This document shows positions 1-64,000 of a stretch of DNA of 64,000 nucleotides, one piece after another; within the stretch, counting starts at the first letter, position 1, and the number at the start of each line of letters is the position of its first letter. The translations under genes were made by a program, and so were the position numbers. The stretch is taken from contig OY992540.1 of the NCBI GenBank assembly GCA_963921195.1, forward strand, positions 60,334,844-60,398,843. The letters are read 5' to 3'. Below the pieces are notes generated by a model. It searched no databases. It was not told the origin of the DNA and saw only the letters and a program-made list of their open reading frames with translations. This stretch comes from Pegoplata infirma (taxonomy: Eukaryota > Arthropoda > Insecta > Diptera > Anthomyiidae).

Positions 1-846
1 AAAACAAGTAAGAAAATTATAGTCGGTCAAGACCGACCATATAATACCCTACACCAGAGTTTCCCGGAAATTGGGTCCCAAGTTCAAACATGGACTGATT
101 AGATCTATATTTTGTCAAATCTTTAATAAGTGTATAAAGCACTCACTTATCAAATTTGAGTGGAGTAGGCTTCTTTTTGTTGACAATAAATCGCTTCAAC
201 TGAATATCGGGCGATATTTCGACATGGGACCTAAGTCCAAAAAGGGTCCGATGATAATCAGATTTGATAAGGATATTATAGTACGCGTTTAACATACACA
301 AACAGAATTTTAATTAAATATTTTATATTTTCATGAAATTTGAGAGATTTATGTGAAAATCGGGAAGGTGGTTTGTATGGGGGCTACAAGAATAACTGGT
401 CCGATTTCTTTATAATTCGGAATGGTGATTTGTATTGATAAAACATGATGACCCGCCGGATTCATGTTAAAGGATTCCTATTTAAATGCGGCTATTAGAG
501 TCATTTGAGCCAAAACTAAAGCGGACCTTTGTATGGGGGCTAGGTCTAAATATGGACTGATTTTTTTTCAATTTCAATAGGCTTTGTCCTTGGACCAAAA
601 GAGGCTTAAGTTTCAAATTTCAAGTCAATTGATTAAGAATACCTGTATCGTGCTTACACCATTTACATGGACAGACGGACGGACAGACGGACGGACGGAC
701 GGACGGACATCGCTAAATCGACTCAAAAAGTGATTCTAAGTCGATCGGTATACTTAAAAGTGGGTCTAGGACCAATATTTCGGGTAGTTACAAACATCGG
801 CACAAACTCATTATACCCTGTACCACAGTGTAGTGTAGGGTATAAC
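1..846 (+). mobile_element. mini-me-like element, family A copy 1
   Basis: A non-autonomous mini-me (INE-1/Helentron-like) element; its left tip may lie before the window. It begins with ACAAGTAAGAAA, followed by the subterminal palindrome GTCGGTCAAGACCGAC and ATACCCTACACC. A (GACR)n proto-microsatellite lies at about 667-709. It ends with TATACCCTGTACCAC and GTGTAGGGTATA. No protein is encoded; short open frames across the GACR tract are artefacts of repeats with few stops. It abuts a second copy head to tail. The assignment rests on known mini-me structure: a conserved core beside TA-rich and GTCY blocks. Confidence 0.85.
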
Positions 847-1693
847 AAGAAAAAAAATAATAGTCGGTCAAGACCGGCCATATAATACCCTACACCGGTG
901 TTTCCCGGAATATGGGTACCAAGTTCAAACAAAAACCGATGGGATATATCTTTTGTTAAAACTAAATTAAGTGTAAAAAAGCACCCACAAACCAAGTTTT
1001 AGTTAATTTGGCTTCTATTTGTTGCAAATACACCGCTTTAACTGAATATAGGGCGAAATTTTTTTATAGGTCTAGGTCCAAAAATGGTCCGATAATAATC
1101 AGATTTGATAAGGTTATTAAAGTACGCGTTTAATACATACAAATAAAATTTTAATAAAATATTTTTAATTTTCATGAAATTTGAGAGATTTTTGTGAATA
1201 TCGGGAAGGTGGTTTGTATCGGAGCTACAAGAAGACCTTCTCCGATTGCTTTAAAATTCAGAATGGTGATTTGTGAATACAAAACATGATTACCTGCCAA
1301 ATTTCAATAGGATACCTTTTATGAAACCGTTGTTAGAGTAATTTGAGGAAAATTAAAAGGGGACGTTTGTATGGGGGCTATGTCCAACCATGGACCGATT
1401 TTTTTTCCAATTTCAATAGGCTTTGTCCTTGGGTCAAATGAAGCTTAAGTTTCAAATTTCAGTCAAATCGGTTGATAATTGCGACCTGTATCGTGTTTAC
1501 ACCGTTACATGGACAGACGGACAGACGGACAGACGGACGGACGGACAGATGGGCATTGCTAAATCGACTCCAAAAGGGATTTTGAGCCGATCGGTATACT
1601 TAAAGGTGGGTCTACGACCAATATTTTGGGTAGTTACAAACATCAGCACAAACTAATTATACCCTGTACCACAGTGTGGTGTAGGGTATAAAA
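847..1693 (+). mobile_element. mini-me-like element, family A copy 2
   Basis: A second family A copy directly follows the first, in the same orientation. It shares the AGTCGGTCAAGACCGG palindrome near the left end, the internal blocks around GGGAAGGTGGTTTGTAT, a (GACR)n tract at about 1513-1549, and the terminal GGTGTAGGGTATA. Head-to-tail copies are common for rolling-circle-type elements. The two copies differ by many substitutions, so this is not a very recent duplication. Confidence 0.85.
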
Positions 1694-2016
1694 ACAAGAA
1701 GAAAAGTTATATTCGACTTGGCCGAATCTATAAATACCTTCCACAATGCCCTTTTAAAAGGATATTAAATTTTTAAAGTGGAAAAATGAGCAATTTGGAT
1801 TTGAAATATTTAATTTTGAGTAAAAACGTTGTTTTTTTATTTTTAGTACCAAAAGGTACATAAAAATAAAATGTATTTATTCGGCCTTTATATATGTATA
1901 TATATTCGATTAGAGTTTTATTCTAGTTCGAGGCCCAAAAATATTTCTATTTATGATATTGTCATAATAGAGTATTTTTAATTTATTGCTTTAAAAAAGT
2001 TACTATCTCATAGTAT

Positions 2017-2063
2017 GTCTGTACTGATCAGTTTCATCCCCACTAAAGGAATCTTCAGCAGAC
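2017..2063 (-). ncRNA. hammerhead ribozyme motif (type I), inverted copy
   Basis: The same core lies on the minus strand of the inverted arm: GTCTG at 2063-2059, CTGAAGA next, CAGAC at 2021-2017. A further minus-strand copy near 2513-2552 is broken because the head-to-head junction at 2552/2553 replaces the first three bases of CTGAAGA. The inversion breakpoint therefore falls inside the ribozyme core. Confidence 0.7.
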
Positions 2064-2590
2064 TTTAGAGAATCATCGTTGGTCAATCAAACATCAAACC
2101 AGACATAATATTTGATATATTTCCCAAGTTATATGAGAAGTACTATTATGAAGGTCCGAAATCTGTTTTCCAACAAAAATAACTCTTTTAAAGCAAAAAT
2201 TGTATATATTAAATCACCGTCGGTAACTATTAATATATGTGTTGCTGTTATTTTACAATAACAACAGTGCCTAACCAAACAATAGTGTTGGTAGGATAAG
2301 TCGTACTAAACTTTGTGTTAAATGTTGTTTTTTTATTTTTAGTACCAAAAGGTACATAAAAATAAAATGTATTTATTCGGCCTTTATATATGTATATATA
2401 TTCGATTAGAGTTTTATTCTAGTTCGAGGCCCAAAAATATTTCTATTTATGATATTGTCATAATAGAGTATTTTTAATTTATTGCTTTAAAAAAGTTACT
2501 ATCTCATAGTATGTCTGTACTGATCAGTTTCATCCCCACTAAAGGAATCTTCTGGTTTGATGTTTGATTGACCAACGATGATTCTCTAAA

Positions 2591-2637
2591 GTCTGCTGAA
2601 GATTCCTTTAGTGGGGATGAAACTGATCAGTACAGAC
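2591..2637 (+). ncRNA. hammerhead ribozyme motif (type I), copy 1
   Basis: The core is complete. Stem I is GTCTG (2591-2595) with CAGAC (2633-2637). CTGAAGA (2596-2602) fits the CUGANGA box. A short stem II follows (TCC with GGA, 2604-2606 and 2615-2617, plus one G-U pair), then GAAA (2619-2622). Stem III is ACT/AGT closing a GATC loop (2622-2631), followed by A2632 as the cleavage-site nucleotide H17. The closing pair of stem II is a T-T mismatch where G-C is usual, so activity is uncertain. The very short stem III resembles the minimal hammerheads of Penelope-like elements, which may act as dimers. Confidence 0.75.
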
Positions 2638-3086
2638 ATACTATGAGATAGTAACTTTTTTAAAGCAATAAATTAAAAATACTCTATTATGACAATATCA
2701 TAAATAGAAATATTTTTGGGCCTCGAACTAGAATAAAACTCTAATCGAATATATATACATATATAAAGGCCGAATAAATACATTTTATTTTTATGTACCT
2801 TTTGGTACTAAAAATAAAAAAACAACATTTAACACAAAGTTTAGTACGACTTATCCTACCAACACTATTGTTTGGTTAGGCACTGTTGTTATTGTAAAAT
2901 AACAGCAACACATATATTAATAGTTACCGACGGTGATTTAATATATACAATTTTTGCTTTAAAAGAGTTATTTTTGTTGGAAAACAGATTTCGGACCTTC
3001 ATAATAGTACTTCTCATATAACTTGGGAAATATATCAAATATTATGTCTGGTTTGATGTTTGATTGACCAACGATGATTCTCTAAA

Positions 3087-3133
3087 GTCTGCTGAAGATT
3101 CCTTTAGTGGGGATGAAACTGATCAGTACAGAC
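3087..3133 (+). ncRNA. hammerhead ribozyme motif (type I), copy 2
   Basis: This is the same 47-nt motif, 496 bp downstream of copy 1 and in the same strand. It has GTCTG, CTGAAGA, stem II, GAAA, ACTGATCAGT, A and CAGAC in order. Spacing of exactly one unit supports a tandem-unit template. Cleavage at both sites would release a unit-length RNA of about 496 nt. Confidence 0.75.
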
Positions 3134-3670
3134 ATACTATGAGATAGTAACTTTTTTAAAGCAATAAATTAAAAATACTCTATTATGACAATATCATAAA
3201 TAGAAATATTTTTGGGCCTCGAACTAGAATAAAACTCTAATCGAATATATATTTGAGTAAAAACTTTTTTTTTAATTTTTGTAAAAAAAAAAAGAAAAAT
3301 TAAACATTTTTGGAGTGTAAAATTTTTTCCTTGTGTAAATTTGTTTTTAGTGTAAAAATATTTTTGAGTGACAAAATTACTTTAAAGTTAAGTAGTTTTG
3401 TGGCTTACCAATGCTTTAAAAGCTCGTCTTTTTTTAACACGTGAATTTAAGGAAATTCGGAAATTCACGGTTTTGCTAAAAACTTTTGAACCACTAGACC
3501 GATTTGTCTGATATTGAATACAAGCTAGACCAGGGGAACGACAAATGTATATGCCAAGCTTCAGCACCCTTGAAATTGTCTTTCGAAAGTTATCGTGTTT
3601 TATTATCTCGTAAATTCGCTAAAGACACTTGCCGAAATTCACTCTTTTGCATATAACTTTTAAACCACTG

Positions 3671-4429
3671 CACTATGGTTCCGATGGACACTTTTCTTGG
3701 CCAAAATTGTCAAAACGAATTTTTTATTTTTTTATTTTTGAAATAGGATTCGTGTTGAAATTTATTATCATTTTAATAATTTTTTTTTTAAATTTTAACA
3801 TTTTAGGCCACTTTACTAATTTTTGTTGTTTTTTAGTTACATAAATTCGTTTTTGGGTGAATTTTAATGGAAAAAGTGTTCTGGAAATTTTCTTCCAGTA
3901 CACTTACTAGCAAAAACTAGCATCATCTGACAATGTGGAAATGTAGTCCTGATCCCAATCTATGATTCTGAAATGGTCTGATAGCTAAATTTTTCTAAAA
4001 ACTTTTTGTAGGCCCATCTAAAGTTATGTTTTATTTACCACCAATTTTTTTCTGATTTGCATTAACCACTTATTTTTTTTTTAAATGACGCCAATTCTGT
4101 TACACTATTTTAAATTAAAATTATTGTGATACTAATCTCCAACTTTGTATTCCATGTGTAATATTATAAGAAACTCTTTGTATTTAAACTCAAAAAAATT
4201 AGTGTAAAATTTAAAAAAATAAGTTGTTTTTTTTTTCTTGTCCTAGATTTGTTGTAAAACTTAAACTTTAATCTGTTGTATTATAACGGTAAATGAGTAT
4301 ATACAAAAGACAAATATTTTTTCTGTTGCTTTGAAGTGTTTATTATTAAAACACAAAGCGATTTTTTAAAACATCAATTTTGAGAAAATTGAATTTTGGC
4401 CAAGAAAAGTGGTCGGTGAGACCATAGTG
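3671..4429 (+). mobile_element. Transib-like non-autonomous element (CACTATGG ends)
   Basis: The terminal inverted repeats of about 38 bp begin CACTATGGT and share CACTTTTCTTGGCCAAAATT. A perfect 5-bp duplication, CACTG, flanks the element (3666-3670 and 4430-4434). Each end has a heptamer CACTATG, a 23-bp spacer and a CCAAAATT nonamer-like block, which matches the Transib/RSS layout. The 759-bp interior is AT-rich and non-coding. It inserted into family B mini-me copy 1. Confidence 0.75.
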
Positions 4430-4466
4430 CACTGGGCCGATTTCCCTGAATTGCAATACCAACCAG

Positions 4467-5539
4467 ATAAAAAAAAAATCTCCATAGAATTCGATGCTGT
4501 CCTAATTTATATTTAACCAAATTTAAATTCAATCGTTTCATATTTGAAATAAAATCTATTTGCCGGCACACATTGGAGTAGGGATTTAATACCCTTGATT
4601 GCTTATGTTTTTCTTATTCGCTTTCACATAAATTTCTTGTACTAAATTTTCTTCATGTTTTTTTTCGGTGTTTAAACTTTAAAATGTCAGAAAAAGTAAA
4701 AAATATTACTGTATCAATTTTTATTTCAAAATGTCGTATTTGAAACAAATCAAAAAAAAATAAATTCATGTGGGTGTTTTAAATCAACTGCGGTAAGAAA
4801 TATTTATTTATATTTTTCAGTAAGTTTTACTTTTAAATTTGTTATATTTTTTTTTGTACACCACATTTTTATCTGTACTTCCTTAACATGTTTTTAGCAT
4901 GTCTTAAATCATTAATGCTAAAAAACTGTGTATTTTTAAATTATTTATATTTAGAATAAAGTTATTTACAGCTTACTTACCATTATCTCCCACTTAAAAT
5001 ATTTACAACAATATTAAATACAATGACAGACAGACATTCAGTTAGTCATTGTAATGCCAAAATGTCCTTTCATTGTGTGTTACAAAGAAAATCAATTTTA
5101 TTTTTGGCATAAAAAAGATTTTTCACTTAATACAATTATTATTGTTAATTTGAATTTTGATAAGATTTTTATTTTATACCACACTTATCCTAAATAAATA
5201 AACAACCTTTTTTTTTACTTTTCTTATGAATTATTTTTTTTTTTTGAATTTTTTATGTTAATACAGCAAAAAATGTAATGTTAAATTAATTTATACATGA
5301 AATTCCTCCAAAAAAAAAATTAAAAAGGGTCTCCTGTAAAATTTCTGAATGTACTTGATGACACTTGCACTAGTTTTAGTACCGTTTCAACCATAAGGGC
5401 ACACTAGGCACGTGCCCAGGGCCACCGACTTAAGGGTTCCCCGAAATACCAATAAATTCGCTTATACGAAAATGGTGCAGCATTTTTTTTTAATTTGTTT
5501 TACAAAAATGATCAGAATATAACAGATTTGTTGTATACA
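4467..5539. other. AT-rich non-coding DNA
   Basis: No gene or clear element boundary is seen. The stretch is T- and A-homopolymer rich. A GC-richer patch at about 5395-5450 (GGCACGTGCCCAGGGCC) looks like part of a dispersed repeat but has no visible ends. Confidence 0.5.
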
Positions 5540-5816
5540 TCTGAGACTTTTTCTATTGGAGAAATTGGTCCTGTATCAAAAGTCATAAATTCATAGAAAT
5601 TTTTTATACATAATAACTTTCAAATTGTGAAATATTTTTAGTACAGAAAATGTTTCAGATTCTGAGATTTTAAAAGTTCAAAGTTCATAGTTCATAGAAG
5701 TTTTGCCAAAATTATAAGTCTCAGATTTTGAGACAATTATCGTATGCAAAGTCGCAGATTCTGAGATATTTTTCGTATAAGAAAAATCTAACATTCTGAG
5801 ACAATTTTTATATCTA
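5540..5816. repeat. degenerate ~35-bp tandem tract (AGATTCTGAGA type)
   Basis: Imperfect tandem units contain AGTCTCAGATTCTGAGACA and TTTTTCGTATAGAAAA. The tract is split at 5817 by a mini-me copy and continues from 6495. The same unit recurs at 54.5-58.5 kb and 63.5 kb. Confidence 0.7.
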
Positions 5817-6494
5817 ACAAGTAAGAAAGTTATAGTTGGTCAAGACCGACCATATGATACCCTACACCGGATTTTCCGGAAAATGGGTCCCAAGTGCAAA
5901 CATGTACCGATTGGATCTATCTCTTGTTAAATCTTTATTTAGTGTAAAAAACACACACAGATCAAATATTAGTGGAATTGGTTTATTTTTTGCCAATTTA
6001 ACTAATTTAACTGAATATCGGTCGAAATTTTTATTTAAGTCCAAACATGGTCCAATTATTTTCAGATTTGATTAGGTTACTAAAGTAAACGTTTAACAAC
6101 TACAAATACAATTTTTATCAAATATTTCCATTTTTATGAATTTTGTGGGAGTTATGTGAATATCGGGAGGGTAGTTTGATTTGATTTGATTACCTGTTAA
6201 ATTTCAAAGCGATACCTATTATAACACGGTTATTAGAGTCACTTAAGCCTAATCCAAAGGGTTCGTTTGTATAGGGGCTAGGTCTTAACATTTACCGATT
6301 TTTTTCAAGTCAATTGACTGAAAATTGCGACTTGTATCGTGCTTAAACCGATAGATGGACAGACGGACGCTATATTGACTCAAAAGTAATTCTGAGTCGA
6401 TCGGTATACTTGAAGGTATAACTAGGACCAATATTTCGGGTAGTTAAAAACACATACTCATTATACCCTGTACCACAGAGTGGTGTAGGGTATA
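5817..6494 (+). mobile_element. mini-me-like element, family A copy 3 (short)
   Basis: The left end is ACAAGTAAGAAAGTTATAG with GGTCAAGACCGACC; the right end is ACCCTGTACCACAGAGTGG and GTAGGGTATA. It has an internal deletion compared with copies 1 and 2, and only a minimal GACAGACGGACG block remains at about 6357-6368. It sits cleanly inside the 35-bp tandem tract without a clear target duplication, as expected for Helitron-type insertion. Confidence 0.85.
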
Positions 6495-6905
6495 AAAAGT
6501 CTCAGATTCTGATGCATTTTTCGTATAGAAAATGTCTCAGATTCCGAGACTTTTTTCGTATGGAAAAAGTATCAGATTCTGAGACGTTCTTCACATAGAG
6601 AAAGTCTTAGATTTTAAAACATGTTACGTATAGAAAAAGTCTCAGATTATGCTGAGACATTTTTCGCATAAAAAAAGTCTCAGATTATGCTGACACATTT
6701 TTCGTATTGGGGAAGTCTCAGATCAAAGACGTTTTATCGTATAAAAAATCTCAAATACTGAGACGTTTTTCATACAAAAATATTCTCAGATTCTAAAACA
6801 TTTTTTGTAAAGAAATTGTAACAGATTCTGACATATTTTTCATATAGAAAAAATTTCAGTTTCTAAAATGTGTTTCATATCGAAATTAAATAATTTCAGA
6901 TTCTG
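6495..6905. repeat. degenerate ~35-bp tandem tract, continuation
   Basis: Units such as AAAGTCTCAGATTCTGA followed by CATTTTTCGTATAGA repeat about a dozen times with drift. It is the right-hand half of the tract interrupted by the mini-me copy at 5817-6494. Confidence 0.7.
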
Positions 6906-7906
6906 ATTCGCAAAGGAATGGAGGCCATTTTTGGTTCTTGGGCTCTCCATATTATCGCCGGTCCTCTTCACACGTGTGGACCCTAATTGGTCCTAACATT
7001 GGATCCAAAAAAGTTTGCTTTCTCGAAAATTTTAAAATGCTCATATCTTGGTAAATATTGTCGACACAACAAAAAGTCCAAAATCATTTTTGTAGCCCTC
7101 ATCACATAGAACAAGACGGCAAATTGACCAGAATCTCTCCGATTAATATTTTTGAATTTATCGAGTTTTTTTAGTCTCAACGGTCACAAATTTTGGATCA
7201 AAAACTATGACGACTTTTAAGGAACCTAACTAGAGATACCCCTTGGGGTCTGGACCTATTATGTCCGAACCCAATGGGGTCTTCAAATGTGAGTGAACTA
7301 AGTTAAAATAAAAAAAAATTTCAGTTAACAAATTTTTGGCAAAACATTTTTGCGAACTTTACCAACAAAATTGTGTGTTCAAAATCAGCAAATTTTCTTG
7401 TAGGTTTACAAGCTCTTTTCGCTAACTTTACATTTTTATTTTTTTTTTGAGTGTAGAAATAGAATTTTAGTGTTGGAAACTGTTAAAATTTATTCTGTAG
7501 ACTATAAATATTCACATATATGAAAAACAATTTCCATTAACAAGACAAACCGGCATTTCAAATCCTACTGATGATAACACTAACTGGAGTGTTTGAAACC
7601 GGTATGGGAATACCAGAAATGTGTATAATTTTTAGAAAATAAATTTTTCTTCTGCATTTTTTCAACTTGAACCCTTATAACATGAGTTTTATTTGTACCA
7701 AAAAAATATTTTTTTTTTGTCATGCTACTTTTTTTTCCAGCGGGGTCCCAAATTCTTGTGTTCCCAGAGCCCCATCATACCTTAAAGCGACCCCGATTAT
7801 TATTTAAATGTTAATATGAATTTGTTATTGACACAGTAACTTTAAAAGTGAATAAATATTTAATTTCTAAAGAAAGATTTACTTTTTATTAAAATTTATT
7901 TTCCAG
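6906..7906. other. non-coding DNA upstream of a candidate exon
   Basis: No gene is seen. The first 330 bases, with CCATATTATCGCCGGTCCTC, are less AT-rich and may be a dispersed repeat. A weak inverted pair, ACCGGCATTTCAAA and TTTGAAACCGGTAT, lies at about 7549-7603. The stretch ends in the polypyrimidine acceptor TTATTTTCCAG of the next feature. Confidence 0.4.
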
Positions 7907-8003
7907 ACTTAATGTTGACAACAACATAACTTTCTTAAAGTTTTTCTTACTAACTTTCTTTCTTGTGCTGTGGACAATAAAAGGTGTCACCGCCATTAAT
8001 AAG
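7907..8003 (+). CDS. candidate internal exon encoding a hydrophobic segment, gene unknown
   Basis: This 97-bp block is bounded by a good acceptor (AAATTTATTTTCCAG) and a consensus donor (AAG|GTAAGT). Only one frame is open: one base completing a codon, then 32 codons that start LNVDNNITFL and end KGVTAINK. The middle (FLKFFLLTFFLVLW) is strongly hydrophobic, like a transmembrane helix or signal anchor. It begins in phase 2 (the first base completes a codon) and ends in phase 0. It is opposite in strand to the two minus-strand exons, so it would belong to another gene. I do not recognise the family. Chance openness of 97 AT-rich bases is possible; the paired splice sites are the main support. 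Confidence 0.45.
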
Positions 8004-8149
8004 GTAAGTGAATAGTTAATATAGTAAATATAAAATTTTATTTTCCATTTTATTGTAAACAACATTAAATTATTTCAAGTAAGAGCTGTAATTTTCAGGG
8101 GTACAATTTATTAATAATTGTGAGTTAGCGTGTCCGGGAAAGGACAAAA

Positions 8150-8398
8150 AACTAGTAGGGAAATTATAGATGGTCAAGACTGACGATATAATACCCTACA
8201 TCAGTGATTCCGGAATAGAGGTCTCTGGTCCAAACATGAACGGAGTGGATCTCTCTTGTTAGTTCTTTAGTTAGTGCTAAAAATACATACAAACCAAAAT
8301 TTAGTAAAACTGACTTAATTTTTTTGTCAGTAAACTATTTAACTAAAAATCGGGCGAAATTTTCAAATGGGTACTAAGTCAAAAAATGGTGTAAATAT
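8150..8398 (+). mobile_element. mini-me-like element, family A copy 4 (left-end fragment)
   Basis: It begins with AACTAGTAGGGAAATTATAG, GGTCAAGACTGACG and ATACCCTACATC, then the family A body (AAAAATCGGGCGAAATTTTC). Similarity stops near 8398, before the GACR tract and right end. It is strongly diverged, so it looks old. Confidence 0.7.
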
Positions 8399-9231
8399 CA
8401 ATTTTATTCCACCCTCAACCACGCTGAATCACTCCATCACAAAGAAATGTAACAAGTTGCCACTCTCACTTGTTTTTAGTAATTTTTGTAAAAAAAATGT
8501 TGGAGTATTTATTTTTTTTGTAAGTTTTACAATTTTTAGAGCGACAAAAATATTTTGTAAAAGATTTGCATGCAGTGTGTTACCGTTTTGGGGCTGTTCA
8601 TCAACCCTAATGTTTTTAATAAAAAAATCCATTTTCTTAGAAGTTTAGTCAAATTCAATGGTTTTGTTTTCTAAAAAAATAATAATATAACTTTTTTCCA
8701 TTTATTATTTATTTAGTATTTTAGATTTTTGTTTTTATCCACCATTTTCATTCATTATATTTACTTGTATTCCCTGTCTGTTACAGTTTGTTATGAAATA
8801 TTCAGTGTTGGTTATATTTTATTTAACTCGTAAATTCTCCAAAATATATTTTTCATAACACACTTTGGAAGAAAAATGACGTTTAAAAAAATACTGTATA
8901 ATGAAGTGTTTCTATATGGTTAAAAAAAACTATGAGTGGAAAAAATTGCATACACCGAAAAAAATCATAAAAAGAGATTAAATTCGTAAATAAAATATTT
9001 GGTTTTTTCGTAAAATGATCAACATTTTTTTGTATTTTAAAAAATTGTCCAACCAAATATGCAAAAAAAAAAAAAATCATATGCATTTTCTTCTACCGCT
9101 CACCATTTGCATTACTTTTTTTGCGTTTTCATGTAAGTATTACGTGCTCCACACTAATTTCTGATCATCTGATGCATCCCAGAAAAAAAGTACGCATAAC
9201 CATCAAATTAAATTGTGTTTTATAATCTTTT
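8399..9231. other. AT-rich non-coding DNA
   Basis: No gene, element ends or tandem structure could be supported. Short open frames here are low-complexity (F, K, I and N rich). Confidence 0.5.
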
Positions 9232-10437
9232 TATACCCTCCACTCTAGTGATAGACCTCGAAATATTGGTCTAGGATCGCATAAAGTATATACACAGAAA
9301 AAAATATGAAGGAAACAAATTTGAGTAATCACTTGTTTAAATTTAAAAACAAAAATTGAGTAATTTTTTAATTGACGCAATTAAAATTTACTCAAAAATT
9401 TTAAAAACAATTTAAGTAAATAATTTAATAAAAATTTAATAGTTTTTGTATTTTTTTAAAACTTTCATAGTTTTTTGAATTCTCGTTTAGTTTATAGTTT
9501 TTTGTGTATGTATATGAAAGTTTGTAATCGTCTTTATAAAATTTTCCTATGTTTTTGAGACATAAATATGTTTGGTAAAGTTTGAAGAAACAAGTTTTTT
9601 GTTTTTTTTTTTTTGTAAAAAAATTTAAAACTTTCTTAAACTTTAAAAAAAAATAAATAGATAAATTTTGAGTAAATTTTTAATTGTGTCAATTAAAATT
9701 TACTCAAATTTTTTTCAAACATTTAATAAATTTTTATTAAAAATTTACTCAATACTATTAAATCGTTTACTGGTGCAAAATTGAGTAATTTTTTACTCAA
9801 TAGTATTAAAAATTTACTCAAATATTTTTTTTATTTTTTTCTGTGTATATTCATGATCCTCCATCGATTTTAAGACGATCTAGTGGTGTCCGTCCGTAGG
9901 TTTTTCCGTCTGTCTGTTGAAAACCCTCTAACACTTTACGAAGGCTCCTAAAGTTTGGCATATATGTTGGGCATTTACCTTGCAATCCAGCGAAATCGGT
10001 GCAGTGTACTGCAGTGGTTCAAAAGTAATGAGCAAAAGAGTGTATTTCGACTAGGATTTTTCGCGAATTTACGAGATAAATAACACGCTAACTATTGAAC
10101 GACAATTCTCAGGGTACTGAAGTTTGTATTATATATATTTGTCGGTCTCCTGGTCTGGTTCGTATTAAATTTCTGCCAAATTTGTCCAGTGGTACAAAAG
10201 TTATTAGGAAAACTGTGAATTTCAGATTGGTTTCACCATAAATTCACAAATTATTTTTGTCACTTAGAAATATGTTTACACTAAAAAAATTTACACTCAA
10301 AAAAATTTTTACAAAAATGACAAAAAAAAACTTTTTTTACTCAAAATAAAATATTTCTAATCTAGATTGTTCATTTTTTCCGTTTAAAAATTTACTATCC
10401 TTTAAAAAGGGCATTGTGGTGGGTATTCATCAGCAAA
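9232..10437 (-). mobile_element. mini-me-like element, family B copy 2
   Basis: Reverse orientation: ATACCCTCCACTCTAGTGAT at the left, a short (GTCY)n block at about 9888-9927, then the body with TTCAAAAGTAATGAGC, TTTCGCGAATTTACGAGA and GGTCTCCTGGTCTGGTTCG, and GGCATTGTGGTGGGTATTCA at the right. The usual TTCGGCCAAGTCGAA palindrome is lost at the right tip. A MITE (9293-9845) interrupts it after the ATAAAGTATATA motif. Confidence 0.8.
9293..9845. mobile_element. MITE with CACAGAAAAAAAT ends, TA target site
   Basis: The inverted termini are CACAGAAAAAAATA and ATTTTTTTCTGTG, flanked by TA on both sides, inside the mini-me motif GTATATATTCATGATCC. The interior contains several AATTTACTCAA / TTGAGTAATTTTT inverted blocks. 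There is no coding capacity. The TA target suggests a Tc1/mariner-type origin. Confidence 0.7.
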
Positions 10438-10673
10438 GTATCCAGGAATTTGTAAAGGGGGGCCCAATTCAAAAAGTTTTTTTGTTATTATAACCTAGTA
10501 ATATAATTGGCTCATAAGTGTACGGTTTTTTTGCGTTTGAAAACTTTTTTATTAAAAATGTTTGCTATAGAAAATATTCTGAGAATATTCTATAAAAAAT
10601 GCCGCAAAAATGTCTTTAAATCTTGATTTCTTTTATTAAAAAATGTCTGTAAGTGCTACCACCAGAAATGTTA

Positions 10674-11068
10674 GAGGCGAGTTACAGTTGGGTCAACAAA
10701 CCACAACCACAAATAGTTTTGGCAGATTACAACCACAAAAGTTATTGAATATTTTATTTTTTTTTCTAAAATCTGCTTCTGTCATCAGATAATTAGCATC
10801 AAAAAAATAAAGGTGTATAAAATTTTTTTAACACGGCAATTTGATTAAAACAAAAAATGTCGTCACTATAAAAATGTCACCACGATTTTTACTCTTTAGC
10901 CAATTGCCGTTTTAAAAAAATTTTATACACCTTAATTTGTTTTGTGCTTATAATCTGATGATAGAAGCAGATGTTAGGAAAAAATAAAATATTAAATAAC
11001 TTTTGTGGTTTTAATCTGACAAAAACTATTTGTGGTTTTGGTCTGTCGACCCAACTATGACTCGCCTC
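10674..11068. mobile_element. foldback MITE with GAGGCGAGT ends, TTA duplication
   Basis: Two arms of about 175 bp form a near-complete inverted repeat: GAGGCGAGTTACAGTTGGGT at the left and ACCCAACTATGACTCGCCTC at the right, flanked by TTA (10671-10673 and 11069-11071). The arms include ATCTGCTTCTGTCATCAGAT-like and GGTGTATAAAATTTTTTTAA blocks. The 3-bp TTA target fits PIF/Harbinger-derived MITEs. It is non-coding. Confidence 0.75.
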
Positions 11069-11598
11069 TTATTTTTGAATATCACCTTTTCTATCAAACA
11101 GCACGAGAAAAAGGGTATTTTTTGACCTGAAGTCTTCAATTTTTTTTTTCATATTATGTACAAAGATATCCTATGAAACCATTTAGACATTCCTATTTTC
11201 AGTTTAATTAAATTCATAGAACTCTCAATTTTATTCGTGATTTTCATTTTTTAAAAATCACAAAAAATTTAAAAACTGGGGTAGTTTGAAGGGCTATAAC
11301 TCCTTTAGTAAATATCGGATTTTTATAATCGAAATTGAAATTAAAATCTAAAGTCCTCTACTTTAAATATAAAAGTTCAAAAAAAATTGTGTCATTAAAA
11401 AAATGCATTCTAAATGCAAATGCATTTTTGGGGTGCATTTTCGTCAACTTTTACCCATTTTGATTTTTTTAGTTAATATATTATTAAAGTACAAAATTTT
11501 TGCAAACAAGGTCAGTCATAATTTTCATGTATATTTTTAATGTATATATTTTTAAAAATTTTGCTAGTTTTTTTCCATACAAAAATTAAAAAAGATAG

Positions 11599-13203
11599 CC
11601 CGAGTAAAAAAGCTTATATATAATTATATATAATTTGATAAAATTATATATATTTATATAAAATTATATATAATTATGTATAAATTCATTCTTATAAAAA
11701 TATTTTTATATATAATTATATATAATTAGATCTGCTTTATATAATTACATATAATTTTATAAACTTTTTTTTAGACGAAAAAAAATAATAAAATAAGACC
11801 CAATTACATATAAAGTTAATGTTGTAAAGATTTCCAGAAAAAATAATTTTTTGTAATTGTTTTTTACTTTCATTAAAATAATACTACTAATCCTTTTCCT
11901 TAATTCTTTAATTCTGTTAACAGTTAACAAATAATTTTGCATACTTTTACAGTTAGATTGTGGATTTGAAATTAAATACTTCCAAGTTTGACCATTTTAA
12001 AATCGAACCAAAATTAAGGTCAACTTTAAGGTCAGTGACGAGATGTATGTGAGTTGCAAACACCCGTTATTTTTCCACGACAAAACTCATAATTTCCTAA
12101 TATTTTTACATTTTCATTTGGGTACAATTTGTAAAATCTTTCGTTTTTGATTCTAGTAAGGCCGTAATATTTCAAATTTTGCAATCATCTTGTTGTCTCT
12201 GAAAAAATAACAAAAAAAAAAAATAGAAACAAAAACCTTAAAAAATCAAAACAACAAAAAACAAAATAAAAGGAAAAACTTCGAAATAAAATTCAAAAAT
12301 AAAGAAAAACTTCAAACACGTTTTTTTTTTCCAAACTTCAAAAATTATAAAAATTAAAATTTAATTTTCAAATAATATAAAAAAATTAACAAAACGCGAA
12401 GAAACATTGCAATTGAAAGGTAAAAAAAATATATTTTGATTTGCAATATAACATATTGATTCTTTTCGTATTTTCAGCATTTTGACTGTCAAAATATTCC
12501 GACGGAAATTATTGAACTTTCTTGCACACACAAACTTTGACCATCAAGAAAAGATATCCTGCCCTTGCCAAAATGTATGCGATTTTTTTACTGCTGATGC
12601 CACGATGACGGCAATCGCAATCTCAAAGCCAGAAGCTGAGTTCTCTATTTATATGGGCAAACAAGTTTCACGATGAACGACCGTGTAATATGTATGTATT
12701 TGAACTGCAGCCCTTACAAAATGCAAACAAAGAAAAACTGGTACATATTTAAAAGGTTTGGTGGTGTAAAATTTGCGCACGGCAATTTTAGGTAAACATG
12801 GTGTTCTATAATTTTTTCTATTTTATTTATATTAATGTACATTTTTTGTAAAATTTTATTTTATTGAGTAATAAAAAATTAAAAAACACATTAATTTGCT
12901 TTAATTTTAATATAAAAAAAAACCCAAATGCATAGCGTCTATTATATCTAACTTTATAAAATCATATCTTTTTTTATATAATTATATCAAATTATATAAA
13001 AAACTTTTTCGGATATAATTTTATCAAATTATATATAATTATATGAAATTATATATAATTTGATATAATTTTATCTAATTTTATAAAATTTGATCCACCA
13101 ATTCCTGGATATAATTATATATAATTTTATCAAATTATATATAATTTGATAAAAGTGTTTATATCAAATTATATATAATTATATATAAAATTTTTTACTC
13201 GGG
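11599..13203. mobile_element. TA-rich TIR element (CCCGAGTAAAAAAG ends) with internal cargo
   Basis: The termini CCCGAGTAAAAAAG and TTTTTTACTCGGG enclose TA-rich sequence made of ATATATAATTATATAA-type units at 11610-11760 and 12940-13190. Between them, roughly 11960-12800, lies about 0.8 kb of ordinary-complexity DNA absent from the sister copy at 33789-34579. The flanks read AG on both sides rather than TA, so the target duplication is uncertain here. Confidence 0.7.
12420..12477 (+). other. candidate 58-nt GT-AG intron within element cargo
   Basis: GAAAG|GTAAAA opens and TCGTATTTTCAG|CATTTTG closes a 58-nt segment, a typical fly intron length, with a possible branch point in ACATATTGATT. 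The following sequence stays open for about 65 codons to TGA at 12674, ending YMGKQVSR, without an ATG near its start. This suggests a captured gene fragment inside the TIR element. Chance splice-like motifs in AT-rich DNA cannot be excluded. Confidence 0.3.
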
Positions 13204-13728
13204 AGATTTTATTTGTTTTTCAAAATTTTGTAAGTAAATGTTTTCTAAATTGTTTTTCAATGTATTTTTGAAGAGCCATAACTCTTTAAGTAAATTTCGG
13301 ATTTCTATAATCAGAAATTGAAATGGAAACCTGGAGTCCTCAAATTTCAACGAAAAAGTCCAAAAATTGAGTCATTAAAAAAATTCATTTTTAAATTAAA
13401 TTAATTAAATTCCAAATTTTCATTTGCGTTTAAAATGCATTTTTATGTTGATGCATTTTTTGTAAACTTTTACGTTTAAAGTAGAGGATTCTAGCTTTCT
13501 CTTTCAATTATGGTTATAGAAATCCGATATTTACTTAAGGAGTTATGGCTATTTAAAAATACATTGAATGGTAAGGCTGTATATTTTTTTAATTTTTGTA
13601 TGAAAAAATGAGCAAATAAAAAAAAAATATATTAAAAATATAAGACTTTTGTGTCGCATGAAAATGATGACTGACTTGGTTTGCAAAAATGTTGAACTTT
13701 AATAATATGTTAACTAAAAACAAGTAAG

Positions 13729-14471
13729 AGTGTTAAATTCGGCTGTGCCGAATCTTTCATACCCTTCAACATGCAAAAAAAAAAATCCAGGATCGTTTTT
13801 TTTTTTTGGGAGGGGGAGGTCGGCAGTGGTCATTGGGGGGCAAATTTCCCCCAAAATATATGTTTAAAAATTCATTCTTATGCTTTTCGCACTAAATAAA
13901 TACAATTTTATCATTATTTTACAATTTTTTTTTAATCCACGCCCACAAAAGGGAGACGGGCCGAAAAAAACGATATTTTCTAATCCCCTGGGTCCAAATG
14001 CAAAACTTTAAGCTTCTTGAAGCATAAAAATGTTGTAATTGTTAAACAAAAACACAAAAAATCATGTAAAAATATGGTGTTTTTTAGAGGCTGGTTTAGT
14101 TCCTCAAGGGGGAACTTTTTCCCCCTAATCCGATTTTGCCCATCTCCGAACTTAACCAACCTATGAACTTAAGACATATTTCTGCCAAACTTCAGGAGTC
14201 TAGTACTTTTATTTTGGACTGCATCGTGTCTTCCACAGACGGACGGACGGACAGACGGACGGACGGACAGACGGACAGACGGACAGACGGACGGACGGAC
14301 GGACGGACGGACGGACGGACGGACGGACAGACGGACATCGCTAGAATGTCTTAGAATCTATCACTGATCAATAATATATATACTTTATGGGGTCATAGAC
14401 CGATATTTCGATGCGTTACACACGGAATGACAAAGTGAGTATACCCCCATACTGTAGTTGGAGGGTATAAA
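13729..14471 (+). mobile_element. mini-me-like element, family C copy 1
   Basis: The left end is ACAAGTAAGAGTGTTAAATT with the palindrome TTCGGCTGTGCCGAA and CATACCCTTCAAC. A long (GACR)n tract lies at about 14238-14335. The core TATACTTTATGGGGTCATAG is followed by CGTTACACACGGAATGACAA and the right end ACTGTAGTTGGAGGGTATAA. It is complete and inserted into the right arm of the large foldback repeat. Confidence 0.85.
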
Positions 14472-14912
14472 AATCAAAAGGGGTAAAAGTTGGCGAAAAT
14501 GCACCCCAAGAATGCATTTGCTTTTAGAATGCATTTTTTTAATGACACAATTTTTTTTGAACTTTTACATATGCTTAAAGTAGAGGACTTTAGCTTTTAA
14601 TTTCAATTTCTATTATAAAAATCCGATATTTACTTAAAAATATATAGATCTTCAAACGATACCACTTTTTAAATTTTTTGTGATTTTTAAAAAATGAAAA
14701 CCGCGAATAAAATCGGAAGTTTTTGGAATTTAGTTAAACTGTAAATGAGAATGCCTAAATGCTCCATAGAGGATCTGTGTTCATAATATAAAAAATAATC
14801 TGAAGACCCGCGTCCAGATTTGTGGTTTTGTATCGTAATTTTGACCGATATCTATCTGTGATAAATTTCAAAATCATCGATGCAACTTGAATTGCAAAAA
14901 AATCAAATTATA

Positions 14913-15537
14913 CACAGATAAAAATGAGTTGTTAGATCAAGCACGAAATACACCAGGTTGAGCATTATTTTAATTAAAAGTCAGCTAATGAGGAAAATTG
15001 TTGGATCAAGCACGAAAATTGTAGGTCAGTCATTGACTGTTCCTTGATTAAACCAATGCTTGATTTGAGTAATTTGTTAATTGTTATTTTTCTGTTATTT
15101 TTGATAAAACCAATGCTTGATTTGAGTGAGCGGTTAATCAATAATTTTGTGTTATTTTTGATTAATCCAATGCTTGATCTGAGTGAATGGTTAATCATTA
15201 TTTTACAGTTGTGGTGTTTTTTGTCAGTCTTTTCAAGTCTTTTGTTTAAATTGTTTTTATTGTGCTTTATATTATTTTGTTTTTTTTTTCGTCTTGTGTG
15301 CGTGCAAGTACTTTTCTATTTACGACTAACGAAAACTAAAACAAAAAGCGCAAAAGCGTTCATCGCATTGTTACTCAAAGCCTACTATGATGAGTTTTAT
15401 TGTTTTTATAAATTTTTTGGTGAATTTTTCAGATTTGAGCAAATGGTTAATTGATTCAAGTATAATTTAATTGAATGTCAAATTTTAAGCTGAGCAAATA
15501 TTTAATTGTTTTTTTCCATTGAATATTTTTTTCTGTG
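14913..15537. mobile_element. MITE with CACAGATAAAAAT ends and internal 60-bp tandem repeats
   Basis: The ends CACAGATAAAAAT and ATTTTTTTCTGTG are flanked by TA. The interior carries about three tandem units of about 60-65 bp around CCAATGCTTGATTTGAGT (15053, 15111, 15168). The open frames across them are repeat-derived and not a convincing protein. The terminal sequence resembles the MITE at 9293-9845 but the interior differs. Confidence 0.65.
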
Positions 15538-16363
15538 TATGAACAAGATTGGTTTTGCTCTCCAAATTATATTACCAAATACTTTAAAAGTTTAAAATTT
15601 TTCCGAGATTTCGAAATATTCACGTTAAAAAATTAAAAAAAAAAATCGTATTTAGTGCTAACTGCCATAATAAAGAACCTGATTCAGAATCAGCTATCCA
15701 AATTTTTGTAGAACATTCCGATATCGAGATATTTAGACTGGAAAATTTTATCAATTCCGTAGCGCTTTTTACTGCATTGCGTTGGCGCAACATTTTAAGG
15801 GCTGGATTTTTGTAAAATGCGTTATTAAATTTTTTTATGGTGCTTCTGATAATTGTTTTGTAAAAATATATCTATATTTCTTTACATAAGAAATAATTGA
15901 TTTTTTTGCCAGTTATACCGCGGCTACAACTTTGCCGAACATCACTGTGCAATATTCGGACATTTAGATGGCCACAATGTACGAAAAAGGCACAAAAACT
16001 ACAATATCACCTATAACTTTAAATCGATATATCTCGATTACTAGAGCCAACCCAGCGAAACGCCAGGACACGTATAACATTTTTTTTAAAGAATTAAATT
16101 TTCCCGGTAAGCAGTACCCCCGCCGAATATACGAAAATTTTCGAAGAATGCATGAAGTTTATGTCACTGCAATTTTGCACAGATTTTTCTCGGTGTAGTT
16201 ATCACACCGTCATGTAGGTGTTACAAATATTATAGTTATGTTTTCTAAAGTTCATGGTTCATAAAGCTATTGGAGAAGAGTGAGTTACTAAGAGCATAAA
16301 ACAAAAATATAATTTTGAATATGAAAATGTTATTAGATAAATTAAATTGTGTTCAATACTAAC
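15538..16363. other. non-coding DNA 3' of a minus-strand exon
   Basis: Contains motifs (TCCAAATTTTTGTAGAACAT, CGATATCGAGATATTTAGAC) resembling the tandem units near 48.4-48.9 kb, so it probably includes an old fragment of that repeat. An open frame at 15968-16198 has no splice or start context and lies in GCCACAATGTACGAAAAAGG-type repeat-like sequence. No gene is supported. Confidence 0.4.
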
Positions 16364-16450
16364 CTCATCCTTTTCTGCCAATGATTCACCATTTTCAACA
16401 CGAAAACGTTTAAAATTTGGATCAATACCATCCAATTCTGATTGCGGTAA
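16364..16450 (-). CDS. candidate internal coding exon, gene unknown
   Basis: On the minus strand, a strong acceptor (ATTCATTTTCTCTTTCAG) and donor (GAG|GTTAGTATT) bound exactly 87 bp, or 29 codons, phase 0 on both sides. The peptide starts LPQSELDGIDPNFK and ends ENGESLAEKDE. It is acidic and polar, uses balanced codons and does not resemble any transposon protein I know. Normal complexity against the AT-rich surroundings supports a real cellular exon. The upstream exon candidate at 36387-36456 ends in phase 0, so the two can splice in frame across an intron of about 19.9 kb. I cannot name the gene. Confidence 0.7.
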
Positions 16451-16809
16451 CTGAAAGAGAAAATGAATAACTGTAATTATATTGTGTTAATTGTTGAACA
16501 TGTGTAGGTAACAAATTAATAATTGGATTTAATTGAATTTATTGCAAAAAAAAAAGTTAATAGAACACCTGTTCTTTAATTGAGCATAATGATATAAATG
16601 TAATCATTTATAATGTTATGTAGGTTTTTAAAATCAATTCATTTTATTATTATCACACTCGTATGTATGCTATGATGGCAAGAGAAGGTAACCTTAAAAG
16701 TAAAATTGAAATATAAAATTTAAAATTTATACAAATATCATTTTGTTAAAAACTCAAGTGTGGCTGCGACTATCAGAATATGCAAAATTCTTTTTAAATA
16801 TAATTCTGT

Positions 16810-17239
16810 GGCATCCGTCAATGTCAATCGGAGTTTTTTTTATATAATTATATGTAATTATATATAATTTGATAAAATTATATATAAATATATAAAATTA
16901 TATATAGAGATTTCTGTTTTCAAAAATTTTTATAAAATTAGATAAAATTATATATAATTTGATAAAATTATATGTAATTATATCCAAATTTTTTTATAAA
17001 AAATTTTATGAAATTTTATAAAATTTTATCAAATTATATGTAATTAGATATATTTATATAAAATTTTATATAAAATTTTATATAAAACAAATTCTGATAT
17101 AATTATATATAATTTGATAAAATTATATATAATTTTATCTAATTTTATCAAATTTTAAAACAAAATTCGGATATAATTATATATAATTTTATCAAATATA
17201 AATAATTATATATAATTATGTATAAACTTTTTTACTCGG
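16810..17239. mobile_element. TA-rich TIR element, right-end fragment
   Basis: ATATAATTATATATAATTTG-type units run to TTTTTTACTCGGG at 17227-17239, the same terminus as in 11599-13203 and 33789-34579. No left CCCGAGTAAAAAAG end is visible, so the copy is truncated or diverged. Confidence 0.6.
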
Positions 17240-17591
17240 GCTTGTTAATTATGTGCCCAAATGAACTGTTTTTAGTTGGCTTAAAAATCGATTCTTTTTT
17301 GTGTTTTTTTTTTTTTGGAATACCTTCCTTTGCAGTTTGATTTTATTTTCTCTTTTGAAGTTTGTTTGTATAAAAATGTGAAAGTATAATCCCTATGCTA
17401 AAGAACGTTAACATATTTTCACAGTTTGTACGGGTTTATTAGGTGTTTAACAAAGTTCTAGGACCTCACGCCTAAAAGAAACATGATTGGGACCACCATA
17501 ATGAAGGGGCAATATAGTATGATTGATAATTTTAACATAACATGGTTGTAGTAATCATATTATGATCTTCGATGATCATAATTGTTGATAA

Positions 17592-17785
17592 CACCGTCCG
17601 ACAGCCAATATTAAACATAAACCGGATGATATACATCTGAAAGTAGTGATCAACTGGAGTAAAACTGCATTTATAGTTTTACATTTCGTAATCCTGTTTC
17701 CGTTAAAAGGACTTCAAAGTTTCATGGAATAAAACTTTGAAGTCCTCTTAAAAGGAAACAGGATCCCGAAATGAAAAACTCGGTT
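17592..17785 (+). mobile_element. fragment of CACCGTCCGACA-ended element with a hairpin
   Basis: It begins CACCGTCCGACAGCC and contains ACTGCATTTATAGTTTTACA and ATCCTGTTTCC, matching in reverse the right end of the element at 58665-60140. A hairpin (arms about 17685-17729 and 17738-17782, with GGACTTCAAAGTTT paired to AAACTTTGAAGTCC) closes it. Only one terminus is present. Confidence 0.6.
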
Positions 17786-18871
17786 GAATAAACATATTTG
17801 AACTCAATAGCTTTACCCCTGCTCCACCTAACGTGTCAAATCATACATATAAATATTATAATGACGAAACATACAAACATTCTGCCGTCAAATTGCACGT
17901 TCAATTGCACTGATATAAAGAATTTTTTAAATAACTTCACCACATTGCCATCTACCGGTTTAAAATTGTAACAGCAAGCTTATTTATAATTTTTTTTTTG
18001 TTAATTTGAACCAAATCGTACCAAAACTTAAAAAAAAAAAAATTATCACAACTACAGCCTTCCCCATGTCAAACCGAACGATTTTTGGTTAAAATTGACT
18101 TTAATGATTTGATCTTGTTTGAAACTTTTTTTATATATTCTACTTTTAAAAATATTTTACAAGTGTTTCAGGAAACAAAAATTAAGAGTTTTTTTCCAAA
18201 ACTTTTATATAAAGCTTATTTCTAAAAAATATTTGGTAAAAATTAACTTTTATATTTTTTTAATGTTATGTTTTTAAAATTGATAAAAAAATTTATTGTA
18301 ACACCTAATATTTACCCATATGCAAAATGGTATTTTTTTTCTTGTTATCCATAGAAGTGTTATAAAAAGTGTCAATGTCACAAGTGAATACATAAATACT
18401 AGGGTAATTCGAAAACCAATACACTTTCAAAATCGGGGAATATTTGACCGTTCAACAGATTCAAGAAATATTTTGTTATTATCGTATTAATTAATACTAA
18501 TAACCTGGGAATCCAAAAATATGCAATTTAATGTTTTTACCTATACATTGTATTGGCAAATGGCATATTTTAGTCTAAGGAGTCCTAAAAATAGCATAAA
18601 AGCATAATTTTATGGCATATTATGGAGTTTTGTGAGCATATTTTACGAAAAACGGAATACTTTGATAAAAAAAACATAAAATAATAAAAAAAATGTATTT
18701 TTTTTTGGCAAAAACAGAAAAAAATGCCTGCAAATTTTGTACATTTGCCCAAACATTAAATCATAATGTTTTGCTGAAGATTTGGGTGTACTTGCCAAAG
18801 CAAATTTTTTATTTTTTTTTAAATAATGTTATATTCATTTGCCATTCCATGCAAAACGAATTGAAATATCG
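17786..18871. other. AT-rich non-coding DNA
   Basis: No gene, TIR pair or tandem array could be supported. Homopolymer-rich tracts dominate. Confidence 0.5.
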
Positions 18872-19884
18872 CACAGTGGGGAAAAATGGATCGCAATTCT
18901 TAGCCGATTTTAGTTTTTCTTTTTTTTAAATTTAGCTAATAAAATTCTACATCAGTCTGTCATCGTGGATTTCTAAAAATCGTTTTTGTTTTATTTGAAT
19001 ATTTTTTTAAAGTTCAGAAAATATTATTTTTTTTAGAATTTTTGCTCTAAATAATGTAATAGGCAGGGAACGAATAAGCTGTATGGACAAAATTAAAGGT
19101 ATTTGAACCCCTTATAAATAACATTTATAGCATTTGTTAATTTATTGTTATATTGGTTTTTATAAACATATGAAAACTTAAAAATGTTCACTTTTAAGTA
19201 CCTATATCATTTTAAATAATTTACCAATTTCAATGATTTTTTTTTTAGATTAAAGCTTATCATTTTCTAAACCACTGTTGGTAAACAAAGTATTTTTGCA
19301 AAAATGTTTAACTCTTTTTTTCGAATTTACAATGTTACAACTTTTTTTTTTTTTAAAACAGACTAAAAAATAATTTTAAAATTCCAAAAATCATAAGGTA
19401 AAATATAAGCAAAAAATAAAATATTTTTTTAAAAAAATTTTGTGTAACACTTATGACTAAGCAAAACATAAGCTTTAATCTAAAATAGATTTTATTGAAA
19501 TTGGTTCATTATTTTTAAAGATATAGGCTTTTAAAAGTGAAAATTCTTGAATTCTTGTCTGGTTATAAAAACCAAAATAATAATATATTTTAAAATATTA
19601 ATCACGTCGTTGATAAGGGGTTCCAATACCTTTAATTTAGTCTATAAAGCATATTCGTCCCATGTCTAATACATTTTTTATTGCAAAAATGCTGAAAAAA
19701 TTAACATTTTCTGAACTTTAGTAAAATATAAAAAGTATTCCGAAATTTTTTATCAAAAATCCACCATGACAGTTCGATGCGGAATTTTATTAGCTAAAAT
19801 ACAAAAAAAGAAAAACCAAACTCGGTTAAGAATTGCGACCTGTAGGCAAAATTGGACAAAAAAAGTCAATTTTTCCCCACTGTG
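18872..19884. mobile_element. TIR element with CACAGTGGGGAAAAAT ends, 5-bp duplication
   Basis: The inverted termini CACAGTGGGGAAAAAT and ATTTTTCCCCACTGTG are followed inward by GATCGCAATTCTTA-type inverted blocks. A perfect 5-bp duplication, TATCG, flanks it (18867-18871 and 19885-19889). The CACAGTG start and 5-bp target resemble the Transib-like elements elsewhere here, but no clear 23-bp-spaced nonamer is present, so the superfamily is less certain. The interior is AT-rich and non-coding. Confidence 0.7.
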
Positions 19885-20329
19885 TATCGGTCGACAATCC
19901 CATTAAGTTTATATATTATTAACCCATTTTGATCCTCTGTTCGATTTTTCGAACAGTAGAGAACACCTTTTTAAAAAAAATATTTATGTATGAAAGAGCT
20001 GGAATTTAGGGTAAATGTGGTTATGGATGTTAAGTCTCATCTTTCTACAATTAAAAAAAAATATATACCCGCTTGACCACCGCAATTTATATATCCATTA
20101 AATACAATGCAAATCAGCACAGAAATTGTTTCAAGCAAAAACGAAATTTTAGCATTTTTCGATTTTCGGCTTTTAATTTTTTGGATTCATTTAAAATTTT
20201 TCTAGATTTATGTAATTTATTACCAAATTCCAATAATTTGAATTATTTTGAAACTATTTACTTTGAAAATAATGAAATAAATTAATAAAATAGCAAATAA
20301 ATCCAAATATTAAAATTGCATAAAAAGTT

Positions 20330-20620
20330 GGAATGCAGGCTTTTCTGGGAAAATGGCACATGGACAAATTTTTTTGACAGGATTTTTGAGATCAGCGGGT
20401 GCTAATTACCTTAAAAAAGTACCTTTTTCCAAAAAAGAAAAATAAAATTGAATCTTGGTCCAAAATCCTTCCATCTGTCTGTAGAAAGCATGATTTAGCT
20501 CAAACCAAAACAGCTGTAAATTTGGTGAATCAGTGTATTACTTGAGTGAAAAAATGTATTTTTGCATTTTGGAGAGTATAAAAGATTCGCCACAGAAGAA
20601 TTTAACACTCTTACTTGTTT
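20330..20620 (-). mobile_element. mini-me-like element, family C fragment
   Basis: The right end, GGAGAGTATAAAAGATTCG followed by AATTTAACACTCTTACTTGT, matches family C in reverse, and a vestigial (GTCY) block (CATCTGTCTGTAG) lies at about 20471. The left end cannot be placed. Confidence 0.55.
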
Positions 20621-20689
20621 TTTTTTGTACATTTGTTAAGGAAATAAAACATTTTTATGTCAGAAGTTTAGACTCCGTAAAAAAGTAAT

Positions 20690-20774
20690 TTTGTTAAAAA
20701 AAGAGAAAAAAAAGTAAAAAAAAATTTTGATGAAAATAAGTTTTTGATGAAGAATATAAATTTTTGATGAAAAA
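20690..20774. repeat. short tandem tract (TTTTTGATGAAAAAA type), left part
   Basis: Units of about 17 bp such as AATTTTTGATGAAAA repeat here. The tract is cut by a mini-me copy and resumes at 21764. Confidence 0.6.
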
Positions 20775-21763
20775 ACAAGTAGAAAAGTTAAATTCGACTT
20801 GGCCGAATCTATGAATACCCTCCACAATGCCCATTTTAAGTGATAGTAAATTTTCTAACGTGAAAAAAATAACAATTATGATTAGAAATATTTTATTTTG
20901 TGTAAAAAAAATTTTTTTTAGTAATTTTTGAAAAAAAACAATAATAATTTTTTTTTTTGAGTGTAAAATTTTTTCGAATTTTACTTTCAAAAAAAAAATT
21001 TACTAATTTTTTTTTTGAGTGTAAAATTTTTTCGAATTTTACATTAAAAAAACCAATTTACTAATTTTTTTTTTTGAGTGTAAAATTTTTTTTGAGTGTA
21101 AAATTTTTTTCGAGTGTATTCTTTTTTTTGTTTTGGTATAAAAATATTTTTGAGTGACAAAAATACGTTTTAAAATATTTTTGTGACTTTCCAATGGTTT
21201 AAAAACAGGTTTAACGGGTTTTCACCACGTGAATTTAAGGTGAAGCTAATCTGATATTCACGGTTTTGCTAAAAACTTTTGAACCACTGGACCGATTTTG
21301 GTGAAATTCAATACGAACCAGGCTGGAGGAACGAAAAATATATATGCCAAGCTTCAGCATCCTCAGAATTGATTTTCGAAAGTTATAGTGCTTTTTATCT
21401 CATAAATTCACGAAAAACGCTTGCCGAAATTCAGTCATTTGCTCATAACTTTTGAAAAACTGGACCGATTTCGCTGGATTGCAATACCAACCTGACCAGG
21501 TGAATGCCCAACATATATGCCAAACTTCAAGAGCCTCTGAAAAGTCTTTCAAAAGTTAGCGTGTTTTCAACAGACAGACAGACAGACAGACAGACGGACA
21601 GACGGACGGACGGACGGACGGACGGACATCGCTAGATCGTCTTAAAATCGATCGAGGATCATGAATATATATACTTTATGGGGTCCTAGACCAATATTTC
21701 GAGGTGTTACAAACGGAATGACAAACTTATATATACCCTCTATCACTAGAGTGGAGGGTATAA
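20775..21763 (+). mobile_element. mini-me-like element, family B copy 3 (complete)
   Basis: A good reference copy of family B. The left end is ACAAGTAGAAAAGTTAAATT with the TTCGACTTGGCCGAA palindrome; the body has CACCACGTGAATTTAAGG, TTTTGAACCACTGGACCGA and CTTTCGAAAGTTA. The (GACR)n block is at 21571-21627, followed by GATCGTCTTAAAATCGATCG and the core ATATATACTTTATGGGGTCC. The right end is TAGAGTGGAGGGTATA. It inserted into the TTTTTGATGAAAAAA tract. Confidence 0.9.
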
Positions 21764-22050
21764 AAAAATTGTTTATGAAAAAAAAAAATTTTTATGAAAA
21801 AAAAATTGTTTATTAAAAAAATTTTTTTCGATGAAAAAAGAAAATATAATAGTATGTAGAAAAAAAATTGATGAAAAAAAAATTTTTGATAAAAAAATTA
21901 AGATAAAAATTTTTGATAAAAAAAAATTTATTAAAAAAAAAATTGATGAAAAATTGTTGTAGTATGTGATTTGTAATATATGTAAAAATTTCAATAAATA
22001 AATAAATTGATGAAAAAATAAAATGTATAAAATAAAATTAATGAAAAAAA
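21764..22050. repeat. short tandem tract (TTTTTGATGAAAAAA type), right part
   Basis: Continuation of the tract from 20690, with ATGAAAAAAAAATTTTT and TTGATAAAAAAATT variants. It is low-complexity and non-coding. Confidence 0.6.
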
Positions 22051-22312
22051 ATTAAAGAAAAAAAAAGTTTTTTGACCACATATAATTTAATCTTTAGAAA
22101 ACGCAATTTTCTTATTCGATCAAAAACTTAAACTTTTGTTCCACGATTTTTTAGCTCTTTATAGGACAATAAGCTCTGTAAGTTTGACTTTGATCTAACA
22201 ACATTTTGTTTTTCGTGGTACGTTTAAAATGAAAAGCTTCATATGGATTCAAATAAAAATTTTGTTTCAAAATACTTAATTCTTTTTTTTTAATTTTATC
22301 CTTATAAAAATC

Positions 22313-22838
22313 AGGTCACAGACATACTCCCCACGGACATAATTCCCATTTTCGTTATGGGGACTATGACCAAATTCATTTCGGTCATTATTCCCAAAAT
22401 GGCAGTGGGACTATGACCGAATATAATTTGGACATAATCTAAAAAAAAAACGGACAAAATTCCTAGATTTATTGTGATAATGTCCATGTAACAAATGGCC
22501 ATAATCTCTTTTACACTATACTAGTTGGTAATCCCAAAAATGTAATTGTTTTTGTCTTAAAAGTTTTTTTGCGTAGCCGGACTTCGGCCGGGCTTAGGGA
22601 TTACAAACTTCATAAATTAATTTAGCGGCTTTGCTAAGCCCGCCCTCTCTGCAGAAAAACGAGGATTATGACCAAAATTGCTTTGGACTTATTCCCCACA
22701 ATGTGAACAGGGAACGGACATAATCCGCATTGGGATTGTGACCGTTTTGGAATGACCGATTATGACCGTGATGAATTCGGTCATAATCCCCATTTCCGTT
22801 ATGTGGGTAATGTCCGTGGGGATTACGTTCTGTCACCT
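22313..22838. mobile_element. TIR element with AGGTSACAGA ends
   Basis: Inverted termini of roughly 100 bp begin AGGTCACAGACATACTCCCC at the left and, reversed, AGGTGACAGAACGTAATCCC at the right. Both carry CCCCACGGACAT and GGTCATAATC-type blocks. A GC-rich interior at 22576-22655 contains CCGGACTTCGGCCGGGCTTA and its partner CTAAGCCCGCCC. No exact target duplication is evident, so the superfamily is undetermined. Confidence 0.65.
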
Positions 22839-23504
22839 AAAAAACATAACCCGCATACATTTTAATCCCCGTAGGCTTTTGAAGCACCCTAATATATACG
22901 TATATACACTCTTTCTTACCTACATATTTACATACTTGTATGTTAGTATGATAGATTGCTAACACAGATTTCAATTGAAAAAGAAAAATGTTCATTTTAA
23001 AAATTTCCTTTTTTTTAAATATGTTTCTCTGTTTCACTGCAGTCAGGGAAAAGAACAACGATAAAAAAATTGCAACAAATAAACCAAAATACATTAAAAT
23101 CACATTTGTTTTTTAATATTTTGTTAAAACTATATGTTTTTGTAAAAATTGTTGGATTAAAAGTAAAATTTTAACTCAATTGCACTATTCAACAAAAGTT
23201 AACAAAAACTTAATGTGCTTTTAAAATGCAGTTTAGTAGTACTTAGAGTTCCTCTCCCTATCAAAAAACAAAAAAAAAAAATACTTGCAAAAATCTGTAT
23301 TTCAAAATTAACATTTTGACACCTTGACACAACTATTTAAAAAATTAATTAAAAGTTTTTTCTTTGAATAGTGTTTTTCTGGGTATTAACAGCTAACATT
23401 TTAAATCTTAAAATAAAAGCTGTAATTTATTCTGATTCGAAGGTTTATTATTTAATTATTGTAGTTTAATCAGAACTTTTTAGAATTATTTAAATTTTTG
23501 AACG
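22839..23504. other. AT-rich non-coding DNA
   Basis: No gene or element boundary seen. Confidence 0.5.
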
Positions 23505-23735
23505 ATCTGATCCTCAACCATTTTGGAGTGGTCAGTAATCGATTCTTAGACATTCTAGCGATGCCCGTATGTCTGTTAATATGGCGATCATGGCAAAAAT
23601 ATTAAAAAGATATGACTGAAACTCAACATATTAACTTTTTGTTGTCCCGAAAAGTTTGGTATTGCATTAGAGCAATATCGCTTCAGCGGTTAAAGATTTA
23701 TAAACGAGAATGTATGGAAGTTTTTTTTGACAATT
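23505..23735 (-). mobile_element. mini-me-like element, family E fragment
   Basis: Contains AATCGATTCTTAGACATTCT, AGCGATGCCCGTATGTCTG and CCCGAAAAGTTTGGTATTGC, matching the interior of the family E copies at 24.1 and 47.8 kb. The left core and the right terminus are missing. It lies just upstream of a fuller copy. Confidence 0.65.
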
Positions 23736-24543
23736 TTTATACCCTCCACTTGGTGATAAAGGGTAGGCAATTCCTTGTCTAAGAATCGTCTTCTGATCCT
23801 ACATCGCAATATGTAGGATCAGAAGACGGTTCTTAGACAAGGAATTGCTTAATTCTGAGGATATAAGGCTAGCTTCTCCATCCTCTGTTATAATGTTCAT
23901 TAGGAACATTGAACAGAGTTTGAATTAGATTAATGCATCTAGGCACAAAAGACCCATAAGGGTCGCAGTGCCGGCCGTTAGGGCTAGATCACCCCTTGAA
24001 TAATAAATAAAAATAGTGATAAAGGGTATATATAAGTTTGTCATTCCGTTTCTAACTCATCGAAATATCGGTTTGGGGTCCCCATAAAGTATATATATTA
24101 TTGATCAGTGATCGATTCTAAGACATTCTAGAGATGTCCGTCTGTCTGTCCGTCGGTAGAAATGGTGATTACGGCCAAAGTATTAATTACATAGAACTGA
24201 GACTTAGCAAATTTACTTTGGAACTTGTTGTTGTCATAAGTAGTTTGGAATTGCATTTCAGCGAAATCGCATCAGCGGTTCAAAAATTATAAACTAAAAT
24301 GTAAGAACACCTCGAAAATTTTGGTATGTTCTACATAACCTAAAAATACAAAATGCTTTAAATCGGCTGCTGGTTGGCATATGTGAACAGAATTGGAGAC
24401 GGAATGGAATTTTTACAAGTACAACCCAATTTTTTTCCGCGTAATATTTTTTTTTTTTTCAAATACATACTCTTTTTTACATTGTGAGGGTAATAATTAA
24501 CACATCCGGCAAAGCCGAATTTAACTTTTTAACTTGTTTTTTT
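23736..24543 (-). mobile_element. mini-me-like element, family E copy, interrupted
   Basis: The left end TTATACCCTCCACTTGGTGAT is split by a small retroinsertion (23766-24015) and resumes as GTGATAAAGGGTATATATAA. The core CATCGAAATATCGG, GTATATATATTATTGATCAG and GTCCGTCTGTCTGTCCGTC follow, then CAAAATGCTTTAAATCGGCT. The right end has ATCCGGCAAAGCCGAATTTA and AACTTGTTTT. Confidence 0.8.
23766..24015 (+). mobile_element. short retroinsertion with snap-back 5' hairpin
   Basis: A 13-bp duplication, GTGATAAAGGGTA, flanks this 250-bp insert (23753-23765 and 24016-24028). Its right end is the A-rich AATAATAAATAAAAA, as in target-primed retroposons. The left end is a hairpin: 38-bp arms at 23767-23804 and 23811-23848, one mismatch, 6-nt loop CGCAAT. 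The remaining body has CGCAGTGCCGGCCGTTAGGG near its 3' end. It is likely a 5'-truncated non-LTR or SINE-type tail whose synthesis ended by snap-back copying. Confidence 0.7.
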
Positions 24544-24679
24544 TTAATGTATGTTACAATAATACTTTTTATATTTTGTAGGGTATCCATACATTCTATG
24601 TTTGGTTGAATTTGTTTTTAATTTTTAAATGTTTTCATATGTAAAAGAATTACACAGCTCAACATGAAAATGCGTATTG

Positions 24680-25600
24680 GATTCTGGTAAGTGATTTAGG
24701 TAGTGTTTGCTGCGCTGATTCCAAATCTGCGACCCAAATATGTCTATCACATCAGGATTTTGAGTTATTCGCGGTTAAAGTGTCGAAAAAGGCCATTTTT
24801 GACCCTTTTTGAAAGCTTATGATATAAGATCCTGACATGCGATTGACTTGGTATCAAGCTCATTCAAAAGTATGCAATTTTCTCTATAGGACAAGATAAA
24901 ATGAGGAGTTCCATAACAAAACGCAACAATTCCACTTTTTGAATTTTTTGTTTTTTTGACTAAATCCTATTCTACACATTAAAATCCATGCAACCATTAC
25001 TAAAAATCATCCAAAAGCTCAATATTTACACTGCAATTCACTGTTGACTTTAATTATAAAACATCCCAAAGCTTCGTAATTACACTCAAAGTCACTACTG
25101 ACTTTGTTTACATTTGTGGGTTTATCTCAAAAACTGTTAAAGTGGAATTGTTGCGTTTTGTTATGGAACTCCTCAAATGTTCTTGGAATTTAATTTTCTA
25201 AAATGGTAAAAAAATCATTAACAAAAAACCTTCCATTTTTTTAAATATTTAGTTTATTTACACAGTGTTTCTTAACAAATTTCCATACAAACACACACGT
25301 AAATATTAGAATTAAAGCACTTGTGGCTAATGATTTTTTCACCATTATAAAAAATTAAATTCTAAGAAATTTTGATTTTGTCTTAAAGAGGAAATTACGC
25401 ACTTTCGAATGAGCTTGATGTCAAGTCATTCGCATGTCAGGATCTTATTCTATAGGCGCTCGAAAATGGCCAAAATGGGCCTTTTTTGACACTTTAACCG
25501 TGATTTTTTTAAAATTGTGACGTGATAGAAAAATTTGAGTGACAGTTTTGGAATCGGGAAACCAAAACCTATAAACTTTTTTTGGTTTCATTCAAAACGC
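24680..25600. repeat. foldback repeat with nested inner palindrome
   Basis: Outer arms share GGTTAAAGTGTCGAAAAAGG, GATCCTGACATGCGA and AAGCTCATTC at the left with their complements near 25385-25510. A middle pair has GAGGAGTTCCATAACAAAAC (24903) and its complement ending near 25180. A nested pair within 25180-25380 shares AATTTAATTTTCTAA and TGATTTTTT blocks. No target duplication was identified. Confidence 0.6.
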
Positions 25601-26157
25601 AGCGACAAACCTCAGATTTGTAGAGCGGTGTTATTTATAATCATTTTGAAATTACTCCAGAAAATGGTGTAGTTCATTATCGTTTCATTTGGGAATCATT
25701 GGTATTAAGTATTTAACAATAATTCACCTTTATACAAGATTAAAAAAAAAAAAAAATAATATATTGAACTTTATGAATACTAATGAAGAGAAAGGTGAAC
25801 ATAATAAAGTGAATTTTAATGCATAATATTATTATTCTAAGAAACTATTTCTATGTTTAATAAAGCACTCAACAGAATAAGTTATCTAAAAATTAAAAAA
25901 AAAAAAATAAGGGGAAATGCGTTGGGGGAATAAACAAGCGCGTAGCTGGCAACAAATAAGGGAAAAATCAGGAGTATTTAAGTTAATAACTAACAAGTAT
26001 AATAATTAAAGAATCGGGTGGTAACTATTTTTGAGGTTAAGCCGAATCAACTTCGGCAGTGGTTAATATTAAAAAACATTTTTTTTAGTTTTTCACTACA
26101 AAAACAGCCCTTTCGTATATAAAGATCTATTTTGTATGAAATTTAATTTCCATTGAC
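25601..26157. other. non-coding DNA
   Basis: No gene seen. The first 50 bases (CGCAGCGACAAACCTCAGAT) may be the edge of the preceding foldback element. Confidence 0.4.
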
Positions 26158-26160
26158 TTA

Positions 26161-26747
26161 CAAGGGAAGTATCTCAACCTTTATGAACCGATTTGCCTGA
26201 AACTTAAAATATATGTATAGAGACGATTTTAAGGTTGGGGTGTCTCGGATTTTCGGCCATATCAGTGTTTCAAAATTTCGTTGTCCCCTTATGAAACCAT
26301 ATGGACCTCCGGGGAAATTTCGATATCTCACGAACTAACAGGAATATCCTCTAGAGCAAAAATACGTTTCGACTTAAATTTAATAAGGATTATTTTGTAT
26401 TCATATGGACATCGTAGCTCTATGACTTCATATAAATACCCCCCAAAATTTTCACATTTTCATGAAAAAAGTATTTAACGAAGCCAAACTTTTACAAGGT
26501 TATGCCACCGTTGGATAGGCATTAAAAAAACTTTTCCTCTCATATGTAAACATCATATAGTTCCTTAGAAAGAAATGACTGAAAAATCAAAAAAACGATT
26601 TTTTTGCCATTTTTTGACCCGAGTTTTGAACCCCTAAATCCCCGATATGGCCGATAAGCCGAGACACCCCAACCTTAGAATTGTCTCTTTTATATATATT
26701 TTACGTTTCATGTAAATCGGTTCATAAGGGTTGAGATACTTCCCTTG
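26161..26747. mobile_element. foldback MITE with CAAGGGAAGTATCTCAACC ends, TTA duplication
   Basis: Arms of about 130 bp share CAAGGGAAGTATCTCAACC, TATGAACCGATT and AAGGTTGGGGTGTCTCGG, with complements at 26610-26747. TTA flanks both sides (26158-26160 and 26748-26750). The layout is like the MITE at 10674-11068 but the sequence differs. It is PIF/Harbinger-like by target length and non-coding. Confidence 0.7.
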
Positions 26748-27358
26748 TTAGCTGTCAGGTATTTCAAACCATTCGGAATCATCAAAGACTTTAGAGAAGG
26801 ATAAGAAAAAAGTTATTGTGTGAAGTTGGTTAATCTACTTGCATATTTCTGCATGGAGTTCGTATTAATTTTCCCCCATTAAAAATTGTTTGTTCCACGC
26901 ATGGTTTGAAACACTTTGATTTTAATGAAATTTAAAGATGCATTTCTTAATATTTTTTTTAAATACAAATTATAATTCTTTACTTGATGAAGTGTATTAA
27001 AAAAATCGATAAAACTTAATAACATACTTCTACTTGCATTTTTAATTAAAGAACTTTAAGGGGTGCACTCGGTTTAGGTGAAAATGTTAACAGTTTCTAT
27101 AAACTTGTAAACTATAGTCGAACTCAATCTCTTTCACAAAAAATATTTATATCAAGTTTTTTTAAAGGAAAAATCCATTTTTAAATAATCGCAAAAATTC
27201 GCCTAAATGATGCCAGGGATTATATAATTTTTTTCGGGAATGCCCGCGAGGAATCTAAAAATTATCTTCAGATTTTCCATTTTTTTATTTTATGAGTTTT
27301 TCTTACTATGTTTTCTTAATTTTCTAGAAAACTTGGAACTCGACATATCGATAACTAT
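26748..27358. other. non-coding DNA
   Basis: No gene, tandem repeat or clear element ends seen. Confidence 0.4.
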
Positions 27359-28023
27359 ACACTCAAAATATTTTGTAGGCAAAAACAAATGAAACCTCAT
27401 TTAAAATCAGTGAATAAACAATTGAAAACCTTCCCAGTAATTATTCATTTATTTTAACAAACACCAACATTTATTTTTTACTGTTGACAAAATTTTCTAA
27501 AATAAATAACATTAAACATTAAAAAATTACGTTTTTTCATTCATTTTTACCAACAAATTCGAAAAAAATAACCTACGAAAACATTAAAAATTAATGATAG
27601 TTCTGTTATTTTTACCAACAAATTCCAAAAAAATAACCTACGAAATCATTAATTTTTAATGTTTTTTTCTACAATTTTCTATTGAAATATTTTTTTAAAA
27701 ATTTTTAATAAAATTTTGGGGAATCGATCCGGCAATCAACTACATTCTGGCCAGACACTCTAACCATCGTGCCAAAGTCACTTGATACAAACATGTTTTT
27801 ATATTTCTATAAATAATTTTTTAAATTTTTTTTTTCTACAAAAAAATAACCTACTTGTGTCGGTAAAAACTAATGATTTATCATTAAAAAATACCAACAA
27901 TTTAAAAAGAATTACTTACACAAATCATTAAAAATTTAAAGAATAATCAGTTGTTTTTACTTACAGAACAAAAATAAATGACTTTAAAAATTAAATGTTA
28001 ATGATAGTATTTATTTTTGAGTG
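27359..28023. mobile_element. ACACTCAAAA-ended repeat containing a tRNA-like block
   Basis: The inverted tips ACACTCAAAATATTTT and ATTTATTTTTGAGTGTG bound an AT-rich stretch. It has repeated ACCAACAAATTC and AATAACCTACGAAA units (about 27545-27650) and later AAAAATAACCTACTTGTG. A tRNA-like segment lies in the middle. It may be a MITE that carried or received a SINE. The target duplication is unclear. Confidence 0.5.
27719..27780 (-). repeat. tRNA-derived SINE-like block (pol III box A/B)
   Basis: The minus strand reads TTTGGCACGATGGTTAGAGT, a box A-like region, and about 30 bases on GGATCGATTCC, a good box B (consensus GGTTCGANTCC). Spacing and order match a tRNA gene, but the acceptor and anticodon stems do not form well, so this is a tRNA-derived SINE fragment and not a functional tRNA. 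Confidence 0.5.
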
Positions 28024-28197
28024 TGTTATTTTTGAAACAAAGGACAGAAGTAGTCATTAATAAAATCTGAACATCAAACAAATGTTTTTTTCTTTTAAAA
28101 ACGACTAAACTTAAAACTTTTTAAATAAACTACAAAACAGTTAATGACATAATTTTTTAAGTGTAGAAATTTTTAATATTGATAGTTTAATTTTGTT

Positions 28198-31100
28198 GTA
28201 TGGAAATATCGACAATTAGAGTTTTCTATGTTATCAATACATCGTTAACTTATTATATATAGAAATTATTCTGCTATCGATAAAACGATAACTATAAAAT
28301 AATCTTTAGAAAAGGTTTATCGATAAATTGATAACTCTATTATATTCCACAAAAAATTTTCTGTTATCGATAAATAAATTTTATATTATCGTTGTATGGA
28401 TAACTATAGAATTTTCTATAGAAAATATTCTGTTATCGATTTAAAGATAACTATTGAATTTTCTTAAAAAAAAAACTGTTATCGATATATCGATAACTAC
28501 AGACTTTTTCTCTAAAATAATTGTTATGGATTTATCGTAAGTATAGAAAATTCTACAGAAAACTTTAAGTTATCGATAACTAGGAGTTATCAATAACTAA
28601 AAGTTATTGATATATCTATAGAAATTTTATACAAAAGTATTTTGTTATCGATATACCGAAAACCATAGAGATTCCCATAGAAAAATCAATAAATAAAGAA
28701 TTTTCTATTGAAAATTTTCTGTTATCGATATCCATCAAATTTTTTTATGCAAAATTGCATGGTATCGATATATCGATACCTATTGAATTTTCTATACAAA
28801 ATTTTCCGTTATCAACTATAGAATTTTCTCTAGAAAATTTTCTGTTACCGATTACAATAGAATTTGTTATAGTATTTTTTCTGTTATATGTCAAAAATTG
28901 GAATTTTCTATAAAAATTTTCTATATAAAATTGTTTGGTATTAATATATTTGTAACTATTGAATTTTTGAAAAATTTCCTGATATCAATAAATTGATAAT
29001 TATAGAATTTTCTATAGGAAATTTGAAGTTATCGACACCAATTTTTGTATCTATATATCAATTACTACAGAAAATTTTCTGTACTCGATATATCGATTAC
29101 TATAGAATTTTTTATAGAAAATTTTTTCTACTCGATATACCAAAAACTATAGAATTTTACATAGAAAATTTTTTGTACTCGAAAGTTTTCTGTTTTCAAT
29201 ATATCGATAACTATAGAATTTTGTAAATAATTTTTTTTTATTATCGAAGTACCAATAACTTTATCAAAATGTTGTCGATATGTCTCGATATAACTTTAGA
29301 ATTTCTACAAAAATATTTTCGGTTATTGATATTTCGATAACTATGAAAACTAATTTTCTATAGCAAATTTTCTACTATCGATATTTCGATAACTATGGAA
29401 TTTTCTACTGCAAATTTTCTGCTATTGATAAATTGATACTATATAATTTTTTATGGAAAATTTTCTGTTATCGATGTATCGATAACTATAGAATCTTCTA
29501 TAGCAAATTTTCTGTTACCTATGTAGCGATAACTATAGAATTTTGAATAGATATTTTCTGTTATCGATATATCGATAACTTAAAAATTTTTATTTAGATA
29601 AAAAATTTTTTGGTAATGATATATTGATAAAAAAATATTTTTTTGTAATCGATACATATTTTGGATAAAAATTTTTCTATAGAAAATTTATTGATGTTTC
29701 GATAACAATGGAATTTTCTATAGAAAATTCTTTTGTAACAATATATCGATAAAATAGAATATATATCGGTAGACAAGAACTTTCGATAGAACATTTTTTG
29801 ATAACAATGTAATTTTTTATAGAAAATTTTCTGTTATCGATATGTCGATAACTATAGAATTTTCAATTGAAAACTCTAAGTTATCGATAACAAATGAATT
29901 TTTTATAGTTAATTTTCTCTTATCAATAGAATTTTAGAGTTTTAGAGTTTATAGAGTTTTATATAGAAAATTTTCTGTTGTCGATAACTTAAGATTTTTT
30001 TTATAGAAATGTCGATAACTTAAGAATTTTCTTTAGAAAGTTTTCTTTTATCGATAACTAAAATATTTTCTATAGAAAATTTTTTGATATCGATAACTGT
30101 CGATATACCGCTAACCTGAGAATTTTCTGTAGAAAATTTTTCTGTTATCGATAACTTAAGAATTTTATTAGAGAACATTTTATGATATGGATATATCGAT
30201 AACTTAATAATTTTCTATAGAGAATTTTCTGTTATTAATATTTTAATAATTTAAAAATATTCCATAGAAAATGTTCCGTCATCGATATATCGATAACTAT
30301 AGAATTTTCTATAGAAAATTTTCTGTAATTAATATATCGATAACTATAGAATTTTGTATTGAAAATTTTGTCTTATTGATCTATAGTCAACTTAAAAAGG
30401 TTCTGTTATCAATAACTTGAGAATTTTCTATAACAAATTTTCTGTTATCTTTATATCGATGACTTTAGAACTTTCGATAAAAAATTTTTTTTATCGATAT
30501 ATATTCAGATTGAAATTTTTTGGTAACTATATATGGATAAAATTGATTTTTTTTAGATAACATAGAATATTTTCTAGTATTGATGTTTCTATAGAATTTT
30601 CTATAGAAAATTTGTTTGTAACAAGTATTTGTTGTCGATATGTTGATAAAGTAGAATTTTCTATATAAAATTTTTTGATAACTATAGAATATTCTATAGA
30701 AAAATATTCTGTCATCGATATATATAACTATAGAAAATTATAAAGGAATTTTTATAGGAAATTTTCTGTTATCGATAAGTCGATAACAACAGAATTTTCT
30801 ATAGGAAATCTTCTGTTATCGGTATGTCGATAACAATAGAATTTTCTAAACCAATTTTTCTGTTATCGTTATATCGATAACTATAGAATTTTGTATAGAA
30901 CATTTTATCTTATCGATATGTCGATAACTATGGAATTTTCTAAAAAACATTTGGTTATCGATAACTATAGAATTTTGTATAGAACGTTTTTTCCTAGTGA
31001 TATATCGAAAACTGTAAAATTTTCTATAGATTTTTTTTTCGATAAATCGTAATTATAGAATTTCCCACAGAATATGTTTTTTTTTTCGTTATATCGATAA

Positions 31101-31520
31101 CTATAGAATTTTCTATTAAATATCGATAAATTGATAACTAAAAAATTTTTTATAGACAATTTTCTGTTAGAGGTTAATAAAATATCTATAACTTTAGAAT
31201 TTTCTATACAACATTTTCTATAGAAATTTTTCTGTTATCGATAACTAGAATTTTTAAGGAACATTTTCAGTATATCGAAATATACAGATATCGGTATGAA
31301 ATCGGTATATCGATAGTAATACAATATCTATAGAAAAATTTGTTGTTATCAGTGTATATATGACTTTCGTTAGAAAATTTTCTTTTATCAATAACTTTTG
31401 AAATTCCTATTTAAAATTTTCTGTTATCAAAAACTATAGAATTTTCTAAAAAACTTCTATTACGGCTATACCATTTTCTATAGAGTTTTCTATTAAAGAT
31501 TTTCCGTTATCGATAACTTT
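28198..31520. repeat. 3.3-kb degenerate 47-bp satellite rich in TATCGATA
   Basis: About 70 diverged units carry a TATCGATATATCGATA core, ACTATAGAATTTTC and TATAGAAAATTTTCTG. The unit is itself nearly palindromic. TATCGATA is the DREF binding element and CGATA is the BEAF-32 motif in flies, so the array holds dozens of potential sites. Unit divergence indicates an old array without recent homogenisation. No coding potential. Confidence 0.85.
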
Positions 31521-31856
31521 AAAACTTTCAATAGAAATTTAACGATATTTTTAAAAATTTTTATAAAAGTTTTGTGTTATCAACAAAAATTATTTTTTTC
31601 TTTTCGACTTTAACAAAAAAATGTAAGCCGGTTTATCCCCTTATGATTCAATATTTATTTATCTGTATAATATATACATTGTATATGTAGATTGTTTATT
31701 TGTTTTCATTATAACTTTTTATACCCTCCACTTAGTGATAGAGGGTATATATAAGTTTGTCATTCCGTATGTAACACATTGAAATATTGGTTTAGGACCC
31801 CATAAAGTATATATATTCATGATCCTTGATCGATTTTAAGTCGATCTAGCGATGTC

Positions 31857-31888
<32 letters not shown>

Positions 31889-32579
31889 CGTCTGTCTGTC
31901 TGTCTGTTGAAATCACGTTTTTGGCAATAATACGGAACCGATTTAAACGCTTGGGGTACCAAAAGTTGCGGAATTTATCCAGGCAGACTCTACTGTATTT
32001 TTTTTTTAAATCGGTTAAGTATTTTAAAAGTTATGAGTGAATTCGTAAAAAAAGTCATTATTTTTTTTAACATAACCCTAAATTAACTCATATTTTGTGT
32101 AAATACAAACGGAAATGAAAAAAAAAAAAAACTGAGAAAAAAGAAAAAAATCTTTACAAAAAAGCTTAAAAATATGTAAAACAATATTTAAATTTAATTT
32201 AAAAATGTTTTTTAAGAAAAAAGTTCTTTAAGAAATAATAAAAAAAATATTTTAAAAAGTTTTCATTGATAATCATTTGTATGTACAAAGCATGTGTGTG
32301 TGTGTCCCTTTTTTTTTGCTTCTTCATATTGACGGGGTTGCCAGACTTTTTTCTGGCTTTGTCGCAAACTCGGATGTAAAATATCGCCAAAATTCAATTT
32401 TGTTTAGATTTCTTAAAAAAAAAATATTTTAATTTAAAAAAAATAAATTTTGTTAAATAATAAAAAACAGAAATAAACTTTTTGGCAAAAATCGCCCAAA
32501 TCCGGAAAATCTATGTATATAAAAGAGCAATGTGACTGACTGACTGGCATACTCATTCATCATCGCCCAGCCCAAACTG

Positions 32580-33330
32580 CTGAAGCTAGAGACTTGAAAT
32601 TTGGACTGTAGGTCCAAATATAGATCCACTATGGCTGGAGTTTTGCCAAGGTTAATTCTAAGGCGATAAAGGGGACAAAAACTGTACTTTTGGTGCTTTT
32701 TAAATATCGTGATTAATGATCATAGAGACTTGAAATTTGGACTGTATGTTCACCTCCCGGAATATAGATCCATTAAGGCTGGATTTTTGCCAGTGTTGAT
32801 TCTAATGGGTTAAAAAGGGTAAAAAACTGTACTTTTGGTGCTTTTTATATCTCCTGAAATAATGGTCATAGAAACTTAAAACTTGGACAGTATGTTCACA
32901 TCCTGGAATATAGATCCAGTACGGCTAGATTGTTGCCAATGTTGATTCCAAGGGGGTAAAAAGGGTAAAAATCTGTACTTTTGGTACTTTTTATATTTCC
33001 TTAAAAAATTGTCACATATACTTGAAATTTGGACTGTATGTTCACCTCCCGAATTTAGATCCCACAAGGCTGGGTTTTTGCCAATGATGATTCTTATAGG
33101 GTAAAAAGGTTAAAAATATGTACTTTTATTACATTTTATATTTCTTAAATAATGGTACTAGAAATTTGAAATTTGCAATGTCGGTTCACCTCCCGGAAAA
33201 AAGATTCACTAAGGCGCGTTTTTAGCCAATGTTGATTCTACGGGGGTAAAAAAAATACCTTTGGTACTTTTTTTTTATTTACTGAAATAATGGTTATTCA
33301 AACTTGAAATTTAAATGTAGGATCCTTTAG
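32580..33330 (+). repeat. ~136-146-bp tandem repeat, six units
   Basis: Units start near ACTTGAAATTTGGACTGTA at 32591, 32727, 32873, 33019, 33163 and 33301. Each has CACCTCCCGGAATATAGATC, GGCTGGATTTTTGCCA and TGTACTTTTGGTGCTTTTTA. Just before them, GTGACTGACTGACTGGCATA and CATCGCCCAGCCC form a motif seen in dispersed repeats of many animals. Non-coding. Confidence 0.8.
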
Positions 33331-33359
33331 TGAAATAAAACATTCTGGAACAAGTACGT

Positions 33360-33788
33360 TCCGAAAATTCTGTACCGTTTTCAAAAAGTACCTTTTATAA
33401 AAAGTACCTTTTATAAAATGTACCTTTTATAAAAAGTACCTTTTATAAAATGTACCTTTTATAAAAAGTACCTTTTATAAAATGTACCTTTTATAAAAAG
33501 TACCTTTTATAAAATGTACCATTTATAAAAAGTACCTTTTATAAAAAGTTTCTTTTATAAAAAGTTCCTTTTATAAAAAGTACCTTTCATAAAAAGTTCC
33601 TTTTATAAAAGTACCTTTTATAAAAGGTACCTTTATAAAAAGTACCTTTTATAAAAAGTACCTTTTATAAAAAGTACCTTTTATAAAAAGTACCTTTTAT
33701 AAAAAGTACCTTTTATAAAAAGTACCTTTTATAAAAAGTACCTTTTATAAAAAGTACCTTTTATAAAAAGTACCATTTATAAAAAGTA
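33360..33788. repeat. 16-bp tandem array (GTACCTTTTATAAAAA), left part
   Basis: Near-perfect 16-bp units follow CTGTACCGTTTTCAAAAA, which looks like the seed in the last 140-bp unit. Variant units (GTTTC, GTTCC, CTTTCAT, a 15-bp GTACCTTTATAAAAA) occur in a fixed order at 33540-33640. A TA-rich element splits the array at 33789. Confidence 0.9.
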
Positions 33789-34579
33789 CCCGAGTAAAAA
33801 AGATTATATATATTCATATAAAATTATATAAAGACATCATATATAATCTTATATAGTTTAATGCGAAAAATGAGTCGATAAAGCGATATAAAAACTTATC
33901 AAATTTGATCAAATCTGATCAAATTTTATATAATTTTAATATAATTTTATATAATTATATGCGAAAATTGGACCCTTTTTTGTATAAAATTGATGCAATT
34001 ATATATAATTAAATATATTTATATATAAGCAAACAACAGTTTTCCCCAAAAACATTTGTTTGAAAATTTTCAAAAAAAAGTCTGGACTTAGAAAATTTTT
34101 TAAAAGTTATATCTAATTATATGTATTTTTTTTTTTAATTTTGCATCTCTCCTAGAATTTTGGGACTTAGAAAATTTTAATTTTTTTTGGACTTAGAAAA
34201 ATTTTCAAAAGTTATATTAAATTATATATAAAGGACTTAGAATTTTTTTTAAATTTTACTCATATAAAATAACATATAATTTAAAAAACCGTTGCATAAA
34301 GTTTTATATAAAATTACTTCAAATATTTTGTTTTATCAAATTATATAAAAAAGAAGACAGAATTTTGAAGTTCATATGAAATAATATAAACCAACTTTAA
34401 AACATATGTTATTATATAAAAGTCAATGTTTTCTTTTATATAATTTTATATAAGAAAAAAATTAGAAGTGCAAATATATAAAATCACATATGATGCAACA
34501 AAAAATACATTAAGATTTATAAAATAATATGTGTATATATAAAACTATATATAATTATATATGATCTTTTTTACTCGGG
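33789..34579. mobile_element. TA-rich TIR element (CCCGAGTAAAAAAG ends), TA duplication
   Basis: The ends CCCGAGTAAAAAAGAT and ATCTTTTTTACTCGGG are flanked by TA (33787-33788 and 34580-34581). Removing the element restores a perfect GTACCTTTTATAAAAA unit of the host array. The 791-bp interior is TA-rich and non-coding. This is the cleanest of three copies; the TA target suggests a Tc1/mariner-type MITE. Confidence 0.85.
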
Positions 34580-35411
34580 TACCTTTTATAAAAAGTACCT
34601 TTTATAAAATGTACCTTTTATAAAAAGTACCTTTTATAAAAAGTACCTTTTATAAAAAGTACCTTTTATAAAATGTACCTTTTATAAAAAGTACCTTTTA
34701 TAAAAAGTTTCTTTTATAAAAAGTTCCTTTTATAAAAAGTACCTTTCATAAAAAGTTCCTTTTATAAAAGTACCTTTTATAAAAGGTACCTTTATAAAAA
34801 GTACCTTTTATAAAAAGTACCTTTTATAAAAAGTACCTTTTATAAAAAGTACCTTTTATAAAAAGTACCTTTTATAAAAAGTACCTTTTATAAAAAGTAC
34901 CTTTTATAAAAAGTACCTTTTATAAAAAGTACCTTTTATAAAAAGTACCTTTTATAAAAAGTACCTTTTATAAAAAGTACCTTTTATAAAAAGTACCTTT
35001 TATAAAAAGTACCTTTTATAAAAAGTACCTTTTATAAAAAGTACCTTTTATAAAAAGTACCTTTTATAAAAAGTACCTTTTATAAAAAGTACCTTTTATA
35101 AAAAGTACCTTTTATAAAAAGTACCATTTATAAAAGCACCTTTTATAATAAGTACCCTTTATAAAAAGTACCTTTCATAAAAAGTACCTTTTATAAAAAG
35201 TGCCTTTTATAAAAAGTACCTTTTATAAAAAGTACTTTTTATAAAAAGTACCTTTTATAAAAAGTACCTTTTATAAAAAGTACCTTTTATAAAAAGTACC
35301 TTTTATATAAAAGTATCCTTTATAAAAAGTACCTATTATAAAAAGTACCTTTTATTAAAAGTACCTTTTATAAAAAGTACCTTTTATTGAAAGTACCTTT
35401 TATAAAAAGTG
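34580..35411. repeat. 16-bp tandem array (GTACCTTTTATAAAAA), right part
   Basis: The array continues for about 50 units. The ordered set of variant units seen at 33540-33640 recurs at 34690-34800, showing a higher-order duplication spanning the inserted element or its site. Each unit includes TTTTATAAAA. Confidence 0.9.
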
Positions 35412-35590
35412 CCGGAAGTACACTTTTTGGTACTTTGTTATTTCCTGAGGTATAAATAAAACAAACTTTTTTGTTTTTTAAATCATTACATTGGTGGAGG
35501 GTATTTAAAGATTCGGCACAGCCGAATATAGCTTTCTTACTTGTTCTTAACATGATTTGTTATAATTCTGACATATTCATGTATTAACAT

Positions 35591-36332
35591 TAGGGTTGCC
35601 AGATACTAGAAGTCAAATAACTGGATAATGGAAAATTTTCAGCTGGATTTTGAAAAAGTAACTGGACCCATACATATTTTTTTTTAAATAATTTGGAAAA
35701 AATCACATATTTTTATTTTGGACTAAATGGCCGTCTCTATTTGCCACGGCAAAATGTGCCTTTTTTAAGCATTTATATTACTTTTTCCTTATTGGCCTGA
35801 TGATTGGTAGAGTATATTTTTCTTTTTAAACAACCCACAAAATTAAGTCCAAAGAGGTCAAATCTGGAAATCTAGGAGGACAGTTAAGATTTACGGGACG
35901 TGCGAAATTAAAAAAAAAGCGACAACAACTGACCATCATTTGCAGATTTGATCAATCCAGGTATAATTTAGTGGGGTAATTTTAAAAGCAAAATGTACGC
36001 CAAGAATCCTTAAATCATCGACGAGCTCAATGAAAACATTCGTGCCGACATCAACGATAGACTGGCCGAATTGCTTGAAAAAGTTGTAAAAGAACTATTG
36101 AAAATTCAGCAAAAAGAGCACATTTTCCGTATACAAAAGAGGCATTTATGTTATATTTATGATTAATGTTTTATTCAAAAAGTAGTCCCAAAAAATTGTA
36201 AAAAATAAAAATAAAAAAAATAATTGTTAAAATAGAAGAATTCAACTGGATAAATTATGTTGTAACTGGAAACTGGACCAGACCTCAAATAACTGGAAAA
36301 TCCAGGCCATTCCAGGCCGTCTGGCAACCCTA
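35591..36332. mobile_element. hAT-like element with TAGGGTTGCCAGA ends
   Basis: The termini TAGGGTTGCCAGA and TCTGGCAACCCTA are flanked by a perfect 8-bp duplication, ATTAACAT (35583-35590 and 36333-36340), the hAT signature. Subterminal AAATAACTGGA and TCCAGTTTCCAGTT-type blocks are inverted. The 742-bp interior contains decayed pieces of a Tc1/mariner-like transposase, so it may be a nested or chimeric element. Confidence 0.75.
35955..36166 (+). pseudogene. decayed C-terminal fragment of a Tc1/mariner-like transposase
   Basis: In one frame: WGNFKSKMYAKNP, a stop, then IIDELNENIRADINDRLAEL and a tail ending at a stop near 36166. This matches the typical end of insect DDE transposases, where an LWG-Y-KS motif is followed by an ELKENIR-type helix. 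On the minus strand about 60 bases away (near 35905-35850), PPRFPDLTSLDLILW resembles the preceding PPRSPDLTPLDFFLW motif, so the region has been inverted internally. It is non-functional. Confidence 0.5.
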
Positions 36333-36386
36333 ATTAACATGCATGTTGATACATGCAATTTATACCAATTAATATGCAACACATAC

Positions 36387-36456
36387 CTGATCAACTGAAC
36401 CATAGTGATGACGGGAAAAAACCCCACGTCTCGATATTAACTCAGTGGCAGATGAA
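36387..36456 (-). CDS. candidate internal coding exon, gene unknown
   Basis: On the minus strand, the acceptor TTTCTGTATCATTTTAG and the donor CAG|GTATGTGT bound 70 bp: one base completing a codon, then 23 codons. The peptide starts SSATELISRRGVF and ends RHHYGSVDQ. The other two frames contain stops. Balanced composition between two clear transposons supports a real exon. It ends in phase 0, matching the start of the exon at 16364-16450. The same strand and phase suggest one gene. I do not recognise the protein. Confidence 0.65.
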
Positions 36457-37134
36457 CTAAAATGATACAGAAAAAAAATATATATTTATATAAAATTATG
36501 TAAAACGTTATTTTTTTTTGACAAAATATGAAAAAATCTCTTATTGACCATCTGAGCGTATGATTGATATTTTTTTTGCAACTTTAAAATCAATCATACG
36601 TGGCTTATGGCAAAAAATATTTTTACAAATCGGCAGCATGAAATAACCCCCCAGGAAATAAATCCCCAAAATGAAAATGAAACAAGCCCCCAAAAATGGG
36701 GACTTATTTCATAATGAAATAAACCCCCAATTTTAAAAATGAAATAAATCCCCATCGGATTGCAAAAACACCCCAAAATAAAATGAAATAACACCCCAAT
36801 TTTGGGGTTTTGTTTCATATTAAATAAATCCCCATTTTGAAAAATGAAATAAGGCCCCAATTTTAAATTCATTAAACGCTCTCAAAAAAAGAAACAAATA
36901 AAAGAATTTCAAAACATTTTTTTAAATAACATGTCTGATGGTTTACTCATGCAAACTACGCATTTGTGCCCTTTGTAAAAATTTGAACCAAATTTATTTG
37001 GAATATTAAAATTTTTTTTATTTTTTTTAGTTCCATTAAATATCTTAAGACGTTTTCATAGTAGAAGAAAATTATTGGGAATTTTTCATGTTTCCGTTGT
37101 TGAAATTAATTATTTTTTGGTAAGAAAGAGTTTT

Positions 37135-38652
37135 GGCGCCATGAAATAACTCCCAATGAAATAAGTCCCAAGAAAAATAATGCAATAAGTCCCAAAAATT
37201 TCCATACGATTTGGGAGTTATTTCATAATGAAATAACTCCCAAATCTGCGGGGATTATTTCATTTTTTTTTGGAAGTTATTTCATTTTTAAGTTTGGGAG
37301 TTATTTCATTATGCAATAACTCCCAAACTATTTTAATGAAATAACTCCCAACAGTTTGAGAGTAAATTATGAAAATAAAAATTTAACTTATTGAATTTTT
37401 AAGTTTCTTTATTTTTTATTAAAAATAATAAAAATTAGATATTTTCTTTAGTTATTTTCAGGAAAAGTTAATTTGTTACGGGGAAAGTAAATGACCTCGA
37501 ACTAGAATAAACTCTTTTTTCAATGCTTTTTGATTTATCTTGTAAATAAATTCAGAAAACCATTCACTGAGAAGTACATCACTGTCAATCAAAATAAAAA
37601 AAAAAATAATAATACGTTTGCTTTAAGGCGAAATGCATGCTGCGAGTAATTGTGAACAATTTCGAGTTCTTCTAAGAATGGTTTTAAGTTATGAAAATTA
37701 AGAGGTATTGTATGACAAACTGAAGATCCGCAACCGGTGTAATAAGAAGTTTTAGGATCCTGTTAGTTTGGCGGGCACATTATATTATTTAAATCGTAGG
37801 CGAAATGGACTTTCGGTCTTTTACAACCCACTCACGCTTTTCTTTATTTTGAAATATATGTTGTTGGAATACGATTATATGTTTGAAAGATTTGAATGCG
37901 TATGGATGTGAAGAAAGCGCCGCAGGCGAAAAATTTTTACAAGAGATTTTAACAAAAAATTAAAAAAAAAATCGCGCGATTTTTTTTTTAATTTTTTGTT
38001 AAAATCTCTTGTAAAAATTTTTCGCCTGCGGCGCTTTCTTCACATCCATACGCATTCAAATCTTTTCAAACAAATAATCGTTTTCTTACCACATTTATTA
38101 TACAGAATCCTGGAAGCTCTAAAAGGCTTCCAGGAATCTGCTTTCAAGTTTTATGCGTGGCTTGTTAACTGTTTTAACCAAGATGATTTATATATTTTTT
38201 ATTAATTTAAGTTCATATTTTTATGGAGTTTATTTTCTGTTCTACTCGCAGCCGCCAGAGGGACCTGCGATAAGTTAGCTATTGCATGAAATATTATACT
38301 GGTATGATTCAAACATTAAAAGAAATTTAATCAATGTGTCAGTAAGCTGCATTCCAAAAAGTTGAGAAGGGATTGTTGGCACTTCAGAGATTTGTTTTTT
38401 AAAGAGATACAATTAAAGTGTTTTTGGGATTTAAACAGAAAAATTTAATAAAAAAAAAATTGGGATTTATTTCATTTCTATTGGGAGTTATTTCGTTGGG
38501 ACTTCTTTCATTTTTTGTTAGGGACTTATTTCATTTTTCTTGGGACTTATTTCATTTTTTTGGTTTGGGAGATAATTCATTTTATTTGGGATTTATTTCA
38601 TTGGGAGTTATTTCATTGGGACTTATATCATTGGGAGCTATTTCATGGCGCC
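37135..38652. mobile_element. Foldback-like element, inner copy, 9-bp duplication
   Basis: It is nested in the outer Foldback-like element. The termini GGCGCCATGAAATAACTCCC and, reversed, GGCGCCATGAAATAGCTCCC continue into GAAATAAGTCCCAA subrepeats. A perfect 9-bp duplication, AAGAGTTTT, flanks it (37126-37134 and 38653-38661). The interior at 37632-37915 reads in one frame with only two stops in about 90 codons (pieces such as FRVLLRMVLSYEN and LNRRRNGLSVFYN). This may be a decayed transposase remnant. A perfect palindrome lies at its centre. Confidence 0.8.
37889..38062. repeat. perfect 174-bp palindrome centred on CGCGCG
   Basis: The arms pair exactly around ATCGCGCGAT at 37971-37980 and include AAGCGCCGCAGGCGAAAAAT. 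With one indel, pairing extends to 37871-38081. Transcribed, it would form a hairpin of more than 80 bp with no loop. Confidence 0.85.
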
Positions 38653-38835
38653 AAGAGTTTTGGCTTTTTTCATTTTCAACCGATTTAAAAAAGATTAAAA
38701 TTTTTTCAGTTTCATTATTTATTTTGAGACGTTTAGATGGTAGAAGAACATTTTTTGGAATTTATCATGTTTCCGTTGTTGCAATTTATTGTTTATGGGA
38801 ACATAATTTCTTGTTAATAGTTTTGGAAACAAACT

Positions 38836-38957
38836 ATTAGTTTTGTTGTAGAAAAATATTGTTTGATTGTAAATCGGTTGGAAATGAAAAATTCGCGCGA
38901 ATTTTTCATTTCCAACCGATTTACAATCAAACAATATTTTTCTACAACAAAACTAAT
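38836..38957. repeat. perfect 122-bp palindrome centred on CGCGCG
   Basis: The arms pair exactly around TTCGCGCGAA at 38892-38901 and include AATCGGTTGGAAATGAAAAA. It lies in the outer Foldback-like element, outside the inner one. An imperfect palindrome (CACCAATTTAT with ATAAATTGGTG) follows at about 38990-39095. Confidence 0.85.
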
Positions 38958-39624
38958 ATTTCGTTGACTACAAACTATAGTTTCTACTTCACCAATTTAT
39001 AACGAACTAACTGAGTACTAGTTTTGGTGAAGCAAAAATTTTATTTAAGTGTAAGTCGGTTGGAAACTCAGTTAGATCGTCATAAATTGGTGAAATCGAA
39101 AAAAAAAAATTTCATACATAGAGTTCAATCGATGAAATTTGTACTAAAATTAATTATAATTGCAACACATTAAACTACAACTACTACGGGTATTATATAA
39201 TAAGTTTCCCAAGCCATATCAGTCCAGAACCCAAAACCTTGAAGGGAGCCTGAAGATACTCTCCTTACCACTGATCAGTATCCTCATAATTTGTTTGTCT
39301 CATTGCTTGGGTGTTCCACAACATATTAAAATCAAGCATTCCTTCTATGTCCAGAAATAGTTTTAAAATTTATTATCTTCATTTGAGAAAAAATGAAAGA
39401 AGTCCCCAAAAATAATAATTGGGGGCTTATTTCATTTGTATTTTTGGGGACCTTTTTCGTAATGAAATAAGTCTCCAAATAAAAAATGAATTAAACCCCC
39501 AAAAAACGAAATAAATCCCCAATTATCGTTGTTGTTTTTTTCTGTACAAATTTTTGGGGACTTATTTCATTTTCGTTTTGGGGACTTATTTCCTGGGGGG
39601 TTATTTCATGCTGCCTTACAAATC

Positions 39625-40762
39625 AGACACTCAATATAAAAACTCGATCAGATAATCTGAATTGTAAATTTTAATTAAAATTCATTTTAGTTATTGACAA
39701 ATAGTTTGTTATAGTTCGGGGTCATTTATTGTTGCAGTTATGATTTAACATAGCAATCAACAGTTATGACTTTACTTTCTCTCTCTTAACATATACTCTT
39801 AACAATTTAAGTTATCAACAAAAAAAATACCTTAACAATCCTTAATTGAATATCAGAAAGAAACTTTATCCGTACTGTTACTAAGTTTTTAAAGATTAAT
39901 TTGTTGCTTTTACAGAAATATTTAGTTAATAATTTGTTTAAATTCGTTTGTCTTAGTTTTTAAGACTGAATAAATAAAACCGTGACGCCCGGCGCTCAAA
40001 GTGAATTAAGAAAATAAAAAAACTATATCTGAACACGAATATCAAATGTTAAATTCGGTCAAACGGCTTTCGAGATATAATCATTTAAAATTTTCAAAAA
40101 TGGTGGTTTCTTCTTAAGGTAAGACCTTCTAGAAATTTTTCAAAGAAATTTAGAAAGTTCTTTCCTTTGAACTGAGTTTGATTCAAATCCGATGATTTCA
40201 ACCCGTGGTGAACTTTTATTAAAATTTTGGATGAATTCTATTAAACTTATTTGAGCCAAATCTCTGTTCAATAAAAATATTGGATTTTTTAAAATTTTTG
40301 AAAAATTCACTTTTTTTGGGTGAAAATTGATATTTTGGAAAAATTTTTTGCCCACGGTTCTTTTCTTAGAGCATATGAACCCTCTAAAATTACCCTCAAA
40401 ATATAGAAGATAGAGAGTAAATATCTTTTAGAAAAGAGCCGCCATTAAAGTTTCTCAACATTAATCAATATTTATTAGTGTTTTATTTTTCCAAACTCCC
40501 TTGAAAAAAAAGTTGAAAATTTCAATGGACCATAAAAAAAAGAACTCCAGCTAAACTTTTAAAACTCTTCTGTGGTTTGTTTCTACTAAAGGTATAGTTT
40601 ATTTTTTTTGGTCCCATTCAAGATACAAAATTTTGTTGCACAGGGTTATTTATTTTATTCTAGTCCTTCTGCACAACACTTTCTGCAATACAACAACTAT
40701 TCATCTAAATCTTGCATGTTTTTCTGTTTATTCATAAATAACAATCTGACCACTTATTCTTG
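39625..40762. other. non-coding DNA between elements
   Basis: No gene, exon with convincing splice sites or element ends seen. CCGTGACGCCCGGCGCTCAA at about 39980 is a GC-rich island of unknown origin. Confidence 0.4.
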
Positions 40763-40770
40763 TTGTACAT

Positions 40771-42442
40771 TAGGGCGTCCCATCAAATTTAAGCCTTCGA
40801 ATTTCCTGTCGTGATACCTACCAAACGATGGCCACGTTATAGCTGATTATGGGAAACTTGGAAAAGTTGGAAAATATAATGTGTTTCGACCAAAATTCAT
40901 GTTTGAATTTTTGAAGCAAATCCTGCTTAAAAACTCGGAACTTTTGCGTCCTTTATAAGAAAAAATTTTAAAAAATTTCAAAACCGTGATTTTGGTTCAC
41001 AGATGCTGATTTTTAAAAATAAAAATTATTTTTTATCCAAATTGGTTTCAAACATTGTGTTATCTAAAATACATTAAAAATTATATATTTTTTTGGACCA
41101 AAATATACGCTGATCAACGATGTTGGTCCACAGAGGCTGATCAGCATTATTGGACCAAAATCGTGTTTTTATATATTTTAAATATCTTATTTAGAAATGA
41201 AATAAAATTAAAAATTATATTTATTTTAAATATTTTTAAAATACCATACTTAACATTTTCCAACTTTTGAAACCAATTTGGATAAAAAATAATTTTTATG
41301 TTTAAAAATCAGCATCTGTGAACAAAAATCGCGGTTTTGAAATTTTTATCAGTATTTTTCCAATAAAGTACGCAAAATTTGTGAATTTTTAAGCCAGATT
41401 CGGTTAAAAAATACGGACATGAATTTTGGTCGAAATACGTTATTTTTTGCAACTTTGACCGTTGCACAGTGCCACATTTGGCCAATCTAGGACGACAAAA
41501 ATCCAATTTTATTTATATTAAATGGAAATTCGGTATAAATGTTCGTTTTGACTTCAAAAACAACATTATGAAAAATATGGGAGGCCAGTTAACGGCCACG
41601 CCCACTTTTTAAAAAATTTTTAATTTTGATTGTAATTTCTTTAAACTTGGTATATATACTCTCAAGGACTGTAGAAATAATATCACAAAAAAAGGGGGCG
41701 TTCAGACAACTGCCACGCCCACTTTTAAAAAATATGTTTAAAAAATATGTAAAAACAAGGTTTACATATCGCCCCAATGTAGTCGGCGTCGCAGACGGTC
41801 GCAAAAGTTAGCCATTGAAATAAGTACTATGGATATTGGTCAATATGTCTGAAAAAGTCCGGTGACCAATAGAGTACAAACACAAAAGTTCTATTCCATA
41901 AAAAAAAATGAATACACAATTTTCTTTTTAAATATTTTTATTATGTTAAAAATTTATTAAAAAGTAGAAAAAATTGTTTAAAAAAAGAAAAAAAGATATG
42001 GCTTAAAGCCTTTAAATATCATTTAAAATTACCAAAAAAGAGTGTATAAATATCTTTTTTTGTTAAACAGTTACAACAGTTTAAAATCGACTTTATTAAT
42101 GCGAAATAATGAACACAACTTTCAGGATTTTACAAGATGCAAATTTATGCACCCACATCTTAATAACGAATAGAATTATAGTTCTTATATGAGTATTTCC
42201 GTGTTATTAGGAATGTTTTATAATACATACAAACAAATCATAAAAATCGGGGAACTTTTTTTTTTTGATTTTTGTCGTGCTAGATTGGCTAAATGTGGCA
42301 CTGTGCGTTGGTTGCCGACTGAAGATGGTCTTAAAACATTTTTTTTTTATATAAATTTTCCCATAATGAGCTCTAACGAGGCCATCGTTTGGCAGGTATT
42401 ACGACACGAAATTCGAAAGTTTAAATTTGACGGGACACCCTA
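40771..42442. mobile_element. hAT-like element with TAGGGYGTCCC ends
   Basis: Inverted termini of about 90 bp begin TAGGGCGTCCCATCAAATTT and, reversed, TAGGGTGTCCCGTCAAATTT. Both include TTCGAATTTC or TTTCGAATTTC and CCAAACGATGGCC. The flanks TTGTACAT and TTGTATAT match at 7 of 8 bases (40763-40770 and 42443-42450). An inner foldback at 40850-41464 shares ATCAGCATCTGTGAAC and its complement. A Transib-like element (41465-42305) is nested near its right end. It is non-coding. Confidence 0.7.
41465..42305. mobile_element. Transib-like element with 23-RSS-like ends, copy 1
   Basis: Both ends read CACAGTG, 23 bp, ACAAAAATC, which is the layout of a RAG 23-RSS and of Transib termini. A perfect 5-bp duplication, CGTTG, flanks it (41460-41464 and 42306-42310). 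The 841-bp interior includes inward-facing GGCCACGCCCACTTTTTA and CGTCGCAGACGGTCGCAAAA and is non-coding. A reversed second copy lies at 53354-54184. Confidence 0.85.
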
Positions 42443-42693
42443 TTGTATATGCTCACAAAAAACTTTTTTCATCAAAAAGCTATTAACATTTCAACAATAG
42501 TTTTTTTTAGCACTTCAACAATTCTACAACTTTAGATTTCAAGTTTATATCAATCAATAAAATAGTTAATATATTTTTTTATTTTTTTCCCCCAACAAGT
42601 TTTAAATCTTAAATAATTCACTAATACACCATTTCTTTTACTAACCAAGTTTTAAACAAAATCAAGATAATTATGTAGTTAGACCCTCCACTC

Positions 42694-45079
42694 CACACTG
42701 GGCCGAGATGGTAGGTTTTTTGGCCAAAAGTCTCTACAGGTCGTAAATGTTAATCGATTTTGTTGAAATTCAGAATATAAGCCTATATTAGCGTAATAAA
42801 TAAGTGACTTGAAAGTTTTTGGAATCGGACCTACAAGGAAACTGTTTCAGGGTGGACACTTAATTTTTAATAAATTTTACAGATGTTATAGATGAAACAA
42901 ATGAAGAGACAATTGTCTTTTGTTTATGTATTTGAATTGGATATGGTATCTGCTCCCGTGATTTGCGTGACTCAAAAAAACAACGTGATTCACGCGTGAG
43001 TGATTTTCACTTAAATCACGTGATTTAAAAGTTTTTAAAAATTGAATTGAAAAAAGAGTTTAAAAATAACGTGATTCACGCTTGAGCGTGACTGATTTTC
43101 ATTTAAATCACGTGAATATACCGTTTTTCAAAATTGAATTGAAAAAAAGTTTATAAAAAATTGGAAAAAATTAAGTTTTTTGTTTTGAAACCCCCTTTTT
43201 ATACTCATCGTTATCAAAAGTTCCACGCCCTTTTAAAAAAACTATCTGGGCCAGAATTATCCTTTCTATCCACACTTTCCAAAAAAGTTGCTCACTTGTG
43301 CCCGTTTTCAAAAATGGAATTTAAATAAAATTTATAAAAAAATGGAAAACATTTTTTTGAAAACCCCCTTTTAAAAACTTATCGTTATAGAAAGTTCCAC
43401 GGCCTTTCAAAAAACTGTCTGGACCCGAATTATGCTTTGTATCAGCACTTTTCAAAAAAGTTACCCGCTTGTGCCCGTTTTCAAAAATTGAATTGAAATA
43501 AGAGTTTATAAAAAATTGGAAAAATTTTTATTTTTTTGAAAACCCCCTTTTTAAACTTATCGTCATGAAAAGTTCCACGCCCTTTCAAAAAACTGTCTGG
43601 GGCAGAATTATCCTTTTTATTCGCACTTTCCAAAAAATGTTCCCGCTTGTACCCGTTTTCAAAAATTTAATTGAAACAAGAGTTTATAAAAAACTGATTT
43701 TTTTTTGTAAACCCCGATTTTAAACCCATCGTTATCAAAAGTTCCACGCCCTTTCAAAAAACTGTGTGGGCCAAAATTATGCTTCTTATCCCTACTTTCC
43801 AAAAATGTTGCCCGCTTGTGCCCGTTTAGGCAAATGGAATTGAAATATTAAAAATTTGAAAAAATAAAATATTTTTTATGAAAACCCCCTTTTTAAACTC
43901 ATCGTTATCAAAAGTTCCACGCCCTTTCAAAAAACTGTCTGTGCCAGAATTATCCTTCCTATCCACACTTTCCATAATAGTTGCCAGCTTGTGCCCGTTT
44001 TTAAAAATGTAATTAAAATAAAATTTAGAAAAAAATTTTTAAAAAATATTTTTTTTTGAAAACCCCCTTTTAAAAACTCATCGTTACAGAAAGTTTCACA
44101 CCTTTTAAAAAAACTGTCTGGGCCAGAATTATCCTTTTTATTCCTACCTTACAAAAAACTTGCCCGTTTACACAAATGGAATTGAAATACCAAAAATTGA
44201 AAAAAAAAATAATAAAAAAAATTTTGTGAAACCCCTTTTTTTCAACTCATCGTTATCAAAAGTTCCACACTCTTTCAAAAAACTGTCTGGACCGCCTAAC
44301 CGGGTACTTATTTTTTTTTTAATGTATTAAAAACAAATTTTAATACGATAAAAAAAATAATTTTTCGTGTAACCGGGTTTTACTCGTAACCGGTTTTTTG
44401 TGTATTCGGGTTTTTGGGTAACCGGGTTTCGTTTTAACCCGTGATAATATAGAAAAACAATATGTATGTACTTTAGGAAAAACTTGAAAATTGTTAATTC
44501 ATAAAATTAATTTAATTCAATAAAAAAAGGCTCATTTTAACAACTTTAGATTTGTTCATCTCCCTTTCTACTGATATTTTATACGCAGATGAAAAAACGG
44601 GCAAAAGCGGGCAGGTCAGTCTGAAAGATAGTAAACCAACGAACATTTTGGCATCCTAACTTTTGGATTATGTCGCGGAACATTTTGGAAAAACTATATC
44701 AAATGGAACAATTTTTCAAAATTTACATAAAAATATCAAAAAATCATCAAAAAAATAGGGAAAAAGAGCTGTTCATACCCATTTACATGTTGTACTTCCA
44801 TTTGTCAAATAAATTAATCCAAAAAAAAAAAAAAACAAGGTCCCATCTTAATAATGTATAAATTTGTTAGCTTTTTTGATTACGGTATATGGAGATTTAA
44901 ACATACATATGTTATCTTTGATGGCTCATTCCAAGAGAATGGGTGTACCGATTTTTACAAAAATTACAGACAAGGTGCAGCAGGTCATACTTAATACAAT
45001 AGCATACTCGCTTTTTTTAATTTAATAATTTTGTTTTTTTTAGTTTTGGCCAAAAAAACTACCATCCCGGCCCAGTGTG
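42694..45079. mobile_element. Transib-like element with CACACTG ends and 23-bp spacing
   Basis: Both ends read CACACTG, 23 bp (GGCCGRGATGGTAG then a T run and GG), then CCAAAAGTC or CCAAAACTA. A perfect 5-bp duplication, CACTC, flanks it (42689-42693 and 45080-45084). Its 2.4-kb interior holds a tandem array of about 173-bp units and no ORF. It inserted a few bases inside a family B mini-me terminus. Confidence 0.8.
43130..44300. repeat. ~173-bp tandem repeat, seven units
   Basis: Units are marked by AGTTCCACGCCCTTTCAAAA at 43220, 43395, 43572, 43741, 43914, 44091 and 44262. Each has AACTGTCTGGGCCAGAATTA, GCTTGTGCCCGTTTTCAAAA and GAAAACCCCCTTTTT. Divergence among units is moderate. A separate AACCGGGTTT repeat cluster follows at 44370-44440. 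Confidence 0.85.
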
Positions 45080-46204
45080 CACTCTAGTATTAGAGGGTAT
45101 ATATAAGTTTGTCATTCCGTTTGTAACACCTCGAAATATTGGTCTAGGGCCCCATAAAGCATATATATTTATGATCCTCGATCGATTTTAAGTCGATCTA
45201 GCGATGTCCGTCCGTCCGTCCGTCCGTCCGTCCGTCCGTCTGTCTGTCTGTCCGTAGAAAACACGCTAACTTTTGAAAGACTTCACAGAGGCTACTGAAG
45301 TTTGGCAAATATGTTTGTCATTTACCTGGTCAGGTTGGTATTGCAATCCAGCCAAATCGGTCCAGTGGTTCAAAAGTTATGATCAAAAGAGTAAATTTCG
45401 GCAAGGGTGTTTCGCGAATTTACGAGATAAAAAACACGATAACTTTCGAAAGACAATGATGAGACTACTGAAGCTTGGCATTTATCTTTGCCGATCCCCG
45501 GGTCTATTTGGTATTAAATTTCAGCTCAATCGGTCCAGTAGTTCAAAAGTTATAAGCAAAACCCTGAATTTCAGATAAGTTTCATATAAAATGCCACGTG
45601 TTTTAACAAGTTTTAAAAGCATTGGTGGTAACTAAACAATGCTTTTCAAACTAGTTTAATTTTAAAGCAATGCTGTTTAAACTTGTTTAGTTTTAAAAGC
45701 ATTGGTAACTTAAAAATTACACTCGAAAAAAATTTTACACTCAAAAAAAAATTTACACTCAAAAAAAATTTTACACTCAAAAAAAAATTTACACAAAAAA
45801 AAATATTTTTTTTGTTACAAAAATGACAATACTTTGTGTACATACGTACGTGCATTCACTCAGAAATAGATTAACAGTAAAAAAAACATTACACTCGAAA
45901 AAAATTTTACACTCAAACAAAAAAATTAGTAATTTTTTTTTTTTTTAAATGACAAAAAAAGAGTTTTTACTCAAAATAAAATATTTCTAATCAAAATTGT
46001 TAATTTTTTCACGTTAAAAAATGTACTACCCTTTAAAAAAATGCATTGTGGAGGGTATTCATAGATTCGGCAAAGTCGAATTTAACTTTTCTACTTGTTT
46101 TAAATTAAAATTGATTTGAATTAATTTTGAAAGAATTCAGTTGCGCTATTGCCAAAAAAAAAACAAAACCAGGATCGGTCAAAATTTTAAATTTCGAATT
46201 TAAA

Positions 46205-46800
46205 ACAAGTAAGAAATTTATAGTCGGTTATACCCTACACCAGTATTTCCCGGCAAAAATGGTCCAAAGGTCAACCATGTACCAATTCGATCTATCTTTT
46301 GTCAAATCTTCCATAGGTCTAAAAAATATTGTATTTGTTGCCAATAAACCGCTTTTACTGACAAGGAAGGTTTTCACAGGGCACCCACCGATTGTCCTGA
46401 AACTTACATGTAGGAAAGAGGTGAGCAAAATAAGAGTTACCTGTTTTTTATATACGTACGACCGCCAAAATCATTTATAACAATCTCTATCAAATTAAGC
46501 TGACCCGCATTTTTTCGTTTGGCGAAATTCATACTAGTTCGGGTATTATACGGATTTTCCTGAAAGCCCTAATTTTTTCATAAATTTGAAAAAAATTGGG
46601 GAAAAAACTGGTAACTCTTATGTTTCCCCCTCGTTCTAATATTCAAGTTTCATTACAATCGGTGGATGCCCTGTGAAAGACCTTCCTTGAGAGTATTGGG
46701 CGTAATATTCATATGGGGCTTAAGTCCAAAAATGGACCGATTATAATTTTTATTTTATTTTAATGAAATTTGGGCGGTTTATGTGAATATCACTCGTGAT
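46205..46800 (+). mobile_element. mini-me-like element, family A copy 5, interrupted
   Basis: The left end is ACAAGTAAGAAATTTATAG, a reduced GTCGGTTATACCCTACACCA and AAATCTTCCATAGGTCTAAA. After an inserted TIR element (46372-46689) it continues as GGGCTTAAGTCCAAAAATGG and GGGCGGTTTATGTGAATATC. Its right half and GACR tract are missing. Confidence 0.7.
46372..46689. mobile_element. small TIR element with CAAGGAAGG ends
   Basis: The arms share CAAGGAAGGT, TTTCACAGGGCA and CCACCGATTGT and their complements (46372-46412 and 46650-46689), with further pairing of AAGAGTTACC and GGTAACTCTT inward. The target duplication is not resolved (TGA against AGA). The 318 bp are non-coding. Confidence 0.6.
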
Positions 46801-47223
46801 CTTAAGTGAAATTAATTTTTACTCACGTGATCATGAGTGACCGTGATTAGAGAACATTTTTTCGTGCGTGAGTAAAATTTGTTTCGTAATTTGTAACAAC
46901 CTCCAAAAAATTGTTTATATTCTTGTATTTTTTAAATAAATGAAACCTTTTAATGCGAGAAGAATATCGGTGCCCTTCACATGGACCAAGGAGATAAGGA
47001 AATGCCATTATTTGTAGCGTGGATATCCGTCATTTTCAAATTTAAGTTTTAAGGGACCAACTTTCTGGATAGACGCAAACATTTTTTTTTTGTTATGGTC
47101 GTCGTCAAAAAAGCCCATACACCATCAAAATCGCCCTTTCACCAAACAAATCGGACAACGCCGCCATATTTTATCAGCCAAGAGTTTAATATTCTAAAGC
47201 AATTGATTTTAATTCAGCAATGA

Positions 47224-47457
47224 AACGGAAGCCTTGTAACAAATTTTTATTCCAATCTTGTAATTAATAAAGTATCTGCCGCCAGTAAGAGGAGTAAGCG
47301 GCTTAAAAACCTTCTAGATATTCTAGATGTCATTTTTGAAACCGTTGACCCCGAACAAATTGTAAGATTCGAATTAAGACTACAATTTAAAAAATCGTTA
47401 TTCAAATCTTACAATTTGTTGAAATTTTCGCCGCCCAATTGGATTCCCCATTTTTAA
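47224..47457 (+). other. 77-codon open frame without start, unknown origin
   Basis: A frame open from just after a stop at 47221 to TAA at 47455 contains KRSKRLKNLLDILDVIFE and FKSYNLLKFSPPNWIPHF. It has no ATG at its start and no convincing splice sites. Composition is less AT-rich than the surroundings. It could be a decayed transposon ORF or exon remnant. I do not recognise it. Confidence 0.25.
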
Positions 47458-47688
47458 TTTGGTATTTTTAAGCATTGAATTTGATTCAACGGCTATGAAA
47501 CCTTCAAGACACAATTTTTTTTTTTGATCCCTTTTGAATCTTGTATTTTTGAGCTCAGTTTTAAAATCACCCGAAAACTTTAAGATACCAATTTTTGGCA
47601 TTCTACGAAAAGCGAAAAGACCTTCTGTGTCCCAGTGTGGGGTGGTCGAAAACAGCTTTAACCTAAAAGTGCGAATACCACATTCTTT

Positions 47689-48241
47689 TTTATACCCTCC
47701 ACTTAGTGATAGAGGGTATATTTAAGTTTGTCATTCCGTTTGTGACTAATCGAAATATCGGTCTGGAACCCCGTAAAGTATATATATTCATGATCCCCGA
47801 TCGATTTTAAGACATTCTAGCGATGTCCGTCTGTCTGTGGAAATGGTGATCATGGCCAAAATATTACACGGAGATGACTGAAACTTAACATATTTTCCCG
47901 AGAAGTTTGGTATTGCATTTGAGCGATATCGGTTTAGCGGTTCAAAAGTTATGAACGAAAATGTAAGGACACCTCAAAAATTTTAGTACATTCAACATAA
48001 CCTAAAACACAAAATGCTTTAATTCGACTGCTGGTTGACTTATGTGAACATAATTGAACACCAAATGGTATTTAAACAAGTACGAACATATTTTTTGACA
48101 AAAAAAAATCGCGGATTGTTTTTTTCGCGAAAATTTTTTTTCGCGGAAATTATTTTTTTCAAAAAAAATTTAATTTCCTTTTTGAAATTGTGGAGGGTAT
48201 CACTACATTCGGCAAGGCCGAATTTAACTTTTTTACTTGTT
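47689..48241 (-). mobile_element. mini-me-like element, family E copy (complete)
   Basis: The left end is TTATACCCTCCACTTAGTGAT with GAGGGTATATTTAAGTTTGT, the core CCGTAAAGTATATATATTCA and a short GTCCGTCTGTCTGTGG. The body has CCCGAGAAGTTTGGTATTGC and CAAAATGCTTTAATTCGACT. The right end is GTGGAGGGTATCACTACATT, TTCGGCAAGGCCGAA and TTTTTACTTG. It is the best family E reference in the window. Confidence 0.85.
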
Positions 48242-48245
48242 TTTT

Positions 48246-49215
48246 TTTAATTTGTATTTAGGATGTCTAAGAATAATTTAGCAACAAAAACCATAAATCT
48301 TCGATCGAACACTTTTTCAAAAATCGCGTTTAAATAGCAAAAAATAAAAATCACTCTTCAAAATTAAAATATATGTACTTAATAGATTATGGTCTCCTGA
48401 TTCCAAATCTGCTTTCAAAATTTTTGTAGCATCTACCGTTTTCGAAATATTCGCGTTTGCAGATTCCAAAAACCGCTACTTTAATAATTTCTGTTGTTCA
48501 ACTGTAACGTTTTCGTAAGTCGGTAACAAAAAACTTTATAATAAATGGACCTCCCGAATCCGAATCAGCCACCAAAGCTTTTCTAGCAGTATCCATTTTT
48601 CAGAAATTAGCGTTTAAATACAACAAAAAATGTGAATTTTGTGGTTTTTAAGAAGGAACTGCAACGTTGTTGTAAGTAATATCTACAAAATGGGACATGA
48701 TTTTACATAAAGTGGACCTCGTGATTCCAAATCAGCAGTCCAAATTTCTCTACAGCTTTTCGTTTTCGAGATATTCGAGATTAAAATTTAAAAAATGTGA
48801 TTTATAAGCGTTTTTGTGGCTCCACTGATCGACATTATTGCGTTTATGTAAAAAACTATGGGTTGATTTTATATAATATGGAGCTTCTGAATCCAAATCT
48901 GTCATAAAAATGCTGTTATTCGCGTTTTAAAATGTGCCCAATTCCATACCACATAAGATATATGTATTAAAAAAAAAAAAATATTTTTTGACCGTTTGAA
49001 TACTGCAATGTACATTTTTTAAATATTTTATATAGATGAATTTTTTCCGAGGATTATTTTTTTCATATGAGTTTTTTTGATATCTCTCACAGTTTTCGAG
49101 AAAATTCGAATATAATAATTTTTTGCAATTCAACCGCGATTATTGCAAAAAGCGCTCGATCGAAGACTTTGATTTCGTTGCTAATTTTTTTTTATTGTTA
49201 GGCATCCCAAATACA
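48246..49215. mobile_element. TIR repeat with ~180-bp internal tandem units
   Basis: Inverted ends of about 50 bp share GGATGTCTAAGAATAA and GCAACAAAAACC with TCTTCGATCGA, matched by the complement near 49150-49205. Between them are about three units around TCCAAATCTGC or TCCAAATCAGC, TTTTTGTAGCA and TTTTCGAGATATTCG (48399, 48560, 48737). No clear target duplication. Non-coding. Confidence 0.6.
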
Positions 49216-50366
49216 TATTCAAAAAAAAAAAAAATATGGTAGAAATGTTATCATGACGTTTACGAAACTTTTCGAAATTTTAGCATGATGTTTACAAAAC
49301 CCACCGTTGGAGAACCATTGTGTTAATTAGTATAGCAAATACTGACCTCGAGTTAGAAAATACGTGCTCAAGAAAAAACGTCAATCTGGTAGAAGGCGCT
49401 GGTATGACGTTATGAACGAAATTTTTTATTTGAAAGCAGTTTGACGGAACTTCAAAATGTATGTATGTTTCGTCATAAGAAATTTTTTTAGTATGAATCG
49501 ACCCAAAAGGGTGTGCTGGGGTGAAGCTTTTTAAAATTTTCATATCTGAATCGACCTTGAAAAAGCCGGGCAATATTCCTAGTTATTTCACTTATAAATG
49601 GTGTTATTTGGAAACAATCAAATATCATTTTGCTTCTTCAAGTTTAAAAAAAGTTATAAAATTGCACGTTCAGCATGAATATAAAAAAATTAAAAGCTTA
49701 TTTTTGAGTTGAACACTAGGATGGCTCGTTTTTGGGCTTTTCTCTCTGATCAAATTCTAATACCCGCCAAAAGTGTCGGTCCCCTAAGGGTAACTCACAT
49801 GCAAAATATCACTCCGATCGGAGTTTATCTTCTGTCTCCACTTTGAGCCTCAAAATTGCGGTTTTCGCAAAAAAGGATTTTAAAAAAAAAAATAAAAAAA
49901 AATTTAAGTTTTTTTATTAAAATAGTTAAAAAAATATTTTTGTATAATATTTGATCGTAAATACTTAAATATGAAATTTAAAGATTTTTCGGTATCATTA
50001 ACCCGTTCAAACTTGATACCAAAAAAATGGCATGATTTTGGGGGCGTTCTCAAAACACCTTTTTTCAAAATTTGAAAATTTTATTAAAAAAAAATTTTAA
50101 ATATACCATTTTTTCTTTCTGAATTCATTAAGAACTCCTTGGAGAAGAAAAATGTGAAATATGGCGGATATCCGTAGATCCACTTTTCGGGAATCGCGGG
50201 GGGAAGTTAGCGGATTTCAAGGAAATGTTGGTTTTATCAATAATTTGGATTAATAAAATCTTATAAAGTTTATTTTTTTGCAAATTAACGGTTTTTTGGT
50301 GTCGTGGCATTATATTATATAACTTTAAGTATGTCATGAAATCTTACAGATCTAGGACGTCTTTAA

Positions 50367-50932
50367 CCCACATTGGCTGGGGGTCAAAAATGACCCCCGC
50401 GGAAAATTTGAAGTTTAGAGCTTAAATTTTGTGCTATAAACAAGTATAAAAAGGCTTTTATGTTTTTTACCCCAACTATTATTTCGTATTAATATATTAT
50501 CTTTAAAAAAATCGTTAACCCTTCTTGGTAGGGGGTCAAAAATGACCCATTCAATAAAAGGTATATATTTTTTCATATAAAATAAATTTGTGTCAATCTA
50601 TTAGATAACTTTGTATCAGCCCTTAAATCTCACATGTTTGAGATATCTTTAACCCACACTGGCCAGGGGTCAAAAATGACCCCGGCAAAAACTTTTAGGC
50701 ATAGTGCTTGAATTTTTTGATATCAACAAAATATATATTTTTTGTTGAATGGGTCATTTTTGACCCCCTACCAAGAAGGGTTAACGATTTTTTTAAAGAT
50801 AATATAATAATACGAAATAATAGTTGGAGTAAAAAACACAAAAGCTGTTTTATACTTGTTTATAGCACAAAATTTAAGCTCTAAACTTCAAATTTTATTC
50901 GGGGGTCATTTTTGACCCCCAGCCAATGTGGG
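50367..50932. repeat. TTAA-bounded inverted repeat (piggyBac-like ends) in the palindrome centre
   Basis: TTAA at 50363-50366 and 50933-50936 bound CCCACATTGGCTGGGGGTC and its complement. TTAA targets and CCC-starting ends are piggyBac-type traits. Because the bounds sit symmetrically in a larger palindrome, they may have been copied with the arms, so an independent insertion is not proven. Confidence 0.5.
50519..50780. repeat. inner TTAA-bounded inverted repeat
   Basis: TTAA at 50515-50518 and 50781-50784 bound CCCTTCTTGGTAGGGGGTC and its complement. A single TTTAACCCACACTGGCCAGG at 50650 breaks the symmetry near the centre. GGGGTCAAAAATGACCCC-type palindromes recur five times between 50380 and 50922. 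Confidence 0.5.
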
Positions 50933-51592
50933 TTAAAGACGTCCTAGATCGGTAATATTTCATGACAGACTTAAAGTTATATAATAGAATGCCACGACAC
51001 CAAAAAACCGTTAATTTGCACAAAAATGAAATTTATAAGATTTTATTAATCCAAATTATTGATAAAACAAACATTTCCTTGAAATCCGCTAACTTCCCCC
51101 CGCAATTCCCGAAAAGTGGCTTGACGGATATCCGCCATATTTCACATTTTTCTTCTCCAAGGTGTTCTTAATGAATTCAGAAAGAAAAAATGATATATTT
51201 AAATTTTTTTTTTAATAAAATTTTCAAATTTTGAAAAAAGGTGTTTTGTAACGCCCCTAAAATCATGCCATTTTTTTTGGTATCAAGTTTGAACGGGTTA
51301 ATGATACCGTAAAATCTTTAAATTTCATATTTAAGTATTTACGATCAAATATTATACAAAAATATTTTTTTTAACTATTTTAAAAAAAAAAACTTAAATT
51401 TTTTTATATTTTTTTTTAAAAAGTCCTTTTTTGCGAAAACCGCAATTTTGAGGCTCAAAGTGGAGACAGAAGATAAACTCCGATCGGAGTGATATTTTGT
51501 ATGTGAGTTACCCTTAGGGGACCGACACTTTTGGCGGGTATTAGTATTTGATCAGAGAGAAAAGCCCAAAAACGAGCCACCCTATTGAACAC

Positions 51593-53353
51593 TGTTCTTT
51601 TATTTTAAACAACTATTTAAGTTTTAAAGGTCAAAGAAAAGTTTTATTATCTTTGATTTTGTCATAAAAACAAAATATTTATTACTTATATTATTTTATT
51701 GTTTTTCTTGAAGCATATTGCAATGCAAAGCTTATCATGACTAGTCCTAATTTTATATATTCTACACTCAAAAAAAGAAGAAAAACGTAGAATCACCAAA
51801 AAAATATATATTAATGCTAATCAAAGCAAAACTGGTCTGCTGATTACCAGCATTCAGTAAAATATTTAAAAAATATTAACAAAAACTTTTAGAATTTAAA
51901 ATTTCTTATTCTACTAACTCAATTCTCCGAGTGTAAAACATATGTTGTTATCATAACATATTGTTTTGCCTTTTTGTTCTTATTGTTTTTTACTACGTTC
52001 TATATTTAACCAAAGGGTTTATTAATAATTCATTATTAAAAAACAAAAAATATTTTATTTTGGAGACAAAGATTTTCATATACATATAAGAAATAGATTT
52101 AGGGGATTTTAATGTAAATAAGAGATTTACCTAAAATGAATCCACGCCATTTTCTTTATGTTTAAATGGTTTTTGCTTATGTGAAGTTTATTGAACTTTT
52201 AAAATTTTTTTGTAGAGTTTATTGCCAAATCTATTGGAATTTTAAATTATTTATGTGTTTTTTTCTTCTTTGGTAGAATACATGCTGATGAATTTCTTTG
52301 TTAGGATATTTTTAATTTACTATTAAGAGTTTGCATGAAAATAAACGAAACACTGTTAGTGAAAGTTCAATGCAATTGGTTAAATGACATTTGAGGTATT
52401 CAGAAGCCATTGTGGCCAAATCTAATTTTCCTTTTGTATTTTTTATTTTATGTTGTAAACACGTGAATATCTAGTGCTTGTTTATTTATCTTTTAAGCAA
52501 TTTGTTTTGTGTTTATGGAAGAATAGATTATAAACTCCAATGTTTTGACATAAACGATTGACATTTAAATAACCTACATTAATTGTGATGTTTGGGTGTT
52601 TATTTTTTTTATTTTCTAAATAGTCATGACAATGATTCCTTGACCCGTGTCAATGCAAAAATTACCAAAAGTAAAAAAAGCTAAATGCATCTTTCAGGCA
52701 AGCCATGGGAGGCATATCATTTGCCGGCCGAGTTTTGCTTTAACTGTGGCGGGTACAGCTTTTGAGTTTGGGTGATTTTTAGGTGATTTTTTTTTTTACT
52801 TCGAATAAAAAAAAATCATCAATTCATGGTTGCAAAAACAGGGATACTTTTGTTTTGCAAAAAAAGTGTTGGGAAAGCTATAAAATCATAAAATTTAGTA
52901 TATTTTGTCAAACTACTGCAGCCGATTTTCAATCAAAAAATCAAAGCCCTCCTTAAAATGAGCTTTGTTTTTCATGATCATGTTTCCCTTTAGATAAACT
53001 TTTTTTAATTTTACATTTTACATTTTCTATGTGGACGACACATTTGTCGCATTAAAAAGTCTAATGCCTCTGTTCTGTCTTTCACAACTTTTCAATTCAC
53101 ATGAAAATTTCCGAATCACATGAAATCAGGTTTAGTGTTTTGTTGATCACGTTTTCATTCGATGTTGAAATCAAATAATCAAAATTTAAAAACTTATAAG
53201 GAAACAAGTGCATTCGTTTTACTTTCATGAAATTTTATTTTTGTGAAACAAAACGAAAAAGAAATTCGGATGTGAAATCTAGAACACAAAAAAAAAAATT
53301 CGGAAATTTTCATTTTCACATTTTTTATGTGAATTACTTTTTTTGGAACAGCG
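51593..53353. other. largely unique non-coding DNA with a GC-richer island
   Basis: Mostly AT-rich and without recognised repeats. A possible small MITE (ACACTCAAAAAAAG to CTCCGAGTGT) lies at 51765-51937. The island at 52699-52772 follows ATGCATCTTTCAG and is open in one frame (pieces HGRHIICRPSF and ALTVAGTAFEF), but no good donor follows, so an exon is not claimed. Confidence 0.4.
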
Positions 53354-54184
53354 CACAGTGCCACATTTGGCCAATCTAGCACGACAAAAATCAAAAAAAA
53401 AAAGTTCTCCGATTTTCATGATATGTTTGTATGTATTAAAGAACATTCCTAATAGCACGGAAATAATCATATAAGATCGATAATTCTGTTCGTTACTATC
53501 AGGTGGGTGCATAAAGTTGCATCTTGTAAAATCCTGTAACTAGTGTACATTATTTCGCAAAAATTAAGACGAGTTTAAGCTGTTGTAACTTTTGAACAAA
53601 AAGAGATATTTATCCACTCTTTTTTGGTAATTTTAAAGAATATTTAAATGCTTTAAGTCATATCTTTTTTTTTTTTTTTTAAACAAATTTTTCTATTTTT
53701 TATTAAATTTTTAACAAAATACAAATTTTTGAAAAGAAAATTATATATTTATTTTTTTTGATGGAATAGAACTTTTGTGTTTGGTCCGTATTGGTCGCCG
53801 GACTTTTTCAGATATATTGACCAATATCCATAGTACTTATTTCAATGGCTAACTTTTGCGACCGTCTGCGACGCCGACTACAGTGGGGCGATATGGAAAC
53901 CTTGTTTTTACATATTTTTTAAACATATTTTAAAAAAGTGGGCGTGGTAATTTTCTGACCACCCCCTTTTTTTGTGATATTATTTCTACAGTCATTGAGA
54001 GTATATATACCAAATTTAAAGAAATTATAACCAAAATTACAAATTTTAAAAAAAGTGGGCGTGGCCTCCCACATTTTTCATAATGTTATTTTCGTAGTCA
54101 AAACGAACATTTATACCGAATTTCAAGTCAATATAATTAAAATTGGATTTTTGTCGTCCTAGATTGGCCAAATGTGGCACTGTG
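53354..54184. mobile_element. Transib-like element with 23-RSS-like ends, copy 2 (reverse)
   Basis: Same family as 41465-42305, reversed. Its ends are CACAGTG, 23 bp, ACAAAAATC on both sides. A perfect 5-bp duplication, CAGCG (53349-53353 and 54185-54189), differs from copy 1, proving independent insertion. It shares GGCGTCGCAGACGGTCGC and GGCCACGCCCACTTTTT in complement. It is 831 bp and non-coding. Confidence 0.85.
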
Positions 54185-54479
54185 CAGCGGCCTAAATTTG
54201 AGAATTTTTTAATAGAAGAAATTCTTCGTACATAGAAAATATCAGATTTTGTGTAAAAAAATGCTTTATCTATAGGAAAAATATCTCAGAATCAAAGGCC
54301 CGTACCAAAGAAAAACAAAAAGTTTATTTTAACAAAAGTTTTCTTTTAAATTTAAAATTTTCCATTCAGTTTTTAAAAGTCGATTTAAAAAACAAAAACA
54401 ATTTTTATGGAAATAGAATTAAAAGTAGATTTTAAATTTATTTTATTTTTCTGCGGTAAGGCTGTAAGACTTTGTCGTA

Positions 54480-54785
54480 GCAAAAAATGTCTCAGAATCT
54501 GAGATTTTTTCTGATTCTAAGAATTTTTTTTTTTTCACAGAAAATTCTCAGTCTTAAACCATTTACTATAATAAAAATCGTATACTCTAAATACATTTTT
54601 GGATATTTTTCCTATAAAAAAGATCTCAGATTCTTTGATTGTTAGATTCGGAAAACTTTTTTCACTAGAAAAAGTCTCTTTATTTCTTTAAAAAAAGTCC
54701 CAGATTCTGAAACAGTTTTTTTTAGAAAGGCCTTTAGAAAAAGTCTAAGATTAAAGAAAAAGATTTAGATTCTGAGACCTTTTTT
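54480..54785. repeat. ~35-bp tandem tract (AGATTCTGAGA type), left part
   Basis: Units such as AGTCTCAGATTCTGAGACA with TTTTTCCTATAGAAAA, in degenerate form. The tract continues after the retrotransposon at 56893 and is clearly the same array as 57.0-58.5 kb. Confidence 0.7.
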
Positions 54786-56892
54786 CTATATGAGGAGAAG
54801 GAAAGAGGGAGTAGTGTTTGTGGACGTTTAATTTGAATTTTTCCAAATTGTAGCTGGTTGGGAAGACGTCTGCGGGGAGTTTATTCCACATACGGCTAGT
54901 TCGACCGAGAAACGAATTTTCTCTGTAATGCGTTGTGCGATACATTGGACAGTCGACAACAAACGGATGTGAACTGCTGGAAAGGCGAGTACTACGGGCA
55001 TGCACCCGAGTCTCAGGGATGAGTTCGCCTATCTCAGCTGAACACTTGCCGTGATAATATCGATAGAACAATGTCGCACAACCCACATTCCGACGATGCT
55101 CCAATGAGTCAATAGAGTTGGATACCCTACTGTCATTATTTAGCTTCAACGCACTCCTTTGCACCCGATCCAGAAGCTTCAAGATAGACCTTGAAGCACC
55201 TGCCCAGATATGGGAGTTGTATTCCATCTTCAGCTGGATATAGGCGGTATAAATAGTGAGGAGATCAGACGGAGTGAAGTAATTCTTACACCGTTTCCAG
55301 AAACCAACACACTTGAATGCTTCTTTCGACACTTGAAAAACATGTTGGTTCCATCGGACATCACATTGAATTTTCATGCCTAGAACATCAAGAGTGTCTG
55401 ATTCCTCAATATCTATACCACCCGTGGATACAGATGACGCTGATCCCACAATCCGTCTGTGGGTCAACATACAACATTGGGTCTTACGAGCATTAAAATC
55501 CACCCTATTCGCAAGACCCCACTCGGATATCGCTGAGAGGTCACGATTGAGTGTGTCATTCATGTTCTGTCTCATAGATTCAACCTCAGTAAGGCTTGGT
55601 CTACGATTAAATGAAAATGAATGACAAATGTTACTGTCATCTGCGAAAGAATAGATAGGATTGGAAGTTTGACAAAGAAGGTCGTTAAGAAAAATAAGAA
55701 AAAGCGTAGGAGAAAGAGCAGAACCTTGCGGTACCCCTGAATTTAGCCGGAACTCATCTGATGAGAACCCATCTATAACAACACGTATAGTACGGTCTCT
55801 GAGAAAGCTCGATATAAATCGAGAGAAATCACTACCGACACCAAATGCAATAAGCTTCGAAACGAGTGCACCGTGCCACACACGATCAAACGCCTTGGAA
55901 ATATCTAGAGCAACCACCTTGCTTTCACCAAATTGGTGAATAGAACGACTACAACGTTCCGCAAGGAACGCTAACAGGTCTCCCGTAGAACGACTTCTAC
56001 GAAAGCCATACTGTCTATCGCACAAAAGTGAATTGGACTCCAGGTAATTTACAAGGTGGTGATTAACCATGCTCTCCATCACTTTGGAGATCGTAGAGCA
56101 AATTGCAATTGGGCGGTAATTCTCTGGGTTCGTAGCCTCACCCTTTTTGGGGATTGGCTGGACGTTGGCCACCTTCCAACATGAGGGAAAAATTCCTACC
56201 CGGTATGAATAGCAAAATAGGTTTGCCAAAGGACGAGAAAGCGACGCAGCACAACGTCTTAGCACCATTGCTGTAATACCATCCGGAACCTTTTTAACTG
56301 CACGTGCTCGAAAAAATACCTTGGACATAGTAAAGGGTACCCTTTCAAGTTCGGGCAGTGGTTGATTGCTTTCCGGTAAGTATGCGTTTTTTGCAAACAT
56401 CTCAGCGAAAAGGTTGGCTTTATCAACCGGGTCCGTGAATATTTGGTCATAAGGGTTGGAATGGATGAACTAGTATTATTCTTTACCCTTTTAACGAATG
56501 ACCAAAAAGTCTTACTACCCCGAGGAGCAGCAAGGACCTTAGCACGCAGACGTTGTTCGTAAAGAAGTTTTTCACGTCTGAGTACTCTGGCACATTCGTT
56601 CCTCGCCTGTTTACGTAACGCGTCAGTAACTGGGTTTTTGTCGTTACGCCAATTACTGAACGTATCCTCTCTGGATCTGACTGCATTTTTGCACGTCTGA
56701 TTAAACCAGCACTTATGTTTTGGTTTAGTCGAAACCTGCTTGGATGGAATAAATAATTTCATTCCCAGCATTATTACATTTACCTTCATTTCTGCTGCAG
56801 CGTTAACATTGTCATCAAGAAAACAGAGTTTCCAGTTGAAATGCTGAAAGAAATCGTTGAGCTCGGCCCAACAAGCCTTTTCGTAGACAGAT
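54786..56892 (-). pseudogene. truncated non-LTR retrotransposon ORF2 (reverse transcriptase), frameshifted
   Basis: A 549-codon frame (start at 56400) carries reverse transcriptase motifs in order: ENYRPIAI (about residue 93), QYGFRRSRST (130), ALDISKAFDRVW (164), GVPQGSALSPTLF (222) and the catalytic FADDS (252). A downstream region follows with WNQHVFQVSKEAF and MWNKLPADVFP. Upstream, a second frame (to about 56892) encodes the usual linker between endonuclease and RT (CWFNQTCKNAVRSRE, SKTFWSFVKR). It joins the RT frame only through a single-base deletion near 56450. The endonuclease domain is missing (5' truncation). The 3' end runs straight into the tandem tract after SLFPSPHI, with no UTR or poly(A). 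The family is Jockey/CR1-like by sequence feel. One intact 549-codon frame implies a fairly recent insertion. Confidence 0.85.
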
Positions 56893-57630
56893 TCTGAAAC
56901 CTTCTTCCAATAGAATAAGTTTCAAATTCTGAGAATTTTTTTCAACATAAGGTCTTAAATTTTGAGAATTTTTCTTTTCGAAAAAGTCTCAGATTCTGAA
57001 ACCTTTTCCTATTAAAAAGTTTTCTCTAACCAAGTCTCAAATTATTTTTTTCTACAGAAAAAGATTCAGATTTTGCGACATTTCTTCCATTTTTTCTGTA
57101 AAAAAAGTCTCATATTCTGTGAGATTTTTCTTTTAGAAAAAGTCTCAGATTCTGAGACATTTTTCCTATAGAAGAACTATCAGATTCTGAGATATTTTTC
57201 ATATAGAAAAATGTTTCAGAATCTAAGACATTTTGGGGATTTTTTACATTTTTCCTATAGAAAAAGTCTCAGATCTTGAAACATTTTTCCTAAAGAAAAA
57301 GTCTCAGATTCTAAGACATTTTTCCTATAGAAAAAGTTTCAGATTCTGAGACATTTTTTCTAAAGAAGAAGTCTTACATTCTAAGACATTTTTCCTAGAA
57401 AAAGTCTTAGCCTAAAACATTTTTCCTATCGAAAAAGATTCAGATTTTGAGATATTTTTTCTACAGAAAAAGTCTCAGATTCTGAAACATTTTTTCTGTA
57501 GAAAAAGTCTCAGATACTAGAAATTTTTCCAATAGATAAAGTCTTAGATTCTAAGATATTTTTTCTATAAAAAAGTCTCAGATCCATTCTCATTTTTATC
57601 GAAAGAAAAACTTTTAGATTGTGAGACATT
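56893..57630. repeat. ~35-bp tandem tract, middle part
   Basis: About 20 units with TTTTTCCTATAGAAAAAGTC and TCAGATTCTGAGACA. It resumes directly after the retrotransposon 5' junction and is broken again by a mini-me copy at 57631. Confidence 0.8.
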
Positions 57631-58166
57631 TTATACCCTCCAACCACAGTATGGGGGTATACTCACTTTTTCATTCCGTTTGTAACGCATTGAAATATCG
57701 GTCGGGGACCCCATAAAGTTTATATATTATTGATCCATAATCGATTCTAAGACATTCTATGAATGTCCGTCTGTCCGTCCGTCTGTCTGTAGATGGCACG
57801 ATGCAGTCCAAAATAAAAGAGCTAGCCTCCTGCAATTTGGCACGAATATGTCTAATGGTCATAGGCAGGTTAAGTTCGTAAATGGGCCAAATCGGCCCAG
57901 GAGGAAAAAAGTTCCCCTTGAAGAACTGAACCAACCTCTGAAAAAATACACTTTTTTACATGTATTTTTTGTATTTTTGTTAAATAAAGGAAACATTTGG
58001 TATATTTATCGGGATTGGAAGGTGCACTCATTGTCCTGTACTGACCCCCTTAATCCCCCCCCCCCCCAAAAAACAAACGCCCCTGACAAATTTTTTTTTA
58101 AATTTTTTTACATTTTGGAGGGTATAAAAGATTCGGCACAGCCGAATTTAACACTCTCACTTGTTC
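57631..58166 (-). mobile_element. mini-me-like element, family C copy 2 (complete)
   Basis: The left end is TTATACCCTCCAACCACAGT with GGGGGTATACTC, the core CCCATAAAGTTTATATATTA, a GTCCGTCTGTCCGTCCGTC block, GGCACGATGCAGTCCAAAAT, a C-homopolymer at about 58057-58067, and the right end GGAGGGTATAAAAGATTCGG with GCCGAATTTAACACTC and CACTTGTTCC. It matches 13729-14471 in reverse and is inserted in the 35-bp tract. Confidence 0.85.
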
Positions 58167-58500
58167 CTATAAAAAAATCTCAAATTATAAGATATTTTTT
58201 CTATAGAAAAAGTCTCAGATTCTGAGACATTTTTCTTATAGAAAAAAATCTCAGATTTTGAGACATTTTTCTTACAGAAAAAAATCTCAGATTTTGAGAC
58301 ATTTTTAAAATCTAATTAATTTTTTTATACTTAAAATGTCACGATTACAACAATTTTTCCCAAAGAAAATTTTTCTTCATAATAAGAACTTCTAGATTGA
58401 TATTTTTTCACAAGAAAATTTTAGATTTAATCACATTTTCCCCTTAAAAAATTTTCAGATTTTTCCTTTAAAAATATTCAGATTTTTTATAGTAAAAAAT
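58167..58500. repeat. ~35-bp tandem tract, right part
   Basis: A few clear units (AAAGTCTCAGATTCTGAGAC) decay to TTTTCAGATTTT-type sequence by 58450. A CT-rich stretch (TTTCTTTCTTTTTTC) follows to about 58620. Confidence 0.65.
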
Positions 58501-58664
58501 TTTCGGATTTTAAAATGAGGTTCCTTTTGAAAATTTTTTAGAAAGATTCATTATTTTTTCATTTCTTTTTTTACTTTCTTTTTCTTTCTTTTTTCTTTTT
58601 TTTCTTTTCTTTCTTTTCCTTTTTTTCTATTTTAAATTTGGTCTGGAAATTTCGAATACGATTA

Positions 58665-60140
58665 CACTGTCCGACAAAAATGAAAAAAAAAATCGTTAAA
58701 AACGAACTATATAATATACATTAGAAACTAGAGACTAAAAGTTGTAAAACTGCATTTATAGTTTTTCATTTCGTGATCCTGTTTCCTTTTAAAAGGTATT
58801 CAAAATTTTAGGGAATCAAATTTTATATTTTTTTAATACTTGAACTTGACCTAGGATGCTTCTAGTGATAGCAAATGAAAGAGAAGGATCTCCACTAATT
58901 TTCCTATTTTATTACATTATATATCATGAAAAGGGAGGTAAGTTACGTCCATTCAAAACCTTATCCTTCAAAATCAAATTTTCAACAAGTAGAAAAGTTA
59001 AATTCGACTTTTCCGAATCTATGAATACCCCCCACAGTGCCCTTTTTAAATGAAGTAAATTTTCTAACGTGAAAACATAAATTTTTTGATTAGAATCATT
59101 TTATTTTGTGTAAAAACACTTTTTTTAAGTAATTTTTAAAAAAAAAAAATAATTTACTAATTTTTTTTTTAGTGTAACATTTTTTTTGAGTGTAAAATTT
59201 TTTTCGAGTGTATTTTTTTTTGTGTAAAAATATTTTTAAATGACAAAATACGTTCTTAAATATTTCTGTGACTTACCAATGTTTTTAAAACGTTTCAACT
59301 GTTTTAAAATGGTTTTTAACACGTGAATTTAAGTTGAAACTAATCTGATATTCACGCTTTTGCTAATAACTTTTGAACCACTGGACCAATTTGGCTGAAA
59401 TTCAACACCAACCAGGCCTGGGGAACGAAAAATACCAGGCCTGGGGAAATCAGCATCCTTAGATTTGCCTTTCGAAAGTTAGCGTGTTTTTTATCTCATA
59501 AATTCACGAAAAATCCTTGCCGAAATTCAGTCTTTTGCTCATAACTTTTGAACCACTAGACCGATTTCGCTGGATTGCAATACCAACCTGACTTGATAAA
59601 TTCCCAACATATATGCCAAACTTCAGTAGCCTCCGTAGAGTCTTTCAAAAGTTAGCGTGTTTTCAACAGACAGACATACCGACAGACGGACAGACGGACA
59701 ACGCTAGATCGTCTTAAAATCGATCGAGGATCATGAATATATATACTTTATGGGGTCCTAGACCAATAATTCGAGGTGTTACAAACGGACTGACAAACTT
59801 ATATATACCCTCTATCACTAGAGTGGAGGGTATAACAAAATATTTTGACAAAGATTTCAAAGGACTTTATTCGCATTATTTTATCTTGATATGGCAAAAT
59901 AAAAAATGGAAAAATTAGGGGCGATCCTCCTCTTTTATTTTCCATCACCAGTGGGATCCAAGGACAAGTACAAATGTTTCAGACATATTTTACAAAATGT
60001 ATCCTTTAAAATTTTGAAGTCCTTTTAAAAGAAAACAGGATTTCGAAACGAAAAACTGTAAATGCAGTTTTACTCCATTTGATCTCTACTTTCGGACGAA
60101 TATCATCCGGTTCATGTTTAATATTGGCTGTCGGACGGTG
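58665..60140. mobile_element. TIR element with CACYGTCCGACA ends, TTA duplication
   Basis: The short termini CACTGTCCGACA and TGTCGGACGGTG are flanked by TTA (58662-58664 and 60141-60143). Inside both ends, ACTGCATTTATAGTTTTTCA and ATCCTGTTTCC at the left match the complement at 60010-60090. A mini-me copy (58985-59836) is nested. CAC-starting ends with a 3-bp target fit CACTA/EnSpm-type elements; this is tentative. A partial relative lies at 17592-17785. Confidence 0.65.
58985..59836 (+). mobile_element. mini-me-like element, family B copy 5
   Basis: The left end is ACAAGTAGAAAAGTTAAATT with TTCGACTTTTCCGAA; the body has ACACGTGAATTTAAG, TTTTGAACCACTGGACC and CTTTCGAAAGTTAGCGTG. A short GACAGACGGACAGACGGAC lies at about 59681, followed by ATATATACTTTATGGGGTCC and the end TAGAGTGGAGGGTATA. 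CAGGCCTGGGGAA is duplicated at about 59415 and 59437. It is close to copy 3. Confidence 0.85.
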
Positions 60141-61082
60141 TTATATTTCTCCGAATATTTTCCTTGTTTCACGTTTGCAGCACTATTTAATTTTTTTATT
60201 TGACTAGAGCAGCATTTAGACTTACATCACTGATTTGGCGAAATAATACCCAAATACTTTTGTTCTGCGCCAATTTTCTTCGACCCTTGCATTCACTGTT
60301 GCACAGTGTACTAATGTAAATAACAAACACAAATTTTAAATAATTATTTTAAATTTAGTGGTTAGAATAAATTTATAAAAACTAATAAAAATACAAAATT
60401 GCTCATCATGCATTCAACGCAAAATAAATCAATTTTTGAAGTATTGAAAAAAAAAATATATATATTTATTTCAAAACGAAACTGTCCAAACAACCCACAG
60501 ACGCCTTAAAATATGTTTCAACTAGAAAATTCTCTAATTAATTGTTTCCAATATATTAAACAATTTCGCTTTAATGTGCATCTAAATGAACGCCTCTTGT
60601 GTTATCACACCCAAGGATAAATGAATGATGTTTAGAATACAAAAACATTTCCAAAAAAAAAAATCCTCAACAACGAGTATGAATGATGATTATTTGAATA
60701 CGCATTAATGTATGATCTTTTAAAAATTCATAGAATTTTTGAATTTTGCATTTTCAATGTCTCTTTCAACTTTTTAAACAAATAATACAAATTCCTAGTT
60801 TTCAGGGTTAGTGTGGTTGTTTTTAAAAAAATAAAATTGGTTTAATTTTAAATTAGTTTCCTTAGTTTCAGTTTATTTCAAAGGCAAACATAAAAATAAG
60901 TTAAATTAACACTTTATGTAGCTTAATGTACATTAGAGAAGGCTAGAAAAATTATGAGATTTTTTAGTAAAGATTCAAAGGCATTTTTTGTATCGAAAAT
61001 TTTTTTCAGAAAAAGTCTTAGATTCTCAAATTTTTTTTTTTGTATGCAACAAATTTTCAAGCTCTTAGACCATTTTTGTATA
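60141..61082. other. non-coding DNA, ending in 35-bp tract units
   Basis: No gene or element ends were found. The last 100 bases (AAAAAGTCTTAGATTCTCAA) belong to the 35-bp tandem family. Confidence 0.4.
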
Positions 61083-63480
61083 GAACTAGCTGGCCCGGTC
61101 CGCGTTGCTGGCCCAAATATAAGATAAGTATTATATTTCATCTCGCTTCAAATATATAGTCATGCAAAAAAAAATAATGGATTTCTTGGCTTAGAAAAAT
61201 TTGTGGACGTAGTTTTAAAGACCCAATTAGTCAGATAATCATCTTCAAATTATATTTTAGGAATTAAAAAAAAATTACCATATCTTCGACTTTGCGAACT
61301 GTTCAAAATTTTTCTTTCCGAACAATTATATGGACTATTACGAACATTTAAAAAAAAAATAGCCAAATCGGTCCAGGCTTTCTCAAGTGCTGCAAATTTT
61401 AAGCATATTCAAAAATGTTGGCTTTGAAGTGGGGGAGGACAATAAGTATTTCCGTAAAATCCTTACTTGGACTATAATGATCATTAAAGAAATAAATTAC
61501 CAAAACATGCCAGTCGTTTTCTCCGTAAAAACCTTAGTTGTACTATCACGAACGTCAACATATACTACTTATAGCCAAATCGGCCCTGTCGTTCTACTAT
61601 TTTAGATATATTGAAATAAAAGTGGGCGTGAACATTTTTTCCCCGTTTAAACCAAAGTTGGACTATGACAAACATTAAAAAAATAAAATTTAGTCAAATC
61701 GATCAAAGGAGGCATAAAAGTATGCGTGTTTAATTTTTTTGAAAAAACCTAACAATAAGACGAACATTTAAAAAAAATATTATCCAAATCGGTCAGTTCT
61801 CAAGTGATGCGATTACGAACGAACTATGGACATTTGATTTTAATTTATATTTTATTATTCTATATTTTATTATACCCTACACCACTCTGTGGAACAGGGT
61901 ATAATGAGTTTGTGCTGATGTTTGTAACTACCCGAAATATTGGTCCTAGACCTACCTTGAAGTATACCTATCGACTCAGAATTACTTTTTGAGTCGATTT
62001 AGCGATGTCCGTCCGTCTGTCCGTCCATCCATCCGTCTGTCCATCTATCGGTTTAAGCACGATACAGGTCCCAATTTTCAATCAAGTGACTTGAAATTTG
62101 AAACTAAAGTATCTTTCGACCCAAGGACAAAGCCTATTGAAATTGGAAAAAATCGGTCCATGTTAAGACCTAGCCCCCCTACAAACGCCCCCTTTGGATA
62201 AGGCTTAAATGACTCTTATAACCGTATTATAATAGATATCGCTTTGAAATTTAACAGGTAATTTTATATGCACGAATCATCATTCCAAATTTCAAAGGAA
62301 TCGGGTCAGTCCTTCTCGAAGTCCCCATACAAATCACCCTCCCGATATTAAAATAATTCCCTCAAAATTCATAAAAAGGGAAATATTTTATAAACATTTA
62401 ATTTTTGGGTGTTAAACGTGTACTTTATTAACCTAATCACATCGGAATATAATTGGACAATTTTTGGACTTAGTCCCCCATAAGGGGATTAGTTATTCAG
62501 TTAAATCGGTCTATTGGCAAAAAAATAAACCAATTCCACTTAAATTTTATCTGTGTGAGTTTTCTACACTAAATAAAGATAACAAAAGATAGATCCAATC
62601 GGTCCATGTTTGGACTTTTGACCCATTTTCCGGAAAACATTGGTGTAGGGTGTCATATGGTCGGTCTTGACCGACTATAACTTTCTTACTTGTTTTTCTA
62701 TAGAGCATATTTTTTTCTTAACGTAAAAACATCATTTGAATTTACCCAACTCGGTCCATCCATTGAAAAGTGGGCGTAGAAATGGAAAATTGTTCTTTCC
62801 GAAAAACCTCAGTTGGACTATGACGAACATTAAAAACAAAATTAGACAAATTGATCCAGCCATTCCATGATTGAAAATATATATATCGGGAAAAGTGAGC
62901 GTAAAAATTGGCGTTGACGATTGTTCTTTCCTTAAAAATCTTTTGCGGACTATAACCAAATCAGTCTAGCCGTTATAGTTCTTTCAATACATTGAAAAAA
63001 GTGGGCGTGGGAAATTTTACTATCCGTAAAAACCTTAGTTGAATTATGCCTAACATTTTCAACAAAAATTAGCCAAATTTGGCGTGTTCAATTTCTTTAT
63101 TCGTAAAAACCAACGTTGGAATATGATGAAAATTCATTAAAAAAAATTTTGTCAAATCGGTCCAGCCATTCTCAGATTTTAGATAAATTGAAAAAGTGGG
63201 CGTAAAAGTAGGCGTGGTCGATTTTTCTTTCAGTAAAAACTTAAATTGGATAACTATAAACATTTAAACAAAAAATTAACATGATCGGTGCAGCCGTTTT
63301 CCGATTTTAGATTAATCGAAAAAAGTGGGCGTAAAAGTGGGCGTGGTCAATTTTTCTTTACGTAAAAACCTAAGTTGGACTATGACGAACATTTCAAAGA
63401 AAATATCATCGAAATCGGTTCAGCCGTTCTCAACTGATGCTGTTACCAACGAACGACAATTGATTTTTATTTATATAGAT
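61083..63480 (+). repeat. dispersed repeat with internal tandem units, interrupted
   Basis: It opens with AACTAGCTGGCCCGGTCCGC and ends TTGATTTTTATTTATATAGA. Diverged tandem units of about 100-150 bp carry GTAAAAACCTAAGTTGGACT, ATGACGAACATT, CCAAATCGGTCCAGCCGTTC and AAAGTGGGCGT (for example 62800, 62940, 63030, 63110, 63240 and 63365). A family A mini-me copy (61868-62697) is nested in the middle. No coding capacity. The repeat class is not recognised with certainty. Confidence 0.6.
61868..62697 (-). mobile_element. mini-me-like element, family A copy 6 (complete)
   Basis: The left end is TTATACCCTACACCACTCTG with GGAACAGGGTATAATG, then AACTACCCGAAATATTGGTC and (GTCY)n at about 62006-62044. 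The body has CCTATTGAAATTGG and CCATACAAATCACCC. The right end is GGTGTAGGGTGTCATATGG with GTCGGTCTTGACCGAC and TATAACTTTCTTACTTGT. It is reversed relative to copies 1 and 2 and is the most complete family A reference here. Confidence 0.9.
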
Positions 63481-64000
63481 TATATTCAAATTCTGAGATA
63501 TTTTTCGTGTAGAAAATTCTTATATTCTGATATATTATTTTCAGAAAAATTCTCAACATTCTGCAACATTTTTTAAATTCATTTTCTGATATATTTGCTG
63601 CGAAAAATAATTTATTAAAAAACATATGAATAAATAAAAAAAATCACAAATGTTAAAAAATATATTGTTCTTGATTAAAAATCAAATTTTTTCAGCCAAC
63701 TCTAATGCCCATACATAAAAAGTTTTTGTCGTAAATTGCTGCATACATTTTAGTTTCAATGAAAAATTTTTTTTTTTGGTTATCAACAACAAAAAGGAAA
63801 ACTAACTATTTTTGAGTAACATGTTTGATATGTAACGCGTGACTGATTTAACAAATTGTTTTCATTTTTTAAATTTCTGCAAAAAAGTGTTGACATTCTA
63901 TTAAAGTTGATATCAAATTATTTGTAGAAAACTATATTGACAATGCTCTACAAATTGTTGGAATATAATTAATTTCTTTACATAAATTAATTCATTTAAA
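63481..64000. other. 35-bp tract remnant, then AT-rich non-coding DNA
   Basis: ATTCAAATTCTGAGATATTT to about 63600 is a remnant of the 35-bp tandem family. The remainder shows no gene or element. Confidence 0.5.

Follow-up and report, generated by a model that had tools for sequence, protein, structure and literature searches.

The window, as we call the whole 64,000-nucleotide stretch of Pegoplata infirma DNA analysed here, comes from a genome of 1.38 Gb and carries at 1828-3251 an insertion made of two head-to-head arms, of ~725 and ~700 nt, of one non-coding 496-nt unit with a GC content of 28%. The insert is flanked on both sides by the 13-bp target site duplication (TSD) TTTGAGTAAAAAC, a strandless feature found at 1815-1827 on the left and at 3252-3264 on the right, where base 3252 fits unit position 124 as well. 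Unit position 1 was placed at window position 2633, the first base past the proposed cleavage site. Compared with this unit drawn as a circle, 1828-2552 is an exact match on the minus strand and 2551-3252 on the plus strand. Direct repeats in the insert have a spacing of 496 and an identity of 100%, the inverted arms 1898-2552 and 2598-3252 are 100% complementary over 655 nt, and the arms are concordant at 495 of the 496 unit positions, the sole mismatch lying at the insert edge. The first-pass annotation had described a 13-bp target duplication around head-to-head arms of a 496-bp unit, and this description is borne out by the exact unit match and by TTTGAGTAAAAAC at both flanks.

Each arm is longer than one 496-nt unit. 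The left arm (1828-2552, minus strand) covers in antisense unit 462-496, a full unit, and then the stretch to unit 194, with its outer end at a tailed start site, P2. The right arm (2551-3251, plus strand) covers unit 415-496, a full unit, and then the stretch to ~124, with its outer end at an untailed start site, P1. At the central head-to-head junction (2551-2553) the arms overlap by 2 nt, TC, and the overlap would be longer if the template was the variant with A at unit 461. One complete unit, from cleavage site to cleavage site, occupies 2633-3128 on the plus strand. Two hammerhead motifs lie on the plus strand, at 2591-2637 (predicted cleavage 2632/2633) and 3087-3133 (predicted cleavage 3128/3129), and a third on the minus strand at 2017-2063 (predicted cleavage 2022/2021). 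A fourth, at 2513-2552 on the minus strand, is truncated by the junction and is without the 5' strand of stem I, C3 and U4. The plus strand of the complete unit also holds two pLTR motifs of Penelope-like elements (PLEs). Motif 1, here GGCCTCGAACT, is found at 2719-2729 (unit 87), and motif 2, here GGCCGAATAAA, at 2768-2778 (unit 136); the second can pair with the first, and P1 lies between both. The tail that follows on the same strand contains a hairpin-forming segment (2780-2819, limits approximate), which is missing from the aligned PLE tails, and reaches its P2 end at AAAAACAACATTTAA (2818-2832, unit 186-200), written in the letters of the tail of PLE locus L086. Near the insert (window 1-1690 and from ~5818), several copies of one AT-rich interspersed repeat, which has a GGAC/AGAC microsatellite and TATACCCTACACC-like ends, were seen by eye.

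A hammerhead descriptor (a 5-bp stem I, CTGANGA, stem II with one base of slack, GAAA, stem III and UH), composed after the motif had been seen, gave three complete motifs in the 64-kb window (+2596, +3092 and -2058), all inside the insert, and 2 matches in total on 100 Markov windows. From the genome copies, 32 motif regions were taken; the alignment consists of 23 rows (22 distinct), the 9 omitted regions being identical to kept rows. In this alignment 92.8% of cells are paired, a share that falls to 33-52% when the partners are slid. Cells changed on both sides number 14 against a shuffled mean of 4.3, with none of 500 shuffles as high; stem I has the double change G-C/A-U, stem II U-A/C-G and stem III U-A/A-U. 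Three pairs are doubly changed, a count reached by 143 of the 500 shuffles, and further pair types number 9, with 327 of 500 as high. Since these last two counts are no better than shuffles, the backing that compensatory changes among the genome copies give to the predicted type I hammerhead fold is good but not overwhelming.

Stem III is palindromic in 18 of the 23 rows, reading ACTGATCAGT in 14, ACAGATCTGT in two (L022, L026) and ACATGT in two old rows (L024:8455, L025:243). The palindrome is broken in the other five (L018, L023, L024:8660, L024:1124 and L025:440). PLE hammerheads are described, in the accessible text of PMC6466107, which cites Lunse 2017, as needing a palindrome in the stem III loop and tandem motifs in order to act as dimers; the earlier suggestion that the self-complementary stem III would suit a dimeric ribozyme fits that description. 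Positions 10.1 and 11.1 are T and T in the window copy, as in nearly all rows, and C-A-G-A replaces C-T-G-A (U4 to A) in 6 of the 23. Judged from the sequence, both features argue for caution over whether the motif may cleave itself.

Scoring with Rfam covariance models, which the first-pass annotation had proposed, matched no family as hammerhead in the window or the insert. Six miRNA-family matches in the insert (best E 2.3e-07; 44 bits, with the gathering score at 100) were set aside as the palindrome read as a hairpin. With Rfam 15 and E up to 5, no hammerhead was reported at 9 loci, seven of PLEs and two of the unit. This silence carries little weight and was left out of the evidence, because hammerhead-like motifs of PLEs of the same genome (L040, L044, L051, L054-L056 and L058) were missed too, and there may be a sensitivity gap for minimal PLE-type hammerheads. 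The full type I core of the first annotation is upheld, though less strongly than it was put there, with the descriptor matches and the compensatory changes on its side and the T/T at 10.1/11.1 and, for the little that it weighs, the missing Rfam match against it. Minimum-energy folds computed for short hammerhead pieces are unremarkable (z -0.4 to -1.5) and do not contain the hammerhead fold, so the case for that fold rests on the comparison of copies. The predicted fold of the whole unit is very stable (z -8.7; L014, z -3.8; a single control stretch, z -1.3). In this whole fold, 78 of 198 changed cells are still paired (39%), against a mean of 35% and a maximum of 55% for base-matched random pairs, and compensatory cells number 12 against a random mean of 5 and a maximum of 17. 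A conserved global fold of the unit is not claimed, as its covariation is no better than that of base-matched random pairs.

A DNA search of the genome with the unit gave at least 20 candidate regions that were scored, grouped as 18 places, the window and 17 others, whose sequences were retrieved. Six of these are head-to-head pairs, namely the window, L011, L012, L013 (arms 10 nt apart), L015 and L020 (two pairs in a row), and their junction sites differ. Four of the six are bounded by TSDs, of 13 bp in the window, 15 bp at L012, 14 bp at L015 and 12-14 bp at L013, where the flank is repetitive; at L011 and L020 none of at least 8 bp was found. L010 is a simple tandem, L009 is one as far as its contig goes, and the remaining copies are single or broken pieces. 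In the window, L009, L010 and L011, successive units follow one another with no ORF between hammerheads. In the old copies L022, L023, L024 and L026 (73-85% identical), if they extend that far, the hammerhead is preceded by the same spacer. The old L024/L025 cluster holds a further head-to-head pair, its arms 45 nt apart and, at L024, 73 and 84% identical to the unit; it was duplicated along with its surroundings. This tandem duplication of ~1.78 kb covers L024:6852-10000 and L025:1-500 and includes, besides the old pair, an ORF rich in proline and glutamine.

Seven PLE ORFs used as tblastn queries (E up to 1e-3) gave no PLE coding match in the window or in L009-L029. Three apparent PLE neighbourhoods were rejected. 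The L024 cluster is the tandem duplication that holds the old head-to-head unit copy, and the RT-like ORF close by is unrelated. The left flank of L010, where a short open frame ending WFDV resembled a PLE ORF end, has many stops upstream, and tblastn found nothing there. L014, considered as a neighbour of an autonomous PLE, has no PLE coding match within 20 kb. At L014:816-870, ~135 bp from the unit copy, lies a second PLE-type end with GACC/GGTC motifs and a tail, perhaps another ORF-less PLE derivative.

The outer 3' ends of the copies fall mostly at two sites. Sixteen of 28 lie at P1 (unit 114-133) and seven at P2 (unit 194-213), together 23 of 28, and the five elsewhere are those of L014, one L020 arm, L023, one L024 arm and L026. 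A binomial figure of 5e-21 for this clustering is only indicative, because the two ranges were chosen after the ends had been seen. End positions may be wrong by about 12 nt if some bases fit both TSD and element (L015), and two L025 ends, the second L024-arm copy and a 48-nt L024 fragment were left out of the tally as duplicates or disrupted. In the window, L012, L013 and L015, one end is at P1 and the other at P2, and both ends of L011 are P1-type. Four of the six unit pairs, the same four, combine a head-to-head form with one tail and a short TSD, and L011 and L020 fit this incompletely.

A protein search of the genome for PLEs gave 2076 first-look candidates, a number that points to an apparently very high PLE load; 89 were scored, and there are many open frames of >800 aa. 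Pfam reported RVT_1 in both distinct PLE proteins scanned and GIY-YIG above cut-off in L032. It did not report GIY-YIG for L054, though L054 aligns over query residues 3-478 of 480. The nearest named record to the L054 protein is from Musca domestica (58% identity over 99%), and the next nearest are from other flies, e.g. Haematobia, Lucilia, Eurosta and Drosophila virilis, an order that points to a fly host, perhaps one close to the Muscidae. A genome search for GIY-YIG gave 5 matches, four of which belong to one PLE family, three as read from their sequence and the fourth as judged from DNA similarity. The strongest match, L030, has a 173-aa open frame and may be a nuclease gene of the cell and not a PLE.

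Of the 20 loci L039-L058, all but L048 have a hammerhead-like core, placed downstream of their ORF or upstream of the following one. Among the distinct PLE hammerhead contexts of this genome, 20 of 21 have the self-complementary ATAT in stem III, unlike the unit, whose stem III is longer, with a 10-nt palindromic strand. Twenty-four distinct PLE ends, selected by the hammerhead-like core, were aligned. All 24 run on to G[GA]CCT[CT]GAGCT, and the tailed ones reach GGTCGAATA, mostly followed by an ACAAC stretch. Fourteen minus-plus PLE pairs within 5 kb were drawn from the 89 scored matches, with one wider C676 pair left out; two pairs with motif 1 missing on one side (L065/L066, L085/L086) were dropped, so that 12 of the 14 were scorable. 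Exactly one arm is tailed in all 12, the left in six and the right in six, counting L063/L064 and L069/L070, where the motif reads GGTCGAACA, the script gave 'no tail' and the right arm was scored tailed by eye. The TSDs of these pairs, measured by the longest stretch matching exactly close to the ends and possibly including about one element base, measure 13-16 bp in 11 of the 12, and the remaining pair lies in a microsatellite.

The unit and these autonomous elements have their end sequence in common. A profile of the PLE pLTR end scores 9.8-10.0 bits at unit 69-150 (~80 nt), and the best of 1000 dinucleotide shuffles scores 2.5; the match is short, the composition-bias term is 16 bits, and the motifs had been noticed by eye before the profile was built. 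The two pLTR motifs occur in order in none of 20000 shuffles, for a pattern that was picked after the unit had been seen. In unit and PLEs alike, P1 lies between the two motifs, which pair as GACC-GGTC or GGCC-GGTC in PLEs and as GGCC-GGCC in the unit. The tail end agrees with PLE L086 at 15 of 15 letters and with L056 at 14 of 15, matches that are singly not significant (E 0.11 and 0.78). The unit tail is ~40 nt longer than the PLE tails, the extra part folding as a hairpin, and unit ~210-455 has no convincing match to any PLE found. From these comparisons, the pLTR end of the unit can be taken as homologous to that of PLEs of the same genome over ~80 nt and at the tail end.

The window element is very probably a non-autonomous PLE, a 496-nt tandem unit that has no ORF and keeps the cis-parts of a PLE: the hammerhead, the motif pair, and the internal start sites P1 and P2, which are adjacent to each other. 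In common with PLEs of this genome it has the homologous pLTR end, the two start sites, one tail per palindrome and TSDs of 12-16 bp, exceptions to which exist. These traits support the earlier reading, a retroelement that carries a hammerhead and resembles the terminal repeats of Penelope or animal retrozymes. The insert displays inverted pLTR-like arms, a head-to-head junction, a TSD and a tail on one arm, so that the simplest account has a PLE protein working in trans on the unit RNA; the ends of the insert suggest that PLE enzymes of the same genome put it in place. A multimeric or circular unit RNA would be bound by the PLE protein, which would cut both strands of an AT-rich target and leave 3' overhangs. 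Each target 3' end would then prime a separate cDNA, the first starting at one of the sites P1 and P2 and the second at the other. The cDNAs would extend upstream, here past one unit length, and would be joined by short homology into a head-to-head palindrome within a duplication of ~12-16 bp. As both arms are longer than one unit, the template should have been multimeric or circular, and uncut at that moment.

On the question of circle or tandem template, the L009 units share private variants at 9 positions within one insertion; at L010 and L020, T and A are mixed at unit 461, against uniform units within an insertion. The inner end of the P2 arm lies exactly at unit 462 (G5 of the hammerhead core) in the window (2552-2553), at L012:1277 and at L015:1293, with different TSDs, and the neighbouring base, unit 461 (U4), is T or A among copies in general. 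An RT stop or a misreading at one RNA base would explain both the unit-462 ends and the unit-461 variation.

Solo pLTRs are known, and PLE copies are often 5'-truncated partial tandems (available text of PMC3846280). The unit could accordingly be a solo pLTR cluster or a 5'-truncated tandem of an ordinary autonomous PLE family that was not sampled, rather than a separate non-autonomous lineage, and, with the best 20 candidates of the unit DNA search scored, there may be an autonomous PLE whose pLTR is closer. We regard this as unlikely in view of the consecutive units with no intervening ORF in the window, L009, L010 and L011, the common spacer of the old copies L022, L023, L024 and L026, and the lack of a PLE coding match in the 64-kb window, in L009-L029 and in 20 kb around L014. 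It is less probable still that the unit is an independent metazoan non-LTR retrozyme with circular RNA, mobilised by LINEs through twin priming and resembling PLE ends by chance. A non-coding tandem hammerhead unit with 28% GC, a TSD and a very stable predicted fold would suit such an element, and both LINEs and PLEs have been proposed as mobilisers (PMC7229834, in part); against it stand the motif pair, the tail end, the choice of P1 or P2, the TSD size and the one-tail form, all held in common with PLEs. A long perfect inverted repeat bounded by a TSD also recalls an ordinary DNA transposon or MITE, a reading with next to no probability, given that TSD length and internal junctions vary between copies, unlike the fixed-length duplications by which the first-pass annotation would have recognised a DNA transposon, that the six pairs have different junctions, that L010, and L009 as far as its contig goes, are tandems with no inverted arm, and that the ends are alternative sites inside one repeat. 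Perfect palindromes can arise in some libraries, and an assembly fold-back artefact is just as improbable, since four insertions have different junctions and TSDs and the same form recurs in the old copy L024.

Read as a non-autonomous PLE, the unit resembles Penelope/Poseidon PLEs (PAc of Anolis, Penelope of D. virilis) in its hammerhead within a terminal repeat, its tandem or inverted pLTRs, its AT-rich targets, its short TSDs, and a tail that is optional because RT starts at either of two adjacent internal sites. It differs from them in having no ORF, in its 496-nt monomer, and in the ~40-nt hairpin added in the tail. The purified PAc enzyme, as described in the available sections of PMC11167929, cuts and extends both strands from two adjacent internal RNA start sites that are non-homologous to the target and match the genomic tail; the start site is no different between strands in that assay, and insertion in vitro is independent of hammerhead cleavage. 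In Adineta vaga, according to the accessible part of PMC3846280, a Penelope element with a host gene between its pLTRs was mobilised in trans, the cis-sequences of the pLTR being judged sufficient, and inverted pLTRs occur head to head, one of the two being tailed, with TSDs of 8-10 bp. In contrast to that carrier of a host gene, the family described here is multi-copy, self-standing and non-coding. Short nonautonomous Penelope elements have also been recorded in heliconiine butterflies, a likeness within the insects, with no structure, hammerhead or insertion anatomy given in the available text (PMC6685494).

Metazoan non-LTR retrozymes are short, non-coding tandem units of 150-450 bp with a type I hammerhead, GC <50% and TSDs >4 bp (Cervera and de la Pena 2020; PMC7229834, in part). 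The unit is likewise short, non-coding and tandem, with a type I hammerhead motif, 28% GC and a TSD >4 bp; it is longer than they are, at 496 nt, and no loop-loop contact was identified in its hammerhead. PLE ends and a head-to-head form receive no mention for metazoan retrozymes in the available text of PMC7229834, which refers in a general way to insect repeats resembling retrozymes. PLEs have been proposed as the mobilisers of animal retrozymes, as a strong but unproven candidate (PMC7229834 and PMC7761336, both in part). In a literature survey conducted without Repbase, in which a published relative may have been missed, we found no description of a fly retrozyme or of a hammerhead unit that lacks an ORF and has PLE tail ends.

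For the template RNA of this non-autonomous PLE, we infer a circular intermediate and a pairing of templates through the palindromic stem III. A fuller version, which we put forward tentatively and hold to be rather doubtful, is that a retrozyme-type RNA serves as a paired template mobilised by PLEs. Two unit RNAs would dimerise through stem III, a PLE dimer would start cDNAs at P1 and P2, each would roll past one unit, and the two would be joined head to head. If the same stem III contact paired the two templates, two cDNAs per insertion would follow, as a conjecture. If this paired-template reading is true, the hammerhead would serve template pairing as well as cleavage, and one-tail palindromes in PLEs generally would be explained.

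That all 12 scorable PLE palindromes join a tailed to an untailed arm sets a constraint on models of how PLEs integrate. The unit adds genomic evidence for a link between retrozymes and PLEs, put forward as a hypothesis only in the literature consulted. The shared end sequence, start sites, tail choice and palindrome form make the question of the retrozyme mobiliser testable with purified PLE protein and the 496-nt RNA.
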